DNA from: Allomuricauda sp. TY007
GTDB taxonomy: Bacteria > Bacteroidota > Bacteroidia > Flavobacteriales > Flavobacteriaceae
Direction: 5' to 3'
Assembly (NCBI RefSeq): GCF_010468565.1
Contig: NZ_WUEG01000003.1
Span: 124,001 to 188,000, forward strand
Length of the DNA: 64,000 nucleotides
The translations under genes were made by a program, and so were the position numbers. The notes beneath the pieces were generated by a model, which saw nothing but the letters and a program-made list of their open reading frames with translations, made no database searches and was not told the origin of the DNA. This document shows positions 1 to 64,000 of the stretch, piece after piece. Every line of letters starts with the position of its first letter. The first letter of the stretch is position 1.

Positions 1-167
1 TTGAGCATCATAACGCCTACCAAATGGCCAATATGAAGAGAGTCCGCCGTAGGATCGATCCCAACATAAGCGGCACGCATTTCCTCCATAAGGTGCTCCT
101 CGGCTCCTGGCATCACATCGTGTACCATTCCCCTCCATTGCAGTTCTTGAACAAAATTCTTCGTCAT
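1..167 (-). CDS. tyrS: Tyrosine--tRNA ligase, N-terminal fragment
   Basis: This is the start of a class I aminoacyl-tRNA synthetase that charges tRNA-Tyr. It is cut by the window edge, so only the first 55 or so codons are present. The translation begins [18 protein letters not shown] and reaches a [14 protein letters not shown] segment, which is the TyrS nucleotide-binding region with its HIGH motif. The ATG is at 165-167. It is divergent from the epimerase that starts at 253. The call rests on the motif; the rest of the enzyme lies outside the window. Confidence 0.9.
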
Positions 168-252
168 GATCAGTTTTTTGGAATAGCTGCAAATATAAAA
201 TGAAGTTGGCATTTCGCTCAATTTTTCCACCACAAATAGGTACTTTTACCTT

Positions 253-1257
253 ATGATTTTGGTTACAGGAGGCACTGGACTGATCGGTTCCCATTTACTT
301 TTCCATTTGATCAGCAATGGAAAGACCGTCAGAAGTAATTACAGGACCGAAGCGTCCATGGAAAAAGTCCACAAGGTTTTTGGTTATTATACAGACAATC
401 CATCCGTTTTAATGGATAAAATTGATTGGGTAAAAGCCGATATTACCGATGTGGGCGGATTGGATTCCCTTTTTGAAGGTGTTGAGCAAGTGTACCATTG
501 TGCCGCTCTGATCTCTTTTGATCCAAAAGATTACAAGATTTTGGAACGTACCAATGTGGAAGGCACGGCCAATGTAGTGAACCTTTCCTTAAAACACGGT
601 ATTGAAAAACTATGTTATGTAAGTTCCATTGCAGCCGTTGGCCCCAGCATCAAACAACAAGAGGTGACCGAGGAAAATGAATGGAACGAAGCCAAGGCCA
701 ATGTCTATGGCATTACAAAATATAATGCAGAGCTTGAGGTTTGGCGAGGTTCGCAAGAAGGGCTCCCCATTGTTATTGTCAACCCTGGAGTGGTCATTGG
801 GCCCGGTTTTTGGAAATCGGGCAGCGGAACTTTTTTTACCTATGTATCCAATGGGAAGAAGTATTTTATTCCTGGCGGAACCGGTTTTATCACTATAAAC
901 GACGTCATCAATGCGATGACCAAATTGATGGATTCCAACATTCAAACGGAACGCTTTATTCTGGTGAACCAAAATATGACCTACAAAGAATTATTCCAAA
1001 AAATCGCGCCTCAACTAGGTGTAGCTCCACCGACCAAAGAGGTCTCCAAATTTATGCTCGAATGTTTTTGGCGATGGGATTGGGTACGCAGCAATGTATT
1101 CGGTAAAAGAAGAAAGCTCTCCAAGGCTGTGGCCAAAGGCCTGTACCGTAAAAAAATATTCAGTAACCAAAAAATAAAATCTGAATTGGATTTTATTTTT
1201 GAGGACATGGACAAGGCTATATGTTTTTGCTGCGATAAGTTTAAGGAACGGGCTTAG
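253..1257 (+). CDS. NAD-dependent epimerase/dehydratase (extended SDR)
   Basis: A 334-residue extended short-chain dehydrogenase. An N-terminal Rossmann motif GGTGLIG lies at residues 6-12, a VSS segment near 123-125, and the catalytic YxxxK at Y152/K156. The family acts on nucleotide sugars, dihydroflavonol-like or steroid-like substrates, and the sequence does not show which. The last 17 bases overlap the convergent DUF4296 gene. A TACTTTTA element at 241-248, one base off the Bacteroidota -7 box, ends four bases before the ATG. Confidence 0.85.
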   Translation: MILVTGGTGLIGSHLLFHLISNGKTVRSNYRTEASMEKVHKVFGYYTDNPSVLMDKIDWVKADITDVGGLDSLFEGVEQVYHCAALISFDPKDYKILERTNVEGTANVVNLSLKHGIEKLCYVSSIAAVGPSIKQQEVTEENEWNEAKANVYGITKYNAELEVWRGSQEGLPIVIVNPGVVIGPGFWKSGSGTFFTYVSNGKKYFIPGGTGFITINDVINAMTKLMDSNIQTERFILVNQNMTYKELFQKIAPQLGVAPPTKEVSKFMLECFWRWDWVRSNVFGKRRKLSKAVAKGLYRKKIFSNQKIKSELDFIFEDMDKAICFCCDKFKERA

Positions 1258-1684
1258 TTTTTTTTACCTCTCCTTTTTCTTTAAGTGCTTTCAACGAATC
1301 ACTCCGCTTTAGATTAGCCTTACGAACACTGTCGTTTCTCCGTTTTCCTATTGCTTCGAGGGTATCTTTTTGACGCTTTAACCGAGCTTCTACCTCTTGA
1401 TAAATAGTTTGATACTCCAGCGGAAGCGATGCATAATAAAGGTCGCTTTGTGAAAATTGGGTACTATCTATACCGTATTTTTCGTATAGAAATTCCATTA
1501 CATCAATACCTGATTCATTAAACTTGTTCCTTGCTCCAGATTTAGCTGCATTCAAAATGGCCAAATCATGAAGAATCTCGGTCATTTCCTCCTTGGGAAT
1601 CAAGTTTTCGGGCTCCTCCACTACCTTTTCGGCACAGGACACCAACAACATCAAGCCCAAAAAAAATGTTATGATGTATTTCAT
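1241..1684 (-). CDS. DUF4296 lipoprotein
   Basis: A 147-residue protein with a lipoprotein signal peptide (hydrophobic stretch, then LLVSCAEK), so it is probably anchored to a membrane through Cys17. The mature part is a short helical DUF4296-type domain followed by a very basic, Lys/Arg-rich tail. The family has no known function. It follows pyrC with a 3-base gap and is likely the last gene of the mannosyltransferase-pyrC transcript. Its 3' end overlaps the convergent epimerase. Confidence 0.75.
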   Translation of the reverse strand: MKYIITFFLGLMLLVSCAEKVVEEPENLIPKEEMTEILHDLAILNAAKSGARNKFNESGIDVMEFLYEKYGIDSTQFSQSDLYYASLPLEYQTIYQEVEARLKRQKDTLEAIGKRRNDSVRKANLKRSDSLKALKEKGEVKKTKPVP

Positions 1685-1687
1685 CTT

Positions 1688-3022
1688 CTAACGATTAAAT
1701 GTAAGCCGTTTTGCATTCTTTTTGGAACTGAATGTACCATTTTCATAGGCCAATAAACCATTCACAAAAGTTCGCTTTACTTCGGAATCAAAAGTAACAC
1801 CTTCAAAGGGAGACCATTCACATTTATAGAAAAGATTATCTTTTTTAACCTCATTTTTGGAATTTCGGTTGACCTGAACCAAGTCTGCATAATAGCCTTC
1901 TCGTATAAATCCACGCCGGTCAATATCAAACAACTTTGAAGGGTTGTGACACATTTTTTCCACTATTTTCTCCAAACTTATTACACCTTCTTTTTCTTTT
2001 TGGAGCATGGCCAAGAGTGCGTGCTGCACTAAAGGTCCCCCAGAAGGTGCGCTGGTGTATGGATTGTCTTTTTCTTCGAGCGTATGCGGTGCATGGTCGG
2101 TGGCAACCACATCTATACGGTCGTCCAACAGGGCTTCCCAAAGTTTGTCCCTATCATTTTTGGTCTTTACTGCAGGGTTCCATTTGATCAAGGTTCCTTT
2201 TTTAGCGTAATCCTCATCGGAAAACCAAAGATGATGAATACAGACCTCAGCAGTGATTTTCTTTTCTTCCAACGGAATTTGATTCGTGAACAAATCAGTT
2301 TCAATACCTGTGGACACATGAAAAACATGTAATCTTGCTCCTGTTTTCTTGGCAAGTGCAATAGCTTTTGATGAGGATAGGTAGCAAGCTTCCGCACTTC
2401 GGATAATGGGGTGCATTTCTATAGGAATATTATCCCCGTATTGTTCCTTATACTTGGCCAAATTGGCTCTGATAGTGCCTTCGTCCTCACAATGGGCAGA
2501 AATTACCATTTCGGTATTCCTGAAAATCTGTTCCAAGACTTTCTCATCGTCCACCAACATATTTCCTGTGGAAGAACCCAAGAACAACTTAACCCCAGAG
2601 CAAGCATTTTTATCCAATCGTTTCAGTTCTTCCAAATTATCGTTGGTCCCTCCAAAAAGGAAAGAATAGTTTGCCGAAGAATCCTTGGCGGCAATAGCGA
2701 ATTTTTCCTCCAATTTCTTAATGGTGGTTGTCTGTGGATTGGTATTGGGCTGCTCCATAAAAGTGGTGATACCACCAGCTATTGCGGCTCTACTTTCGGT
2801 TGCAATAGTTCCTTTGTGGGTAAGGCCGGGCTCCCTAAAATGTACCTGGTCGTCAATAATGCCTGGTAACAAAAGATCCCCTTCCAAATCAATTACCTTG
2901 GCATGGGCATCGGAAATATCAGCATCTATTCGATCAATAAAGTCGCCTTCCAACAGCACATCGGATTCAAAAATGCTGTTCTCATTGACAACTTTGGCAT
3001 TCTTCAACAGTATTTTTGACAT
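1688..3022 (-). CDS. pyrC: Dihydroorotase
   Basis: A 444-residue amidohydrolase that interconverts carbamoyl-aspartate and dihydroorotate in pyrimidine synthesis. Visible motifs are the DxxVHFREPG block (57-66), GVKLFLGSSTGNM with the lysine expected to be carboxylated, SAHCED, HVFHVST and DHAPH. In the first metal motif the usual HxH reads Q59-V60-H61, so one metal ligand is replaced. I recall the same residue in other Bacteroidota dihydroorotases. It lies 2 bases after the mannosyltransferase gene and shares its transcript. Confidence 0.9.
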   Translation of the reverse strand: MSKILLKNAKVVNENSIFESDVLLEGDFIDRIDADISDAHAKVIDLEGDLLLPGIIDDQVHFREPGLTHKGTIATESRAAIAGGITTFMEQPNTNPQTTTIKKLEEKFAIAAKDSSANYSFLFGGTNDNLEELKRLDKNACSGVKLFLGSSTGNMLVDDEKVLEQIFRNTEMVISAHCEDEGTIRANLAKYKEQYGDNIPIEMHPIIRSAEACYLSSSKAIALAKKTGARLHVFHVSTGIETDLFTNQIPLEEKKITAEVCIHHLWFSDEDYAKKGTLIKWNPAVKTKNDRDKLWEALLDDRIDVVATDHAPHTLEEKDNPYTSAPSGGPLVQHALLAMLQKEKEGVISLEKIVEKMCHNPSKLFDIDRRGFIREGYYADLVQVNRNSKNEVKKDNLFYKCEWSPFEGVTFDSEVKRTFVNGLLAYENGTFSSKKNAKRLTFNR

Positions 3023-3024
3023 AA

Positions 3025-3759
3025 CTAAAAGCTCTTTTTAAAAAATATACTCCTAAACTTCATGGCTATCACTCCAAAAATGGCTTCCCTAATAATGGCA
3101 GAGTTCATTTTTGATTTTCCATTTACCCTATCGGTAAAAATAATCGAAACTTCCTCTATCTTGAATTTCTTGAGATAGGCCCTGTATTTCATTTCAATCT
3201 GAAACGCATAACCAATAAAGCGCACCTTATCCAAATTAATGGTTTCCAACACCTTTCTTTTGTAGCAGACAAACCCAGCCGTAGGGTCGTGCACCTTCAT
3301 TCCCGTAATCAGCTTTACATAAAACGATGCTCCGTAAGACAACAAAATCCTGGCCAATGGCCAGTTGACCACATTTACCCCTTTTTTATAACGCGAGCCG
3401 ACTGCAACATCAGCTCCATTGAGACATGCCCGATGCAATCTGGAAAGGTCGGCAGGCCGGTGCGAAAAATCCGCATCCATCTCAAAAATGTAATCGTAGC
3501 CATTTTTTAAGGCCCATTTAAAACCATGGATGTATGCCGTACCCAAGCCCGATTTTTCCTTTCGAACCTCCAAAAAGAGTTGTTCCGGAAATTCTTTTTG
3601 CAAGTTTCTAACGCAATCCGCAGTGCCATCGGGAGAGTTATCATCTACCACCAACACATGGAAATCCTTTTTTAGGTCGAAAACCGCCTTAACAATGGCC
3701 TCAATGTTTTCAATTTCATTGAATGTGGGTATAATGACCAAGCCGTCTGCCATTCGCAA
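3025..3759 (-). CDS. Polyprenol monophosphomannose synthase (GT2)
   Basis: A 244-residue family 2 glycosyltransferase of the dolichol/polyprenol-phosphate mannose synthase type. It would move mannose from GDP-mannose to a lipid phosphate at the cytoplasmic face. Motifs are LVIIPTFNE at the N-terminus, VVDDNSPDGT (nucleotide binding) and EMDADFSHRP (catalytic DxD-like). ATG codons at 3757-3759 and 3751-3753 are both possible starts. It heads the transcript with pyrC and the DUF4296 gene. It is divergent from a lipid-sugar-dependent GT39-like protein, which fits a supply-and-use pair. Confidence 0.88.
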   Translation of the reverse strand: MRMADGLVIIPTFNEIENIEAIVKAVFDLKKDFHVLVVDDNSPDGTADCVRNLQKEFPEQLFLEVRKEKSGLGTAYIHGFKWALKNGYDYIFEMDADFSHRPADLSRLHRACLNGADVAVGSRYKKGVNVVNWPLARILLSYGASFYVKLITGMKVHDPTAGFVCYKRKVLETINLDKVRFIGYAFQIEMKYRAYLKKFKIEEVSIIFTDRVNGKSKMNSAIIREAIFGVIAMKFRSIFFKKSF

Positions 3760-3824
3760 TAGATTAGAATGTCAAAAATACGGTTTTCTAGCTTGCCTAC
3801 ACAAGTTCGTGTTAGTAAGGCGGG

Positions 3825-3854
3825 TTGGCACTTGCCCAATATTTGTAACTTTGC
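3825..3854 (+). promoter_or_regulatory. Bacteroidota-type promoter for the GT39 gene
   Basis: A TTG at 3825-3827 is followed after 18 bases by TAACTTTG (3846-3853), close to the TTG-N19-TAnnTTTG pattern of the Bacteroidota housekeeping sigma factor. Transcription would begin near 3858. That excludes upstream in-frame ATG codons and supports the start at 3874. Confidence 0.6.
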
Positions 3855-3873
3855 CATTTTAAAATCCATTTTG

Positions 3874-5529
3874 ATGTCTCAAAAGTTTCCCAGACTTTTT
3901 TTTATTCTCTTAGCGGTTCTTTTTGCACTTAACCTTTTACAAGCATCTTTTACCGAGCTTATTTACGATGAGGCCTACTATTGGTACTACGCACAAAACA
4001 TGGCCTGGGGGTATTTTGACCATCCGTCCATGGTTGCCTTTTTGATCAAGATCAGCAGTTTGTTTTTTGATGGTGAGCTAGGGGTAAGGTTTATGAGCTG
4101 CGTACTATCCGCAGGAACATATATGCTACTTTGGTTATTGATTGATAATCCGAAGAAAAAGGATTACGTGGTACATTTCTTCCTCTTGGTGTTCTCTTTC
4201 ACCTTGATGAACGCCTATGGTTTTTTGACACTTCCTGATACATCGCTTTTATTTTTTACAGCCCTGTTTTTATGGTTATATAAACGTTTCTTAAGGGATG
4301 AAGGCATAGCGACCACTATGTATTTGGGATTGGTAATGGCAGCTCTTATGTACAGCAAGTACCATGCGGTGTTGGTGATTTTTTTCGTGTTTCTGTCCAA
4401 CTATAAACTCATTTTCAACAAAAAAGCATGGTTAGCAGTGGTTTTGGCATTGGTTTGCTACATTCCGCATTTTGTATGGCTCTATCAAAACGACTTTGTT
4501 TCGATAACCTTTCACTTGTACGAACGCCCCAACCAAGCCTACCAATTCGATGAATTTACCCTGGGCTACTTTTTGAACATTATTGTAATTATTGGCCTTT
4601 TGTTTTATTGGATCTATGGTTCACTCTTCAAGTTCAAGGTAACGGATAAGTTTTCAAAAGCTCTGGTTTATTTGGTTTACGGGGTATTGATCTTCTTTTT
4701 CATCTCCAGTTTTAACCGAAGGGTCCAGGCGCAATGGACTATTGTAATCTCAATTCCGCTTGCAGTAATAGCTTTTAACCATCTTTTGGAGAATGCAAAG
4801 AGCAGAAAATGGATGTACCGAATCGGTTTAGTGAGCTTAATGCTTTTGATGTATGCCAGGGCATGGATGATATATTATCCGTTATTCCCTATGTATTTTG
4901 AAACCCATGGCAATAAGGAATGGGTGAACGAGCTTAAATCAAAGTCCGGTGGTGTTCCCATACTTTTTGAAAACTCCTATAGACGCTCCTCGATGTATGA
5001 GTTTTACTCGGGTGTTCCTGCCTCATCATTAAACACTTACATGTATCGAAAAAACCAATATTCCATTGATGACTCCGAAGAACGAATGCGAGGCAAAAAG
5101 GTCATGTTTGTTTCCAAATACAGAAAAAGCGGGGATATAACCTATGAACATCTAGATGGTGCCGTTTTTCATGGTATTTTTATCAATGATTTTCAATCGT
5201 ACCGAAAATTGGAATGTATTGTGGAAAAACCGGAAACAGGCATTGAATACTCCCTGAAAGTTTACAATCCATACCCATTTGATGTACCCTTGGAGCAATT
5301 AAAATACACGATTTCGTATTCCAACAAACACAAACAGGTTAAACAGATGCGCTCCTTAAAGGTTAAGAACACCTCGCCCCAGCAAGCATTGTTAAAATCC
5401 AAGGATACGGTTTTTTATACGTTTGAACTGCCATTGACCACTATGGAAAATCCATCGTACTTTAGAATAGGAATTGCAGAAAACGGCCTTCCTCCCGGTC
5501 TTAACGGAAAACCTATTAAAATAGAATAA
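3874..5529 (+). CDS. GT39-family (ArnT/PMT-like) membrane glycosyltransferase
   Basis: A 551-residue polytopic membrane protein with about ten hydrophobic helices over roughly residues 1-370, then a soluble C-terminal region of about 180 residues. An acidic YDEAYYWYY motif follows the first helix, as in the lipid-linked-sugar transferases of family GT39 (catalytic Asp in the first periplasmic loop). Substrates are probably a polyprenyl-phosphate sugar and an envelope acceptor. The start at 3874 is chosen because the promoter lies at 3825-3854. Its stop overlaps the next ATG by one base (TAATG). Confidence 0.8.
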   Translation: MSQKFPRLFFILLAVLFALNLLQASFTELIYDEAYYWYYAQNMAWGYFDHPSMVAFLIKISSLFFDGELGVRFMSCVLSAGTYMLLWLLIDNPKKKDYVVHFFLLVFSFTLMNAYGFLTLPDTSLLFFTALFLWLYKRFLRDEGIATTMYLGLVMAALMYSKYHAVLVIFFVFLSNYKLIFNKKAWLAVVLALVCYIPHFVWLYQNDFVSITFHLYERPNQAYQFDEFTLGYFLNIIVIIGLLFYWIYGSLFKFKVTDKFSKALVYLVYGVLIFFFISSFNRRVQAQWTIVISIPLAVIAFNHLLENAKSRKWMYRIGLVSLMLLMYARAWMIYYPLFPMYFETHGNKEWVNELKSKSGGVPILFENSYRRSSMYEFYSGVPASSLNTYMYRKNQYSIDDSEERMRGKKVMFVSKYRKSGDITYEHLDGAVFHGIFINDFQSYRKLECIVEKPETGIEYSLKVYNPYPFDVPLEQLKYTISYSNKHKQVKQMRSLKVKNTSPQQALLKSKDTVFYTFELPLTTMENPSYFRIGIAENGLPPGLNGKPIKIE

Positions 5530-6185
5530 TGGAGCCCATTGAAAAAACAATCACTTCTTTGGATTGGATGACCATTACATTGTTTGTAGGTCTGGTTGTT
5601 TTGGCCCTTGGCAAATTTTTATTCCATAAAAAGTTTCTGAACTTTATCATTCTCCCTTTTAATGACAAGTATATTCTACTTCACAATAAAAAAGGACAAT
5701 TTTCGCATTGGTTCCACCTTCTTCTTACCTTGTTTCAACTCATTAATCTCTCTTTATTTATTCTTCTTGTTCTTAAAGCCTTTGACCTGATACCTTATGA
5801 AAAAACAGTCCTTGTTTATTTAATCATCCTTGGTTTTTTGGCGTTGTTCGAATTGGTGAAATTTTCCCTTCAAATGTTCGTAGGGCTCGTTTTTAATAAT
5901 TTAAACCTTGTCGGCAGTCTTATTTTCAGTAAAATATCTTACCTCAATTACAGCAGTATAATAATCGCCATTGCAAACATTTTGCTGATATACATCACAA
6001 CAAATTCAAAAACAACAATATACGTTGCTTTAACGCTGATTATCCTAATAAATGGCATTGGCATGGCAAAGCTGTTGAAGAACCATCAAAAAGCACTGTT
6101 CCCGTATTTTATGTATTTTATTTTGTACCTTTGCACACTCGAAATTGCGCCCTTGGTGTTAATTGGAAGCTATTTAAAAGGTTGA
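5529..6185 (+). CDS. DUF4271 membrane protein
   Basis: A 218-residue, strongly hydrophobic protein with about six predicted transmembrane helices. The sequence and the position directly before hemD match the DUF4271 family of Bacteroidota. Its function is unknown. The ATG overlaps the stop of the GT39 gene, and hemD starts 6 bases after its stop, so the three are probably co-transcribed. Confidence 0.75.
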   Translation: MEPIEKTITSLDWMTITLFVGLVVLALGKFLFHKKFLNFIILPFNDKYILLHNKKGQFSHWFHLLLTLFQLINLSLFILLVLKAFDLIPYEKTVLVYLIILGFLALFELVKFSLQMFVGLVFNNLNLVGSLIFSKISYLNYSSIIIAIANILLIYITTNSKTTIYVALTLIILINGIGMAKLLKNHQKALFPYFMYFILYLCTLEIAPLVLIGSYLKG

Positions 6186-6191
6186 AAACTT

Positions 6192-6935
6192 ATGAAAGTA
6201 AAAACAATTTTGGTTTCCCAACCAGAACCCAAAGTCGAAAACTCCCCCTATTCGCGATTAATTGAAAAGGAGAAGGTTAAAGTAGATTTTAGACCTTTCA
6301 TACATGTTGAAGGCGTAGAAGCCAAAAATGTGAGACAGCAGAAAATCGACTTGAACAACTTTACGGCAATCATCCTGACGAGCAGAAATTCTGTGGATCA
6401 CTTTTTCAGGATTGCCGATGAAATGCGCTTTAAAGTTCCGGATTCCATGAAATATTTTTGTCAGTCAGAGGCAGTAGCCTACTATTTGCAAAAATATGTG
6501 GTATACAGAAAAAGAAAGATATATGTTGGGAAGAGAACTTTTAACGAGTTGACTCCCTTAATCAAAAAGTACAAGGACGAAAAGTTCCTATTGCCATCTT
6601 CCGATTCGCTAAAACCCAGTGTTCCTGAACTATTGGATGAGATTGGCGTAAATTGGACTCGTGGTATCTTCTACAAAACAGTAATAAGTGACCTTTCGGA
6701 TCTAAGGAATGTGTACTATGACATTTTGGTTTTCTTTAGCCCTTCAGGCATTGAATCCTTGATGAAGAACTTCCCGGATTTTGAACAAAACGATACTAGG
6801 ATTGCCGTTTTTGGCAACAGTACCGTTAAAGCAGCTACAAATGCAGGTCTTAGAATAGACATTCAGGCTCCGACGCCAGAGACTCCATCCATGACCATGG
6901 CATTGCAGAAGTACATTACCAGCGTAAACAAATAA
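6192..6935 (+). CDS. hemD: Uroporphyrinogen-III synthase
   Basis: A 247-residue two-domain HemD that cyclises hydroxymethylbilane to uroporphyrinogen III in heme synthesis. Visible segments are ILTSRNSVDHFF in the first domain and VFFSPSGIESL with the TPETPSMTMAL end in the second, typical of the family. It is the last gene of a GT39-DUF4271-hemD run and is closed by a strong terminator at 6960-6985. Confidence 0.88.
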   Translation: MKVKTILVSQPEPKVENSPYSRLIEKEKVKVDFRPFIHVEGVEAKNVRQQKIDLNNFTAIILTSRNSVDHFFRIADEMRFKVPDSMKYFCQSEAVAYYLQKYVVYRKRKIYVGKRTFNELTPLIKKYKDEKFLLPSSDSLKPSVPELLDEIGVNWTRGIFYKTVISDLSDLRNVYYDILVFFSPSGIESLMKNFPDFEQNDTRIAVFGNSTVKAATNAGLRIDIQAPTPETPSMTMALQKYITSVNK

Positions 6936-6959
6936 AAACGAACTGGTTTAAAAAACAAA

Positions 6960-6985
6960 AAAGCCCCGTCCATGGACGGGGCTTT
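6960..6985. terminator. Bidirectional terminator between hemD and pckA
   Basis: A perfect 26-base palindrome with a GCCCCGTCC stem arm, flanked by A-rich sequence on the left and T-rich on the right. It can terminate hemD on the plus strand and pckA on the minus strand. Confidence 0.85.
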
Positions 6986-6991
6986 ACTTTT

Positions 6992-8608
6992 CTAGAAAGC
7001 ATATCGCTGTGGTCCTCCCCTTCGGATTTCCTCGCTGGCATATCCCTCGAACTTCTTGAAGTTCTCCCTAAAGGCGTTCGTGAGCTTGAAGGCCGTTTTG
7101 TAATAGGCCTCGTCATCGTTCCATGTGGCCCTTGGGCTCAGTACCTTTGTTGGCACTCCCGGGCACTCCCTGGGCTGGGCCACGCCGAACACCGAGTGGA
7201 TATGGTACTTCTCGTAATTGTACAGTCCCAGTTCACCACTGAGTGCAGCACTGATCATGGCCCGTGTGTATTTCAGCTTCATCCTAGTGCCTACTCCATA
7301 AGGCCCCCCAGTCCATCCGGTGTTCACCAACCAAACGTCCACCCCTGATTCCTTCATTTTCTTGCTCAACATCTCGGCATATTTCGCAGGGTGCAAGGGC
7401 ATGAAGGGCGCCCCGAAACAGGCCGAGAACGATGGCTGTGGTTCCACAACGCCAGCTTCCGTGCCCGCCACCTTGGCCGTATAGCCCGAGATAAAGTGGT
7501 AAGCCGCCTGTGCAGGGGTCAGTTTGGAAATGGGGGGCAATACCCCAAAGGCATCCGCCGTAAGGAAAAAGATGTTCTTTACGTTTTTCCCTATGGATGG
7601 CCACTGGATGTTATCGATATGATGGATGGGATAGCTTACCCTCGTATTCTGGGTAATGGAGGTATCCGAAAAATCTACCACTCCATTTTCATCCATCACC
7701 ACATTTTCCAAGATGGCTCCTTTCTTGATGGCTTCATAGATCTCCGGTTCCTTGTCCTTGGAAAGGTCGATTACCTTGGCGTAGCAGCCCCCCTCAAAAT
7801 TGAACACGGTATTGTCGGGCGTCCAGCCGTGTTCGTCGTCGCCGATCAGTTTTCGGTTCGGGTCGGTGGAAAGGGTGGTCTTTCCCGTACCCGATAATCC
7901 GAAGAAAATCGCGGTATCGCCCGATTCCCCCACGTTGGCCGAGCAGTGCATGGGCAAGGTGTTTTTGTGAACGGGCAGGATAAAGTTCAATGCCGAGAAT
8001 ATCCCTTTCTTGATCTCCCCCGTATAGCCCGTTCCCCCGATAAGGGCAATCTTTCTGCCGAAGTTCAGGATGGCAAAGTTGTGCTGGCGCGTACCATCCA
8101 CATCAGGGTCCGCCATAAAGCCGGGCGCGTTCACCACGGTCCACTCCGGGTCAAAATCTTCCAACTCTTCCTCGGTGGGGCGCAAAAACATATTGTAAGC
8201 GAACATATTGGACCAAGGGTATTCATTGATCACACGGATGTTCAATTTGTAGTCCGGATCCGCACAGGCGTAGGAGTCCCTGACATAGAGCTCCTTGTCG
8301 TTGAGATAAGCAATGACCTTATCATAAAGTGCATCAAACTTATCACTCTCGAAAGGGATGTTGATCTTTCCCCACCAGACCTTCTCCGAAGTAATCTCGT
8401 CCTTAACAATAAAACGGTCCAGGGGCGACCTGCCAGTGAACTCACCGGTGTTAACGGCCAAGGCCCCGGAGGAGGCCTCTCGGCCCATACCCTTTTCAAT
8501 GGTAATCTGGTGGAGTTCCTCAGGGGAAAGTTGATAGTTTACATTATCATGGTTAATCCCGTATGGCTTTAACGAAATCGTTTTCGTGGCTGAAGCAGAA
8601 TCCTTCAT
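6992..8608 (-). CDS. pckA: Phosphoenolpyruvate carboxykinase (ATP)
   Basis: A 538-residue, full-length ATP-type PEPCK that makes phosphoenolpyruvate from oxaloacetate in gluconeogenesis. Kinase-1 motif GLSGTGKTTLS, kinase-2 motif IGDDEHGW and the GIFSALNF segment are intact. The gene is visibly richer in G and C than its neighbours and prefers C- or G-ending codons, so long open frames appear on the opposite strand (7391-7897, 7946-8572). I read these as shadows of strong codon bias. It is monocistronic, with the terminator at 6960-6985 and a -7 box at 8630-8637. Confidence 0.97.
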   Translation of the reverse strand: MKDSASATKTISLKPYGINHDNVNYQLSPEELHQITIEKGMGREASSGALAVNTGEFTGRSPLDRFIVKDEITSEKVWWGKINIPFESDKFDALYDKVIAYLNDKELYVRDSYACADPDYKLNIRVINEYPWSNMFAYNMFLRPTEEELEDFDPEWTVVNAPGFMADPDVDGTRQHNFAILNFGRKIALIGGTGYTGEIKKGIFSALNFILPVHKNTLPMHCSANVGESGDTAIFFGLSGTGKTTLSTDPNRKLIGDDEHGWTPDNTVFNFEGGCYAKVIDLSKDKEPEIYEAIKKGAILENVVMDENGVVDFSDTSITQNTRVSYPIHHIDNIQWPSIGKNVKNIFFLTADAFGVLPPISKLTPAQAAYHFISGYTAKVAGTEAGVVEPQPSFSACFGAPFMPLHPAKYAEMLSKKMKESGVDVWLVNTGWTGGPYGVGTRMKLKYTRAMISAALSGELGLYNYEKYHIHSVFGVAQPRECPGVPTKVLSPRATWNDDEAYYKTAFKLTNAFRENFKKFEGYASEEIRRGGPQRYAF

Positions 8609-8629
8609 AGTTTAGTTTTTATGTTGGTA

Positions 8630-8637
8630 CAAAACTA
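8630..8637 (-). promoter_or_regulatory. -7 box upstream of pckA
   Basis: TAGTTTTG on the minus strand, matching TAnnTTTG, 21 bases before the pckA ATG. I see no convincing -33 TTG at the right distance. Confidence 0.4.
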
Positions 8638-8671
8638 GAAAATATTAACTTTTTGTCCTTTTAATTCTTGC

Positions 8672-9064
8672 TTAATCGAGCACTTTTTGGGTTAAAATGT
8701 TATATCCTAAATAAAACCACCCAGAAATCATCAAAACACCCCCGATTGGTGTTAAAAATCCGATAATTTTAAAATCGAAAGCGGTTAAGCTGTTCAATGC
8801 CAATAAGTAAATAGAAAAAGAGAACAGTATCACCCCCAAAAGCACAAGAACAAAAACAATCTTTTTTGGCTTTATGGCCAACCCATTCCATATCCCCAAA
8901 AAGAGAAGAAAAAGGGCATGGTACATTTGATATGTAACACCGGTTTCAAAAGTGTCAACGGCTTCTGCATCGACCAATTTCTCCAATCCATGAGCTCCAA
9001 AAGCCCCTAAAACAATCGCCAACAGCCCCATGATTGTACCAACCAACAAAATTGTTCTGTTCAT
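8672..9064 (-). CDS. DUF423 small membrane protein
   Basis: A 130-residue protein with four hydrophobic helices. The N-terminal helix carries the GAFGAHGLEK motif that marks the DUF423 (YgdD/TMEM256-like) family. It is an inner membrane protein of unknown role. It lies upstream of pckA on the same strand, but pckA has its own promoter-like box in between. Confidence 0.85.
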   Translation of the reverse strand: MNRTILLVGTIMGLLAIVLGAFGAHGLEKLVDAEAVDTFETGVTYQMYHALFLLFLGIWNGLAIKPKKIVFVLVLLGVILFSFSIYLLALNSLTAFDFKIIGFLTPIGGVLMISGWFYLGYNILTQKVLD

Positions 9065-9143
9065 AACTTTAACTTGCTATTTTTTTATAAATATAACATT
9101 TTAATACCTTAGTGTCCAGTTAAACCAAAAGTAAACAAAACAC

Positions 9144-10517
9144 ATGGTCCGTACTATTTTAGTTGTTGGAGCAGGTAAATCAACCTCATACCTTCTAGAT
9201 TATTTCCTTAAAAAATCAAACGAAGAAAAGATTCATCTCAAGATTGGCGATCTTCATCCAGAAAATATCCCGGATAAATTCACCAAACACCCAAATTGTA
9301 CAGTCTTCCCTTTGGACATATTTAACGAGGAGGATAGAAAAAAGGCTGTTTCCGACGCATCCATTGTTGTGTCCATGCTCCCAGCTCGAATGCACATAAA
9401 TGTTGCCCATGATTGTATTGAATTTGAAAAGCATTTTATTACCGCTTCCTATGTAAGTGATGAACTAAGGGCCCTGGACGAAGAAGTGAAAAAGAGAGGC
9501 CTTGTATTTATGAATGAGATTGGCCTGGACCCTGGAATTGACCACATGAGCGCCATGGAAGTTATTGACCGGATTCGGGATGCCGGTGGTAAAATGTTGT
9601 TATTTGAATCTTTTGCAGGTGGTTTGGTAGCCCCGGAAAGCGATACCAATCTCTGGAACTATAAATTTACCTGGAACCCAAGAAATGTTGTGCTTGCAGG
9701 CCAAGGGGGCGTCGCGAAATTTATCCAGGAAGGCACGTACAAATACATCCCATATCAAAAGCTTTTTAGAAGGACCGAGTTTATGGATATTGAAGGATAC
9801 GGCACCTTTGAGGCTTATGCCAACCGTGATTCCTTAAAGTATCGCGAAGCTTATGGGCTAGAAAATGCTTTGACCCTGTTCCGGGGAACCATGAGGCGAG
9901 TTGGTTTTTCCAAGGCGTGGCAAATGTTCGTGATTCTCGGAATGACGGATGACAGCTATACCATTGAAAATTCCGAAGGAATGTCGTACCGAGAATTCGT
10001 CAATCTATTTTTGCCCTATTCGCCTACCGATTCGGTGGAACTAAAAATGCGGCACTACCTTAAAATTGACCAAGACGATATTATGTGGGGAAAGTTGCTG
10101 GAATTGGATATATTCAATCCTTCCAAGAAGATACCCCTAAAAAATGCCACTCCCGCCCAAATGCTCCAATACATTCTAGAAGATACTTGGACGCTCAAGG
10201 AGGATGAAAAAGACATGATTGTGATGTACCATAAGTTTGGTTATGAATTAAATGGCGAAAAGAAGCAAATTGATGCCAATATGGTAGTAATCGGTGAAAA
10301 CCGGACATACACGGCCATGTCCAAAACCGTAGGGCTTCCCGTAGCCATGGCCACACTACAAATATTGAACGGCAAGATTAAAACCCCGGGAGTACAAATC
10401 CCGATCAACAAAGAAGTGTACAAGCCCATCCTTTCTGAGCTTCAGAAGCAAGGAATCCAGTTTAAAGAATATGAGAAACCCTACTTAGGCTATAACCCGG
10501 ATTCGGTGGCCAGTTAG
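9144..10517 (+). CDS. Saccharopine dehydrogenase family protein
   Basis: A 457-residue enzyme with an N-terminal Rossmann motif (ILVVGAGKSTSYLL, residues 5-18) and a large C-terminal domain, resembling the glutamate-forming saccharopine dehydrogenase (LYS9-like). That reaction splits saccharopine into glutamate and aminoadipate semialdehyde during lysine breakdown. The Lrp/AsnC regulator directly downstream supports a role in amino-acid catabolism. No lysine-ketoglutarate reductase is visible nearby, so the pathway is inference. Confidence 0.82.
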   Translation: MVRTILVVGAGKSTSYLLDYFLKKSNEEKIHLKIGDLHPENIPDKFTKHPNCTVFPLDIFNEEDRKKAVSDASIVVSMLPARMHINVAHDCIEFEKHFITASYVSDELRALDEEVKKRGLVFMNEIGLDPGIDHMSAMEVIDRIRDAGGKMLLFESFAGGLVAPESDTNLWNYKFTWNPRNVVLAGQGGVAKFIQEGTYKYIPYQKLFRRTEFMDIEGYGTFEAYANRDSLKYREAYGLENALTLFRGTMRRVGFSKAWQMFVILGMTDDSYTIENSEGMSYREFVNLFLPYSPTDSVELKMRHYLKIDQDDIMWGKLLELDIFNPSKKIPLKNATPAQMLQYILEDTWTLKEDEKDMIVMYHKFGYELNGEKKQIDANMVVIGENRTYTAMSKTVGLPVAMATLQILNGKIKTPGVQIPINKEVYKPILSELQKQGIQFKEYEKPYLGYNPDSVAS

Positions 10518-10565
10518 TTTTTGTTAGATTTTCAATACCTTTAACTTCAAATTAAAATCATTGTT

Positions 10566-11036
10566 GTGAAAAACAATAACAATTCAGTTAAAATTGACGG
10601 TATTGATAAAAAAATCCTAAGATACCTGATGGAGGATGCGCGTAAACCTATCCTCGAAATTGCCAGAAACATAGGAATTTCAGGTGCTGCCATCCACCAA
10701 AGGTTACGTAAACTGGAAAGTTCCGGTCTTATAGCGGGCTCCAAGTTTGTTATCAATCCAAAGATACTGGGCTACTCCACCATGGCCTATATTGGAATTT
10801 ATCTGGACAAAGCCATGGCAAATCCCAGGGCGGTTAGGCAATTAGAAGAAATTCCAGAAGTTTTGGAATGCCATTACACCACAGGAAATTGGTCCATTCT
10901 TATAAAAGTGCTCTGTAGGGACAACGAACACTTAATGCAGGTGCTCAACAAAAAAATACAACAAATAGAAGGTGTTTCACGTACCGAGACCTTTATTTCC
11001 CTAAACCAGCAAATTGATCGTCAAATACAGATCTGA
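10566..11036 (+). CDS. Lrp/AsnC-family transcriptional regulator
   Basis: A 156-residue feast/famine regulator. The N-terminal winged helix starts at IDKKILRYLMEDARKP and the HTH covers about residues 24-50 (ISGAAIHQRLRKLE). The rest is the RAM ligand-binding domain. The frame starts with GTG at 10566, with no in-frame ATG before the HTH. It lies 48 bases after the saccharopine dehydrogenase gene, which it may regulate. Alanine dehydrogenase 2 kb away, with dyads upstream, is another candidate target. Confidence 0.9.
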   Translation: MKNNNNSVKIDGIDKKILRYLMEDARKPILEIARNIGISGAAIHQRLRKLESSGLIAGSKFVINPKILGYSTMAYIGIYLDKAMANPRAVRQLEEIPEVLECHYTTGNWSILIKVLCRDNEHLMQVLNKKIQQIEGVSRTETFISLNQQIDRQIQI

Positions 11037-11039
11037 TAT

Positions 11040-11070
11040 TTGTATTGAATCTAAATAAACATTACATTTG
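11040..11070 (+). promoter_or_regulatory. Promoter ending five bases before an ATG
   Basis: TTG at 11040-11042 and TACATTTG at 11063-11070 with 20 bases between them form a near-consensus Bacteroidota promoter. The expected transcription start falls at about 11074-11076, on the ATG of the next gene, so the mRNA would have almost no leader. Confidence 0.6.
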
Positions 11071-11075
11071 CCCCC

Positions 11076-11396
11076 ATGAATGTAATATTTCAATCCACAT
11101 ATTACACCTTGTATCAAGCTGCCAACGAACGCTGTTATTATATAGATTTCGGGCAGAAATTGGTTCGCATGTCTTTATGCCAACTACTTTCACTTCGCCA
11201 TAAAGTGAACACTATTGCAATTGAGAACCATTTTGACAGCGATTTGAATGCCCACGGGTTTGAGGTTCTTATGCTATGCAACAAAGAGCATCTTTTTATC
11301 CTCAATACCTTGGAGGTACTGGACCTTAAAAACCTTGTGGATCATGGTTTTGTTGCTATAGGTCTTTCTGCAAAAACTGAAGTACTAAGTCAGTAA
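11076..11396 (+). CDS. Conserved-looking hypothetical protein, 106 aa
   Basis: A 106-residue protein I do not recognise. It has no signal peptide or membrane helix and begins MNVIFQSTYYTLYQ. It holds four cysteines, including C20 and C36, and a mix of predicted strands and helices, so it is probably a small cytoplasmic alpha/beta domain. It is preceded by a good promoter that puts the transcript start on or next to the ATG. It lies between the Lrp regulator and ferritin. Confidence 0.6.
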   Translation: MNVIFQSTYYTLYQAANERCYYIDFGQKLVRMSLCQLLSLRHKVNTIAIENHFDSDLNAHGFEVLMLCNKEHLFILNTLEVLDLKNLVDHGFVAIGLSAKTEVLSQ

Positions 11397-11423
11397 CGCT
11401 ATTATTTTTATCCAGTCTTAGTT

Positions 11424-11450
11424 CTCTTTTAAATAAAGAGTTAACTCTTT
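11424..11450. promoter_or_regulatory. Palindrome pair upstream of ferritin
   Basis: Three alternating arms, CTCTTT (11424-11429), AAAGAG (11435-11440) and CTCTTT (11445-11450), form two overlapping inverted repeats. The second is a perfect 16-base palindrome, AAAGAGTTAACTCTTT (11435-11450). It lies just upstream of a -7-like TAACTTTA (11471-11478) for ferritin. This looks like an operator. It does not match the usual Fur box. Confidence 0.4.
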
Positions 11451-11505
11451 TTAAACAGATAAAATTCTGTAACTTTATAGAACAATTATACTTGAAATTT
11501 ACACC

Positions 11506-12024
11506 ATGAAAGATATAGCAAGACAAAGTATGAGCATTAAAGTGGAATCCATGGATTTGCTCAACGGACAAATAAAAATGGAAGCCCATGCCTCTGCCAC
11601 TTATTTGGCCATGGCCTCTTGGTGCGAACAGAACGGTTTTTTTACCAGCGCCAAGTTTTTCTTTAAACAGGCCGAAGAGGAACGGGAGCATATGATGAAG
11701 ATTTTCAACTTTTTGGTTGATACGGGAGGTAACCCCATTTCACCTGAGGTAACCAATATTAATCATGATTATTCATCTATTACAGATGTTTTTGAATCTA
11801 CCTTGGAACACGAGGTTAAAGTGACAAAATCCATTCACAATATTGTGAAGAAAGCCCGTGAAGCTGGTGATATTGCCACTGAACGTTTCTTGGATTGGTT
11901 TGTAATGGAACAAATTGAAGAAGAGAACACCGTTAGGGATATCTTGGACATGATAGAAGTTACCGGCACAGAAGGTGTAGGTCTCCAAATGATCGATAAC
12001 CAAGTCGCCAATTGGATTGAGTAA
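11506..12024 (+). CDS. ftnA: Ferritin (non-heme)
   Basis: A 172-residue FtnA-type ferritin that oxidises and stores iron in a 24-subunit shell. The four-helix core shows the ferroxidase residues in EAHASATYLAMASWC, the EEEREHMM segment and the later EQIEEE segment. A leader of about 100 bases carries the palindromes at 11424-11450. A terminator at 12044-12070 closes the gene. Confidence 0.92.
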   Translation: MKDIARQSMSIKVESMDLLNGQIKMEAHASATYLAMASWCEQNGFFTSAKFFFKQAEEEREHMMKIFNFLVDTGGNPISPEVTNINHDYSSITDVFESTLEHEVKVTKSIHNIVKKAREAGDIATERFLDWFVMEQIEEENTVRDILDMIEVTGTEGVGLQMIDNQVANWIE

Positions 12025-12043
12025 TCCATCAAATATGAAATAG

Positions 12044-12070
12044 AAAAAGGGGCCGCTTGGCCCCTTTTTT
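12044..12070 (+). terminator. Terminator after ferritin
   Basis: An 11-bp stem (AAAAAGGGGCC pairing with GGCCCCTTTTT) with a GCTT loop and a T tract. It can also act for the minus-strand Zn peptidase gene. Confidence 0.85.
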
Positions 12071-12093
12071 ATTGAATAGCTTTACAACTATCC

Positions 12094-12795
12094 TTAATCT
12101 CTTCCCCCGAACACCTGAACAGCCCAGTACATCAAAGACGCTAGCGCACCTAAAGCAGCAACCACATAAGTCCTTGCAGCCCATTTCAGGGCATCTTCTG
12201 CACCTGAATATTCTTCTTGGCTTACCATATTCTTCTGCTTTAACCAAACCAATGCCCTTTTGCTGGCATCGTACTCCACGGGCAGGGTTATAAAACTGAA
12301 CAAGGTCGCGAAGCCCATCATAATAAGACCAGCTACCGCGATATAAAAACCGATACCGCCGGCGACACCTGTTGCAGCCATCAACATAATACCTCCAAAA
12401 ACCACCCAAGTGGACATTCCAGAGGTAACACTTACCATAGGAACCAATTTGGAACGCATGGTCAACCATTCATACGCTTGTGCGTGTTGCACCGCATGTC
12501 CGCATTCGTGTGCAGCCACCGCAGCGGCAGAAGCATTGCGCTGATTGTAGACGCCTTCACTAAGGTTGACCGTTTTGTTTTTAGGGTTGTAGTGGTCCGT
12601 AAGCATACCGGGAGTGGAAATTACCTTTACATCTCGGATTCCGTGATCATCAAGCATTTTCTGGGCAATTTCTGCCCCGCTCATGCCATTTCGTAAATGA
12701 ACCTTTGAATATTTTTTGAACTTGCTCTTCAAGCGGCTGCTCACCAACCAGCTGACCAGGGCAATTCCACCGATCAATATATAATATGTCATCAT
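12094..12795 (-). CDS. YugP-like membrane zinc metallopeptidase
   Basis: A 233-residue member of the YugP-type neutral zinc peptidase family. It starts with a transmembrane helix, carries HECGH (in AAVAAHECGHAVQHA, about residues 91-105), and has a cluster of hydrophobic helices in the second half. The HExxH-like motif reads HECGH with a conserved downstream His. The substrate is unknown; it is probably an inner membrane protein facing the cytoplasm or envelope. Confidence 0.85.
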   Translation of the reverse strand: MMTYYILIGGIALVSWLVSSRLKSKFKKYSKVHLRNGMSGAEIAQKMLDDHGIRDVKVISTPGMLTDHYNPKNKTVNLSEGVYNQRNASAAAVAAHECGHAVQHAQAYEWLTMRSKLVPMVSVTSGMSTWVVFGGIMLMAATGVAGGIGFYIAVAGLIMMGFATLFSFITLPVEYDASKRALVWLKQKNMVSQEEYSGAEDALKWAARTYVVAALGALASLMYWAVQVFGGRD

Positions 12796-12840
12796 AGTCT
12801 TAAATCTTTTATATCAGTATAAATATACCATATAAAAGCA

Positions 12841-12868
12841 AAAACCCCGCCAAATTATGGCAGGGCTC
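12841..12868 (-). terminator. Terminator of alanine dehydrogenase
   Basis: On the minus strand CCCTGCC pairs with GGCGGGG around an ATAATTT loop and is followed by TTTTT. It lies just after the ald stop codon. Confidence 0.7.
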
Positions 12869-12892
12869 TTTTACTGTCAAAATGTTAGTTTA

Positions 12893-13993
12893 TTAAGCTA
12901 GTACTGGCTCCAGCTTAAAAGTTTCGGCAATTTCGTTGTAAACGATCTCCCCTTCAACAATATTCAATCCTTTTTCCAAGGATCTATCCAACTTGCAGGC
13001 ACTTCGCCATCCCATATTGGCCAATTTTAGCACATAGGGCAGTGTTACATTCGTCAAGGCAACAGTAGAAGTATAAGGCACTGCCCCTGGCATATTGGCT
13101 ACACAGTAATGGACCACGTCATCTATAATATAAATGGGGTCCTCATGGGTTGTTGGCTTGGTGGTTTCCACGCATCCGCCTTGATCTACCGCTACATCTA
13201 CAATAACGGTTCCTGGATGCATATCCTTGAGCATGTCCCTAGTAATCAAGTTAGGGGCCTTGGCTCCTTTTAAAAGGACACCACCGATAATTAAATCGTT
13301 TGTTTTTATATGTTTTCTGATATTGAACTCGTTCGAAAATCCGGTCACCACATGGCTTGGCATAATGTCGTTCACATATCTGAGACGTTTCATGTTCACA
13401 TCCAAAATGGTTACTTGGGCACCCAATCCTGCTGCCATTTTAGCAGCCTGAATGCCTACGGTTCCAGCCCCAAGGACCAAAACCCGTCCTGGGGACACTC
13501 CGGGCACCCCTCCCAAAAGCACACCTTTGCCTTTTACTGGTTTTTCCAAATATTTGGCTCCCTGCTGAATGGCCATTCTACCCGCAACTTCGGACATTGG
13601 TGTTAATAATGGCAAAGTACCGTCTTCGTCTTCCACGGTTTCATAAGCAATACAAATGGACTTGCTTTTGATCATGGCCCTGGTCAACGCCTCACTGGAA
13701 GCAAAATGAAAATAGGTGAAGACAATTTGTCCTTCTTGAATCAAATTATATTCCTCGGCAATGGGCTCCTTCACCTTAACGATCATGTCGCTCATGGCAT
13801 ATACCTGGCCAATCGTATCCAAAATAGTAGCCCCGGCCTGTTGGTAATCCTGATTAAAAAAACCACTTCCCTCACCTGCGCCGGATTGCACATATACGGT
13901 GTGGTTGTTTTTTACCAATTCAAATACTCCGGCTGGCGTCATGCCTACCCGGCTCTCGTTGTTTTTGATTTCTTTAGGTATACCAACAGTCAT
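12893..13993 (-). CDS. ald: Alanine dehydrogenase
   Basis: A 366-residue NAD-dependent enzyme converting alanine to pyruvate and ammonium. It begins MTVGIPKEIKNNESRVGMTP, carries TYFHFASS with the active-site His near residue 96, the Rossmann motif VLGAGTVGIQAA, and VDVAVDQGGCVETT with the catalytic Asp. The gene is single, with a terminator at 12841-12868. The upstream region to 14190 holds three inverted repeats that may be binding sites for the local Lrp protein or another regulator. Confidence 0.95.
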   Translation of the reverse strand: MTVGIPKEIKNNESRVGMTPAGVFELVKNNHTVYVQSGAGEGSGFFNQDYQQAGATILDTIGQVYAMSDMIVKVKEPIAEEYNLIQEGQIVFTYFHFASSEALTRAMIKSKSICIAYETVEDEDGTLPLLTPMSEVAGRMAIQQGAKYLEKPVKGKGVLLGGVPGVSPGRVLVLGAGTVGIQAAKMAAGLGAQVTILDVNMKRLRYVNDIMPSHVVTGFSNEFNIRKHIKTNDLIIGGVLLKGAKAPNLITRDMLKDMHPGTVIVDVAVDQGGCVETTKPTTHEDPIYIIDDVVHYCVANMPGAVPYTSTVALTNVTLPYVLKLANMGWRSACKLDRSLEKGLNIVEGEIVYNEIAETFKLEPVLA

Positions 13994-14107
13994 AACTATG
14001 GTGTTTTTTGGTTACTGGGGTCAAAGTTGAATAAAAAAATTAGATTAAAACATAAAAATTCGATAAAAAACAGGGGGTAAAGGTCAAAATAAACGTTTTT
14101 TAACATT

Positions 14108-14181
14108 TATACCCCTTAATCTATAGGGGTATATAGGTATAAAACCTATAAATAATTATTATACCCTATAATTTTAGGGGT
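14108..14181. promoter_or_regulatory. Cluster of three dyads between ald and leuS
   Basis: Three inverted repeats occur in about 75 bases: TATACCCCT-N8-AGGGGTATA (14108-14133), TATAGGT-N5-ACCTATA (14132-14150), and an imperfect ACCCTA-N6-TAGGGGT (14163-14181). They lie 115-190 bases upstream of the ald start and downstream of the leuS terminator. An operator array for ald is the likeliest reading. A Lrp-type wrapping site is possible but unproven. Confidence 0.45.
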
Positions 14182-14197
14182 TGAACTTGTTTAAAAT

Positions 14198-14227
14198 AAA
14201 AAAGCATGCCGGTCGGCATGCTTTTTT
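14198..14227 (-). terminator. Terminator of leuS
   Basis: An 8-bp perfect GC-containing stem (GCATGCCG with CGGCATGC) flanked by six A and six T, symmetric and usable in both directions. It lies about 55 bases after the leuS stop. Confidence 0.85.
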
Positions 14228-14281
14228 AGGGCTATTATATGTTTTTGTTAAAAATTTTCGGCTAATAATCCAGTTTTACGA

Positions 14282-17200
14282 TTAACCTACAATATTCACA
14301 ATCTTTCCGGGCACTACGATTACCTTTTTAGGGGAACGACCCTGTAATTGCTCTTTTGTTTTTTCGTGGGCCATTACAGCGGCCTCGATTTCATCCTTGC
14401 CCATATCCAACGGCAACTCCATCTTGAAGCGCATTTTTCCGTTAAAGGAAATAGGATATTCCTTGCTGCTCTCCACCAAGTACTTTTCCTCAAACTTAGG
14501 GAACGGTGCTTCGGCAATAGAAGCTGCATTACCTAAACGACTCCAAAGCTCTTCAGCAATGTGAGGTGCATAAGGTGATACCAAAATAGCAAGTGGTTCC
14601 AAAATAGCTTTGCTAGTACATTTTTGTGATGTCAACTCGTTGACACAGATCATAAAAGTGGAAACGGAAGTGTTGAACGAGAAGTTCTCGATATCCTCTT
14701 CCACTTTTTTGATGGTCTTGTGCAAAGTTTTCAAGTTTTCGGCGGTGGGTTCCGCTTCGGCTCCGCTCAGCGACCCATCTATGAAAGGGGAATAGAGCTT
14801 CCATAATTTTTTAAGGAAGGAATGTACTCCGGTAATACCTGCCGTATTCCAAGGTTTGGATTGCTCCAAAGGCCCCAAGAACATTTCGTACAAACGAAGG
14901 GAATCCGCCCCGTACTCCTCACAAATGGCATCCGGGTTAACGACATTGTATTTGGATTTGGACATTTTTTCCACTTCACGGCCCACAATGTATTTTCCAT
15001 CTTCTAGTATGAATTCAGCATCTTTATATTCCGGTTGCCATTCTTTAAATGCCTCAACATCCAGTTCATCCGATGCGTTCACCAAAGAAACATCGGCGTG
15101 GATAGGAACAACATTCTTACCATCAATCAAACCTTTCGAGTACAACTTATTGGAATCCAGCTCCCGATACACGAAAGCACTCGTCCCGGTAATCATTCCT
15201 TGATTAATCAGCTTTTGGGCAAATTCATCTTTGGGCACATACCCCATATCAAACATAAACTTCTGCCAAAAACGGGAGTACAACAAGTGGCCCGTAGCGT
15301 GCTCGCTACCTCCGATATATAAGTCCACATCTTGCCAATAGTTGATGGCCTCGGGAGAGAAAATAGCGTCATCGTTCCGTGGATCCATATACCTATTAAA
15401 GTATTGGGAACTTCCCGCCCAACCTGGCATCGTGTTCAATTCCAAAGGAAAAATGGTCTTGTGATCAATCAAATCATTGGAAACGACTTCATTTTTATCG
15501 GTATTCCAGGCCCATTCCGTAGCGTTGCCCAATGGTGGCTCGCCTGTTTCGGTAGGGAGGTATTTTTCAACTTCGGGCAATTGCAAGGGCAAATGCTCCA
15601 CATCGATCATCTGCGGCATGCCATCCACATAATACACGGGGAAGGGTTCTCCCCAATACCGCTGACGGCTAAATACGGCATCACGTAGTCGGTAGTTGAC
15701 TTTGCCTTCGCCGTGCCCGATTCTTTCCAATTCAGCAATGATTTTCTTCATGGCATCTTTATAAGGAAGACCATTCAAAAAGTCGGAATTGGCAATAACC
15801 GTAGTTTCTTTATCGGCAAATGCCTCTTCGGAAACATCGACCCCTTCAAAGATATTTGGAATAGGTATTTGATAGTGTGTTGCAAAGTCATGATCACGCT
15901 GGTCACCACAGGGCACTGCCATAACCGCTCCCGTTCCATAACTGGCCAACACGTAGTCGCCAATCCAGATGGGAATGGGCTCTTTGGTGAACGGATGCTC
16001 TGCATAAGCTCCAGTAAACACCCCCGAAATGGTTTTTACATCGGCCATACGGTCACGCTCGGAACGTTTTGCCGTGGCTTCCACATAAGCATCCACCTCA
16101 GCTTTTTGTTCTGGCGTAGTGATTTTGGCCACCAACTCGTGCTCTGGGGCCAAGGTCATAAAACTAACTCCGAAAATGGTGTCAGGTCGGGTGGTGAAGA
16201 CTTCTATTTGATATGGGTGATTATCCCCTCCCCAGCCCTCCCCTGTGGAGAGGGAGTCTAAAACGTCTTCTATCTTTTTTATGACGTTTTCTAGATTTGA
16301 GATAACCTCTTCATTGGTGAAACGGATAACCGTAAACCCTTTTTTCTGTTCCAATTCCAATGTCCGTTGAGCATCTTTATCCAACTGGTAGTCGTGGATT
16401 TTTCCATCAACTTCAATAATCAGCTTTTTCTCAAGACATATGAAATCAACGATATACTTGTAAACCGGATGCTGCCTTCTAAACTTGACATCAAGATTTT
16501 TTCTTCTCAATGCTTGCCACAATTTGTCCTCGGCAGGCGTTGGGTTCTTTCGCATTTCTTTAGCCCGATCCAACAAAATTCCAATCATTGACGAATCGCC
16601 TGTCAATCTTGCACTGGCTCCCCCTCCGCTGGAGGGGGTTGGGGGGAGGACATTAAAAGTAACCGAAGCCCCAACGGAACGACCAATCCAGTTGGTTTGG
16701 GAATCCTTTAAAGGTTGTGGCCAATCAATTTTGTCCAAACCGTCCAACAAACGCTGGGCATACGCGGTAATGCGCATACTCCATTGCGTCATTTTTTTAC
16801 GAACCACGGGATGACCGCCACGCTCTGAAACACCATTTACAATTTCATCGTTGGCCAAAACGGTTCCCAAGGCAGGACACCAGTTGACTTCGGTATCGGC
16901 CAAATAGGTCAATCTATATTTCAATAGAATTTCTTGCTTTTCCTTATCGGAATAGCCATTCCAAGTTGCTGCATCAAAGCTTGGGGTATCATCATCACAA
17001 GTTGCTTCGACATTGGCATTTCCTTCTTTTTCAAAAATGGAAATCAAACTGGAAATGTTTTCCGCTTTGTCGGATTTCTTGTTGTACCACGCATTGAACA
17101 ATTGGATAAAAATCCATTGTGTCCATTTATAATATTGAGGGTTGGAGGTACGCACTTCGCGGCTCCAATCAAAAGAAAAACCGAGCTGATCTAACTGCTC

Positions 17201-17527
17201 ACGGTATCTGTTGATGTTGTTTTCCGTAGTGATCGCAGGGTGCTGCCCTGTTTGAATCGCATACTGCTCCGCAGGCAACCCAAAGGAATCGTAGCCCATG
17301 GGGTGCAACACATTGAACCCCTTATGCCTTTTGTAACGCGAATAGATGTCCGTGGCAATGTACCCCAGCGGGTGTCCTACGTGCAACCCTGCCCCAGATG
17401 GGTAAGGGAACATCGACAATGCATAAAATTTAGGTTTATCGGAATCGTTGGATGCCTTAAAAGTTTCATTTTCTGCCCAATACTTTTGCCATTTGGCCTC
17501 AATCTCGCGGAAATTGTAATTCATCAT
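14282..17527 (-). CDS. leuS: Leucine--tRNA ligase with an inserted DUF559 domain
   Basis: A 1081-residue LeuS, about 140 residues longer than I expect for Bacteroidota. HIGH motif HVGHP (49-53), editing-domain motifs TTRPDTIFG (445-453) and AVPCGDQRDHDFA with the editing Asp, and KMSKS (854-858) are all present, so the enzyme should be functional. Residues 294-434 are foreign: a DUF559/Vsr-like nuclease domain in frame. The insertion splits FNV from DNHPYQIEVF, in the first loop of the CP1 editing domain; E. coli LeuS has a short loop there. A -7 box and TTG at 17650-17678 give a leader of about 118 bases that contains a dispersed palindrome. Confidence 0.97.
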   Translation of the reverse strand: MMNYNFREIEAKWQKYWAENETFKASNDSDKPKFYALSMFPYPSGAGLHVGHPLGYIATDIYSRYKRHKGFNVLHPMGYDSFGLPAEQYAIQTGQHPAITTENNINRYREQLDQLGFSFDWSREVRTSNPQYYKWTQWIFIQLFNAWYNKKSDKAENISSLISIFEKEGNANVEATCDDDTPSFDAATWNGYSDKEKQEILLKYRLTYLADTEVNWCPALGTVLANDEIVNGVSERGGHPVVRKKMTQWSMRITAYAQRLLDGLDKIDWPQPLKDSQTNWIGRSVGASVTFNVLPPTPSSGGGASARLTGDSSMIGILLDRAKEMRKNPTPAEDKLWQALRRKNLDVKFRRQHPVYKYIVDFICLEKKLIIEVDGKIHDYQLDKDAQRTLELEQKKGFTVIRFTNEEVISNLENVIKKIEDVLDSLSTGEGWGGDNHPYQIEVFTTRPDTIFGVSFMTLAPEHELVAKITTPEQKAEVDAYVEATAKRSERDRMADVKTISGVFTGAYAEHPFTKEPIPIWIGDYVLASYGTGAVMAVPCGDQRDHDFATHYQIPIPNIFEGVDVSEEAFADKETTVIANSDFLNGLPYKDAMKKIIAELERIGHGEGKVNYRLRDAVFSRQRYWGEPFPVYYVDGMPQMIDVEHLPLQLPEVEKYLPTETGEPPLGNATEWAWNTDKNEVVSNDLIDHKTIFPLELNTMPGWAGSSQYFNRYMDPRNDDAIFSPEAINYWQDVDLYIGGSEHATGHLLYSRFWQKFMFDMGYVPKDEFAQKLINQGMITGTSAFVYRELDSNKLYSKGLIDGKNVVPIHADVSLVNASDELDVEAFKEWQPEYKDAEFILEDGKYIVGREVEKMSKSKYNVVNPDAICEEYGADSLRLYEMFLGPLEQSKPWNTAGITGVHSFLKKLWKLYSPFIDGSLSGAEAEPTAENLKTLHKTIKKVEEDIENFSFNTSVSTFMICVNELTSQKCTSKAILEPLAILVSPYAPHIAEELWSRLGNAASIAEAPFPKFEEKYLVESSKEYPISFNGKMRFKMELPLDMGKDEIEAAVMAHEKTKEQLQGRSPKKVIVVPGKIVNIVG
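16226..16256. repeat. Terminal inverted repeat of the leuS cassette (3' side of the gene)
   Basis: A GC-rich end starting CCCTCCCCAGCCCTCCCC and carrying a small internal hairpin (CTCCC, TGTG, GAGAG). It matches the reverse complement of 16620-16648 with few mismatches. It is translated as LSTGEGWGG in leuS. Confidence 0.75.
16620..16648. repeat. Terminal inverted repeat of the leuS cassette (5' side of the gene)
   Basis: The reverse complement begins CTCCCCCCAACCCCCTCC, paralleling the other end. It holds its own hairpin (CCCCCTCC, GCT, GGAGGGGG). It is translated as LPPTPSSGGGA in leuS. Confidence 0.75.
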
Positions 17528-17549
17528 TCGTATTTCATGGTCAATTCAT

Positions 17550-17624
17550 GTCACATCGAGCGCAGTCGAGATGTCTCCAAGAAAAAAGAGATTTCTCGTC
17601 CTCCCGAAAAGGACTCGAAATGAC
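17550..17624. repeat. Dispersed palindromic element in the leuS leader
   Basis: Outer arms GTCACATCGAG (17550-17560) and CTCGAAATGAC (17614-17624) are imperfect inverses. The inside holds the GAGCGCAGTCGAG core, related to GAGCGAAGTCGA in the element at 21892-21976. REP-like elements of this kind are scattered in many Bacteroidota genomes, from my general knowledge. It would be transcribed within the leuS leader. Confidence 0.65.
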
Positions 17625-17649
17625 AAAATTTTGAATCTATTTTCGTGTG

Positions 17650-17678
17650 CAAAAATAGGTTTAATCCCCTAAATACAA
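17650..17678 (-). promoter_or_regulatory. leuS promoter
   Basis: On the minus strand a TTG (17678-17676) is followed after 18 bases by TATTTTTG (17657-17650). Transcription would start near 17645, giving a 5' leader of about 118 bases before the ATG at 17527. Confidence 0.6.
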
Positions 17679-17713
17679 TTTACTTTTCTATTTTTACGTA
17701 CTGATTCTACTAT

Positions 17714-18592
17714 ATGAGCCAATATATTGAACGATATCAGCGACGAAAACTGATTTCCTCCTACTTTTCCGTGGCTTTGAGCATTGCCCTGGTCCTGTTT
17801 CTTTTGGGTGTTTTGGGCCTTTTGGTGCTCAATACCAAAAAATTGGCGGATCATTTTAAGGAGCAGATCACAATTTCGGTGTTTTTGAAGGACAACGCAA
17901 AGCCTGTGGAAATAGATCAACTACAGAAAAGTTTGACCCTTGCGGAGTACACCAAGTCAGCCGAATATATTTCCAAAGAAGATGCGGCAGAGCAATACAG
18001 CGAGGATATTGGAGAAAATTTTGAAGAGTTTTTGGGCTACAATCCGCTAAAAAATTCCATCGATGTGAACTTGAAGGCCGATTTTGTCTCTTCCCAACAA
18101 ATTGATGAGATTGCAGAGGAACTAGCAGCCAAGGCCTACGTGGACGAGGTAAGCTACGACAAACCCTTGATTTCGCTTCTGAACAACAATGCAAGGAAAA
18201 TCAGTCTATGGATTCTGGTAGCTAGTGCCGTGTTCACGCTCATTGCGGTGTTGTTAATCAACAGCTCCATCCGTTTGTCCATTTATTCCAAACGTTTCAT
18301 CATCAAAACCATGCAGATGGTGGGAGCCACCAAAACATTTATTCGAAGACCATTTATTTGGACGAATATTAAGCTAGGAATGGTCGGAGCCGTTGTGGCC
18401 TTGATCGGGCTAGGGGTTTTGGTATATTATATAGACAAAAATTTTCCTGAACTGAGCTTGCTTCAAGACTATATTGTACTTATTATTTTGTTCGTTGGGG
18501 TGTTTGGGCTAGGGGTGATTATTTCATGGGCCAGCACCCATTTTGCTACACAACGCTTTTTAAACCTGAGAACGGACGATCTTTATTATTAA
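17714..18592 (+). CDS. ftsX: Cell division protein FtsX
   Basis: A 292-residue permease-like protein with one N-terminal helix, an extracytoplasmic domain of about 120 residues and three C-terminal helices, the FtsX topology. With FtsE it transmits ATP-driven signals to cell-wall hydrolases at the septum. The ATG lies in the context CTATATGAGCC. FtsE is not adjacent here, which is common in Bacteroidota. It heads an ftsX-DUF3098-uppP-truB run, all membrane and cell-wall related except truB. Confidence 0.9.
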   Translation: MSQYIERYQRRKLISSYFSVALSIALVLFLLGVLGLLVLNTKKLADHFKEQITISVFLKDNAKPVEIDQLQKSLTLAEYTKSAEYISKEDAAEQYSEDIGENFEEFLGYNPLKNSIDVNLKADFVSSQQIDEIAEELAAKAYVDEVSYDKPLISLLNNNARKISLWILVASAVFTLIAVLLINSSIRLSIYSKRFIIKTMQMVGATKTFIRRPFIWTNIKLGMVGAVVALIGLGVLVYYIDKNFPELSLLQDYIVLIILFVGVFGLGVIISWASTHFATQRFLNLRTDDLYY

Positions 18593-18597
18593 CTTTG
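18590..18597 (+). promoter_or_regulatory. -7 box overlapping the ftsX stop codon
   Basis: TAACTTTG, where TAA is the ftsX stop. It ends 4 bases before the DUF3098 ATG at 18602, so an internal promoter would produce a nearly leaderless mRNA. No good -33 TTG is seen. Confidence 0.35.
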
Positions 18598-18601
18598 CAG
18601 C

Positions 18602-18868
18602 ATGAGCAAGAAAAACAACAACGGCAAAAAACCACCTAAAGACTTTGTTTTCCAAAAGAAAAACTACCTCTTTCTATTTATAGGTATTGCCTTTATTGCC
18701 CTCGGGTTTATTTTGATGAGCGGTGGTGGAAGCGACGACCCCGAAGTATTCAATCCTGAGATATACAATTTTAGAAGAATCCGCCTTGCACCGACCTTGA
18801 TTCTTATCGGTCTTGGCATTCAGGTGTACGCCATTTTGTTGAACCCTCACAAGAAAAACAAGGAGTAA
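18602..18868 (+). CDS. DUF3098 small membrane protein
   Basis: An 88-residue protein with a basic N-terminus, two transmembrane helices (about 22-40 and 58-78) and a short loop (GGGSDDPEVFNPEIYNFRRI). It matches the DUF3098 family found between ftsX and uppP in Bacteroidota. Function unknown; the fixed neighbourhood suggests a cell-envelope role. Confidence 0.8.
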   Translation: MSKKNNNGKKPPKDFVFQKKNYLFLFIGIAFIALGFILMSGGGSDDPEVFNPEIYNFRRIRLAPTLILIGLGIQVYAILLNPHKKNKE

Positions 18869-18869
18869 T

Positions 18870-19664
18870 TTGGAGATAATCGATGCTATAATCCTTGGAA
18901 TCATACAGGGATTGACCGAATTTTTGCCTGTTTCCTCCAGCGGTCACTTAGAATTGGGAAAAGCCATTTTGGGAGCTCAAGCCGTTCCCGAAGAAAGTTT
19001 GTTGTTCACGGTAGTGCTTCATTTTGCAACCGCATTAAGTACCTTGGTGGTATTCCGAAAAGATGTTTTTGAAATACTGAAAGGCCTGTTTCAATTTAAA
19101 TGGAACGAGGAAACTCAATTCTCTTTAAAAATCATCATCTCCATGATTCCCGCCGCTTTGGTCGGTCTTTTTTTGAATGACTTTATCGAAGTATTCTTTG
19201 ATGGTGCCATTGTGATTGTCGGCATTATGTTGGTAATCACGGCATTTTTGCTGTATTTGGCAGATTTGGCCAAGACCACGGATAAAAATGTATCCTTCCG
19301 CAGTGCTTTTGTCATAGGAATGGCACAGGCCGTAGCCATACTTCCAGGAATTTCTCGAAGTGGAGCAACTATTTCGGCTGCCGTACTTTTGGGTGTGGAC
19401 AAAACAAAATCGGCCCGTTTCTCCTTTTTGATGGTGGTTCCATTAATCTTGGGAAAAGTGGCCAAAGATGTGATGGGTGGCGATATTGCTTTTCACGGCG
19501 ACCAAGCCGTAGCCATGGGTGCTGGTTTTATCGCAGCTTTTATCGCAGGATTGGCTGCCTGTACCTGGATGATTAAATTGGTACGCCAGAGCAAGCTTAC
19601 CTATTTTGCCATTTACTGTTTGATCGTAGGGTTGATTGCCCTTGCGTGGAGCATTTGGGGATAG
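18870..19664 (+). CDS. uppP: Undecaprenyl-diphosphatase
   Basis: A 264-residue BacA-type integral membrane phosphatase that recycles the lipid carrier of peptidoglycan synthesis. Motifs are the EFLPVSSSGHLELG block near the N-terminus and PGISRSGATISAAVLLG in the second half. The start is TTG at 18870, one base after the DUF3098 stop, preceded by AGGAG at 18861-18865, one of the few clear Shine-Dalgarno-like sites in the window. No in-frame ATG precedes the first helix. Confidence 0.93.
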   Translation: MEIIDAIILGIIQGLTEFLPVSSSGHLELGKAILGAQAVPEESLLFTVVLHFATALSTLVVFRKDVFEILKGLFQFKWNEETQFSLKIIISMIPAALVGLFLNDFIEVFFDGAIVIVGIMLVITAFLLYLADLAKTTDKNVSFRSAFVIGMAQAVAILPGISRSGATISAAVLLGVDKTKSARFSFLMVVPLILGKVAKDVMGGDIAFHGDQAVAMGAGFIAAFIAGLAACTWMIKLVRQSKLTYFAIYCLIVGLIALAWSIWG

Positions 19665-19695
19665 ATCAGTATATTTGCCCCAAAACCCCAAGTTT

Positions 19696-20400
19696 TTGAA
19701 CACCAAAGAAGATTTTTTAAACGGTCAAATCCTTTTGATTGATAAACCGCTGGAGTGGACGTCCTTCCAAGCGGTAAATGCGCTCAAATGGGCCATTCGT
19801 AAAAAATTTGGCCTTAAAAAGATAAAAATAGGTCATGCAGGAACATTGGACCCTTTGGCCACAGGGCTGTTGATTATCTGCACGGGGAAGTTCACTAAAA
19901 AAATCCCACAGCTTCAAGGACAAGTAAAAGAATATACGGGCACTTTCACAATTGGTAGCACTACGCCATCCTACGATTTGGAGACCGAAGTGAATGAGAC
20001 CTTTCCCATAGAACATATCACGGATGCATCCATCAAAGAAGCCACAACACAATTCTTGGGCGAAATTGACCAAGTACCCCCCATTTTTTCAGCATTAAAA
20101 AAAGATGGTAAGCGACTCTATGAATTGGCCCGAGAAGGAAAAAAAGTTGAAGTAAAATCAAGAAAAATAGAAATTCTTGAATTTGAGATTACCCGAATCG
20201 CCCTTCCCGAAGTTGATTTTCGAGTAGTGTGCAGCAAAGGGACCTACATTCGTTCCTTGGCTCACGATTTTGGCAAAGCTTTGGGCTCAGGAGCTCATTT
20301 ATCCAAGCTCCGAAGAACCAAAATAGGGGATTTCAACGTAGATAATGCTACAAGCCCCAATGTTTTCAAGGAAAAACTTGAAGTAAATACCTCGACCTAG
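19696..20400 (+). CDS. truB: tRNA pseudouridine(55) synthase
   Basis: A 234-residue TruB that makes pseudouridine 55 in the T loop of tRNAs. It has GQILLIDKPLEWTSF at the N-terminus and KIGHAGTLDPLATGLL with the catalytic Asp. I place the start at TTG 19696 (NTKEDFLNGQ). An upstream in-frame ATG at 19636 lies inside uppP, and a TATATTTG -7 box at 19670-19677 falls between the two. Confidence 0.9.
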   Translation: MNTKEDFLNGQILLIDKPLEWTSFQAVNALKWAIRKKFGLKKIKIGHAGTLDPLATGLLIICTGKFTKKIPQLQGQVKEYTGTFTIGSTTPSYDLETEVNETFPIEHITDASIKEATTQFLGEIDQVPPIFSALKKDGKRLYELAREGKKVEVKSRKIEILEFEITRIALPEVDFRVVCSKGTYIRSLAHDFGKALGSGAHLSKLRRTKIGDFNVDNATSPNVFKEKLEVNTST

Positions 20401-20448
20401 GCCAGTTGGGATAAAATATTTTTGCAAAAAAGCGGTTATAGTAAAACC

Positions 20449-21168
20449 ATGAACTTAAATAGGCGTCAATTATCTCTTTTGATTACCTTCTTCTCTATGT
20501 CCATAGTGATATTATTACTTTTTAATATTCACTTGGGAGGCATAAAGGAAGATGAGTACGTTATTGAAATGAGCTTGGCCGATGAGGATATTGAAGAACT
20601 TCTTAAAGAGGAAGAAGAACGATTGGAAGAAATGGCCGCCAACAACAACCCCATAAAAAGCCATATGGCCGTTAATGAAACCGCTAAACCGAGCGTTGGA
20701 AACCCAGAGCCTTTAAAAACGTTGGAAGAGCTTATGGAGGAACGAGCCCTCAGTAGCGAAACAGGGGAATATGCCGATAACTCAGGTTTTGAGGAACAAT
20801 TAAAACAGTTAAAGGCCCAGCGGGACGAGAAAAAAGAGAAATTAGGGGAACGCGATGCCCAAAAAGAAGAATTTACCGATTACCTAAAAGATAGGCGTAC
20901 TTCCATTTCCTACTCCTTGGTCGAGCGAAATGCCCGCTCTCTACCTCCACCCATTTATACCTGTATTGAAGGCGGCAAGGTTGTGGTAAACATTACCGTG
21001 GACAACAACGGTTATGTAACCGAAGCCACATTCAACGATAAAAGTTCGGGAACGGACAATGGCTGTTTGGTAGACAATGCCATTGCCTATGCATTAAAAG
21101 CTCGTTTTAGCCCAGATTCCAAAGCATCACAAATTGGAACCATTACCTATCTATTTCAGAGCAAGTAA
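20449..21168 (+). CDS. TonB-like energy transducer
   Basis: A 239-residue protein with an N-terminal transmembrane helix (about 8-28), a long acidic, probably coiled-coil region rich in Glu and Lys (about 35-150), and a C-terminal TonB-type domain (GKVVVNITVDNNGYVTEATF). It probably links inner membrane energy to outer membrane receptors. The ATG at 20449 is preferred over one at 20422 because a TATTTTTG -7 box covers 20417-20424. Its end overlaps the convergent thioredoxin-like gene by 18 bases. Confidence 0.72.
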   Translation: MNLNRRQLSLLITFFSMSIVILLLFNIHLGGIKEDEYVIEMSLADEDIEELLKEEEERLEEMAANNNPIKSHMAVNETAKPSVGNPEPLKTLEELMEERALSSETGEYADNSGFEEQLKQLKAQRDEKKEKLGERDAQKEEFTDYLKDRRTSISYSLVERNARSLPPPIYTCIEGGKVVVNITVDNNGYVTEATFNDKSSGTDNGCLVDNAIAYALKARFSPDSKASQIGTITYLFQSK

Positions 21169-21771
21169 TTCCAATATATCTTCCAGAATATTTTGCCCTT
21201 TGTTTTTATTGTACCAAACCTGAAGTTCTTGTTTGAACTCATCGGTAAGTTTTCCATGCTCTTTTTTGCAATCCTCCACCATTTGCGTGGCAATGCTTGG
21301 TCTTGGGCCCCACTCTCCTACGATTTCGTTTTTGGCTTTGTCCAAAACAATGACTTTGGGGATGGAACGAGCACCATTGGTAAGGAAAGTATCCATTAAA
21401 TCCAAGCTTTCATCCCGCAAAACAACTTTCAGGGAAATATTGGGGCTTGCTTCGGCTACTTTATTAATGATGGGCAAACTGGCCGCCGCATCTCCGCACC
21501 AACTTTCCGTGAGTGCCAAAAACACCAACTCTTTGTCCAGAGACTTCAATTTTTGTTGGACATCCTCGGAGATCTTGAAGGTTTTCTCCCAACGGGCCAT
21601 TCTACGTTCGCCTAGTTTGGTATAGTTGACCATAGCTTCGGACTGATTGGGGCCAGTGGATTTTTCCGTTTTGGCAAGTTGACTCACTAACTCACTGTAC
21701 CTTGGGTAATCCATTCCCTTTGAAATGTATTCTTGAACTATCTCCAATCTATTTCGCTCCAATACTTCCAT
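21151..21771 (-). CDS. Thioredoxin-fold protein with WCGD in place of CxxC
   Basis: A 206-residue protein of the thioredoxin family. The active-site segment reads ESWCGDAAASLP (89-100), so only C92 is present and the second redox Cys is replaced by Ala or Asp. The cis-Pro segment ARSIPKVIVLD is intact. No signal peptide, so cytoplasmic. It may act as a monothiol oxidoreductase or a binding protein. It is convergent with the TonB-like gene. Confidence 0.8.
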   Translation of the reverse strand: MEVLERNRLEIVQEYISKGMDYPRYSELVSQLAKTEKSTGPNQSEAMVNYTKLGERRMARWEKTFKISEDVQQKLKSLDKELVFLALTESWCGDAAASLPIINKVAEASPNISLKVVLRDESLDLMDTFLTNGARSIPKVIVLDKAKNEIVGEWGPRPSIATQMVEDCKKEHGKLTDEFKQELQVWYNKNKGQNILEDILELLALK

Positions 21772-21891
21772 AAAAAATGTTTTTGCAAAAGTACCACCAT
21801 CAATCTTCCTATTTGGTGACTTTTGTCATTGGTTGTTTTCACAACCTGTTCCTTACAATTTTGATGGCTTTCTATATGCCAAAAACCGTCA

Positions 21892-21976
21892 ATTCGTATG
21901 AAATTCCAGTTCTCGATACAATTTCTCTCGGTTTCGACTTCGCTCAACCACCAAAAAATCACTTGAACTGACGAAT
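21892..21976. repeat. Dispersed palindromic element, copy near tolC-like gene
   Basis: Outer arms ATTCGT/CAGTTC (21892-21912) are mirrored by GAACTG/ACGAAT (21965-21976). It contains AGTTCTCGATACAA (21908-21921), repeated exactly at 33232-33245, and TTTCGACTTCGCTCAA, related to the leuS-leader element. It lies between two genes, beyond the end of the TolC-like gene. Confidence 0.6.
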
Positions 21977-22000
21977 CTCAATCATAATTGCAAAAGGTTC

Positions 22001-23416
22001 CTACAAGCTCTTGGGGTTTATGGCCAAACTCTTGAACAGCATGGCCTTGGTGTAAAAATATTTGTTCTGCATTTCGTTCCGTTTCAGGTAAGCATCGATT
22101 AATTTACTTTCCCTGGAATTGATCAAGAACAAGGAACTCTCCCCAAAACTGAATTTCCGCTCCTCGGCATTCAACATTGTGGAATAATCGTTCACTATAT
22201 CCTTAATGAGCTGGTTTTGTTTGGTATAAGAGTCCAATTCATTGTATATAGCGATGACCTTGTTCTGTATTTCCACTTGGGCATTGTCCCTTTCATATTC
22301 CGCATCCCTAAGTTTAAATTTGGCCAATTTTAAATCTCCGCGCTCTTTCCGCAAAAAAATGGGCATCTGAAAACTCAATCCGGCCTTATAATTCTCGGTA
22401 ACGAAGGAATTCATCAACTCGGGGGTTTCTGTTATAAAATTGTATTCTGCCTTTAATTTTGGCAATAATTTATTCGATTTTAAACGCTTGTCCACCGTCA
22501 ACCCTTCTATCTTATAATCTAAAGATACAAGTTTGGGATGTGTTTCCAGATTAAAGCTATCCAATGGCACACCTTCTATTTCCAAGGTTGAATTGATGTC
22601 CATTTCTGGTTCCAAGTTTGGTCTTATACCTGGTTGAAGCTCTACTGGCACATCCTCGATCCATAAAAAATTACTGAGTTCCAATGATTTTTTCATCAAT
22701 TTAACCTTGGCCTGCTGGTAGCCCAAATCCCTATTGCGAACGGCGATTTTAGCCTCTACGGTATCAATCATGGCAATATCGCCCGCCAAGGCGCTCTCTT
22801 TTATTCCCTGAAAACGTATTTCGGCATTTTCCAAAAAATCTTTGTATACCTCAGCATCTCTATAGGCTTGCAACCAATCAAAATAGGCGAGCGAAGCATT
22901 GTACAGAACCTTGTTTACCTGTAAATCTTGTTCTGCTTTGGACTGTTCCCTGAAAAATTTAGCCTTTCTCAGGGTGGCCATACGCTCGTTTATCCAAAAC
23001 CCCTGCAACACGGACATGGACACTCCGGCACTGTACAGGCCGTCATCGGGCAAGGTTTCATCAGGATTTAGATAATATCCCTCATTCTGCTGAAAATTTC
23101 CCTTAAGCTCAATACCAAACCAAGTTGGGATTTTAAAAGTAGTGTTCAACCGATTCCAATATTCGGTTCCCTTAAACTCCTTTCTATCAAAATCCACCTC
23201 TACCTTGGGGTCAAAACCTCCTCTGGCTTTCATAAGTTCGGCCTGCCCAATAGCAATGTTCAATTGGGCTTGTTTGGCAATGGGATGGTATTTTTTTACA
23301 TAGCCCAAGTACTCCTTAAACCCAAGTACCAAGGAATCTTGCTGCGCATAAAACAATTGCACAGAAAAGAAAAAGAGGGTACAGATTAAAAGTAGTCTTC
23401 TATTTCTTCTCAGCAT
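22001..23416 (-). CDS. TolC-family outer membrane efflux protein
   Basis: A 471-residue protein with a signal peptide (basic MLRRNRR, a hydrophobic stretch, then LFYAQQ) and long helical regions typical of TolC-type channels. It provides the outer membrane exit for the HlyD and ABC proteins encoded upstream. I place the start at ATG 23414-23416, just before the signal peptide. That overlaps the HlyD gene by 17 bases. It is the last gene of the TetR-ABC-HlyD-TolC operon. Confidence 0.85.
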   Translation of the reverse strand: MLRRNRRLLLICTLFFFSVQLFYAQQDSLVLGFKEYLGYVKKYHPIAKQAQLNIAIGQAELMKARGGFDPKVEVDFDRKEFKGTEYWNRLNTTFKIPTWFGIELKGNFQQNEGYYLNPDETLPDDGLYSAGVSMSVLQGFWINERMATLRKAKFFREQSKAEQDLQVNKVLYNASLAYFDWLQAYRDAEVYKDFLENAEIRFQGIKESALAGDIAMIDTVEAKIAVRNRDLGYQQAKVKLMKKSLELSNFLWIEDVPVELQPGIRPNLEPEMDINSTLEIEGVPLDSFNLETHPKLVSLDYKIEGLTVDKRLKSNKLLPKLKAEYNFITETPELMNSFVTENYKAGLSFQMPIFLRKERGDLKLAKFKLRDAEYERDNAQVEIQNKVIAIYNELDSYTKQNQLIKDIVNDYSTMLNAEERKFSFGESSLFLINSRESKLIDAYLKRNEMQNKYFYTKAMLFKSLAINPKSL

Positions 23417-24755
23417 TTGCACTCGTGTTTTGGGGTTGATAATAGTTTGGAGGGAAGCCATTGAGCTGTCTCCAGAGTTCGTACCAAATGGGAACATCTT
23501 CCAATAGAGCCATGGTACTGGCCCCAGAACCTACGCGAATATCTTTTGGCCAAGGAGCCTCTTCCTCGTCTGGGGCCAAAAGCACTCTATATTTACCATT
23601 TGGACTGATAAAGTTCTCAATGGCGACCACCTTACCTCCAAAGGTACCGTAGGAAACATTGGGCCAACCACTGAATACTATGGCAGGCCAACCATCAAAC
23701 TGGATACGCACTTTTTCGTCCACATGAATCAATGGAAGGTCTATGGGGTCTACATAGGTTTCCACGGCAATATCATAATCCGATGGCATTATACCTACCA
23801 GTTGTGCGCCTTCTTTGAAGGTTTCCCCTATCCCAGACTGAATGGCCTTGGTAATATATCCATTTTGGGGAGCTCTTATGTAGAGCATCTTGTTCCTCAT
23901 TTCGTAATTGGTGTACTGGTTCTCCAGTTTTGTTACCTGCGCTTCGGAATCAAATTGGTTGGATTGTGCCGTATAGAGATCACTCTGTGCTTTGGAAATT
24001 TTGTCGGAGTACTCTGCCCTTACCCTATTTATTTCCACCTGTGCATTGATCACATTGTTTTTACTGGCCAACAACTTGTTTTCTTGGCTTATAAGTTTTG
24101 CCTGGGTCTCTTGCAGTTTCAATCGTTTTTCTTCTACATCGGTGACCGCTTTTAACCCTTCTTCCTGTAATTTTTCGGTACGGTCGTACTGACGCTGGGC
24201 TATTAAAATGTTAGTCTTGGCCGCTTCAAGGTCAATGCTGTCACTTTCCACTTTCAATTTGGACTGCATTAGTTTGTTTCTGGCCTGTTCCAGTTTTAAG
24301 CCAAGTTCTTGATTAAGGGCTCTGATCTGTTGGTTCAAGGCTTTTACCTTTTCTTGGTACGATGTTACGGACATAGTTTTCGCCTTGATCTGTTGCCCGG
24401 TACGTTCGACCAGGTCAGGGTCGAAATACTCGCTTTTTATCTCTGATATAAACAGGATCGTATCGCCCTTTTCAACATAATCCCCTTCCCTAACATACCA
24501 CTTCTCAATACGCCCAGGAATCGGAGATTGAATGGTTTGTGGTCTCTGATCGGGGGTCAACGTAGTAAGGTATCCCCTACCGGAAATATTCTGGGTCCAC
24601 GGTAGGAACATCATCAAAAGCACTATAATGGAAAAAGATGCCAGAAAGCGGTTGAACTGCTTGTAGTGCCTTTTATGAAAGACTTTTTTACCTGCCTTAT
24701 AGCCGGTAAGGTCTACTTTCTCGTTCAATTTATTATTTGAAGAAATGTTCAGCAT
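23400..24755 (-). CDS. HlyD-family membrane fusion protein
   Basis: A 451-residue periplasmic adaptor. One N-terminal transmembrane helix (about 36-54), a lipoyl half-motif (IPGRIEKWYVREGDYVEKGD), a long coiled-coil hairpin (about 115-260), the second lipoyl half (RAPQNGYITKA) and a beta-barrel part. It bridges the ABC protein and the TolC-like channel. It lies 5 bases after the ABC gene. Confidence 0.9.
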   Translation of the reverse strand: MLNISSNNKLNEKVDLTGYKAGKKVFHKRHYKQFNRFLASFSIIVLLMMFLPWTQNISGRGYLTTLTPDQRPQTIQSPIPGRIEKWYVREGDYVEKGDTILFISEIKSEYFDPDLVERTGQQIKAKTMSVTSYQEKVKALNQQIRALNQELGLKLEQARNKLMQSKLKVESDSIDLEAAKTNILIAQRQYDRTEKLQEEGLKAVTDVEEKRLKLQETQAKLISQENKLLASKNNVINAQVEINRVRAEYSDKISKAQSDLYTAQSNQFDSEAQVTKLENQYTNYEMRNKMLYIRAPQNGYITKAIQSGIGETFKEGAQLVGIMPSDYDIAVETYVDPIDLPLIHVDEKVRIQFDGWPAIVFSGWPNVSYGTFGGKVVAIENFISPNGKYRVLLAPDEEEAPWPKDIRVGSGASTMALLEDVPIWYELWRQLNGFPPNYYQPQNTSANAEKK

Positions 24756-24760
24756 GAACT

Positions 24761-26428
24761 TTATTTTACGTTAATCAATCTACCTTTATCCATTCGAATT
24801 ACTTGATTGCAGCGACTTGCCCATTTTGGGTTTTCACTTACTACGACCAAGGCCCATCCGTTAGCAGGATCGGCCAAAAAGTCCATCATCCTTTCCGTAT
24901 CTTCATCATTATATTGCTCCAAGGGATCCTTTAAGATCATTAGTTTTGGCCTGGTTACAATGCTCCGGGCCAATACAATTTTTCTGGAAATAAAATCAGG
25001 AATCTTTTTCCCTTCAGGATATAAAATGGTTTTAAGTCCTTGCGGCTGCTCTTTTACAAACTGTGTAAGACTTACTTTTTCGAGTGCCCAATACACATCT
25101 TCCATTGGAATATCTTTATTACCGAATGTAATATTATCCAATAGGGTTCCCTCAAATGGATATTCCTCGTTTAGGGAATGACCTAAATAGGAGCGGTATT
25201 GACTTAATTTTATTCCTTGGATGGCCACATTGTTCACATATATTTTTCCTTCATCCGGCTCTAGGATGCCGGCTATCATTCTTAGCAAGGTGGATCTTCC
25301 CGATCCGCTCTTTCCTTGTATCAATAATTTGGTATCTGGCCGGACGGTGAGCGATAAATGGTCTATTATCTTTTTGTCCATCCCTGGAACTTTGTAAACA
25401 ATATCCTCAAGCTCTACTGTTAAGCCTTCGTTATCTTTAAATGGGGTTTCTCCGTTTTGGGGCTCTATTTCCTTATCCACGACCTGTCCCATTTTTTCCA
25501 AAGAGGTCAATAGGTCGTAAAACGTTTCGAGACCCAAGATCATTTTCTCAACAGAACTGATTACCAATAAAATAATGATTTCCGCCGCTACAAATTGACC
25601 AATGTTCATCTGCTGATCTAAGACCAACAAACCGCCAATCAACAATAGGCCTGCTGTAACCAAGACTTTAAAGCCTATCATTTGAATAAACTGTAAGACC
25701 AAGACCCTAAAGTGACTTTCCCTTGCTTCCAAATATTCATCGACCAGAGTATCGTTTTTGTCCAAGGCATGGGAGGTTTTTCCCGAAAGCTTAAAACTGA
25801 CAATTGAACGGGCGATCTCTTGTACCCAATGTGCTACCTTATATTTGATTTTTGACTCGTCCAAACTGGTATCCAACCCCCTTTGTGCCGTAAACTTGAA
25901 CACAATGTAAATGAGCAAAAGGAGCAATAAACCATAAATGATAAAGAAAGGATGGTAAAAAGATAGCAGCAACAGCCCAAATACGATCTGCAACAATGCC
26001 GCCGGAAAATCGATAAGTATTTTGGACAACGATTTTTGTACCGTAAGTGTATCAAAAAAACGATTGGCTAGCTCTGGTGGATAATAATATCGGAGTTCGC
26101 TCATTTTTATTTTTGGAAAACGGTAGGCAAACTCAAACGAAGACCTTGTAAAAATTTTCTGCTGAAGGTTTTCAATAATCCGTATTTGCATTAACTGGAG
26201 CATCCCCACAAATGCAACCCCAAGGGTAACCAATACCACGAGCACGATCCAAGATGTACTCACCCTGGCTCCCTGTATAAGGTTTATGATGGCCTGTATA
26301 CCCAAGGGGAGCGATAGGTTGACCAATCCCGCAAAAATGGCGTAGTAAAATATTTGAAAAATGTCCTTTTTATCCAAGGCAAGCAGCCCCATTAACCGCT
26401 GCCAAGCTGTGAGTATTTGTTTAGCCAT
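24761..26428 (-). CDS. ABC exporter subunit with degenerate ATPase motifs
   Basis: A 555-residue fused membrane/ATPase protein, about six helices in 20-310 and a nucleotide-binding fold from about 335. Key motifs are altered. Walker A is GKSGSGRST (372-380) with the invariant Lys replaced by R378. The LSGGQ signature is replaced by a PDFISRK segment near 477-483. Walker B reads LMILKDP with K500-D501 for Asp-Glu. The H-loop His is absent from VVSENPKW. I expect little or no ATP hydrolysis. It overlaps the TetR gene by 8 bases and sits with HlyD and TolC partners. Confidence 0.85.
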   Translation of the reverse strand: MAKQILTAWQRLMGLLALDKKDIFQIFYYAIFAGLVNLSLPLGIQAIINLIQGARVSTSWIVLVVLVTLGVAFVGMLQLMQIRIIENLQQKIFTRSSFEFAYRFPKIKMSELRYYYPPELANRFFDTLTVQKSLSKILIDFPAALLQIVFGLLLLSFYHPFFIIYGLLLLLLIYIVFKFTAQRGLDTSLDESKIKYKVAHWVQEIARSIVSFKLSGKTSHALDKNDTLVDEYLEARESHFRVLVLQFIQMIGFKVLVTAGLLLIGGLLVLDQQMNIGQFVAAEIIILLVISSVEKMILGLETFYDLLTSLEKMGQVVDKEIEPQNGETPFKDNEGLTVELEDIVYKVPGMDKKIIDHLSLTVRPDTKLLIQGKSGSGRSTLLRMIAGILEPDEGKIYVNNVAIQGIKLSQYRSYLGHSLNEEYPFEGTLLDNITFGNKDIPMEDVYWALEKVSLTQFVKEQPQGLKTILYPEGKKIPDFISRKIVLARSIVTRPKLMILKDPLEQYNDEDTERMMDFLADPANGWALVVVSENPKWASRCNQVIRMDKGRLINVK

Positions 26429-27107
26429 TTACTTTTTGATTTAGTGTCCGGAATATAAGGTCCGTAAAAAAGTCTGTAGGTGTAATTTTTTTGTTACAGT
26501 TTGTAAGTGTCGGAAAATGTGCCTTTAAAAAATACTGATGAAGCGAACCTTCCAAAACGGTACTGGCCAAACTTACGGGATATTCGTAATTTTCATCCAC
26601 GGCCGAAATCATCTCGCTCAAGCGGTTTACCAATCTTTTACAAATAATAAAATAACCGTCCTTGCTCTCTTTGTTTATTTCTTTAACCAAATAGGATTTG
26701 GAATATTCATTGATAATAAGTCGGTTCAGTGCTACTTCGTTCACATGTGTAATTGAACTATCCTCCTCAACATTTTGGGTGAGGACCTCTATCGCTTTTT
26801 CCAATTTCTTGGCCGGGTCGGAGATACCGTTTGTGGCAAAGACCATGCGATATTCTACCCACCCCCAATACCAAGTGGCCAAATAGAGCAACAGCTTGTG
26901 CTTGTTCTCAAAATAGCGGTAAATGGAACTTTCGTTGGAACTGATCTTTACACCCAATTTTTTGAACGTAAAATTTTCAAACCCCATTTCATCGATCATC
27001 AAAATACTCTGTTCAACAATATTCTTCCCCAAAGTTGAAGATTCAGGATCCTTTATATAAAGCTTTTCATTGACCCCAATTTTAAGAGACTGCATCAATA
27101 ACTCCAT
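26421..27107 (-). CDS. TetR-family regulator of the export operon
   Basis: A 228-residue regulator. The N-terminal HTH ends in ISSNESSIYRYFENKHKLL, typical of TetR, and the C-terminal half would bind a ligand. The start at 27107 is chosen because the promoter lies at 27134-27141; a longer in-frame ATG at 27179 would be upstream of it. It is the first gene of the operon, so autoregulation through the dyad at 27142-27170 is likely. ATG 27095 is an alternative start. Confidence 0.85.
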   Translation of the reverse strand: MELLMQSLKIGVNEKLYIKDPESSTLGKNIVEQSILMIDEMGFENFTFKKLGVKISSNESSIYRYFENKHKLLLYLATWYWGWVEYRMVFATNGISDPAKKLEKAIEVLTQNVEEDSSITHVNEVALNRLIINEYSKSYLVKEINKESKDGYFIICKRLVNRLSEMISAVDENYEYPVSLASTVLEGSLHQYFLKAHFPTLTNCNKKITPTDFFTDLIFRTLNQKVNG

Positions 27108-27133
27108 TACATCACTTTTAAAATATAGTCTCG

Positions 27134-27141
27134 CAAATATA
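27134..27141 (-). promoter_or_regulatory. -7 box of the TetR-ABC-HlyD-TolC operon
   Basis: TATATTTG on the minus strand, exact to the TAnnTTTG consensus. The expected start is near 27128, about 21 bases before the ATG at 27107. Confidence 0.55.
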
Positions 27142-27170
27142 AAAGTATTACTATTAATGTATAATACTTT
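27142..27170. promoter_or_regulatory. Probable TetR operator
   Basis: A perfect inverted repeat AAAGTATTA-N11-TAATACTTT directly against the -7 box, covering the -33 region of the operon promoter. The position is what an autorepressing TetR would use. Confidence 0.55.
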
Positions 27171-27208
27171 AACTTTCAATTAACTCTCTTGTTTTTCCCT
27201 TATTTTTG

Positions 27209-27790
27209 ATGGAAAAACAAATAGAAATGCATAAACATAGATGCGGATGGTGCCTTGGAGACCCTTTATATGAAGCTTACCATGATACGGAATGGGGTGT
27301 TCCCGTAAAGGATGATGCCACTTTGTTCGAATTTTTGATTTTGGAGACCTTTCAGGCGGGATTGAGCTGGATTACCGTATTACGAAAGCGTGAAAATTTT
27401 AGAAAAGCCTTTGATTATTTTGATTACAAGAAAATTGCCAGCTACGATCAGGAAAAAATTGATGAATTACTACAAGACCCTGGGATCATCAGAAATAAAT
27501 TGAAGGTGAACGCCACGGTTTCCAACGCAAGCGCTTTTATGGAAATTCAAGAAGAGTTTGGTAGTTTCAGTAAATATATTTGGGGCTTTGTGGAGAACGA
27601 ACCCATTAAAAATAAGCTGCAAAATTACAAAGATGCTCCTGCAACCACCTCTCTTTCGGATAGCATCAGCAAAGATTTGAAAAAAAGAGGGTTTAAATTT
27701 GTAGGCAGCACAGTAATTTACGCCCATATGCAGGCGACGGGCATGGTAAACGACCACGAAGTGAATTGTTTTAGGTACCATGAAGTGTAA
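27209..27790 (+). CDS. tag: DNA-3-methyladenine glycosylase I
   Basis: A 193-residue HhH-type base-excision enzyme removing 3-methyladenine from DNA. It begins HRCGWCLGDPLYEAYHDTEWGVP and keeps the C-terminal Zn ligands (VNDHEVNCFRYH). ATG 27209 is given, and ATG 27227 is an equally good start, closer to the family's usual N-terminus. TATTTTTG at 27201-27208 would favour the latter. Divergent from the TetR operon. Confidence 0.92.
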   Translation: MEKQIEMHKHRCGWCLGDPLYEAYHDTEWGVPVKDDATLFEFLILETFQAGLSWITVLRKRENFRKAFDYFDYKKIASYDQEKIDELLQDPGIIRNKLKVNATVSNASAFMEIQEEFGSFSKYIWGFVENEPIKNKLQNYKDAPATTSLSDSISKDLKKRGFKFVGSTVIYAHMQATGMVNDHEVNCFRYHEV

Positions 27791-27823
27791 CTATATCTTC
27801 CAATAATGCTAGGCTTTGTGCAA

Positions 27824-28480
27824 TTACGCCTGTAAAATCTCCACAAACTCTTTTCTGGGAATCAATTCAGCGCCCAAACTTTCCAAATGATCGGTATGCA
27901 CTTGACAATCGATAAGCTCATATCCTTTTTCATCCAGTTCCCTCGCCATTTTTATAAATGCAAACTTGGAGGCATTCGGTTTAAAACTGAACATGCTCTC
28001 CCCGCAGAACACATGGCCTAGATCAACACCGTACAAACCACCCACGAGCTCGTCGCCTTCCCAAACTTCAAAAGATTTGGCATGCCCTTTTTTGTATAAA
28101 TTCATGTAGGCTGTTTTCATTTCGGGGGTTATCCATGTACCGTCTTGTCCTTTTCGTTCAATTTTGGCACAATGGTCCATTACCTGTTCAAAACAAGTGT
28201 TCTGGGTAAGGGTAAATGCTCCGTCACGAATTATTTTCCGCATACTTTTGGACACTTTTACCTTTTCGGGAAAAAGAACCATACGCGGGTCGGGGGTCCA
28301 CCAAAGGATCAAGGAATCATCATTGAACCATGGGAAAATTCCGTTTTTGTAGGCCAACAACAATCTTTCTGGAGACAAATCACCTCCAACCGCAAGCAAC
28401 CCATCTTCACTGGCGGTATCAACAGGAGGAAACTCCAATCTTTTGCTCAAAAAATGTAATGGGGTATTTTCCAAGGGCAA
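27824..28480 (-). CDS. aat: Leucyl/phenylalanyl-tRNA--protein transferase
   Basis: A 218-residue Aat that adds Leu or Phe to proteins with N-terminal Arg or Lys, tagging them for ClpS/ClpAP. Motifs are FPPVDTASEDGLLAVGGDLS, the PWFNDDSLILWWTPDPRMVL block and GESMFSFKPNASKFA. Length is normal. Convergent with tag; separate from the DUF3127 gene, which ends in a terminator. Confidence 0.93.
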   Translation of the reverse strand: MPLENTPLHFLSKRLEFPPVDTASEDGLLAVGGDLSPERLLLAYKNGIFPWFNDDSLILWWTPDPRMVLFPEKVKVSKSMRKIIRDGAFTLTQNTCFEQVMDHCAKIERKGQDGTWITPEMKTAYMNLYKKGHAKSFEVWEGDELVGGLYGVDLGHVFCGESMFSFKPNASKFAFIKMARELDEKGYELIDCQVHTDHLESLGAELIPRKEFVEILQA

Positions 28481-28515
28481 TTTTTTCTAAAAATACAAAT
28501 AGGTCCAAAAACAAG

Positions 28516-28543
28516 AAAATCCGAACCAAGAGGTCCGGATTTT
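28516..28543 (-). terminator. Terminator after the DUF3127 gene
   Basis: A 12-bp stem with one mismatch (AAAATCCGAACC with GGTCCGGATTTT) and a 4-base loop, A-rich on one side and T-rich on the other. Confidence 0.75.
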
Positions 28544-28568
28544 TATTGTAAAATATCGCTTTCTACTA

Positions 28569-28946
28569 TTAAAAGGGAAGGTCGTCATGGTCATCCTCGT
28601 TCAAATCATCCGCTGGCTCAAAAGCTTCCATTGGCGGAACGGGAGGCATATTATCCGTGCTTTGCTCTTGTTGCAGGTTTTCAATTCTCCATCCTTGAAT
28701 AGAGTTAAAATATTTGGTCTCCCCTTGTGGGTTAACCCACTCCCTTCCTCTTAGGTTTATACTGATTTTTACCATTTGACCAACGCTGTAGCTGTTTAGC
28801 AAATCGCACTTATCCTGAACAAATTCCACCAATATGTGTTGTGGGTATTGTTCCTCGGTTGTTACGACTACCTCTCTTTTTCTGAAACCGTTGTTGCCGT
28901 ATGTCTTGGTCTCATCTATCATTTTGATTCTTCCCTGAACTTCCAT
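28569..28946 (-). CDS. DUF3127 protein with SSB-like acidic tail
   Basis: A 125-residue protein whose first 90 residues look like a small beta-barrel (GRIKMIDETKTYG, FRKREVVVTTEEQYPQH, GRE(W)VNPQGETKYF), consistent with DUF3127. The last residues are NEDDHDDLPF. That matches the acidic tail of the window's own SSB (EEEDDDLPF), the element that recruits replication and repair proteins. The family's function is unknown to me. I infer a single-strand-DNA-related role. Confidence 0.8.
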   Translation of the reverse strand: MEVQGRIKMIDETKTYGNNGFRKREVVVTTEEQYPQHILVEFVQDKCDLLNSYSVGQMVKISINLRGREWVNPQGETKYFNSIQGWRIENLQQEQSTDNMPPVPPMEAFEPADDLNEDDHDDLPF

Positions 28947-29068
28947 GCAATGTTAATTTTTGTTGAAAACTCAAAAGTACATAAAATGAATTCCATGGGC
29001 AGACGTTATTTCAACTAACTATCAACATGTTTTCCATTTACCTATCTTTAAACAGAATTTGACCGCCA

Positions 29069-30214
29069 ATGAACTTTAGTCCCAAAAGGAAAACTTCCAA
29101 CATTATAATGCTGATTGCAGCATTTGTTATTGTGAGTCTTATTTTATGGAACACCAATAGTTTTTTTAAAAAATTCAAGGAAGAGGAACGCCTAAAAATG
29201 GAAATCTGGGCTACTGCCCAATTGGAACTGATCCAATCTTCCGTAGATCAAGAGTTGGGAAACCTTACCCTTAAAGTTTTGGGAAACAACACCTCCACCC
29301 CCATGATCTTGGTAAACGAGGAGGGTTCTTACAAAACACATAATATTCCCGAGGACAAGGTAACCGACAGTGTATACATTCGAAAAAAGATTGCACAGTT
29401 CAAAAATGAGAACGAACCGATACAGATAATTCAAGAAGATGAATTGTTGGAGACCTTGTACTATGGCAATTCTGAGGTTTTGAACAAATTGAAGTACTAC
29501 CCATTGGCCCTACTGCTGATTATTTTCTTGTTCGGTGCGGTCATCTTCTTTTTCTTTAGAACGAACAGGGCATCGGAACAAAACAAACTTTGGGCGGGAA
29601 TGGCCAAGGAAACGGCACATCAAATTGGAACACCACTTACTTCCCTGTTGGGCTGGAACGAACTCTTGAAATCGGAAGACATCAATCCCGAAGTAACCCA
29701 AGAAATTGCGAAGGATATTGATCGTTTGCAAACCATAACAGAACGCTTTTCCAAAATTGGGTCAATTCCCGAATTGCGTGAGCACGATATTGTGGACGAA
29801 ACCAAAAAGGCCTACGAATACTTGAAACAGCGCAGTTCCAAATTGGTACATTTTTCTTTTAGCTCCAATGTAGATGAGGCCCATGTACTGATGAATCCTC
29901 CCTTGTACAACTGGAGTATAGAGAATCTTGTTAAAAATGGCATCGATGCCATGAAGGGCAAAGGTAACATTGCCATCCAAATCGAAAAAAAGGGACAAAA
30001 CATCCACATTTTAGTGTCAGATACGGGCCACGGCATACCCAAAAGCGACTTTCAGAACATTTTTAATCCAGGGGTCACTTCCAAGCAAAGAGGCTGGGGA
30101 TTAGGACTTTCGTTGGTAAAAAGAATTGTTGAAGAGTACCATAAAGGAAAAATTAAAGTATTTTCGTCTAGTAAAGAAGGAACTATCATGCAGATTTCCC
30201 TACGAGCACTATAA
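29069..30214 (+). CDS. Sensor histidine kinase
   Basis: A 381-residue membrane kinase. Helices at about 11-30 and 145-164 flank an extracytoplasmic sensor of about 110 residues. The HisKA motif AKETAHQIGTPLTSLLGW has H184 as phosphate acceptor, and the ATPase domain shows NLVKNGIDAM, DTGHGIP and GWGLGLSLVKRIV. No response regulator is adjacent, so the partner is unknown. The next gene starts 10 bases after its stop and may be co-transcribed. Confidence 0.9.
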   Translation: MNFSPKRKTSNIIMLIAAFVIVSLILWNTNSFFKKFKEEERLKMEIWATAQLELIQSSVDQELGNLTLKVLGNNTSTPMILVNEEGSYKTHNIPEDKVTDSVYIRKKIAQFKNENEPIQIIQEDELLETLYYGNSEVLNKLKYYPLALLLIIFLFGAVIFFFFRTNRASEQNKLWAGMAKETAHQIGTPLTSLLGWNELLKSEDINPEVTQEIAKDIDRLQTITERFSKIGSIPELREHDIVDETKKAYEYLKQRSSKLVHFSFSSNVDEAHVLMNPPLYNWSIENLVKNGIDAMKGKGNIAIQIEKKGQNIHILVSDTGHGIPKSDFQNIFNPGVTSKQRGWGLGLSLVKRIVEEYHKGKIKVFSSSKEGTIMQISLRAL

Positions 30215-30224
30215 AAATGAAGTT

Positions 30225-30569
30225 ATGGCCAAGGAAAAACAACTTGTAATACAAGAAGCTGATATCACCAATAATTGCCCCGAATGTTTTAATCAGGAAC
30301 TTAAGATTACATTTTACCAAAAACACACCTTTAATGCACTGTACCATAGGACTACGGGCGTCATAACACATGAAATCAAGTGTAAAAAGTGTAATTCGGT
30401 TATTTATCCCGTAAACTGGACTCAGGATATTGAGCGGGTTTTTGACTACTACAACAAACTGGTAAAGCCAGATAGACCCGCGGTACGGTTTACCATGTTG
30501 TTCTTTATTATTTTGGTAATGATGCTATGCTTGGTAGCAGTGGGTGTATATTTTTATTTAGAACGCTAA
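30225..30569 (+). CDS. Small zinc-ribbon membrane protein
   Basis: A 114-residue protein I cannot name. It has paired cysteines C18-P-E-C21 and C53-K-K-C56, a likely zinc ribbon, and one C-terminal transmembrane helix (about 89-111). I place the start at ATG 30225; a longer frame from 30126 overlaps the kinase gene. It follows the histidine kinase by 10 bases, so it may be part of that signalling unit. It overlaps the convergent HIT gene by 4 bases. Confidence 0.7.
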   Translation: MAKEKQLVIQEADITNNCPECFNQELKITFYQKHTFNALYHRTTGVITHEIKCKKCNSVIYPVNWTQDIERVFDYYNKLVKPDRPAVRFTMLFFIILVMMLCLVAVGVYFYLER

Positions 30570-30961
30570 ATATAAATATTTGACCTGATGGCTTTGGCCA
30601 CGGCCTCGAACTCTTCTGTAGTAAGGTTCTCCTTTTGTTGGAAAGTGGCATTCGCCATACTTTGAAGCGGAATGAGATGAACGTGCACATGGGGCACCTC
30701 CAAGCCAATAACCGACATTCCCACACGTTTGCAAGGCACGGCCTTTTCAATGGCAAGTCCCACTTTTCTTGAAAAAGCCATGAGTTTCATGTAAGATTCC
30801 TCATCAAGGTCCATGATCTTGTCCACTTCTTTCTTGGGAACACACAAGGTATGCCCTTTCGAGTTAGGATTGATGTCCAAAAAAGCAAAGTTATCATCAT
30901 CCTCCGCGATTTTATAACTGGGTATTTCCCCATTGATGATTTTTGTGAAGATACTGGCCAT
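30566..30961 (-). CDS. HIT family hydrolase
   Basis: A 131-residue histidine-triad nucleotide hydrolase (HinT-like). The motif HVHVHLIP is intact near residue 99, and the N-terminal SIFTKIINGEIPSYKI block is typical. It acts on AMP-linked phosphoramidates or similar. It follows greA on the minus strand with a terminator between them. Confidence 0.9.
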   Translation of the reverse strand: MASIFTKIINGEIPSYKIAEDDDNFAFLDINPNSKGHTLCVPKKEVDKIMDLDEESYMKLMAFSRKVGLAIEKAVPCKRVGMSVIGLEVPHVHVHLIPLQSMANATFQQKENLTTEEFEAVAKAIRSNIYI

Positions 30962-30984
30962 TTTGATTCGGTTTTAAAATAAAA

Positions 30985-31006
30985 AATCCCGTCTTTCAAC
31001 GGGATT
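30985..31006 (-). terminator. Terminator of greA
   Basis: On the minus strand an 8-bp stem AATCCCGT / ACGGGATT followed by TTTT, between greA and the HIT gene. Confidence 0.75.
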
Positions 31007-31029
31007 AAATATAACCAATTTAGTTGCTG

Positions 31030-31506
31030 TTACTCTCGTGTAATCTCTAAAACTTCAAAATTCAGGGTTCCGTTCGGCACCTTAATCTCTGCCACATCAC
31101 CTACTTTTTTACCCAACAATCCTTTTCCTATGGGAGAGGTAACAGAAATTTTACCTGTTTTTAGGTCGGCTTCGCTTTCTGCCACCAAAGTATATTTCAT
31201 TTCCATGCCATTGGCTTGGTTTTTAAGCTTAACGGTGGAAAGTACCAATATTTTGGAAGTGTCCAATTGGGATTCATCAATTAAGCGGGCATTGGCCAAA
31301 GTCTCTTCCATTTTGGAAATTTTCATCTCCAAAAGTCCCTGGGCTTCCTTGGCCGCATCGTATTCCGCGTTCTCGGAAAGATCTCCTTTGTCCCTTGCCT
31401 CTGCGATAGCTTGGGATGCTTTGGGACGTTCCACATCTTTTAAGTGGTTCAGTTCTTCCCTCAATTTCTTTAATCCTTCTGCTGTATAGTATGAAACTTT
31501 GCTCAT
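31030..31506 (-). CDS. greA: Transcription elongation factor GreA
   Basis: A 158-residue Gre factor that rescues backtracked RNA polymerase. The N-terminal coiled coil (SYYTAEGLKKLREELNHL, then DLSENAEYDAAKEAQ with the acidic tip residues) and the C-terminal globular domain (SPIGKGLLGKKVGD) are both present. Start at ATG 31504-31506; the frame is open upstream to 31671 but lacks family similarity there. Confidence 0.95.
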   Translation of the reverse strand: MSKVSYYTAEGLKKLREELNHLKDVERPKASQAIAEARDKGDLSENAEYDAAKEAQGLLEMKISKMEETLANARLIDESQLDTSKILVLSTVKLKNQANGMEMKYTLVAESEADLKTGKISVTSPIGKGLLGKKVGDVAEIKVPNGTLNFEVLEITRE

Positions 31507-31693
31507 ATCGTTAATTTTTAATGCAAGGAAGCATTGAAGAAAATCAAAAAATTTCCCCAATGTACTCTTTAGCTGCAAATACAAAAAATCCTCAACTATA
31601 CCGATGACCTGCATGGTATTTTTGCGAGGATTTAACGCAAATATAGGCAAATTTTCATCAACTTTGCTCAAGAAACGTTTTCAAACATTGACT

Positions 31694-32128
31694 ATGAAGC
31701 TCTTCTGGGCCATTATGCTTTTGGTACTGATTTTGTCTTGCAGCTCGGACACAACCAATCGAAATCCATATTTGCAAGATGTTCGGTTCAGGTTTGAAAT
31801 TAATCTGAACCTTCCGTTATACAACGACCTTCAATATCCTTTAAATCCAATTTATGTGGGTAACACCAGCGTGGGAACAAGAGGTGCTTTTGTTATCAAT
31901 ACCGGGTCTGGTTTTATGGCATGGGAAGCTAGTTGTCCCAATCATGCGCCCAATGACTGCTCCACAATGACGATTGATGGACAAAATGTAGTTTGTAGTT
32001 GTGAAGGTTATACGTATGAGCTTACTACAGGGTTATTGTGGAGTACGCCCGATGATGAAAACCGGTACTATGGACTTCTTCCTTATAGGGCCACTCAAAG
32101 TGGGAACTCTGTTATAATATCAAATTAA
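31694..32128 (+). CDS. Rieske-like lipoprotein with altered cluster ligands
   Basis: A 144-residue protein with a lipoprotein signal (LILSCSSDTT) and a Rieske-like domain. The first ligand motif reads SCPNHAP and the second VVCSCEGYTYEL, where a canonical Rieske site would be CxH and CxxH. The second His is replaced by Glu and the first spacing is longer, so an intact 2Fe-2S cluster is doubtful. The start at 31694 places the signal peptide first. It is divergent from greA and lies 9 bases before the aldo/keto reductase. Confidence 0.65.
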   Translation: MKLFWAIMLLVLILSCSSDTTNRNPYLQDVRFRFEINLNLPLYNDLQYPLNPIYVGNTSVGTRGAFVINTGSGFMAWEASCPNHAPNDCSTMTIDGQNVVCSCEGYTYELTTGLLWSTPDDENRYYGLLPYRATQSGNSVIISN

Positions 32129-32137
32129 AATTTAAGA

Positions 32138-33124
32138 ATGAATTACAGAAGACTAGGTAAAACAGAAATCAATGTCTCGGAAATCTCCTTGGGCACATGG
32201 CAAGTAGGAGGAAAATGGGGCTCTGGATTTAATGATACTTTAGCTGAAAATATTATAAATGAAGCCATTGATGCAGGTGTCAACTTTATAGACACTGCCG
32301 ATGTTTATGAAGCTGGGGCAAGCGAAGCTGCCGTTGGCCGAGTGGTAAAATCCAGATCGGAAGAAGTTTTTGTTGCCACCAAATGCGGAAGACAGATAAA
32401 TCCTCACGTCAACGAAGGTTATACCGTGGAAGTGCTTCGAAAATATGTGGAGGATAGCTTAAAAAACACTGGTTTGGATTGCTTGGATTTGATTCAGCTA
32501 CATTGTCCGCCAACCGAAGTATTTTACAGACCTGATATTTTTGAGCTCTTTGACCGATTAAAAGACGAAGGCAAAATAAAAAATCTTGGAGTAAGTGTTG
32601 AAAAGGTGGAAGAAGGCCTAAAAGCAATAGAATACCCCAATGTAAACACGGTTCAAATCATATTCAACATGTTTAGGCAGCGCCCCTCTGAATTGTTTTT
32701 TGAGCAGGTACAGAAAAAAGATATTGGTGTGATCGTAAGGGTTCCTTTGGCCAGTGGACTGCTCACCGGAAAATTCTCTTCGGATTCAACCTTTGAAAAA
32801 GAGGACCACAGAAACTTTAATAGGGAGGGTGCAGCCTTCGATAAGGGCGAAACCTTTAGTGGTGTACCTTTTAATATAGGACTACAAGCCGTTGACGAAC
32901 TCAAAAAAGTATTCCCACAGAGAGAAAACCTTGCACCAGTGGCGCTTCGTTGGATATTGGATTTTTCTGAGGTGAGTTGCATTATTCCGGGAGCCTCAAA
33001 AACAGAACACCTAAAAAGCAATCTCCAAGCTGTGGAATTGCCTCCGCTTACCGAAGATGAAAAGGCTGCTGTAAACCAAATCTATGACAAGTACATCAAA
33101 AAGTATGTGCACCAACTTTGGTAA
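32138..33124 (+). CDS. Aldo/keto reductase
   Basis: A 328-residue NADPH-dependent TIM-barrel reductase. Catalytic residues are visible: Asp and Tyr in DTADVYEAG, Lys in FVATKCGR and His in IQLHCPP. C-terminal NADP-binding segment is IIPGASKTEHLKSNL. The substrate is not predictable. Possibly co-transcribed with the Rieske-like lipoprotein, 9 bases upstream. Confidence 0.9.
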   Translation: MNYRRLGKTEINVSEISLGTWQVGGKWGSGFNDTLAENIINEAIDAGVNFIDTADVYEAGASEAAVGRVVKSRSEEVFVATKCGRQINPHVNEGYTVEVLRKYVEDSLKNTGLDCLDLIQLHCPPTEVFYRPDIFELFDRLKDEGKIKNLGVSVEKVEEGLKAIEYPNVNTVQIIFNMFRQRPSELFFEQVQKKDIGVIVRVPLASGLLTGKFSSDSTFEKEDHRNFNREGAAFDKGETFSGVPFNIGLQAVDELKKVFPQRENLAPVALRWILDFSEVSCIIPGASKTEHLKSNLQAVELPPLTEDEKAAVNQIYDKYIKKYVHQLW

Positions 33125-33169
33125 AAGATTATAGTGCTTCAGGTTTCGGGTTGTCCTCTATATATAAGA

Positions 33170-33210
33170 AACGGGATTCTGCAATTGCTTTCAAATTACA
33201 GAATCCCGTT
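33170..33210. repeat. Perfect long hairpin after the aldo/keto reductase
   Basis: A 12-bp perfect inverted repeat AACGGGATTCTG / CAGAATCCCGTT around a 17-base loop. There is no T tract on either strand, so it is not a typical terminator; it may protect an mRNA 3' end. Confidence 0.55.
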
Positions 33211-33229
33211 AAAAATATTTGAATAGAAT

Positions 33230-33277
33230 TTAGTTCTCGATACAAAATCCCTTTGGGATTTTACTCGAACCGACTAA
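33230..33277. repeat. Dispersed palindromic element at the thiamine receptor stop
   Basis: TTAGTTCTCGA and its inner AAAATCCC arm pair with GGGATTTT and ACTCGAACCGACTAA. It shares AGTTCTCGATACAA exactly with 21908-21921. The right arm overlaps the stop codon of the TonB receptor gene. Confidence 0.6.
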
Positions 33278-35523
33278 AAATTGACCGTTGCTCCCAAAAG
33301 GAAATTAATCCCTGCTTGCGGATAGTACCCAGCGCCCTCAATGGTTGTGATAGTTCCAGGGTTGGAGTAATCATCATCAAAAGTGTAGAAGTATCCATTG
33401 GAAACAATATCTGCATCAAAAATGTTGTTTACCAAACCTGATAGTTCAATACTCTTTATAAAAGAGTTCATGTTAATGGTGTACTGAATATTGAAATCCG
33501 TCTGCGTGTAACTGTCCAAAACTGAAGTTTCTGAGTCAATGTTGCCCATATATTGTTTACCTACAAATTTGGACAGCAATGATACTTGAAAATTGGTACT
33601 GGGCATATAAGAAATAATGTTGCCCGCAATCAGCTTTGGGGAATAGGCAATATTCGTGTTGCCCAAATTTTGAAGCTCTCCGTCTCTTTCAAAATAAAAA
33701 TCAAGGTTTTTGTTATCGCTCAATGCAATATTTGGTCTCCACTTAAATGTTTTGGACAAACTTACATTTGCATCTATCTCCAGACCCAATCGGTAACTGT
33801 CTCCAACGTTCGACCTCAGGGGCGCGCCAACATCGTTCAACTCCCCCGTAAGTACCAACTGATCTTTGTACCGCATGTAATATACATTGGTATTCAATTG
33901 GAAACTTGGTGAAACGTATCTCCAACCCAGTTCAAAATCGTTTAGTTTCTCTGGTTTTGGACTGCCGCTTTCATAATCATTGCGGTTGGGTTCCCTATTT
34001 GCCCTTGCATAAGAAAGATAGAAGTTGTTATTGCGGTTTAAGTCGAAGGTAACACCTGCCTTTGGATTGAAAAAGTTGAAGGAATCATCCACCAAACCCG
34101 TATCATCACCATTGGCTTGGTAAGTTACCCCACGGTACTGTACATCTCCGAACAAGGACCATTGATCTGTCAACTTATAATTGGCCTTGGTGTACACATT
34201 AAAGTCGGTTTTAGTGGAATTATCATCGTAATACCTATCCCGATATTCGCTATTGCTGGCATACTCGGCCCAAATTATTTCACCAAAGTGGTCTCCTTTG
34301 TACTCGTTGTAACCACCTCCCATGATCAGTTCAAGCTTGTCGCTATTATAGGTGGCGGAAAATACCGTTCCATAAAAATCATTGTCCAACCATCTACGAC
34401 GTATCAAATCCGTGGTTTCCACCAAATCGCCGTTCACCGTGATGGGCTCCAAGCCATACGTAGCAAAATCGTCGTCTTCCCTAAATTGTTCAAAAAAACC
34501 TCGACCACGGGTGTAGTGTACCGCCAAATGGGTATTCCAAGCAGAATTCCAGGTTTCATACCAATGCAGTTGAAAATGGTCTTGCTTGTAGTTGTCCACT
34601 TCGTTTTCGTAGTATTGGGTATCACCATTATCATCGGTATATTCACCTGCGGAATTATAGGTACGATTATCTTCCAATTGGTCAGCCGTTATTCCATTCC
34701 AGGCTTGATATGTAACCTCATGCCCTCCAAAAAGCAAAGCTTTGATCAGGGTATTGTCATCCTTGTAGGCACCTTGCAGGAAATAGCCATCCAATTCCGA
34801 AGCCGCTCGGTCCACATATCCATCGGATGTAACCCTGGATAGTCGCCCAGAGAATTCAAAATAATCGTTCATCAACCCTGTACTGAACTTTACATTGTTC
34901 CGAAGCGTATTAAAACTCCCTATAGATGATGAAATTTGAGCATAAGCCTCTTCGGAAAAAGCATCTGTGAGCATATTTAAACTAGCACCAAATGCCCCGG
35001 CCCCATTGGTAGAAGTTCCCACACCTCGCTGTAACTGCAAACTTTGGGTAGAGGAGGCAAAATCGGGCATGTTCACCCAAAAGGTACCATGTGATTCTGC
35101 ATCATTGTACGGAATACCGTTAATGGTAACATTTACCCGTGTTGCATCGCTACCACGAACACGCATGCTCGTGTAGCCCACGCCTGCACCTGCATCGGAG
35201 GTGGTAACAACCGCTGGCATAAAATTCATGAGAATGGGAATATCCTGTCCTAAGTTCCGCGGAGCTAGTTCCACCTTGTCCAAATCTGAAAAAGTAATGG
35301 GAAAATCTTTGGTTATCCTTACCGATTGTACCAAAACTTCATCCAGCACCACTTTTTCTCCTTCAAGACTGTCAATCGGTTCTTCTTGGGCGTTCATGGT
35401 AAGCGACAGCCCACCTAGGACCATTGTTGCAACCAAAGTTTTAATGCGGTTTCCGTAATTGTCTTTTGTCGGTCGCATTGAGCCAAACACGGCTCTTTTT
35501 TGAATAATTGAATAGAGTTTCAT
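33274..35523 (-). CDS. TonB-dependent receptor under a TPP riboswitch (thiamine uptake)
   Basis: A 749-residue outer membrane receptor. A signal peptide ends near LTMNAQEEP, the plug domain includes GYTSMRVRGSDATRVNVTING, and the barrel ends in an aromatic NF. The TPP riboswitch upstream makes thiamine or a derivative the likely ligand. ATG 35521-35523 is taken because it sits in a start-codon hairpin below the riboswitch; ATG 35476-35478 is an alternative nearer the signal peptide. No thiamine synthesis gene is in the window. Confidence 0.85.
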   Translation of the reverse strand: MKLYSIIQKRAVFGSMRPTKDNYGNRIKTLVATMVLGGLSLTMNAQEEPIDSLEGEKVVLDEVLVQSVRITKDFPITFSDLDKVELAPRNLGQDIPILMNFMPAVVTTSDAGAGVGYTSMRVRGSDATRVNVTINGIPYNDAESHGTFWVNMPDFASSTQSLQLQRGVGTSTNGAGAFGASLNMLTDAFSEEAYAQISSSIGSFNTLRNNVKFSTGLMNDYFEFSGRLSRVTSDGYVDRAASELDGYFLQGAYKDDNTLIKALLFGGHEVTYQAWNGITADQLEDNRTYNSAGEYTDDNGDTQYYENEVDNYKQDHFQLHWYETWNSAWNTHLAVHYTRGRGFFEQFREDDDFATYGLEPITVNGDLVETTDLIRRRWLDNDFYGTVFSATYNSDKLELIMGGGYNEYKGDHFGEIIWAEYASNSEYRDRYYDDNSTKTDFNVYTKANYKLTDQWSLFGDVQYRGVTYQANGDDTGLVDDSFNFFNPKAGVTFDLNRNNNFYLSYARANREPNRNDYESGSPKPEKLNDFELGWRYVSPSFQLNTNVYYMRYKDQLVLTGELNDVGAPLRSNVGDSYRLGLEIDANVSLSKTFKWRPNIALSDNKNLDFYFERDGELQNLGNTNIAYSPKLIAGNIISYMPSTNFQVSLLSKFVGKQYMGNIDSETSVLDSYTQTDFNIQYTINMNSFIKSIELSGLVNNIFDADIVSNGYFYTFDDDYSNPGTITTIEGAGYYPQAGINFLLGATVNF

Positions 35524-35542
35524 TCGTAAAAATGTTACGAAT
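35521..35542 (-). promoter_or_regulatory. Start-codon hairpin below the TPP riboswitch
   Basis: On the minus strand ATTCGTAA-CATTT-TTACGAAT, a perfect 8-bp stem whose 3' arm includes the first bases of the ATG. It could be the expression platform that blocks translation when TPP is bound. Confidence 0.5.
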
Positions 35543-35620
35543 AAAAGGGGTCATTATTCTTTGTTAATAATTGATTGTTGTTTCTAAAAGAAACATAGAA
35601 ATTCCAAGATGCGGCTTGCG

Positions 35621-35691
35621 CATTCCCTTGGCAGCATTACCCGCCCAGGTTCATTGGGTATAATCTCAGCCTTTTGGTAAAAGCACCCCTT
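35621..35691 (-). ncRNA. TPP riboswitch (THI element)
   Basis: On the minus strand, in order: GGGGTGC (35689-35683), CTGAGA (35669-35664), TGAACCTG (35653-35646), GGTAATGC (35641-35634) and AGGGAA (35628-35623). These are the conserved blocks of the thiamine pyrophosphate aptamer in the right order and spacing. A -7 box TACATTTG at 35709-35702 starts the transcript just upstream. It controls the TonB receptor. Confidence 0.93.
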
Positions 35692-35701
35692 TGAGATGCC
35701 A

Positions 35702-35709
35702 CAAATGTA
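35702..35709 (-). promoter_or_regulatory. -7 box before the TPP riboswitch
   Basis: TACATTTG on the minus strand, 11 bases before the aptamer begins. No good -33 TTG is seen. Confidence 0.45.
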
Positions 35710-35799
35710 TGGTGTGAATATTGATTTTCATAAAAAACATCTTGGAAATTTAACTTTTGATAACAACCAAGCCCCCCAAGTGCCTGCGTATATAATGGT

Positions 35800-38238
35800 A
35801 TGCACCCTAAATCCAAAAAAAGGTTTACCCTTAAAATTATACTGAGTTATGCAGTGCTTGGAGTTTTGGCAACCTTGGCTGCATTCTTTATCTATAATGA
35901 GTTCAAAAGCTATGCTTCTGCAAAAAATCAAGGAGAGAGCAACGAAAAACTACTGAAGACCAACATATTGCTTACACAATTGTACGATGCCGAAAACTTA
36001 TCCAAGTTGGCCTTACAGACCAAAAAACCACAGGATTTAAAATCATACGCGCAAAAAGTAGACTCCATTAATCAATTTATCGACTCCCTTAAACCATTGG
36101 TACAAACCAACAATGGTAGTCTAAATCTCAAATTGGATAGTGTTCAGGAATTATTAAAGCAAAAAGTTTTTAATAATGCCGAACTACGAAAACTAAAAGT
36201 TAGGAACGAAAATAAAACTTCTTTGGATTCAGTTTTAAAGGCATTCCATGAGATGGAAGTGGACATGGGCAGAATTACCCCCGAGACCTTTGCTCCCAAT
36301 TTTGACAAATTGCCTACTAGAACCCAAGAGTACATCAAAGAGTACGTCGCCATACTCAACAAGAATATTCCAAATTCCGACGGTAATACGGCCGCCAAAA
36401 ATATCGACTCCATTTTAGAAGTATCCAAAGCTATTTTAAACAAAGCCAAAACCGAAACAGTTACGGCCGAACGTACCGTATTGCAAAAAGAACTTCAAAT
36501 TTATAGGACCGACTTGGAGCTTTCACAAAAAATGCGGGGCATTTTATCCGACTTTGAACAGGAAATGGCACTGAATGCCTATTTGGATAATCTTAAGCAA
36601 GAGCAAGCATTAAAAAAAAGCTCTCGCTTGGCAGTCGGAGCTGTTATTCTAGGACTAATAACAGTGATATTGTTTACGCTCATGATTTCCAAGGATTACT
36701 GGAAAGCACAGCAATACCGAGAACGGCTCGAAAAGGCCAAAAAATATTCCGAATCACTTTTAAAAAGCAGGGAACAATTGATCTCGACCGTTAGCCACGA
36801 CCTAAGGACACCGTTGAATACCATCAGTGGCTATTCCGACTTGATCGAGCAAAGTGGATTGAACACAAAACAACTGAACTACCTTAAAAAAATTAAGTCC
36901 TCTTCTGGCTACGTAGATAATTTGGTGAACGACCTTTTGGACTATTCCAAACTGGAGGCCGGAAAAATCCAGTTGGACAAGGTGCCTTTTTCCCTCTTCC
37001 AATTAATAGAAGAAACTGCGGTTGATTTTGAAGAAATACAATCCAAAAAAAGAGTATTGCTCCAATTAAAAATAGCAGACGACTTAAAAACACCTATCAT
37101 CAACGACCCTTTTAGAATACGGCAAATACTTACCAACCTCATTGGCAATGCCTTTAAGTTTACAGATTTTGGCCATGTTAAGGTTGCTGCGGCAGTGGAA
37201 GAAAAAAACAAAGCCAGATGGGTGAGGATTGATGTTGAGGACACGGGTATAGGAATCCCTGCTGAAAAACAGGAAGCTATTTTCCAAGAGTTTACACAAG
37301 CAGAAGCTCCTTCCCAAAAAGCCCAGATCGGGTATGGGCTGGGGCTTACCATTTCAAGAAAACTGACAGAATTATTGGGAGGTACATTGAGTTTGAAGAG
37401 CAAAGTAGGCAAAGGGAGTACTTTTACTGTTCGGATTCCTGTTGGGTTTTCTAAAATCGAAGTGGTTGAAAATGATTCCAAAGCGTTTATTCCCAAACTC
37501 AAAGAGCTTTCCATTTTGGTTATTGATGATGATGAAAACATGCTTGGTCTTATCGCTGAAGTTTGTAAAATCAACCACATCAAAACAGAAACTATTTTGA
37601 ATTTTGATGATATTGAGCTATCAAAAATCCACCAGTTCGATGCTGTACTGACGGACATTCAAATGCCCACCACAAATGGTTTTTCTGTGCTAAAAACAAT
37701 TAAAAGCATTGGATATAAAAATCCCGTAATTGCCATGACCGGACAACAAATCGGTAATAAAACGGACTATTTAGGCCCTGGTTTTTCGGATGTGCTACAG
37801 AAACCATTTACGGCCAATTCCCTACTGCGTGTTTTAAAATCAACAGAAAAGGTGGCCTTGTTCAATGCAATTCCCGCTTCGGAGTCTTCCATGTTCACTC
37901 TTAAAAATATTTCCCCCTTTTTGGATGATCCAAATGCCATTCAGGAAGTTTTACAAGTGTTTTTGGAGAACACGAAAAAGAATCTAGCGTTTTTGCTTTC
38001 CGCCGTTGGCGATAAAGATTATACAGATATCAGGGCTACATCCCACAAAATGTTGCCCATGTTCAGGCAGTTGGAAATAAAAGATGCCATCCACTTATTG
38101 GAACTTTTGGAAAATATTTCCGATGATGCAAAAGGAGAAAAAACGTTCAATATTCTTTCGGAACTAAAAGAAGTGCTGTCCCATTTGGAAAGTGAAATCC
38201 AAAATTATTTAGCTAAACATCCAATTGATATTGATTGA
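35800..38238 (+). CDS. Hybrid sensor histidine kinase with receiver and Hpt domains
   Basis: An 812-residue phosphorelay protein. Transmembrane helices at about 11-31 and 275-296 bracket a helical periplasmic sensor. Then come HisKA (STVSHDLRTPLN, H333), HATPase (INDPFRIRQILTNLIGNA, GYGLGLTI), a receiver (DAVLTDIQMP, D619) and a C-terminal Hpt domain (ATSHKMLP, H749). Phosphate should pass H333-D619-H749 and then to a separate receiver, most likely the convergent sigma-54 activator, whose gene overlaps this one by 26 bases. Confidence 0.93.
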   Translation: MHPKSKKRFTLKIILSYAVLGVLATLAAFFIYNEFKSYASAKNQGESNEKLLKTNILLTQLYDAENLSKLALQTKKPQDLKSYAQKVDSINQFIDSLKPLVQTNNGSLNLKLDSVQELLKQKVFNNAELRKLKVRNENKTSLDSVLKAFHEMEVDMGRITPETFAPNFDKLPTRTQEYIKEYVAILNKNIPNSDGNTAAKNIDSILEVSKAILNKAKTETVTAERTVLQKELQIYRTDLELSQKMRGILSDFEQEMALNAYLDNLKQEQALKKSSRLAVGAVILGLITVILFTLMISKDYWKAQQYRERLEKAKKYSESLLKSREQLISTVSHDLRTPLNTISGYSDLIEQSGLNTKQLNYLKKIKSSSGYVDNLVNDLLDYSKLEAGKIQLDKVPFSLFQLIEETAVDFEEIQSKKRVLLQLKIADDLKTPIINDPFRIRQILTNLIGNAFKFTDFGHVKVAAAVEEKNKARWVRIDVEDTGIGIPAEKQEAIFQEFTQAEAPSQKAQIGYGLGLTISRKLTELLGGTLSLKSKVGKGSTFTVRIPVGFSKIEVVENDSKAFIPKLKELSILVIDDDENMLGLIAEVCKINHIKTETILNFDDIELSKIHQFDAVLTDIQMPTTNGFSVLKTIKSIGYKNPVIAMTGQQIGNKTDYLGPGFSDVLQKPFTANSLLRVLKSTEKVALFNAIPASESSMFTLKNISPFLDDPNAIQEVLQVFLENTKKNLAFLLSAVGDKDYTDIRATSHKMLPMFRQLEIKDAIHLLELLENISDDAKGEKTFNILSELKEVLSHLESEIQNYLAKHPIDID

Positions 38239-39556
38239 TTTTGTTGTAAAGCGTCTTGCGGGTGATTTGCAGTAGTTTTGCCGCTTTGCTTTTGTTAAAG
38301 TTGGTCTGTTTTAAGGCGGTCAGAATCCGCTCCTTCTCATAATCAGATTTAGAAAAAATGGACTCTTCGTGCTTACTTGCTCCTTTTACGACCCCATCTG
38401 CCAAAGCATTTGGGAACATGGTTTCCGTTTCAGAAAAAAGAACGGCCCTTTTGATTACATTTTTCATTTCCCTCAAATTTCCCGGCCAATCATACTCCTG
38501 AAGAATTCGCTTGGTTTCATCGGAGAATTCTAAAATATTTTTATCCAATTCTGAATTGGCCTCGGCCAGAAAATAATCTGCAAATAGAAGAATATCCTCT
38601 CGCCTATCCCTCAAGGATGGCACTTCAATGGAAAACTCGTTGAGTCTGTGGTACAAATCCTCCCTAAAACCACCTTCTTCCACAGCTTCGGAAAGATTTT
38701 CGTTTGTGGCAGCAATGATGCGGATATCCAACTGGATTTCTTTAGTGCTGCCCACTCGTTTTATTTTACGCTCTTGAATGGCTCTAAGCAGCTGAATTTG
38801 ATGTTCATAGGATAGATTTCCTACCTCATCCAAAAAGAGGGTTCCTCCGTTGGCCGCTTCAAAATGCCCTTGTTTATCATCAATGGCACCCGTAAAACTG
38901 CCCTTTACATGACCAAAAAATTCGCTGGTGGCAATTTCCTTTGGTATGGCACCACAGTCTACCGCAACAAACGGTCGATCATTTCTCTTACTAGCCCGGT
39001 GAATGGTCTTGGCGGTCACTTCTTTTCCTGTACCACTTTCGCCCGTTAGCAAAACGGACATGCTGGTTGGAGCGACCAGCTCCACATACTGCTGGAGTTT
39101 CTTGGATTTTTCTCCTTGACCTTTTAAAAAATTAATCGGGCCCTTTTTCGCTTCAGTTGGTTTTGAACCTTCGCGAGAAACTTTGAAATCCGTCACTTTG
39201 GTTCGCAAGGCATCTTTAATTACGGAAAGTATTTCTTCTGGTGTAAAAGGCTTTGAAATATAATCGAAAGCACCCTTTTTAATGGCATTTACCGCAGTTT
39301 TCACTTCGGCATACCCTGTCATTAAAATAACTTGGGTCTTTGGTGACTCACGTTTTACCTGGGGAAGCAAAGTAACCCCGTTTCCTTTTGGCAATCTAAC
39401 ATCGGACAAGATTATATCGAAGGTGGATGATGCAAGATGTTCTTCTGCCTCCTTAATGGAATAACTTGTAGATACGGCAAAACCATTCTTGGTCAAAAAC
39501 TTTTGAAGCATTTGACAAAAAGCAGTATCGTCCTCAATTATTAAGATTCTGGGCAT
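38213..39556 (-). CDS. Sigma-54-dependent response regulator (NtrC family)
   Basis: A 447-residue activator with an N-terminal receiver (D52 in ILSDVRLPKG), an AAA+ domain with Walker A GESGTGKE (172-179), the sigma-54 contact loop GSFTGA (219-224), Walker B FLDEVG (241-246), and a C-terminal Fis-type HTH (KSKAAKLLQITRKTLYNKI). It should activate promoters using RpoN. The nearby secreted-protein gene has a sigma-54-like promoter and is a likely target. The probable kinase partner is the convergent hybrid kinase. Confidence 0.95.
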   Translation of the reverse strand: MPRILIIEDDTAFCQMLQKFLTKNGFAVSTSYSIKEAEEHLASSTFDIILSDVRLPKGNGVTLLPQVKRESPKTQVILMTGYAEVKTAVNAIKKGAFDYISKPFTPEEILSVIKDALRTKVTDFKVSREGSKPTEAKKGPINFLKGQGEKSKKLQQYVELVAPTSMSVLLTGESGTGKEVTAKTIHRASKRNDRPFVAVDCGAIPKEIATSEFFGHVKGSFTGAIDDKQGHFEAANGGTLFLDEVGNLSYEHQIQLLRAIQERKIKRVGSTKEIQLDIRIIAATNENLSEAVEEGGFREDLYHRLNEFSIEVPSLRDRREDILLFADYFLAEANSELDKNILEFSDETKRILQEYDWPGNLREMKNVIKRAVLFSETETMFPNALADGVVKGASKHEESIFSKSDYEKERILTALKQTNFNKSKAAKLLQITRKTLYNKINQYQLDV

Positions 39557-39623
39557 ATCTCAGTTATCTAATATACGGCCCTAATCTTTTTTGGGATTTT
39601 TCTATTTTGATAAAATTATCACA

Positions 39624-39650
39624 AAAAAAGGACTGCCGAAGCAGCCCTTT
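39624..39650 (-). terminator. Terminator of the secreted protein gene
   Basis: On the minus strand AAAAGGGCTGC-TTCG-GCAGTCCTTTT, one mismatch, with a UUCG tetraloop and a T tract. It separates the secreted protein gene from the sigma-54 activator gene. Confidence 0.8.
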
Positions 39651-39687
39651 TCCAACCAAACTAACTAGTGTGGGGTGATAAAACTAA

Positions 39688-39990
39688 TTACATGTCAATC
39701 CAATTCCCCTCGGCATCGGCATAAACAGTTCCTGTTGTACCGTCTTCAAGGGTAAGATCCAATTTGTACTGATCTTGATCGTTCTTGTATGCCTTACTGA
39801 TCGTAGCCGTAGGGTAGTCTGATTCCACAGCACCTGTTACTGCCGATGGAAGGTCGGACACGCTGATCTCTTCAAAATCTCCCTGTACGATTTCCATTGC
39901 GTTATTATTTTCCAATTCTGGAGTTTCTACATTGGCAAATGCTGTGATTCCTACAAATGATAGTACTGTTGCTAAAGCTAAATTTTTCAT
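39688..39990 (-). CDS. Small secreted PepSY-like protein
   Basis: A 100-residue protein with a signal peptide (LALATVLSFVGITAFAN) and a small acidic PepSY/DUF2874-like domain (DLPSAVTGAVESDYPTATISKAY, EDGTTGTVYADAEGNW). Probably periplasmic. The upstream region holds a sigma-54-like promoter (40028-40044) and phased repeats (40119-40158), so the neighbouring NtrC-type activator and hybrid kinase probably control it. Its molecular function is unknown. Confidence 0.8.
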   Translation of the reverse strand: MKNLALATVLSFVGITAFANVETPELENNNAMEIVQGDFEEISVSDLPSAVTGAVESDYPTATISKAYKNDQDQYKLDLTLEDGTTGTVYADAEGNWIDM

Positions 39991-40027
39991 GGTATATGAT
40001 TTTAATTGTTAAACTTGACTAACTATG

Positions 40028-40044
40028 TGAAAACATGGTGCCAA
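40028..40044 (-). promoter_or_regulatory. Sigma-54-type promoter of the secreted protein gene
   Basis: On the minus strand TTGGCACCATGTTTTCA. The -24 element TTGGCAC is exact and the GG-N10-TC spacing matches, but the -12 GC is TC. A start near 40016 leaves a leader of about 27 bases before the ATG at 39990. The gene for a sigma-54 activator is 130 bases downstream. Confidence 0.5.
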
Positions 40045-40118
40045 TTCTAAAATCACATACCAAACACACGTACATTATTGTTTATCAGTTATTTATAATT
40101 TTCGGCTATTTTGAAGCT

Positions 40119-40158
40119 GTGTGTAAAAGTGTGTAATGGGATAAACAAAGCGTGTAAT
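40119..40158. promoter_or_regulatory. Phased GTGTGTAA repeats, possible activator sites
   Basis: GTGTGTAA at 40119-40126, GTGTGTAA at 40129-40136 and GCGTGTAA at 40150-40157. The start-to-start spacings of 10 and 21 bases are one and two helical turns. They lie 75-130 bases upstream of the sigma-54-like promoter, where NtrC-type activators bind. Confidence 0.45.
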
Positions 40159-40168
40159 TTTTATACAA

Positions 40169-40192
40169 GAAAGGCTGCCGAAGCAGCCTTTC
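40169..40192 (-). terminator. Hairpin after the 41-residue ORF
   Basis: A perfect 10-bp stem GAAAGGCTGC-TTCG-GCAGCCTTTC on the minus strand with a UUCG loop, followed by TTGT, so the T tract is weak. It resembles the hairpin at 39624-39650. Confidence 0.5.
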
Positions 40193-40270
40193 ATTTTTGC
40201 CAATTATACGGTCACAAGGAAAAAAGACCACGGTACAGATTGGCAGGAATGGATAATACATGGATAGTGT

Positions 40271-40396
40271 TTATATAGCATCATCCTGATTTTGCATGTC
40301 CTTATCCTTATTTCTGTTTTTTAAATACGATACCAATATGTATATGGCCAGAGCCAATGATACTAGATTAAAGAACAGGACTATTTTATAAATCAT
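40271..40396 (-). CDS. Possible 41-residue membrane protein
   Basis: An ORF MIYKIVLFFNLVSLALAIYI then LVSYLKNRNKDKDMQNQDDAI, with one hydrophobic helix (about 4-24) and a charged tail, a layout common to real small membrane proteins. It lies between two hairpins that look like terminators. No strong promoter is visible. I do not recognise it and conservation is untested. Confidence 0.4.
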   Translation of the reverse strand: MIYKIVLFFNLVSLALAIYILVSYLKNRNKDKDMQNQDDAI

Positions 40397-40439
40397 TTTA
40401 ACGTTGTTGCCTATCGTTTCCGAACACTATGAAAAGAAA

Positions 40440-40458
40440 GCCGTACAAAATGCACGGC
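40440..40458 (-). terminator. Terminator-like hairpin in the 40.4-40.6 kb gap
   Basis: On the minus strand GCCGTGC-ATTTT-GTACGGC followed by TTTCTTTTC. The only gene upstream on this strand, DUF4301, already has a terminator at 40586-40619. The hairpin may therefore end an unannotated small RNA. Otherwise this gap shows nothing. Confidence 0.45.
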
Positions 40459-40585
40459 CTCTTACCAAATCAACCAACCTAGTTGAGACAACCCGCAAGG
40501 ATTATCAAAATTTAATCATGTCATCGAAAACAATTTCGAATATACTTTTAAGACACACCTTTTAGTGATAGGTCACACCAAAACA

Positions 40586-40619
40586 CAAAAAAATCCGCCA
40601 CCTTTTTAGGAAGCGGATT
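40586..40619 (-). terminator. Terminator of the DUF4301 gene
   Basis: On the minus strand AATCCGC pairs with GCGGATT around a loop that can fold further, followed by TTTTT. Confidence 0.75.
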
Positions 40620-40640
40620 AATTCATTGTTTTTTAAATCC

Positions 40641-42179
40641 TTATGCTTGGTGTGTTGGTTTTAAAAGATTGTTTACGGTCTTAACCGGATTGAACGTTAC
40701 CAATGGTACCTCTACAAAAATGGTATTCCAAAAGGCCATGCCCCCGTTCCACAGACCAGGAAGTTCCAAGGCTTTCAATTCCTTACCTTCTTTGGTTTTG
40801 CCAGTAATAAACCCTTGCTTGGTGTCCACATAATCCAATAGGTTGAATTTTTCACCTTTATGGTTCCGGACTCCACAGACCAGGTCCACGGGATTAAAAT
40901 GTGTTGCGTTCTGTACTATTGCTGCTTGTTCTTTGTTGTCCATATCAATTTGGGCGGACTCTATGATTTGAAGCGATAAGTTTCCTTGACCATCTTTTAT
41001 CCAGAAAGGACCTCCACCGGGTTCGCCCTCGTTCTTCACCATGCCACAAACCCGGATGGGGCGGTTTATCCTATCTTTTAAAACCTTCTTTTGTTCGTCC
41101 ACGCTGAAATCATCGTAATTTTTGGGCATGCGAACATTGAGATTTCTTTCCAAAAAAGCTTTTATTTCATCCGATTTTTCAATGGAAACATCATCGTTTT
41201 CCAAAAGTTTGGCATAAGAAAAAGCCTTGTCCTGTACTTTTTTAAGTACCCCTGCCAACATTTTTTTGCTGTTGGCCACGGTCTCCAGGTTTTTATCGAC
41301 AACTACGTTATCAATATTTTTAATGAAGATAATATCGGCATCTTGATCATTAAGGTTTTCTATGAGTGCCCCATGCCCTCCTGGACGAAACAGAATGGAT
41401 CCATCGTTATTTTTGAATGGGCGGTTGTCCATATCCACCGCAATAGTATCCGTTGAAGGTTTTTGGTTGGAGTAGGACACTTTAAAAATGGTATCGGTCC
41501 TTTTTGAAATTTTTGGCCCTACCGAGGCTTCTTCTTTGGCGAACATCTCATCATGCTGTTCCGATACGGTAAAATGAAGATTGGCCCTGCCCTTTGTTTT
41601 GGCATACAGGGCAGCTTCTTTTAAATGTTCCTCGAACGGGGTTGCCGTTCCTGTATCATATTTATGAAAAGGCAATAGGCCTTTTGGATAAAAACCGTAA
41701 TTAAGGCCCTCTTCGGTCAACATCTCCTTTACAAAAAGATAGGCTTCTTCATCCTTGTTGGATGCTTTGCCTTTTATTCTTGACATAATGAGGTCGTAAA
41801 AAGGAAAATCAGAAAGGTTCTCGGTAAACTTTTTAGCATCCTTGTCACCAGTTCGCTCTATGTATTCGGAGAGTTTTTCTTTTGATGGATTATAACTGTC
41901 CAAAAAATTGAACATGGCCTTGAACATTCGGGATGCTGCTCCAGAAGCTGGCACAAACTTTAATAGTTCCAGTTCTTTTCTGTTGTCCTCAAAATATTGA
42001 AGCAGGTCGAGTTGCTCCTTTTCGGAAAACCTAAGTATGCCATTGCCCACCACAGCAGCTTGCGATAGCTGAACAAAGGGAATACCCTCTTTAAATGTTT
42101 GTATTTGGTTTGTTACTTTTTCTTTGGAAATTCCTTTGGAATCCAGTTGTTCCAAGTCTTTAGGACTTAATTCAATCAT
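40641..42179 (-). CDS. DUF4301 family protein
   Basis: A 512-residue cytoplasmic protein matching the Bacteroidota DUF4301 family, with segments such as LKFVPASGAASRMFKAMF and FRPGGHGALIENLN that suggest a nucleotidyl- or sugar-phosphate-binding fold. Function unknown. It overlaps the NadR-like kinase gene by 8 bases and is the last gene of a five-gene operon. Confidence 0.8.
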   Translation of the reverse strand: MIELSPKDLEQLDSKGISKEKVTNQIQTFKEGIPFVQLSQAAVVGNGILRFSEKEQLDLLQYFEDNRKELELLKFVPASGAASRMFKAMFNFLDSYNPSKEKLSEYIERTGDKDAKKFTENLSDFPFYDLIMSRIKGKASNKDEEAYLFVKEMLTEEGLNYGFYPKGLLPFHKYDTGTATPFEEHLKEAALYAKTKGRANLHFTVSEQHDEMFAKEEASVGPKISKRTDTIFKVSYSNQKPSTDTIAVDMDNRPFKNNDGSILFRPGGHGALIENLNDQDADIIFIKNIDNVVVDKNLETVANSKKMLAGVLKKVQDKAFSYAKLLENDDVSIEKSDEIKAFLERNLNVRMPKNYDDFSVDEQKKVLKDRINRPIRVCGMVKNEGEPGGGPFWIKDGQGNLSLQIIESAQIDMDNKEQAAIVQNATHFNPVDLVCGVRNHKGEKFNLLDYVDTKQGFITGKTKEGKELKALELPGLWNGGMAFWNTIFVEVPLVTFNPVKTVNNLLKPTHQA

Positions 42180-42741
42180 GTTTTTGGAGAAGTTTATCTA
42201 TATATTTTACTGCTGTGGATAGCCTTGACGCTTTATCCCCCCTTAAAATAACGAATTTCCTGTTATTATTCTCCAAAGCTTCCTTGAAATACGCAAACAT
42301 TCGTTCTCTTTCATTTGGCTTGTCCCTCAAATCATCCGCCTCCCATGGTGTATCTATATATGTCAAAAAGTATAGGTCGTAGGTGTTTTTGAGGGCGTAC
42401 TCCTCCAAAAGTGGGTCGCAGGTACTATTGTAATAAGCCTCCGAATATACTTTGGTTTCCAAAAGATCGGTGTCACAAATAAGGACTTGATTTGCCTTTT
42501 TGGCCAACTCATTTTCCAAGCGCATTTGGCCGTAGGCAATGGGAACCAAATCGTGGGGTTCGCAAGTCTTTTTTTCCCTATCCCATTTCTCTTGAAGATA
42601 TTCCCGTGCATATTCGGGCACCCATTGCGTATTATAATGCTCGGCCAATTGTTGGGCCAAGGTGGTTTTTCCGGTAGACTCGGGTCCAAAAAGGACTACT
42701 TTTATGAGGTTTGAGGGCTCTTGCCCAAGTTTTTCTTCCAT
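42172..42741 (-). CDS. NadR-like P-loop kinase
   Basis: A 189-residue ATPase of the NadR ribosylnicotinamide-kinase type. Walker A GPESTGKTTLAQQL lies near the N-terminus, followed by WVPEYAREYL and ICDTDLLETKVYSE. Start at ATG 42739-42741; the frame extends to 42804 inside the PnuC gene. Its PnuC neighbour fits nicotinamide riboside salvage, but the thiamine-binding protein in the same operon also allows a thiamine kinase role. Confidence 0.82.
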   Translation of the reverse strand: MEEKLGQEPSNLIKVVLFGPESTGKTTLAQQLAEHYNTQWVPEYAREYLQEKWDREKKTCEPHDLVPIAYGQMRLENELAKKANQVLICDTDLLETKVYSEAYYNSTCDPLLEEYALKNTYDLYFLTYIDTPWEADDLRDKPNERERMFAYFKEALENNNRKFVILRGDKASRLSTAVKYIDKLLQKHD

Positions 42742-43337
42742 GCTAGATATCCCTGTATTGCCAACACAGTAAAAATGAGGTATTGCAAAGAGAACATACC
42801 CCATCCTCTATATGCGTACAAAGGTACGGTTATTAAATCACCCAAAATCCAAAGGGTCCAGTTTTCCAATTTTTTATTGGCCATATACCACATCGCGGTA
42901 AAGAAAATCCCCGAAGTGAATATATCCACGTAATTGGTAGGTTCTATTTCGGCGCCGAACATCCTATATACCCCATAAGTAACCAACATGGTCAGTAAGA
43001 AAAAGCCAAAGCCTATCCATTTTTCTTTGGTATTGGTTCTCGTAATATTGACCACCAACCGTCTATCATCTCTTCTTCTGGCCCAGTTCCACCATCCGTA
43101 AATGCTCATAATGGAATAATAGAAGTTCATCATCATATCGCCATACAGGCGATCCACAAGAAAAATATAGGTAGTTATTACGGTAGCGACCAATCCCGTG
43201 GGGTACACCAAAATATCTTCCCTTTTGGCATAGACCACGCTGGCAATTCCAAAGAAAAAAGCGGTGGCCTCTAAAATGATCAGGGATAGCTCTCGGTCTT
43301 CGTAGGGGCCGAGAAAAAAATCAAAAATGGGGTTCAT
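42702..43337 (-). CDS. pnuC: PnuC-family vitamin transporter
   Basis: A 211-residue membrane protein with about seven helices and the PnuC signature segments MSIYGWWNW and WILGDLITVPLYAYRG. Members carry nicotinamide riboside (PnuC), thiamine (PnuT) or riboflavin (PnuX) by facilitated diffusion, followed by phosphorylation. The gene overlaps the thiamine-binding protein gene by 17 bases and the NadR-like kinase gene by 40. I give pnuC as the family name only; a PnuT role is possible. Confidence 0.85.
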   Translation of the reverse strand: MNPIFDFFLGPYEDRELSLIILEATAFFFGIASVVYAKREDILVYPTGLVATVITTYIFLVDRLYGDMMMNFYYSIMSIYGWWNWARRRDDRRLVVNITRTNTKEKWIGFGFFLLTMLVTYGVYRMFGAEIEPTNYVDIFTSGIFFTAMWYMANKKLENWTLWILGDLITVPLYAYRGWGMFSLQYLIFTVLAIQGYLAWKKNLGKSPQTS

Positions 43338-43581
43338 ACTCGCTTCGGTCGGATTTTACCATTTTTATAGTAAGTACCACATGGTCCAAGTTCTCAAAAC
43401 TTTCCTTGATTTCTGTATGGAGCAGTTCCATTACCTTATCATAATCACCAAACACCTGTGTACTCAATGGATTTTCTAAAACGGTGAGTCCCGAATCGCG
43501 CAACTTTTTGATAAAATCAATGACAGGAGCTTCAAAATTGTCTTGAAGTGGTGATAAGGTTAGTTCAACGGATACTTTCAT
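43321..43581 (-). CDS. MTH1187/YkoF-like thiamine-binding protein
   Basis: An 86-residue single-domain protein with a ferredoxin-like beta-alpha-beta pattern (MKVSVELTLSPLQDNF, LTVLENPLSTQVFGDYDKVM, VVLTIKMVKSD) matching the Thiamine_BP family. Members bind thiamine or related compounds. It overlaps pnuC, which links the transporter to thiamine. Confidence 0.75.
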   Translation of the reverse strand: MKVSVELTLSPLQDNFEAPVIDFIKKLRDSGLTVLENPLSTQVFGDYDKVMELLHTEIKESFENLDHVVLTIKMVKSDRSEYEPHF

Positions 43582-43620
43582 GGGCAGTTATAGTTTCAGC
43601 AAAACTACAAAAAGGAATCA

Positions 43621-44262
43621 TCATCCCCCCATCATTTTAAGCGCATAAACGCATGTAAAGCCCTCAAACTCTATAAATTCAATTTCGTAATGCGATCTTT
43701 TTCCCTCGTACAATATCTCGGCCACGGTACGGGTGTCCTCAAAAGAAAAATCAATCACGTTGATATGCCTTAAAAAACTGAGTCCCTGCTGTGCGTAAAT
43801 TTTGTAGAGCGACTCCTTGGCACCCCAAACAATGGTGAGCTTTCGCATCAATGCTTCCGAATTGGCCAAGGTTTTGTACTCTTGGATGGGCGTGAATTTG
43901 TGGGCGATCTTTAGGATTTTATCCCGCTGCATCTCAATATCGATACCCACCTCATCGGTTTCACTGATAATTATTCCGGTAAAGTTGTGCGAATGGGTAA
44001 TGGAGATAAATTTCCCATCCTTAAGATGGGGTTTTCCAAAATCGTCATAATACAGATCATGATCTACATAGCCCGCCTTTGCCATAAGGTGACGAATACT
44101 CAAAAAAGCCCTTCGGTGTGCCTCCGATTTCATGCCGTCCATCCTGTTTTGGCAATGCGTTGTAAGCTCCACACCCTTAGCAAGTTCGGCCTCTGGCTCA
44201 GTAACCTTCCAAATGTAGACTTTGGTCGTTGGCGAAACTGTTATTGTTTTGTAAATGGGCAT
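43621..44262 (-). CDS. 4'-phosphopantetheinyl transferase
   Basis: A 213-residue Sfp/AcpS-like enzyme that loads phosphopantetheine onto carrier proteins. Motifs are ISITHSHNFTG, EVGIDIEMQ with the Mg-binding Asp/Glu, and IVWGAKESLYKIY. First gene of a five-gene minus-strand operon (thiamine-binding protein, pnuC, NadR-like kinase and DUF4301 follow). Confidence 0.92.
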   Translation of the reverse strand: MPIYKTITVSPTTKVYIWKVTEPEAELAKGVELTTHCQNRMDGMKSEAHRRAFLSIRHLMAKAGYVDHDLYYDDFGKPHLKDGKFISITHSHNFTGIIISETDEVGIDIEMQRDKILKIAHKFTPIQEYKTLANSEALMRKLTIVWGAKESLYKIYAQQGLSFLRHINVIDFSFEDTRTVAEILYEGKRSHYEIEFIEFEGFTCVYALKMMGG

Positions 44263-44284
44263 GAGCTAAAGTTAAGTGAATTCG

Positions 44285-44292
44285 TATCTTTG
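44285..44292 (+). promoter_or_regulatory. -7 box of ahcY
   Basis: TATCTTTG, exact to TAnnTTTG, 44 bases before the ahcY ATG. Confidence 0.5.
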
Positions 44293-44314
44293 TCGCACTG
44301 TTTAAGCGAAGCTA

Positions 44315-44347
44315 CAAAAGTAAATTTATATAAAATATGAGCACAAA
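44315..44347 (-). promoter_or_regulatory. Promoter of the phosphopantetheinyl transferase operon
   Basis: On the minus strand TTTG (44347-44344) and TACTTTTG (44322-44315) with 21 bases between. It faces the ahcY promoter (44285-44292), so the two transcripts would overlap at their 5' ends. Confidence 0.45.
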
Positions 44348-45653
44348 GACAATTCCGCATGTACCTTACAAAGTAAAGGATATCTCTCTTGCAGACTGGG
44401 GAAGGAAAGAAATTGAGCTTGCCGAGGCCGAAATGCCAGGACTAATGGCCTTACGTGAAGAATACGGGAGCCAACAACCTTTAAAGGGCGCAAGGATTGC
44501 CGGTTGTCTTCACATGACCATCCAAACTGCGGTACTTATCGAAACTTTGGTCGCGCTCGGAGCTGAGGTAACCTGGAGCTCTTGCAACATCTTTTCTACT
44601 CAAGACCACGCTGCTGCGGCAATAGCTGCTGCAGGAATCCCGGTTTATGCATGGAAAGGGATGACCGAAGAGGAATTTGACTGGTGCATTGAGCAAACCT
44701 TGTTCTTTGGTGAGGCAAGAAAACCATTGAACATGATCTTGGACGATGGCGGAGATCTTACCAATATGGTCCTTGACCAATCTCCTGAGTTGGCAACCGG
44801 AGTAAAAGGACTTTCCGAAGAGACCACAACCGGAGTACACCGTTTGTATGAAAGAATGAAAAAGGGAACGCTTCCCATGCCAGCCATTAATGTGAACGAC
44901 TCCGTGACCAAGTCCAAATTTGACAATAAATATGGATGTCGTGAGAGTGCCGTGGATGCCATTCGCAGGGCCACGGACACCATGTTGGCCGGTAAACGTG
45001 TTGTGGTTGCCGGTTATGGCGATGTTGGAAAAGGAACTGCCGCATCGTTCCGTGGGGCAGGTGCCATTGTTACCGTTACCGAAATTGACCCAATTTGTGC
45101 TTTGCAAGCCTGTATGGACGGTTTTGAAGTGAAAAAATTGGAAACCGTGGTATCCAATGCCGACATTGTAATCACTACTACAGGCAACAAGGACATTATA
45201 CGTGAAGAGCATTTTAGAGCCTTAAAGGACAAAGCCATTGTTTGCAACATTGGTCATTTTGACAACGAAATTGATATGGCTTGGTTAAATGGAACCTACG
45301 GCGATACCAAAGACGAAATAAAACCACAGGTTGACAAGTACACTATTGATGGCAAAGATGTGATTATCTTGGCCGAGGGTAGATTGGTAAACCTTGGATG
45401 CGCCACAGGTCACCCAAGTTTTGTGATGAGCAACTCGTTCACCAACCAAACCTTGGCACAAATAGAACTTTGGAACCACAGCGACAAATATGCCAACGAA
45501 GTTTATATGCTTCCGAAGCATTTGGACGAAAAAGTAGCCAAATTGCACTTGTCCCGTTTGGGCGCTGAGTTAACCGAGCTAAAGCAAGAGCAAGCAGATT
45601 ATATCGGTGTAAAAGTCGAAGGACCTTTTAAGCCAGAGTATTACCGATACTAA
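44337..45653 (+). CDS. ahcY: Adenosylhomocysteinase
   Basis: A 438-residue NAD-dependent enzyme that splits S-adenosylhomocysteine into adenosine and homocysteine, completing the methylation cycle. Motifs are [31 protein letters not shown], the NAD site [12 protein letters not shown] and the C-terminal PFKPEYYRY. Complete, single gene, terminated at 45677-45702. Confidence 0.97.
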
Positions 45654-45676
45654 GCACGGAAGATCTATAAAACACA

Positions 45677-45702
45677 AAACCCATGGTCAAAACCATGGGT
45701 TT
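45677..45702 (+). terminator. Terminator of ahcY
   Basis: A perfect 11-bp stem AAACCCATGGT / ACCATGGGTTT with a CAAA loop and a T tract. It also serves the convergent DUF3332 gene. Confidence 0.85.
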
Positions 45703-45721
45703 TTTTATTGGAATTTATTTT

Positions 45722-46300
45722 TTAATCAGCTAAAAGGGTTTCACCATAGTAGCAGGTTTTGCTTTCTTTCAACAAGGCCAATCCTTCTTCCCTAGTACTC
45801 ATAGGGTCTATTTTAACCTTTTCTCCGTTTGGCATATAAACAATATAGAAACCTTCTTCAAAAGAGGATAGTTTAATAATCTCACCATTTGGACGAATGG
45901 CATTCCAAGATTTTTCATCTGGTTTGTATACCAAATCAATTTTCTTTCCTTTTTTTGGTCCCTCCACCACGGTAACTTGAATTCTATTTTTGGTGGCCAC
46001 CATTTTAAATTTGTTTCCATCGTGCTCTACCATTTGGGTTTCGGATTCCCCATCTTTCATCGCAATTGGGTTAGATCCCGACCAAAACTCGATTACGTTA
46101 AAAATAAGGGTATCCCCAAGAAAGAATAGGCCGTAAACAGGAACTATGTTCAATCCCCAAAAAATCAGGTTGTCCAAAAACTTGCTATCCGTTAATCCTT
46201 GGTTCCAATCTTTTAAGTTGTTGAAGGCACTAAAAGAGCCTAAACAGCTAGTAAACAAAATAGAACAAGCCAATAATGATGAAATGATTGCTTTTTTCAT
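45722..46300 (-). CDS. DUF3332 lipoprotein-like protein
   Basis: A 192-residue protein with a lipoprotein signal peptide (LLACSILFTSCLGSF), a hydrophobic stretch near residues 45-70, and a beta-rich domain. It matches DUF3332. Start at ATG 46298-46300; the frame runs on to 46648 but that extension has no signal-like features and overlaps the divergent gene. Function unknown. Confidence 0.78.
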   Translation of the reverse strand: MKKAIISSLLACSILFTSCLGSFSAFNNLKDWNQGLTDSKFLDNLIFWGLNIVPVYGLFFLGDTLIFNVIEFWSGSNPIAMKDGESETQMVEHDGNKFKMVATKNRIQVTVVEGPKKGKKIDLVYKPDEKSWNAIRPNGEIIKLSSFEEGFYIVYMPNGEKVKIDPMSTREEGLALLKESKTCYYGETLLAD

Positions 46301-46396
46301 GATATAAGATTTATGGTTAATGCTATTAAAACTACAAAAAAACTTTGTGTAAAAGTCACAATGGTTTATCAAGGAGCTTTTTTTGGTATCATTTAA

Positions 46397-46427
46397 TTGG
46401 TTACATTGCCTCGGCAACTTATATTTC
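46397..46427 (+). promoter_or_regulatory. Promoter immediately before the D-threonine-aldolase-like gene
   Basis: TTG at 46397-46399 and TATATTTC at 46420-46427 with 20 bases between; the last base is off consensus. The start would fall near 46432, at most about three bases before the ATG at 46434. Confidence 0.45.
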
Positions 46428-46433
46428 AAAACA

Positions 46434-47543
46434 ATGGATAACTGGTACAACATACAGAATGTGGAAACGGTGGATTCTCCCTCAATTGCATTATACTTGG
46501 AACACCTTGAATACAACATAAAAGAGATGATTACCTTGGTTGATGGCAAAACAGAACGGTTGATGCCGCACATCAAAACCAACAAAATGCCCAAGGTAAT
46601 GGAGCTATTGTTGACATCCGGAATCTCCAATTTTAAGGCTTCCACCATTGCTGAAGCGGAAATAGCTGCTGAAGCTGGAGCTAAGTCTGTTTTGATTTCC
46701 CATCAGCTTGTTGGGCCCAAAGTAAAACGTCTCCTTAGTTTGATGAAACACTATTCTGAAACCCAGTTTTCCTCTATTTTGGACAATATGGATAGTGCCG
46801 AGCTTTTAAACCAAGAGGCTTTGGACCATGAACTCACCATTGATATTTATATTGACATCAATAACGGAATGAACCGTTCAGGCATTAAAGTTGGGCACAG
46901 CCTCGACGAGCTAATGGCTTTTCTTAATACTTGCAATGCATTACATTTTAAAGGGTTCCATGTGTATGATGGCCATTTACGCGACACCGATTTTGAAGAG
47001 AGGAACCAAAAAATTGAAAAAGGACTGGAAGAAGTGATCGCATATTTTAAAGCGGTTCAAGAAAAGTACCCAGACTCCCAAATGATCTGTGGAGGAACCC
47101 CGTCCTTTACCTCCCATCTTATTGAAGGTAGTAGAATTACCAGTCCGGGCACTTGTGTGCTTTGGGATTGGGGCTATGATGAAAAATTAAAGGAGCAAAA
47201 CTTTAAACATGCCGCGCTTTTGGTCACGAGGATTATCTCCAAACCCACCGAGGACATTATTACGGTGGATTTAGGCCATAAATCCGTGGCAGCCGAAAAC
47301 CCGATTGACAAACGGGTCAAATTTCTCAATCTAGAAAATTATGAATTGCTTTCACAAAGTGAAGAACATGGTGTGATCAAAGTAAAAGATTGGGACAAAC
47401 ATAATGTTGGAGATGTCCTATATGGCATTCCGTATCACATTTGTCCCACTATAAATCTTCATGATGAAGTTTCTGTGATTGAAAACGGTAAAAAAGTAAA
47501 CACTTGGGAAATTACAGCCCGAAAACGGAAATTACGCTTCTAA
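46434..47543 (+). CDS. D-threonine aldolase / alanine racemase-like PLP enzyme
   Basis: A 369-residue fold-III PLP enzyme. The PLP lysine lies in MPHIKTNKMPKV, and the C-terminal metal-binding segment is HICPTINLHDE, as in metal-dependent D-threonine aldolases. It would split D-beta-hydroxy amino acids into glycine and an aldehyde. The exact substrate is uncertain. Start at ATG 46434. It is divergent from the DUF3332 gene. Confidence 0.85.
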   Translation: MDNWYNIQNVETVDSPSIALYLEHLEYNIKEMITLVDGKTERLMPHIKTNKMPKVMELLLTSGISNFKASTIAEAEIAAEAGAKSVLISHQLVGPKVKRLLSLMKHYSETQFSSILDNMDSAELLNQEALDHELTIDIYIDINNGMNRSGIKVGHSLDELMAFLNTCNALHFKGFHVYDGHLRDTDFEERNQKIEKGLEEVIAYFKAVQEKYPDSQMICGGTPSFTSHLIEGSRITSPGTCVLWDWGYDEKLKEQNFKHAALLVTRIISKPTEDIITVDLGHKSVAAENPIDKRVKFLNLENYELLSQSEEHGVIKVKDWDKHNVGDVLYGIPYHICPTINLHDEVSVIENGKKVNTWEITARKRKLRF

Positions 47544-47683
47544 TACAGGTCCAAGATTTGCCCAAATCCTAAAAATAGAGGTTCTTTTCAATATACTACA
47601 ACATAAGAAGGTCAAGGTCACTCCCCATCACTCCAAAAACATCACCATTAGTTTTTGAAATCTTTAAAAATGATGACAAATAA

Positions 47684-47711
47684 AAAAGGCTCCGCAAATG
47701 CAGAGCCTTTT
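47684..47711 (-). terminator. Terminator of rplU-rpmA
   Basis: On the minus strand GGCTCTGC-ATTT-GCGGAGCC followed by TTTT, shortly after the rpmA stop. Confidence 0.8.
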
Positions 47712-47732
47712 CCAAAATATCTTTGTTGCTTA

Positions 47733-47993
47733 TTAAGCTTCAAAAGGTTCGATGGAAACGTAAGATTTACCACCAACTTTCTTTTCAAACTTAACAACAC
47801 CATCTACCTTGGCGTGCAAGGTATGGTCTTTTCCTGCGTATACATTTTCGCCAGGGTTGTGCTTGGTACCACGTTGTCTTACAATAATGTTACCAGCAGT
47901 GGCTGCCTGACCACCAAAAATCTTAACACCTAAGCGCTTCGATTCTGATTCTCTACCGTTTTTTGAACTACCTACACCTTTCTTGTGAGCCAT
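47733..47993 (-). CDS. rpmA: 50S ribosomal protein bL27
   Basis: An 86-residue bL27 with the basic N-terminal tail reaching the peptidyl transferase centre ([20 protein letters not shown]) and [21 protein letters not shown]. It lies after rplU in the same transcript, 24 bases away. Confidence 0.98.
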
Positions 47994-48017
47994 GATATAT
48001 AAATTTTAGTTCTTTTC

Positions 48018-48557
48018 TTATTTGCTTAACGCTTCTATCAACTCGGCCTTCTTCATGGAAGAGTAACCGGTAATTTCCTTGGCCTTTGCCATTTCCTTCA
48101 ATTCAGCAACAGTTTTGGAACTCAAGTCCTCGGTTGCTTTTGGAGCTTCTTTCTTTGGAGCTTCCGCTTTTTTCTCTGCCTGTTTTGGTTCGGCAACTGG
48201 TTTTGCTTCAGCTTTGGCTTTTGCGGGGGCCGCTTTTTTGGCTCCTTTTGCCAAGATACTCTCAACAACGATTTCAGTCAAATATTGTCTGTGACCGTTT
48301 TTCTTTTGGTATCCTTTACGTCTTTTCTTTTTAAAGACGATTACCTTATCTCCTTTAAGGTGTTTTACTACTTTGGCTTCAACAGCCGCACCTTCTATGA
48401 CCGGGGCGCCAATGGTTACGTTACCACCATCTTCCAAAAGAAGCACTTTGTCGAAAGTAACTTTTTTACCTTCTTCTGCTTGTAAACGGTGAACGTACAC
48501 TTTTTGGTCTTTTGCAACTTTAAATTGCTGCCCTGCCATCTCTACAATTGCGTACAT
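48018..48557 (-). CDS. rplU: 50S ribosomal protein bL21 with C-terminal extension
   Basis: The first 100 residues are a normal bL21 (MYAIVEMAGQQFKVAKDQKV, ending RKGYQKKNGHRQYLTEIVVESI). Then come a Lys/Ala/Pro/Glu-rich linker (about 104-142) and a small helix-extension-helix domain (TVAELKEMAKAKEITG, KKAELIEAL) of the SAP/Rho-N kind, for 179 residues in total. That domain type often binds nucleic acid. I recall the same extension in other Flavobacteriia. First gene of the rplU-rpmA transcript. Confidence 0.95.
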   Translation of the reverse strand: MYAIVEMAGQQFKVAKDQKVYVHRLQAEEGKKVTFDKVLLLEDGGNVTIGAPVIEGAAVEAKVVKHLKGDKVIVFKKKRRKGYQKKNGHRQYLTEIVVESILAKGAKKAAPAKAKAEAKPVAEPKQAEKKAEAPKKEAPKATEDLSSKTVAELKEMAKAKEITGYSSMKKAELIEALSK

Positions 48558-48607
48558 AATGCGTTAATTAGATTAAAATTACTGCGCTTTATCAAAATTA
48601 GCGGGTG

Positions 48608-48637
48608 CAAATATACTGCTAAATCCTTAATCTACAA
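48608..48637 (-). promoter_or_regulatory. rplU-rpmA promoter
   Basis: On the minus strand TTG (48637-48635), 19 bases, then TATATTTG (48615-48608): a full match to the Bacteroidota promoter consensus. The leader would be about 46 bases. Confidence 0.75.
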
Positions 48638-48652
48638 GTAATCTTCCCTGAT

Positions 48653-49108
48653 TTAACCCATAATTTTTTTTGAATTGTTGCTGGTTTTAAAGAGTTGCAT
48701 AAACGAGAGGGTCAAAACCAAAGTCGTGGCAAACCCCATAATGGCCACTGTAAAAAATACAATCCCTTGGAAATTCTTATAGTCGTTGGACCATGCCGAG
48801 GAGAGTTTATCAAGAAAAGTACTGTCCAACTCCGTTGCATAGACGGCAAAGAAAATGGTGAACAGCAGCGTAGCAACAAAACCAGTTGTAATGCCTGCAG
48901 TAAATCCATTTCCATAGCTAAAACTCTTGCCCTGCCTTATTTTGGTATACTTGATTGTCTCATATATGCCAAAACCAGTAATCACTCCATTGAACAGGCT
49001 GTAAAAAACATTGGTATGCTTTCCCATCAAGGCCAAAATCAAAAAATATGCAATCAGTACAGCACTGGTAACTATTCCGAAACGGATTGGAAGGGTTAAA
49101 TTTTTCAT
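48653..49108 (-). CDS. DUF4199 membrane protein
   Basis: A 151-residue protein with four transmembrane helices matching the DUF4199 family of Bacteroidota (segments SLFNGVITGFGIYETIKYT and SYGNGFTAGITTGFVATLLF). Function unknown. It ends about 16 bases upstream of the rplU promoter. Confidence 0.78.
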   Translation of the reverse strand: MKNLTLPIRFGIVTSAVLIAYFLILALMGKHTNVFYSLFNGVITGFGIYETIKYTKIRQGKSFSYGNGFTAGITTGFVATLLFTIFFAVYATELDSTFLDKLSSAWSNDYKNFQGIVFFTVAIMGFATTLVLTLSFMQLFKTSNNSKKIMG

Positions 49109-49229
49109 CTTTCAATTTTTGGATTCATTGTTTAATTTACTGAATGTTTGTGAATTATCCCACATTTTAAATCTAAAGACTTTTATATATTCATGGGATC
49201 GTCATAAAAAATTTTATATTTAGCGTAAC

Positions 49230-49247
49230 ATCGATTGGAAAATCGAT
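49230..49247 (+). promoter_or_regulatory. Leader hairpin of the M16 peptidase pair
   Basis: A perfect 7-bp stem ATCGATT-GGAA-AATCGAT. It follows a TATATTTA -7-like box (49215-49222), so it would sit at the very 5' end of the mRNA. Confidence 0.35.
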
Positions 49248-49291
49248 ACCAACCTCTTAGCAATATCAATTTTTAAATACTGACTATTAAC

Positions 49292-50614
49292 ATGAAAAAA
49301 CATTTGTTTTCTGCATTTACAATGCTCTTTGCAGTAACGCTGCTTTCGGCACAGGAAGTGGTTTTTGAAGAGTATGATCTGGACAACGGTCTGCACGTTA
49401 TCCTACATCAGGACAACGGTGCGCCTGTGGTTACCACATCGGTTATGTACCATGTGGGATCTAAGGACGAGGATCCCAACAAAACGGGCTTTGCCCACTT
49501 TTTTGAACATTTATTGTTCGAAGGCACCAAAAACATTGAACGAGGTGAGTGGGATCAAATTGTTGCTTCCAATGGAGGAAGGCATAATGCCAACACCTTT
49601 TTGGATCGCACCTATTATTATGAAGTTTTTCCCTCCAACAGTTTGGAAGTCGGCCTTTGGCTGGAATCGGAACGCTTGATGCATCCTATAATCGGGCAAG
49701 TTGGTGTAGATACCCAAAAAGAAGTGGTACAGGAGGAAAAGAGGCTTCGGGTAGATAATTCTCCCTACGGTGCCTTTTTTAATGAAATCCTGAAAAATCT
49801 ATATACCAACCATCCATATCGCTGGGGGGTTATCGGGTCTTTTGAGCATTTGGCAAGTGCCACTTTGGACGATTTTAAAAAGTTCAATAAAACCTATTAT
49901 GTGCCCAATAACGCTGTTTTGGTCGTTGCTGGCGATTTTGAAACCGCCAAGACCAAAAAGATGATCGAGGATTATTTTGGCCCTATTCCAAGAGGTGCCG
50001 AAATCCAAAGACCAAACGTAAAGGAAGAGCCTATCACCAAAACCAAGTTTGCCAAATATCACGACCCCAACATCCAAATCCCTGCAATTTTATTGGCTTA
50101 TAGAACACCAGGGCAAGGGCAACGGGATGCTTATGTCATTAACATGATTTCCACTTATTTAAGCGATGGGGAAAGCTCCAAACTCTACAAAAAATTGGTG
50201 GACGAGAAAAAAATGGCACTTCAAATACTTTCCGTCCCGATTGATGCCGAAGATTACAGCTCGTACATCGTTGGAGGACTTCCTGTTGGCGACAATTCCA
50301 TTCAGGATATCAAAAAAGAAATTGATGAAGAAATATTGAAGCTTCAAATGGAATTGATTTCCGAAAAGGATTATCAAAAACTTCAGAACAAGTTCGAGAA
50401 CCAATTCGTAAATGCCAACAGCAGCGTTGAAGGCATTGCAAATTCCTTGGCCGAAAACTATATGCTGAAGGACGATACCAACCTCATCAATACGGAGATT
50501 GATATCTACCGTTCCATTACCCGTGAAGAAATCATGGAGGTGGCCAAAAAATATTTGAAGGTGAACCAACGTATCGAGTTGGAATATTTACCAGAACAAA
50601 AAGATGCTAATTAA
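49292..50614 (+). CDS. M16 zinc peptidase, catalytic subunit
   Basis: A 440-residue insulinase-type peptidase with a signal peptide ending near LLSAQEV and the inverted zinc motif HFFEH (69-73), plus the later EEKRLRVDN segment with a metal-binding Glu. Exported, probably periplasmic. The next gene encodes an M16 protein that lacks the motif, so the two probably form an active/inactive heterodimer as in other M16B enzymes. Confidence 0.92.
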   Translation: MKKHLFSAFTMLFAVTLLSAQEVVFEEYDLDNGLHVILHQDNGAPVVTTSVMYHVGSKDEDPNKTGFAHFFEHLLFEGTKNIERGEWDQIVASNGGRHNANTFLDRTYYYEVFPSNSLEVGLWLESERLMHPIIGQVGVDTQKEVVQEEKRLRVDNSPYGAFFNEILKNLYTNHPYRWGVIGSFEHLASATLDDFKKFNKTYYVPNNAVLVVAGDFETAKTKKMIEDYFGPIPRGAEIQRPNVKEEPITKTKFAKYHDPNIQIPAILLAYRTPGQGQRDAYVINMISTYLSDGESSKLYKKLVDEKKMALQILSVPIDAEDYSSYIVGGLPVGDNSIQDIKKEIDEEILKLQMELISEKDYQKLQNKFENQFVNANSSVEGIANSLAENYMLKDDTNLINTEIDIYRSITREEIMEVAKKYLKVNQRIELEYLPEQKDAN

Positions 50615-50615
50615 G

Positions 50616-52688
50616 ATGAAAAAGTATTTAATTTTAGCTGTGCTGTCCTTATGTATGACAGCCTCATACGCACAAATTGATAGGAGTACACCACCAAAAG
50701 CTGGTCCTGCTCCCAAGATCAACTTAAAGGAACCTGCCCGCTTTGAGCTTAAAAATGGCTTGAAGGTACTCGTAGTGGAAAACCACAAATTACCTAGGGT
50801 TCGCATTCAACTTTCCATAGACAACCCTCCTATTTTGGAAGGGGACAAAGCTGGAGTTTCTGCCCTAACGGGAAGCATGTTGGGTAAAGGGTCCAAAAAC
50901 ATCCCAAAGGACGAATTTTATGAAGAAGTGGATTTTTTAGGTGCCGATATTTACATTGGTGAGCAAAGTGCGTTCGCAAGTTCTTTGTCCAAATATTTCC
51001 CAAGGATTTTGGAGTTGATGGCCGATGCCGCACTCAATCCAAACTTTCTCCAAGAAGAATTTGATAAGGAAAAAGAGAAAATCATAACAGGCATCAAATC
51101 CGAGGAAAAAGACGTTTCCGCCATTGCGGATAGGGTTCAATTGGCCTTGGCCTACGGAAAAAATCACCCCTTTGGCGAGTTTATGACCGAGGAGACCGTT
51201 AACAATGTAACCCTACTCGATGTGGAGCAATTCTACCGGTCTTATTTTGTTCCCGCCAACGCTTATTTGGTCGTAATCGGTGATGTAGAATTTGAAAACG
51301 TGAAAGATTTGGTGACCAAGGCGTTCACACCATGGTCCAAAGCAGCACCGCCATCTTTTAGCTATTCCAATCCAAAAGATGTGCAGTACACCCAAATCAA
51401 CTTTGTGGATATGCCCAACGCTGTGCAGTCCGAAGTTGCGGTAGAGAACATCACCCACTTAAAAATGAAGGACGAAGATTATCTGGATGCCCTTTTGGCC
51501 AATAGAATATTAGGTGGCGGTGGACAGGCAAGGTTATTCAAAAATTTGAGAGAGGACAAAGGGTACACCTACGGTTCCTATTCCGGATTAAGGGCCAATA
51601 AATTTAGTCCAATGCGTTTTAACGCCTATGCGCAAGTAAGAAATGCCGTTACCGATAGCTCCGTGGTCGAAATCTTGAAAGAGATAGATAAAATAACTTC
51701 CGAGCCCGTCTCCAATGAAGAACTGGCTAATGCGAAGGCCAAATATGCAGGAAGCTTTGTGATGGCCCTCGAAAAACCTGAAACCGTTGCCGAGTATGCA
51801 CTAAACATAGAGACCGAGGATCTTCCAAAGGATTTTTATGAAACCTATCTGGAACGATTGGACGCCATTACCAAAGAAGATGTGCTCCAAGCAGCCAAAA
51901 AACACTTTTCCACCACCAATGCCCGCGTAGTTGTTACCGGAAAGGGAAGCGATGTTTTGGAAAACTTGGAGAAAGTGACCTTTAAAGGAAAAGATGTTCC
52001 TGTACTGTATTACGATAAGTATGCCAACAAAACGGAAAAACCTGATTATAGTGCCGCCGTTCCCGAAGGGATGGATGCCAATACTGTATTGAAAAACTAT
52101 ATTGAGGCCATTGGCGGAAAATCCAAACTGGAAAGTGTGGACTCTTATTCCATGTTGGCCGAAGCAGAAATGCAGGGCATGAAACTGGAACTTGAGATGA
52201 AGAAGACCTCCCAAGACCAATTCATGCAAGATGTAAAAGTGCAAGGAAATTCCATGCAAAAACAGGTTTTGGATGGCGATTCCGGTTACATGGTGGTGCA
52301 AGGTCAGCGTAAAGACCTTTCTCCAGAGGAAATTGCAAAAATCAAAGAAGAATCTGCCGCTTTCCCTGAATTGAATTACTTGGCTGCAGGGGATGTTACC
52401 TTGGAAGGTGTTGAGCCTGTGGGCGACAAAAAGGCCTACAAGCTAAAAATAAACGACAGCAAAACCGCTTTCTACGATGTGGAAACCGGTCTAAAAGTTC
52501 AAGAAATCAACACTCAGGAAGTACAAGGCCAGCAAATGACGAGTACGTTGGGATACAGCGATTACCAAGAAGTTTCAGGTATCAAATTCCCGTTCAAGCT
52601 GATGCAGAGCATGGGACCTCAAAACTTTGAATTTAATGTGAAAGAAATCAAAGTAAACGAAGGGGTTGAGGCATCAGACTTTAAATAG
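50616..52688 (+). CDS. M16 peptidase-like partner with C-terminal lipoprotein-carrier-like domain
   Basis: A 690-residue exported protein with signal peptide LSLCMTASYAQ. The M16 fold covers about residues 30-460, but the zinc motif position reads SMLGKGSKN, so it should be inactive. The remaining 230 residues (from NYIEAIGGKSKLESV) resemble an outer membrane lipoprotein-sorting (LolA-like) beta domain. The ATG follows the first M16 stop by one base. Terminated at 52707-52736. Confidence 0.85.
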   Translation: MKKYLILAVLSLCMTASYAQIDRSTPPKAGPAPKINLKEPARFELKNGLKVLVVENHKLPRVRIQLSIDNPPILEGDKAGVSALTGSMLGKGSKNIPKDEFYEEVDFLGADIYIGEQSAFASSLSKYFPRILELMADAALNPNFLQEEFDKEKEKIITGIKSEEKDVSAIADRVQLALAYGKNHPFGEFMTEETVNNVTLLDVEQFYRSYFVPANAYLVVIGDVEFENVKDLVTKAFTPWSKAAPPSFSYSNPKDVQYTQINFVDMPNAVQSEVAVENITHLKMKDEDYLDALLANRILGGGGQARLFKNLREDKGYTYGSYSGLRANKFSPMRFNAYAQVRNAVTDSSVVEILKEIDKITSEPVSNEELANAKAKYAGSFVMALEKPETVAEYALNIETEDLPKDFYETYLERLDAITKEDVLQAAKKHFSTTNARVVVTGKGSDVLENLEKVTFKGKDVPVLYYDKYANKTEKPDYSAAVPEGMDANTVLKNYIEAIGGKSKLESVDSYSMLAEAEMQGMKLELEMKKTSQDQFMQDVKVQGNSMQKQVLDGDSGYMVVQGQRKDLSPEEIAKIKEESAAFPELNYLAAGDVTLEGVEPVGDKKAYKLKINDSKTAFYDVETGLKVQEINTQEVQGQQMTSTLGYSDYQEVSGIKFPFKLMQSMGPQNFEFNVKEIKVNEGVEASDFK

Positions 52689-52706
52689 AGAAGATTCTTT
52701 ATAAGG

Positions 52707-52736
52707 AAAAAGGCGCTCTTACCGAGCGCCTTTTTT
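52707..52736 (+). terminator. Terminator of the M16 pair
   Basis: AAAAAGGCGCTC pairs with GAGCGCCTTTTT around a TTACC loop; bidirectional, also near the stop of the TonB receptor. Confidence 0.85.
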
Positions 52737-52749
52737 ATCCCCGAATTTC

Positions 52750-54861
52750 TCAAAAACTATACTGTATAAAGGCAGATAGATTCCTGCCAGGGTCATTAAT
52801 GGGTACCCGACCATAATCTGCTTGGTTCACAAAAGAGAAGTTTAAGTGATTATTGTAGGTCTCATCAAAAATATTGGATGCTGCAATGCCTACAGTCAAA
52901 TGCTCAAAGGGCTTAGCCCCAAAACGCAAATCCATAACTCCGTATCCTTCCGTTGTTTGTTCTCCAAAGGAATTCGCAATATTGGATTGTTCCGATGTAA
53001 GCGTATAGGTTGCTGTGGCCCAAATCATTTCTCTCTCAAAACTTAAATTGAAACGGCTCACCAAAGGTGGTGTCAGCGGAAGGGATTCATCCAAATCCTG
53101 ATTCTTGGCATAGACATAGGACAACTCCGTTTTAAAGGCAAAATCTTCCAAAAAAGCCAATTCTCCGAAAACCTCAAATCCTGTTTTGTAAGCATCATTC
53201 AAATTGGTGAACCGTTTTACCTCGGTGGGCTCTGCCATGGGCATATATTTTTTGTCCAATGATGGATCTATCACGGGAACAATATAATCGTCATAGATAG
53301 CATAATAGACAGAGGCTCCATAATCCAATCGGTTGAAAGCATATCCCTCAAAATTGGCATTTGCTTTCATACCCAACTCAAATTGATTGTTTATCTCAGC
53401 ATTCAAATAGGGGTTTCCTACATATTCATAAGGATCCTGACCTACTGTAAAATGATTGATGAAGCGCTCGATCATATTCGCGGAACGCACTCCTCTACCA
53501 TAGGCCAATTCCAACAAAAGCTTGGACGAAGCCATATATTTAAATGATGCTGTTGTACTAAAATTATGCTCCGTTCTTGTATCCAAATCGGGATATTCGG
53601 CAACAAAATCCTCTGCTGGTGCATCTGTTTTGGACAGAACCATGTCATACCTCGCCCCTACATTCAACAACAACTTTTTGGATAACGGATATTTACCCTC
53701 TACAAATGCTCCGTAGTCATCAATTTGGGAATCTTGCCATACCTCATCAACAAACTCCATGGGAGCAGGGAGTAAGCCTCCATTCATGTTTCTCTTTACC
53801 AAACGGGTTCTCTGCCCTGTCCGTCCTACCGAAAATGCATCAATCCCTGTATATAGTTTAAAATTACTGATCGGTCTCCATTCCAGTTCCACCCTTCCAC
53901 CAAGGGTACTGGCTTCCACTTCGGAAACGGCTTCCATCATCATAAAGGTTGGACGCAATTCATTGGTCATTATATGGTCCACCATGGAACGATATAACTT
54001 TGCACTCAAGGTTTGTAGGCCATCTGAAATGTTGCCCAGCTTATAATCCACGGAAAATACATTGCTATTGTCCTCTTCTGTATCCATGGGCAATCCTGCA
54101 TGCAGCACATCCCGTCCAAAAGATTGTCTGAAACCAAGCTGAAGTCTTTGGTTATCCGTTGGATTATAGCCCACTTGAACACCATAATCGGTACTTTTAA
54201 AGGAGGAAGGTACTTCATTGCCATCTCCATCTTCGTAGTTCCCGAAATCACGGAAGCCGAAATTGAGGTTGGCATCAAACTTTTTACCAACATATTTCAC
54301 ATTTGCGTAACTGGTAATGGCATTTCCATTGTTTTCACCACCAAAGTTTATCTTACCATGATACCCTTTTTCTTGTTTTTCGACTTCTTGGGTCACCAAA
54401 TTCACAATTCCGCCAAAAGTGGGGCCATACCTAAAGGTATAAGGACCCTTGACCACTTCCACTCGCTCTATCTCTTCAGGAATCACATGTGTTGTAATGG
54501 GATCCATTCGGTTAGGACAGGCGTGCATTATCTTGGTTCCTCCATTAAATTGAACATTGAGTTGCTCATATTGTGAAGCCCGAAAAGATGGGTCTATGGC
54601 ATAGTTGCCACGTTTAATTAGGCTAAATCCATTGATATCCTTAAATAAATCGGCCACATTCTTGGATTGGACAATTTTCTTTTCCGGTTCGCTCTTAAAT
54701 GAGGATAAAACCGGGTCTGTCTTTCGTTTTCCCCTAACCAGTACCTCATCCAATTGTACCGGTGCTTTTGATAAGGTATCTTGCGCAGTCGAAACTTGCG
54801 CATAGGACACACCTGTCCCAAAAAGCAAAACACAAAGTTTTGCCATCGCAATTCTATTCAT
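52750..54861 (-). CDS. TonB-dependent receptor, probable copper type
   Basis: A 703-residue outer membrane receptor with a signal peptide (LCVLLFGTGVSYAQ), plug and barrel. In the plug it has MHACPNRMDPITTHV (112-126), resembling the MRMDP-type motif of OprC/NosA copper receptors. ATG 54859-54861 is chosen for the signal peptide; ATG 54886-54888 is possible. It lies after a small Cys/Met-rich protein gene, which supports a soft-metal role. Confidence 0.75.
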   Translation of the reverse strand: MNRIAMAKLCVLLFGTGVSYAQVSTAQDTLSKAPVQLDEVLVRGKRKTDPVLSSFKSEPEKKIVQSKNVADLFKDINGFSLIKRGNYAIDPSFRASQYEQLNVQFNGGTKIMHACPNRMDPITTHVIPEEIERVEVVKGPYTFRYGPTFGGIVNLVTQEVEKQEKGYHGKINFGGENNGNAITSYANVKYVGKKFDANLNFGFRDFGNYEDGDGNEVPSSFKSTDYGVQVGYNPTDNQRLQLGFRQSFGRDVLHAGLPMDTEEDNSNVFSVDYKLGNISDGLQTLSAKLYRSMVDHIMTNELRPTFMMMEAVSEVEASTLGGRVELEWRPISNFKLYTGIDAFSVGRTGQRTRLVKRNMNGGLLPAPMEFVDEVWQDSQIDDYGAFVEGKYPLSKKLLLNVGARYDMVLSKTDAPAEDFVAEYPDLDTRTEHNFSTTASFKYMASSKLLLELAYGRGVRSANMIERFINHFTVGQDPYEYVGNPYLNAEINNQFELGMKANANFEGYAFNRLDYGASVYYAIYDDYIVPVIDPSLDKKYMPMAEPTEVKRFTNLNDAYKTGFEVFGELAFLEDFAFKTELSYVYAKNQDLDESLPLTPPLVSRFNLSFEREMIWATATYTLTSEQSNIANSFGEQTTEGYGVMDLRFGAKPFEHLTVGIAASNIFDETYNNHLNFSFVNQADYGRVPINDPGRNLSAFIQYSF

Positions 54862-54926
54862 TTTTGATTTTATGTTAAGATTATACATGTTCGGCAATAG
54901 GTGTTTGCCGATTTTATTGTAAAACC

Positions 54927-55316
54927 TTAAGCCATAGGTGGTTTAATAAGGGTATCGCTAAAGCGATAGGAGTAAGAATCTTTATAGTAGAATGAGTTAT
55001 TGACCTCCTCGGTATCATTGGGTAGATTGTACGCTGGCAAATCCATGAAAAAAAACAAAACTTCTTCCCAACCGATTACCGGCATAGGCTCTTCATCCTC
55101 CGCTTGGGCACGGAGCATTTGCATCAACATACACTGACCGTTACAATTGAGTTCAGGCTTGTCCTTGTTCTCGCAAAGTTGCTCAATAAACCCTTCCCTG
55201 TCCAAGCTATAATACACGTACATTGATGAAAAACGGAGATTACTTATCATTATCAAAATAACGAAAATACAAGCAAAAAGGTTTTTGGGACTAAATATGG
55301 ACTGTATCCGTTGCAA
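54927..55316 (-). CDS. Small Cys/Met-rich membrane-anchored protein
   Basis: A 129-residue protein with one N-terminal helix (about 12-28) and a C48-x9-C58-x3-C62 cluster followed by MLMQM, a soft-metal-binding look. I do not know its name; I recall similar proteins beside TonB receptors in Flavobacteriia. It is co-directional with and upstream of the probable copper receptor. A TATCTTTG -7 box lies at 55342-55335 on the minus strand. Confidence 0.65.
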   Translation of the reverse strand: MQRIQSIFSPKNLFACIFVILIMISNLRFSSMYVYYSLDREGFIEQLCENKDKPELNCNGQCMLMQMLRAQAEDEEPMPVIGWEEVLFFFMDLPAYNLPNDTEEVNNSFYYKDSYSYRFSDTLIKPPMA

Positions 55317-55453
55317 CGACTCTTATTTAAGTTGCAAAGATAGATCTTGCTCAATGGTAAGAATATGAGAATAATCAGTAATTAATACATATTAGTTCTT
55401 TATTACATAATGATGTTTGACAGTTGTTTATTTTTGTAGACAAATAAAAATCC

Positions 55454-55888
55454 ATGAAAAAAACCATTTTTATCCTAAGCTGTGCTATTTTATTTTTGAG
55501 TTTCTCTTGCAAAGAGGAAAAAAGAGCACCCAAGAGCTCATCACAAATGGAAGAGGTAATGGCCATCCATGACGAGGTAATGCCCAAAATGAGTACAATC
55601 GGAAAATTGGTCGGGGAACTAAAACCTAAAGTGGATTCCACCGAAACGGGGCAGCAATACGAAATTGCTATGAAAGATCTTCAAGATGCACATAAAACCA
55701 TGATGGATTGGATGAAGGATTTTGGAGACCGATTCAATCACGAAGAGATTTTAAACGGCAAGGAGCTTTCCGAAGAAAAACAGCGATGGTTGGATGAGGA
55801 AGAAGAAAAAGTAAAAGTGGTCAAGGAAAAAATAAACGGTAGTATTGCAAGGGCCCAGGCTTTGCTTGCCAAGGATACTGTACAATAA
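55454..55888 (+). CDS. Small helical lipoprotein, Met/His-rich
   Basis: A 144-residue lipoprotein (LFLSFSCKEEK) that is almost entirely helical, with Met/His patches (MEEVMAIHDEVMPKM, AHKTMMDWM). I do not recognise the family. Its place beside the probable copper receptor allows a metal-binding role, but this is inference. A TATTTTTG -7 box (55429-55436) lies 17 bases before the ATG. Convergent with gldD with no gap. Confidence 0.65.
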   Translation: MKKTIFILSCAILFLSFSCKEEKRAPKSSSQMEEVMAIHDEVMPKMSTIGKLVGELKPKVDSTETGQQYEIAMKDLQDAHKTMMDWMKDFGDRFNHEEILNGKELSEEKQRWLDEEEEKVKVVKEKINGSIARAQALLAKDTVQ

Positions 55889-56446
55889 TCAATTTTTCCA
55901 CCGTAAACTTTCCATAATCCTTCGGATATCGTTCTGAAGGTACATCGCGGCAGGGAGAATGGAATCGTAATTGGGTTTGGCGTAGAAATATAAAGAACCC
56001 GTCACAAAGTGGTTGATGCTATCAGTCACATAAAACTGTGATTGCGAGGCTGCATTTCCGCTTACTTCGTAGAACATGCCGTAAACGCCATCCTCTTGGT
56101 TAATAAAGGGTTGTTCCGCAATGTTATCGGCTTTTACCACGTGTTCGTATGAAAGTTTTTGTGCATCCACTAGCAGTGTATCCAAATTTCCTTGAACAGG
56201 TTTGTAAGTAAGGTAGATTGACCCGTTCATCATTGGATAGTCCAGAACCATGGAACAATCCTTACTTTCCTTGATTTCAGAAAGGATGTTTTTATCAAAA
56301 GTATACACACAATCAGAGCCGGACTTTGCGTACTCCGCAGCCGGATAATCCAACCGAAGCATAGCTTTGGGCTTGGGCAACACCTCGTCTTTACAACTTA
56401 CCAAAAGTGCTGCTACAATTACAAAAAACAATATACTATGTTTCAT
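55889..56446 (-). CDS. gldD: Gliding motility lipoprotein GldD
   Basis: A 185-residue lipoprotein (LLVSCKDEV) matching GldD, needed for gliding motility and linked to the type IX secretion system in Flavobacterium. It overlaps gldE by 11 bases and is last in the mutY-ssb-gldE-gldD order typical of flavobacteria. Confidence 0.9.
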   Translation of the reverse strand: MKHSILFFVIVAALLVSCKDEVLPKPKAMLRLDYPAAEYAKSGSDCVYTFDKNILSEIKESKDCSMVLDYPMMNGSIYLTYKPVQGNLDTLLVDAQKLSYEHVVKADNIAEQPFINQEDGVYGMFYEVSGNAASQSQFYVTDSINHFVTGSLYFYAKPNYDSILPAAMYLQNDIRRIMESLRWKN

Positions 56447-57746
56447 GGGGCAATGTTACTTTAATGCGTTTCAATCGTTTCTTGTCCATGCTTTCCACCA
56501 CAAATTGGTAGTCCTTGAACAACACCTTCTCTCCTATTTTGGGAAAACTCCCTGAAATTTCCAGCACAAATCCCGCGATGGTCTCCGATTCGCCCTTTTT
56601 GCTTTCAAACTCATCTTCCTCCTCTATTTTTACCACACGATAAAAATCCTTTAAGGCCGTTTTGCCATCGAATACATAATTGTAATCGTCCAATTTGGAG
56701 AATACCAGGTCTTCATCATCAAACTCATCACTGATATCTCCCACAATTTCTTCAATGATATCCTCCAGTGTTACAATTCCAGATGTTCCGCCATACTCGT
56801 CCACCACAACGGCCAAATGATTTTTCTTATCCTGAAACTCCAACAGCAAATCATCAAGTTTCTTGTTTTCCGGCACAAAGTAAGGTTCGCGGATCAGCGA
56901 CATCCAGTTAAAACTCTTCCTCTCTATATAGGGCAATAAATCCTTCACATAAAGAACGCCCATTACGTTGTCCATATTTTCCGCAAATACGGGAATCCGG
57001 GAATATCCGTTCTTTTTGATTTCTTCGAGTATTTCTGGAAACTTCATTTTCTCGTTGACCGCAAATATGTCGATCCGTGGTCGCATTACTTGCTTGGTAT
57101 CCGTATTTCCAAAGGTTACTATTCCCTCCAATATCTTTTGCTCTTCCTTGGTCGTATCCCCTTCGGAGGCCAGTTCCAAAGCTTGGGAAAGATGGTTAAT
57201 GCTCAAATTGGATTTTTTCTTCCCCAACTTATCCTCCATAAAAAGGGTTACGGACCGCATCGGGGAGCTTAAGGGCGTAAAAATATAATTCAGCCCTTTT
57301 AAAGGAACGGCCATAAAATGAGAAAACTGCACTCGATTACGGTTAGCATAGATTTTTGGCAGGATTTCACCGAACATCAAAATTAAAAAGGTGGCCACTA
57401 TTACTTCCAACAAAAAACGCAATGTTCCATCAATTCCTTCAAAAATCGTATCGCCTATGGAACTGAACAGCAATACAATTCCGATATTGATGGCATTATT
57501 GGTAATTAAAATGGTGGCCAATAACTTTTTGGGTTTGGTCAATAACTCTACAATCAACTTGCCACGGGAGGAATTGCCCTCTTGCATTTCGTTCACATCG
57601 GTCTGTGATAGACCAAAAAGAGCAACTTCTGCGGCTGAAATCAGAGCTGAGCCAGCCAAGAGCAGTATCAGTACAACAATTTTTAAAGTGAATATTCCAC
57701 TAAATGTGGTAAAGTAAAATGCCAAACAATGGGGCTCGGGATCCAA
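56436..57746 (-). CDS. gldE: Gliding motility-associated protein GldE (CNNM/CorC type)
   Basis: A 436-residue membrane protein: three to four helices in about 1-150, a CBS pair (MRPRIDIFAVNE, DDLLLEFQDKKNHLAVVVDEYGG) and a CorC/HlyC-type C-terminal domain (FDGKTALKDFYRVV). Family members move or sense divalent cations. Its position before gldD identifies it as GldE, a multicopy suppressor partner in gliding. Confidence 0.88.
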   Translation of the reverse strand: MDPEPHCLAFYFTTFSGIFTLKIVVLILLLAGSALISAAEVALFGLSQTDVNEMQEGNSSRGKLIVELLTKPKKLLATILITNNAINIGIVLLFSSIGDTIFEGIDGTLRFLLEVIVATFLILMFGEILPKIYANRNRVQFSHFMAVPLKGLNYIFTPLSSPMRSVTLFMEDKLGKKKSNLSINHLSQALELASEGDTTKEEQKILEGIVTFGNTDTKQVMRPRIDIFAVNEKMKFPEILEEIKKNGYSRIPVFAENMDNVMGVLYVKDLLPYIERKSFNWMSLIREPYFVPENKKLDDLLLEFQDKKNHLAVVVDEYGGTSGIVTLEDIIEEIVGDISDEFDDEDLVFSKLDDYNYVFDGKTALKDFYRVVKIEEEDEFESKKGESETIAGFVLEISGSFPKIGEKVLFKDYQFVVESMDKKRLKRIKVTLPHET

Positions 57747-57773
57747 TTTAATATTGCTTTTTTAGTGTTTTAT

Positions 57774-58235
57774 TTAGAATGGTAGGTCGTCATCCTCTTC
57801 CTCCGAATTATCGGTAGGCGCAGCAGGGCTTTCAGCCTTCGATGGCTCTTGGTAGTTAGCGGACGAACCTGATGATTGTGCATTGGCCATGCTTTCCTTT
57901 TTGGTGGTCAAAAAAGTAAAGTCCTGCACGTGCACTTCGGTGGTATACCGCATATTGCCATCCTCGCCTTGCCATTGCCTGTTTTTTAAACGGCCTTCCA
58001 CATAAACCTTATCGCCTTTACTGAGGTACTTTTCACAAATTTCAGCGGCCTTGTTGCGCACTACGATATTGTGCCAATCCGTATTGGTCACCTTTTCGCC
58101 TGTTTGCCTATTGGTATAGGTCTCGTTGGTGGCCAAGGGGAATCTGCCGATACAGTTTCCGCCTTCAAAATAGTGCATTTTCACTTCGTCTCCCAAATGC
58201 CCGATCAGCATTACTTTGTTCAATGTTCCGCTCAT
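57774..58235 (-). CDS. ssb: Single-stranded DNA-binding protein
   Basis: A 153-residue SSB with the OB fold (NKVMLIGHLGDEVKMHYFEG, WHNIVVRNKAAEICEKYLSKGD), a Ser/Ala/Pro-rich linker and the acidic tip EEEDDDLPF, which recruits repair and replication proteins. It is between mutY and gldE on the minus strand. Confidence 0.96.
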   Translation of the reverse strand: MSGTLNKVMLIGHLGDEVKMHYFEGGNCIGRFPLATNETYTNRQTGEKVTNTDWHNIVVRNKAAEICEKYLSKGDKVYVEGRLKNRQWQGEDGNMRYTTEVHVQDFTFLTTKKESMANAQSSGSSANYQEPSKAESPAAPTDNSEEEDDDLPF

Positions 58236-58421
58236 ATCTCTCTTAATTAACGAACTCGTCTTAAGTTATCCGAATCCGCTGCAAATTTATCTTTTGCATC
58301 CATTTTTTACCTTTTTATCTTTCCGTAGCACGGCTATGCAACTCAAAAAAGTCTTCAAATGGGCACAAAACTTTACATTTTCGCTTGAATCCAACAACTC
58401 AAGACCAGTTCATCAAAAGTA

Positions 58422-59459
58422 CTAAATTTTCAATGTCTTGATAAAATCTGCTATCAAAACTGGTACGGGAAAACCACCGATTTCTTTCCATGGTGTTCCT
58501 TCTTCTAATATATCAGAAGTTTTTAGGATCCAAAATTGTGTGTATAAATGTTGGTGTGACAGTTTGTGCACAATGGGTTCATTATTATATAATGATATGG
58601 ACGCCGTTTCGGGAACAATATCTTTTTTCTTGATCAAGGGCCTCAATTCTTCGGCCTGAAGCATTTTCTCGGACTCAATCAATGGAAATTGATATAAATT
58701 CTGCCAAATGCCTTTTCCTGTTCTTTGTTCCAAAATGGTCTTGCCATCATCATCCAGCAATACTATATAATTAAAGTAACGGTTCCGCACCTTGGTCTTG
58801 TTCAATTTTACAGGAAGTTGGTCCACTTTGTTCTCTTGGAGCGCCACACAGCTTTCTTGGAGCGGGCACAACAAGCAATACGGTTTTTTGGGTACGCATT
58901 GCACCGCGCCAAATTCCATTATCCCCTGATTATAATCTCGTATATTCCTTTCATCCATCACCCCACGGGCTAGTTCCTTAAAATATTTGATGCCCTGTGT
59001 GCTATTAATAGGTAAATCCACTCCAAAATATCTGGACAGCACACGATAAACATTGCCATCTACCACCGGTTCGGCAATATCAAAACAGAAAGATGCGATG
59101 GCACTTGCCGTATAGTCCCCCACTCCTTTCAATGATTTTAATCCATTATATGTATCGGGAAACTCCCCCTCAAAATCTTCCACCACCATTTTGGCCGTTG
59201 TGTGCAAATTACGGGCGCGTGAGTAGTATCCCAGTCCCTGCCAGAGTTTCAACACCTGTTCCTCTGGTGCATTGGCGAGATCATGAATCGTAGGAAAAGC
59301 TTCCACAAACCTGTAATAATAAGGCATTCCCTGAGCAACGCGAGTCTGTTGGAGAATAATTTCCGACAGCCAAACTTTGTAAGGATCACGCGTTTGTCTC
59401 CAGGGAAGCTCACGCTGGTGTTCGTGGTACCAATTCAGGATTTTATGGGCAAAAGTCAT
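58422..59459 (-). CDS. mutY: A/G-specific adenine glycosylase
   Basis: A 345-residue MutY that removes adenine opposite 8-oxoguanine. It has PWRQTRDPYKVWLSEIILQQT, the HhH motif LKSLKGVGDYTASAI with the catalytic Asp further on (VDGNVYRVLSR), the 4Fe-4S cluster CVPKKPYCLLCPLQESC and a C-terminal MutT-like domain. First in the mutY-ssb-gldE-gldD set. Confidence 0.95.
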   Translation of the reverse strand: MTFAHKILNWYHEHQRELPWRQTRDPYKVWLSEIILQQTRVAQGMPYYYRFVEAFPTIHDLANAPEEQVLKLWQGLGYYSRARNLHTTAKMVVEDFEGEFPDTYNGLKSLKGVGDYTASAIASFCFDIAEPVVDGNVYRVLSRYFGVDLPINSTQGIKYFKELARGVMDERNIRDYNQGIMEFGAVQCVPKKPYCLLCPLQESCVALQENKVDQLPVKLNKTKVRNRYFNYIVLLDDDGKTILEQRTGKGIWQNLYQFPLIESEKMLQAEELRPLIKKKDIVPETASISLYNNEPIVHKLSHQHLYTQFWILKTSDILEEGTPWKEIGGFPVPVLIADFIKTLKI

Positions 59460-59540
59460 TAGATAAAGTAATAAAGCTCAAATGTATCAGTTTATATACT
59501 TAAAATTAAAGGGTTAAAGGGAAAGATTAATTTTAATGTT

Positions 59541-59548
59541 TATATTTG
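59541..59548 (+). promoter_or_regulatory. -7 box of the HU gene
   Basis: TATATTTG, exact to consensus, 35 bases before the HU ATG; no clear -33 TTG. Confidence 0.5.
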
Positions 59549-59583
59549 CAAGCCGAAAAAAATTAGAAAATTAATAAGAAGTA

Positions 59584-59874
59584 ATGACGAAAGCAGATAT
59601 TGTAACTAGGATCTCAGAAAAACTAGGTATTGAAAAAGGAGATGTGCAAGCGACAGTTGAATCCTTTATGGAAGAGGTAAAATCATCCTTGGAAAATGGT
59701 GATAATGTTTATTTAAGAGGTTTTGGTAGTTTTATCATCAAGACCAGAGCGGAAAAAACAGGTAGAAATATCTCTAAGAACACTACCATTAAAATTCCTG
59801 CACACAATATTCCTGCATTTAAGCCAGCCAAAGTTTTTGTGGAAGGCGTAAAGACAAACGTACAAGTAAAATAA
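59584..59874 (+). CDS. HU/IHF-family DNA-binding protein
   Basis: A 96-residue histone-like protein with the TKADIVTRISEKLGIEKGDV start, GFGSFIIKTRAEKTGRN and the beta-arm region NPxT-like IPAHNIPAFKPAKV. It bends and compacts DNA. It starts an HU-29-residue protein pair. Confidence 0.93.
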   Translation: MTKADIVTRISEKLGIEKGDVQATVESFMEEVKSSLENGDNVYLRGFGSFIIKTRAEKTGRNISKNTTIKIPAHNIPAFKPAKVFVEGVKTNVQVK

Positions 59875-59903
59875 TATAATTAACAACACTAAAGCAAGAG
59901 CAT

Positions 59904-59993
59904 ATGCCGAGTGGAAAGAAAAGAAAAAGACATAAGGTAGCCACGCACAAGCGTAAGAAGCGCAGAAGAGCTAACCGACACAAGAAAAAGTAG
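59904..59993 (+). CDS. Very basic 29-residue protein, possibly ribosomal
   Basis: The ORF reads MPSGKKRKRHKVATHKRKK then RRRANRHKKK: 29 residues, over half Lys, Arg or His. I recall near-identical short proteins in many Bacteroidota at this spot before RNase G; it may be the small ribosomal protein reported from the Flavobacterium ribosome (bL38), but I am unsure. It lies 29 bases after HU. Its stop codon falls in the stem of the terminator at 59985-60011. Confidence 0.75.
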   Translation: MPSGKKRKRHKVATHKRKKRRRANRHKKK

Positions 59994-60011
59994 TTGTTTC
60001 AACTACTTTTT
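59985..60011 (+). terminator. Terminator overlapping the 29-residue ORF stop
   Basis: A perfect 12-bp stem AAAAAGTAGTTG / CAACTACTTTTT with a 3-base loop; TAG in the 5' arm is the stop codon. Confidence 0.8.
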
Positions 60012-60145
60012 CGTTTTACCCTATCACGTTCTTTGACATAGAGATTCAAGAAACGAATTTCAATCGGTTCGAAAAATAACCGATACTATATATTGTTTAA
60101 TCATTTATCCCAAAATTCATGTGGGGTAAATAAAAATCGATTCAG

Positions 60146-61696
60146 GTGAATAGAGAATTAATAGTAAGATCTACGCCAGATGCAGTCGATTTTGCCTTAT
60201 TAAAGGATGGAAAATTAGTAGAATTACACAAAGAAGAAGACAACAATAACTTTTCCGTAGGGGATATCTTCCTAGCCAAGATCAGAAAACCCGTTACAGG
60301 CCTAAATGCAGCATTTGTTAATGTAGGTTATGAAAAAGATGCGTTCCTGCACTACCATGACCTGGGCCCGCAACTGTCTTCCATGTTAAAATTCATTAAA
60401 CAAGCTAGAACAGGGAAACTCAAAGATTATTCCCTGAAAAATTTTCCATTTGAAAAAGACATTGACAAGAATGGCAGCATCAACGATGTGCTAAAAGCCA
60501 ATCAGTCACTACTGGTACAAATAGTAAAAGAACCCATATCAACAAAGGGACCAAGAATAAGCTCCGAGCTTTCCATAGCCGGTCGATTTTTGGTCATGGT
60601 ACCTTTTTCCGATAGAGTCTCGGTATCCCAAAAAATAGCGAGCAAAGAGGAAAAGGACAGACTTATCAGACTTGTAAAAAGCATTAAGCCCAAAGGATTT
60701 GGAGTAATTATACGTACCGTAGCAGAAGGCAAAAAGGTTGCAGAACTGGATAAAGATCTTCAAAACTTGTTTTCCAAATGGACAAACATGTGCAAGAAAT
60801 TGCAGCGGGCGTCGCATCCATCAAAAGTTTTGGTGGAACTGAACAGGGCGTCATCCATCCTTAGGGATGTCTTCAACGATTCCTTTACAGGAATACATGT
60901 TGATGAAGAAACACTCTACAACCAAATCAAGGATTATTTGCATGAAATTGCACCAGAAAAAGAATCCATTGTAAAGTTGTACACCGGTCCGGCCCCAATT
61001 TTTGAAAAATTTGGGATAGAGCGTCAAATAAAGACCTCTTTTGGCCGAACAGCATCCATGAGCCGCGGGGCTTACCTTGTTATTGAGCATACCGAAGCGT
61101 TACACGTAATAGATGTAAACAGTGGCAATCGCTCCAACAAGGCCAAAAATCAAGAGGATACCGCCTTGGAAGTAAACCTTTTGGCCGCAACCGAAATTGC
61201 AAGACAGTTACGTTTGCGCGACATGGGCGGAATTATTGTTATTGATTTTATTGATATGACCAAAGGTGACCACAGACGAAAATTGTTTGACCATCTTAGG
61301 GATGAAATGAAGGACGACAGAGCAAAACACAAGATTTTGCCACCCAGTAAATTCGGTCTTGTACAAATTACAAGGCAAAGGGTACGTCCGGAAATGAATA
61401 TCAAAACCAGCGAGGAGAACCCGAACGTATCGGGTGCAGAAGTAGAAGCTCCCATTGTCTTGATCGACAAAATCCAGGCAGATTTGGAGCGAATCCTGAA
61501 GCCAGGACGCAAAAACAACGGAATTGTATTGAATATACACCCGTTTATTGCAGCCTATCTTACCAAAGGATTCCCTTCTATCCGCTCCAAGTGGTTCAAA
61601 ACCTATAAAAAATGGGTTAAAATTCAACCCAGGGATGCCTATAAGTACCTTGAATATCGTTTTAAGGACAAAGACGGCAAAACAATACGACCGTAA
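60146..61696 (+). CDS. rng: Ribonuclease E/G
   Basis: A 516-residue RNase G-type endonuclease with the S1 domain at the N-terminus (VGDIFLAKIRKPVTGLNAAFVNVG), the catalytic region IVIDFIDM and the later Fe/Zn-link region. It processes rRNA and mRNA ends. Start is GTG at 60146 (NRELIVRSTPD). The leader from 60012 shows no clear hairpin. Terminated at 61701-61726. Confidence 0.95.
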   Translation: MNRELIVRSTPDAVDFALLKDGKLVELHKEEDNNNFSVGDIFLAKIRKPVTGLNAAFVNVGYEKDAFLHYHDLGPQLSSMLKFIKQARTGKLKDYSLKNFPFEKDIDKNGSINDVLKANQSLLVQIVKEPISTKGPRISSELSIAGRFLVMVPFSDRVSVSQKIASKEEKDRLIRLVKSIKPKGFGVIIRTVAEGKKVAELDKDLQNLFSKWTNMCKKLQRASHPSKVLVELNRASSILRDVFNDSFTGIHVDEETLYNQIKDYLHEIAPEKESIVKLYTGPAPIFEKFGIERQIKTSFGRTASMSRGAYLVIEHTEALHVIDVNSGNRSNKAKNQEDTALEVNLLAATEIARQLRLRDMGGIIVIDFIDMTKGDHRRKLFDHLRDEMKDDRAKHKILPPSKFGLVQITRQRVRPEMNIKTSEENPNVSGAEVEAPIVLIDKIQADLERILKPGRKNNGIVLNIHPFIAAYLTKGFPSIRSKWFKTYKKWVKIQPRDAYKYLEYRFKDKDGKTIRP

Positions 61697-61700
61697 TAAG

Positions 61701-61726
61701 AAGCGACTCCAGAAATGGGGTCGCTT
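61701..61726 (+). terminator. Terminator of rng
   Basis: AAGCGACTCC pairs with GGGGTCGCTT (one G-T pair) around AGAAAT, followed by TTTT. Confidence 0.8.
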
Positions 61727-61738
61727 TTTTGTTTTATG

Positions 61739-61746
61739 TACATTTG
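61739..61746 (+). promoter_or_regulatory. -7 box four bases before recX
   Basis: TACATTTG, exact to consensus, ends four bases before the ATG at 61751. A start at about 61750 would give a leaderless mRNA. No clear -33 TTG. Confidence 0.45.
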
Positions 61747-61750
61747 GAAT

Positions 61751-62224
61751 ATGAATCATACCAAAAGCTACACCCTTACCGAAGCAACCAAAAAGATGGA
61801 GCGTTACTGTGCCTATCAAGAGCGTTGCCACAAAGAGGTTGTGGAAAAACTGAAGTATATGAACATGATTCCCGAAGCGATAGACCAAATACTGGGACAC
61901 CTCATCCAAGAGAACTACCTCAACGAAGAGCGATTCGCCAAAGCGTTTGCTCGAGGCAAATTCAGTATTAAAAAATGGGGAACGAACAGAATCATCAGAG
62001 AGTTAAAATTCCGTGATATCTCCGCTTACAACATTAAAAGTGCATTGGCAGAAATCCAAAATGAAGATTACCTAAAAACGTTTGATGAATTGGCCAAAAA
62101 ACGGTTAGGACAGATCAAGGAGACCAATCCTTTCAAAAAAAAGAAAAAATTGGCCGACTATCTCCTATACCGAGGTTGGGAAAGCCATTTGGTCTATGAA
62201 AAAGCGAACGAACTCATCAAATAG
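61751..62224 (+). CDS. recX: Regulatory protein RecX
   Basis: A 157-residue helical RecX-type protein that modulates RecA filaments, with segments RYCAYQERCHKEVVEKL and LNEERFAKAFARGKFSIKKWG typical of the family. The ATG at 61751 is chosen because earlier in-frame codons overlap the rng terminator. Convergent with the JmjC-like gene, one base apart. Confidence 0.88.
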   Translation: MNHTKSYTLTEATKKMERYCAYQERCHKEVVEKLKYMNMIPEAIDQILGHLIQENYLNEERFAKAFARGKFSIKKWGTNRIIRELKFRDISAYNIKSALAEIQNEDYLKTFDELAKKRLGQIKETNPFKKKKKLADYLLYRGWESHLVYEKANELIK

Positions 62225-62225
62225 A

Positions 62226-63095
62226 TTAATCCTGCACCAATAGTTTTTGTGTGCGCTCCACTGCCTTTTCATTTTTCCAATCAATCCATTCTTGGCCTTT
62301 AAGTCTACGCATCAGGTTATCAAAATGTCGCATCACAAAAATGTTGTAAACTGCCTTACCAAGATTTTTAGGCTTTCGTGCAATCGCCCTCAGACTCATG
62401 GAAAAACCAGGGGTAATGTATTTCATGTGGTGCCAATACCCTTCGGGTATGTACAAAACATTCCCGTGCTCCAAGTGTGCAATATGCCCTTTAGCATATT
62501 GCAATGCGGGCCACTTATCCAAATCAGGGTCTGCAAAGTCAATATCTTCACGTGTAATCAGCGAATGCGGAATCTTGTACAAGAATTTGGTCTCGTCCTG
62601 CGAGAATAGGATACATTGTTTTTTTCCTTCAAAATGAAAATGGAAAATATTGGCCAAATCAATGTCGTAGTGCATAAAAGTATGGGAATCCTGTCCGCCA
62701 AAAAAGAGCATGGGCAATCCTTTCATGAGCCGTAATCCGAAATCTGGATACTTGAAATCTTTCTGGAGTTCCGGAACTTCTTTTAATATATTCCAAAGGA
62801 AAATACGGTATTTTGTGGGGCCGCTTTTTAGTAAATCCACATAATCGGCCAGCTTCATTTTGGCGTGTGGTTCGTTAAAACCCTCGTCATGTTTTACTGG
62901 GCGATCATCATACAAAGGAACCTCCTTATCTCCTGCTACCTCTTTAACATAGTCCAAGCTCCATTTGGAATACGCCGGCCAATCCTCAATAAAGCACTCA
63001 ATTACGACAGGCTTTTGGGGCTTGAAATATTTTTGGATGAACTCTTTCTTGGAAAGGGTCTTCTCCCGAGGTATCTGTTCAAGGTTCAGCTTCAA
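62226..63095 (-). CDS. Cupin-like (JmjC-type) Fe(II)/2-oxoglutarate oxygenase
   Basis: A 289-residue cupin_8 protein. Iron ligands are H142 and D144 in FMHYDIDL and the distal His near 222 (PEGYWHH). Bacterial relatives hydroxylate ribosomal proteins or small molecules. The substrate here is unknown. No signal peptide, so cytoplasmic. Confidence 0.85.
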   Translation of the reverse strand: MKLNLEQIPREKTLSKKEFIQKYFKPQKPVVIECFIEDWPAYSKWSLDYVKEVAGDKEVPLYDDRPVKHDEGFNEPHAKMKLADYVDLLKSGPTKYRIFLWNILKEVPELQKDFKYPDFGLRLMKGLPMLFFGGQDSHTFMHYDIDLANIFHFHFEGKKQCILFSQDETKFLYKIPHSLITREDIDFADPDLDKWPALQYAKGHIAHLEHGNVLYIPEGYWHHMKYITPGFSMSLRAIARKPKNLGKAVYNIFVMRHFDNLMRRLKGQEWIDWKNEKAVERTQKLLVQD

Positions 63096-63202
63096 AATTT
63101 CAAGGAATTTGAAACCACTAAATTAATAAAACGTTTTTATATAGTTCCGAAAACTACTCTTAGGCACCTATTTGCCTTTTTCTTTGGCAGCTTCGTTCCG
63201 CC

Positions 63203-64000
63203 CTATTTAAAACTGTATCGCAAACCAAATAGAACATTGCTCGGCGGCATAGGTATAAAGCCAGATTCTATGTAATCCGCATCGAAAATATTATTTGCGG
63301 TAATGGTAAACTCGGCTTGTTGCACCTTAACAGCCAATGATGCATCCCAAACATTATATGTTTGTCCCGTAGTTCGTTCTGCATACTTGTAAATTATATT
63401 TTGACGTACATTTTTGAACAATTGCGTACTTAATCGTGTGGTGTATTGGTGCTTGAGCGTATTTAAAGAGTAACGTGACAATTCTTCATTCTGATCTAAA
63501 ATATTGTCATCCAAAAACGCATAGCCAACACTTAATGTTTGGGTATAGTCCTTAAATTTAAAATTATAAGCAGCGTCCAACTCCAAGCCTTTGGTGTTTA
63601 CCTCAGTAATATTTGTTGCCACAAATACATCTTCAGAAACATCGTTTCTAATAAAATCTATTAGATTGTCTGCATCTCTATTAAAAACGGCAACGCTGGC
63701 ATTAAATTTAGGAGAGGTGTACTTTAAGCCCAATTCTTGGGCAAAAGCTTCTTCCGGTTCCAAATTTTCGTTACCAGTTGTAACCGGGTCGTTGTAGAAC
63801 ATATCTGTATACGTTGGTATGCGGTAGGTATAACCAATATTACCATATACTTTAAAACTATTGGTAAGGCTATAACCTATATCCAATCCTGGAAAAGCAC
63901 GAAACTTAAAATCTGAAAAATAGGTCAATGCTATGCCGGGAGTAATGTCCAGTTTGTTGTCCGCAATGCTAAAACGATGTTCTAAAAACACATTGGACAT
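63203..64000 (-). CDS. TonB-dependent receptor, C-terminal part
   Basis: The last 265 or so residues of an outer membrane receptor whose 5' part lies beyond the window. Features are the barrel strands (GNIGYTYRIPTYTDMFYNDP, NIFDADYIESG) and the terminal Phe-rich RYSFK. The IPTYTDMFYNDP region looks BtuB-like, but the ligand cannot be told from this part. The gap to the cupin gene (63096-63202) shows nothing else. Confidence 0.88.
   Translation of the reverse strand: MSNVFLEHRFSIADNKLDITPGIALTYFSDFKFRAFPGLDIGYSLTNSFKVYGNIGYTYRIPTYTDMFYNDPVTTGNENLEPEEAFAQELGLKYTSPKFNASVAVFNRDADNLIDFIRNDVSEDVFVATNITEVNTKGLELDAAYNFKFKDYTQTLSVGYAFLDDNILDQNEELSRYSLNTLKHQYTTRLSTQLFKNVRQNIIYKYAERTTGQTYNVWDASLAVKVQQAEFTITANNIFDADYIESGFIPMPPSNVLFGLRYSFK

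Follow-up and report, generated by a model that had tools for sequence, protein, structure and literature searches.

A predicted sigma-54 switch pairs a hybrid kinase and an NtrC-type activator with a PepSY-like gene in Allomuricauda and other Flavobacteriaceae

The stretch of DNA analysed here (64 kb; the window) appears to encode a dedicated sigma-54 switch, in which a hybrid histidine kinase and a neighbouring NtrC-type activator would turn on the gene for a small PepSY-like secreted protein. We put the probability of this reading at roughly 0.83, a figure that excludes the role of the PepSY-like protein itself. In outline, the membrane hybrid kinase would sense a cue in the periplasm or envelope and autophosphorylate at H333, and the phosphate would pass via D619 of the receiver and H749 of the Hpt domain to D52 of the activator. 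The phosphorylated activator would then bind a palindrome at -124 and a tandem site at -93/-83, an IHF/HU-type protein would bend the DNA at about -50, and the activator would contact RNA polymerase-sigma-54 at -24/-12 and open the promoter of the PepSY-like gene. The phosphotransfer, operator binding and sigma-54 dependence in this scheme we infer from family knowledge: phosphorelays of this kind run from kinase His to receiver Asp to Hpt His to activator Asp, and oligomeric AAA+ activators bound at upstream sites reach sigma-54 polymerase by looping and open it. No account of this module was found in the open-licence papers searched.

Gene layout and putative relay proteins

The output gene (39688-39990, minus strand) encodes a protein of 100 residues that reads as having a signal peptide and carries one PepSY-like (PF11396) domain. 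As the first-pass annotation had stated, the next gene on the same strand (38213-39556, minus strand) encodes an NtrC-type activator, made up of a receiver (D52; PF00072), an AAA+ domain with a GSFTGA loop (PF00158) and a Fis-type HTH (PF02954). A hybrid kinase with an Hpt domain had been placed convergent to it, and this too holds: the kinase gene (35800-38238, plus strand) overlaps the activator gene by 26 bp and specifies HisKA (H333), receiver (D619) and Hpt (H749) domains, with two apparent transmembrane segments flanking an outer domain of approximately 240 residues. HisKA, HATPase_c and the receiver score above the Pfam cut-offs; Hpt, at 16.1, falls under its cut-off of 24.6, but its histidine is nonetheless invariant in 59/59. 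Indeed, when 59 sequences of each protein were aligned, H333, N450, D619 and H749 of the kinase were invariant, as were D52, the Walker A/B motifs and the GSFTGA loop of the activator. The same alignment holds a point against our main reading, since the sigma-54-contacting loop (residues 219-224) is GSFTGA and not GAFTGA in all 59 orthologs.

Output and activator genes are separated by an intrinsic terminator, GGGCTGCTTCGGCAGTCC followed by T7 (39625-39655, approximate limits, minus strand), and this hairpin is kept in the genus despite changing stem sequence. Because the terminator lies between the two genes, the activator is not simply part of a PepSY operon; that arrangement was discarded in view of the conserved terminator and a conserved CGTATATT block before the activator. 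The gap preceding the activator (39557-39632, minus strand) contains conserved TTTTTTGTGATAATTTTA and CGTATATTAG blocks shortly 5' of the ATG that probably act as promoter for the activator gene itself. The CGT box in this gap resembles the ECF-type motif SM6 described for Flavobacterium psychrophilum (PMC9723704).

Predicted core promoter

A sigma-54-type core promoter, TTGGCAC-N5-TTTCA (-24/-12; TTGGCACCATGTTTTCA), is located at 40028-40044 on the minus strand, 53 bp 5' of the output ATG at 39990. In a pattern scan, this was the only exact match to TTGGCAYN5TTKCW within the 64-kb window. With one mismatch allowed, 4 matches were observed against 4.9 expected, which is what chance would give; taken by itself, the motif is no proof. 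What lifts the observation above chance is conservation, given that the promoter and the half-site spacing described below are kept while the intervening sequence drifts. The core promoter (YGGCAY-N4-TTTTC) is present in 26 of the 26 same-genus species that have the PepSY gene and at 61 of 65 PepSY loci across Flavobacteriaceae, counts that exaggerate independence, the species being related. The 65 loci were picked by protein similarity only, by scanning an alignment of the output protein against genome contigs. The remaining 4 had no recognisable promoter at the best PepSY match, with Salinimicrobium prominent among them. These results bear out the initial proposal of a TTGGCAC at -24 with a near -12 element.

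Compared with the sigma-54 consensus TGGCAC-N5-TTGCW (GG-N10-GC), the sequence keeps the spacing, the GG and the -12 C, and has T for the G preceding that C. The GG occurs in 61/61 family loci (the loci were anchored on GG), the A in 60/61, and the -12 C, which contributed to the anchor score, in 60/61 at exact sigma-54 spacing. The -12 element is therefore TTTC, without the canonical G of TTGC; T takes its place at 54/61 loci, and this is no artefact of the search because T and G were scored equally in the anchor. Such a conserved TTTC form may escape sigma-54 predictors tuned to TTGC.

The departure from TTGC at a normally conserved G (54/61) would suit a different view, in which the -24/-12-like sequence is not a sigma-54 promoter and transcription starts from an atypical sigma-A or ECF promoter at another place within the conserved region. 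We regard this as very improbable: the GG at -24 is kept throughout and the C at -12 almost so, with the anchoring caveats given above, no TAnnTTTG box was seen in the conserved blocks, and TGGCAC-N5-TTTC is also found before an OmpH/Skp-type gene (L148), Skp being a gene with a mapped sigma-54 promoter in F. psychrophilum (PMC9723704). The window genome encodes a single RpoN (E 2.6e-51), and the RpoN box ARRTVAKYRE was found in L001. From family knowledge we infer that TTGGCAC-N5-TTTCA is a sigma-54 promoter.

Putative operator and intervening region

Repeats 10 and 21 bases apart had been noticed upstream of the promoter. Both spacings proved correct: two copies of GTGTGTAA, at 40119-40126 and 40129-40136, are offset by 10 bp, and 21 bp beyond the second comes a third, imperfect one, GCGTGTAA, at 40150-40157. 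Overlooked was an inverted half-site, TTATACA, at 40161-40167, just beyond the interval first annotated, which pairs with the third copy to form a palindrome. The putative operator is thus better described as a 17-bp palindrome plus a direct-repeat site. Site 1 (40151-40167, minus strand; -124 relative to the T of TGGCA) is TGTATAA-AAA-TTACACG, with the consensus TGTRTAA-N3-TTACACA, and site 2 (40120-40136, minus strand; -93 and -83) is TTACACA-CTT-TTACACA, so that the half-sites comprise TTACACA at -83 and -93, TTACACG at -114 and the inverted TGTATAA at -124. A direct rather than inverted repeat at site 2 is unusual for a Fis-type dimer and counts against our main reading.

The tandem pair with 0 mismatches occurs nowhere else in the 3.86 Mb genome; 3 other matches, each with 2 mismatches, compare with 5 for a reversed-pattern control. 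In most of the 26 genus species the half-sites at -124, -114, -93 and -83 are kept to within 1-2 bp while the sequence between them drifts, and in 2 species the operator block is approximately 12 bp closer to the promoter. Half-sites match 154 times across the family loci and 24 times after shuffling; a single position collects as many as 17 of these matches (at most 3 in shuffles), and the palindrome has on average 2.70 mismatches to its consensus versus 6.07 in shuffles. Its distance from the promoter falls into two classes, most palindromes lying at -122 to -125 or at -110 to -114, approximately 12 bp or roughly one turn apart.

Between operator and promoter, at -52, there is an IHF-like match, TATCAGTTATTTA (40083-40095, plus strand), where the name IHF comes from the consensus only. 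That consensus is present between operator and promoter in approximately 17 of the 26 genus species (0.7 expected) and in 28 of 61 family loci (1.25 expected). The matches concentrate at fixed positions, and these move by approximately 11 bp from one operator-distance class to the other. That operator and IHF-like site shift as a block would be in keeping with a requirement for helical phasing, with the reservations that 12 differs from 10.5 and that the loci share descent.

NtrC-type dimers recognise sites of 7-3-7 form. For NtrC and glnA of enterics, 17-bp palindromes of this form lie approximately 100-140 bp upstream of a -24/-12 promoter and are served by an activator with a Fis-type HTH. 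The predicted switch shares the 17-bp 7-3-7 site at such a distance, the Fis-type HTH activator and a putative -24/-12 promoter, and differs in operator sequence and in having a dedicated output from a single family.

Directly upstream of the operator, a conserved terminator hairpin, GGCTGCTTCGGCAGCC (40172-40195, approximate limits, minus strand), probably insulates the switch from the preceding gene. Further 5', a 41-codon ORF for a membrane-peptide-like product, MIYKIVLFFNLVSLALAIYILVSYLKNRNKDKDMQNQDDAI (40271-40396, minus strand), ends before this terminator and is possibly a real small gene. Rfam gave no match anywhere in the window.

Comparative linkage and predicted output regulon

Of 37 genomes of the genus, 26 encode the PepSY-like protein together with the activator and the other 11 lack both. 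In the family, the contig runs on past the PepSY gene or array at 61 of 65 loci, and the activator follows downstream at every one; in those distant loci with contigs long enough to show it, the kinase converges on the activator. Genera from Allomuricauda to Flavobacterium retain this arrangement of three genes. What is observed directly is the anatomy of the module, its conservation and the association of the operator with the PepSY gene.

These data also bear on whether the operator belongs to this activator. The promoter and operator could be real and yet be bound by another regulator, either one of the other five activators or a factor unrelated to sigma-54, with the neighbouring activator serving something else; the window genome holds six full-length sigma-54 activators, and the activator gene stands apart from the PepSY gene behind a terminator. 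We consider this quite unlikely, however, as the PepSY gene and the activator co-occur perfectly, the operator stays beside the same activator across the family, and a 7-3-7 palindrome is what an NtrC-type dimer would be expected to bind. Control by the neighbouring activator is our preferred reading.

In other genera, two to five PepSY-like paralogs are found in tandem. Among 65 secondary paralog matches, 44 have a good promoter score and 48 have the palindrome within 4 mismatches, and many of the tandem-paralog operators in these genera are a perfect TGTGTAA-N3-TTACACA. Flavobacterium limicola (L237 5777-6615) has two tandem PepSY genes before the activator, with the operator TGTGTAAAAATTACCCG and a weaker promoter, CTGGTACAATTATTCC.

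A genome search for the repeat plus TTGGCAC, proposed at the outset, was also run, using DNA patterns alone, and within the family nearly all its matches fall before PepSY-like genes. In 22 genomes, the combined operator and promoter pattern returned 18 distinct sites and 0 control matches, and 17 of the sites are upstream of PepSY-like genes; two Cellulophaga genomes each have one such site before a PepSY-like gene approximately 10 kb from the array. A Cellulophaga site (L258) was judged a chance match, its TGG falling inside a coding region. When 395 genomes of the order were searched, 16 matched. All 9 matches inside the family (76 genomes searched), including 4 in one other well-represented genus, precede PepSY-like genes, compared with 0 of the 7 outside Flavobacteriaceae. 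The 9/76 should not be read as a prevalence, since a pattern this strict passes over many genuine members. In the genus, searching for ACACA together with the promoter gave many matches in the bamA-skp gap; this was rejected as an operator target, the ACACA there being bamA coding sequence.

In the window genome the searches gave no target other than the PepSY gene. The original suggestion of a complete phosphorelay with one obvious output is well supported by comparison and fits this genome; relatives have several PepSY outputs. We lean slightly towards a broader view, in which this is a previously undescribed envelope-response system of Flavobacteriaceae whose relay and own sigma-54 activator would control only PepSY-like periplasmic proteins, the output family expanding as tandem paralogs, mostly with their own enhancer, that possibly act on this sensor as adjustable feedback or binding factors.

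The output protein

By output protein, the closest named relatives of the window genome are Allomuricauda/Flagellimonas. The protein itself scores under the Pfam PF11396 cut-off (17.5 versus 28.3 bits), and 40 of 43 relatives match the PF11396 model at E<=0.1 (best 1.7e-5). An alignment profile matches the Bacteroides periplasmic DUF2874 proteins 3db7 (5e-7) and 3due (3e-6). The predicted structure has a confident domain at approximately residues 40-100 (pLDDT >90), for which the top 5 Foldseek matches in the PDB are Bacteroides putative periplasmic proteins including the DUF2874 proteins 3due and 3db7, albeit weakly (E 0.03-0.1, TM approximately 0.4). On profile evidence, the output protein is a probable relative of the PepSY-like (PF11396) family, differing from the Bacteroides proteins in having one repeat instead of two and in its score under the cut-off. 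Pfam scans of the protein and its relatives matched PepSY-type families and none of the ZraP/CpxP family.

The function of the protein is the weakest step of our proposal. Most likely it would exert feedback on the kinase or protect the envelope as a periplasmic binding protein, in the way that ZraP does for ZraSR; the title of a reference cited in PMC7657598 describes ZraP as a periplasmic chaperone that represses ZraSR. There is an even chance that the protein is instead an effector that inhibits or binds proteases, lytic enzymes or metal in the periplasm, with the kinase sensing damage independently, a scenario that competes only with the feedback step. PepSY/BLIP-like family members have been suggested to inhibit partner enzymes or proteins (PMC2954215), the nearest solved relatives are the periplasmic 3due and 3db7, and the several paralogs with separate promoters in many relatives resemble a mass output and not a single feedback factor. 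Nothing direct speaks against an effector, and effector and feedback roles can coexist. The switch could offer an initial entry into what PepSY-like (DUF2874) secreted proteins do.

Related systems

By analogy, ZraPSR of Escherichia coli/Salmonella is the nearest working analogue. As is predicted for the switch, its gene for a small periplasmic protein stands behind a sigma-54 promoter and is controlled by an NtrC-type regulator and a membrane kinase encoded alongside, and its regulon is very small (zraP, zraSR and mgtA; PMC7657598). However, the output here is PepSY-like and not ZraP, a terminator stands between the genes for activator and output protein, and the operator is TGTRTAA-N3-TTACACA. 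Moreover, whereas kinase and regulator of ZraPSR share one operon, the kinase in the window and in relatives is a convergent hybrid with receiver and Hpt domains. Since output protein and gene layout differ, the switch is not a member of the ZraPSR family. In Porphyromonas gingivalis W83, PG0717, with four DUF2874 domains, is also encoded near a two-component system (PMC3764172); unlike for the switch predicted here, no sigma-54 link is reported in the relevant part of that paper.

The sigma-54 (SM4) regulon of F. psychrophilum provides a flavobacterial parallel for the promoter. Its mapped promoters drive chaperones, Skp, and envelope (stress) and exported-protein genes (PMC9723704). The selected table of that study contains no PepSY gene and links none of the promoters to an activator, and three activators are described without assigned targets. 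Its start-site map leaves open which activator drives each sigma-54 promoter (PMC9723704). Here, sequence comparison across a family of bacteria common in the sea matches activator, operator, promoter and output family to one another.

Other sigma-54-like promoters

A second conserved promoter, TGGCACGATATTTTC, lies before an OmpH/Skp-type gene in the window genome's own sequence (L148; C24:209197-209211) and at L109, L111, L120, L121, L132 and L134. This TGGCAC-N5-TTTC promoter is found in many genus species with the same TTTC at -12, downstream of bamA in relatives, and the TTACACA operator is absent from it. In the window genome, a TTGC-type promoter precedes a gene resembling Lon by its N-terminus. 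The OmpH/Skp-type and Lon-like promoters are consistent with the F. psychrophilum sigma-54 regulon. A third intergenic TGGCAC-N5-TTTC match (L140; own genome, C3:134065-134079) stands before a gene for a 467-residue exported or lipoprotein-like product.
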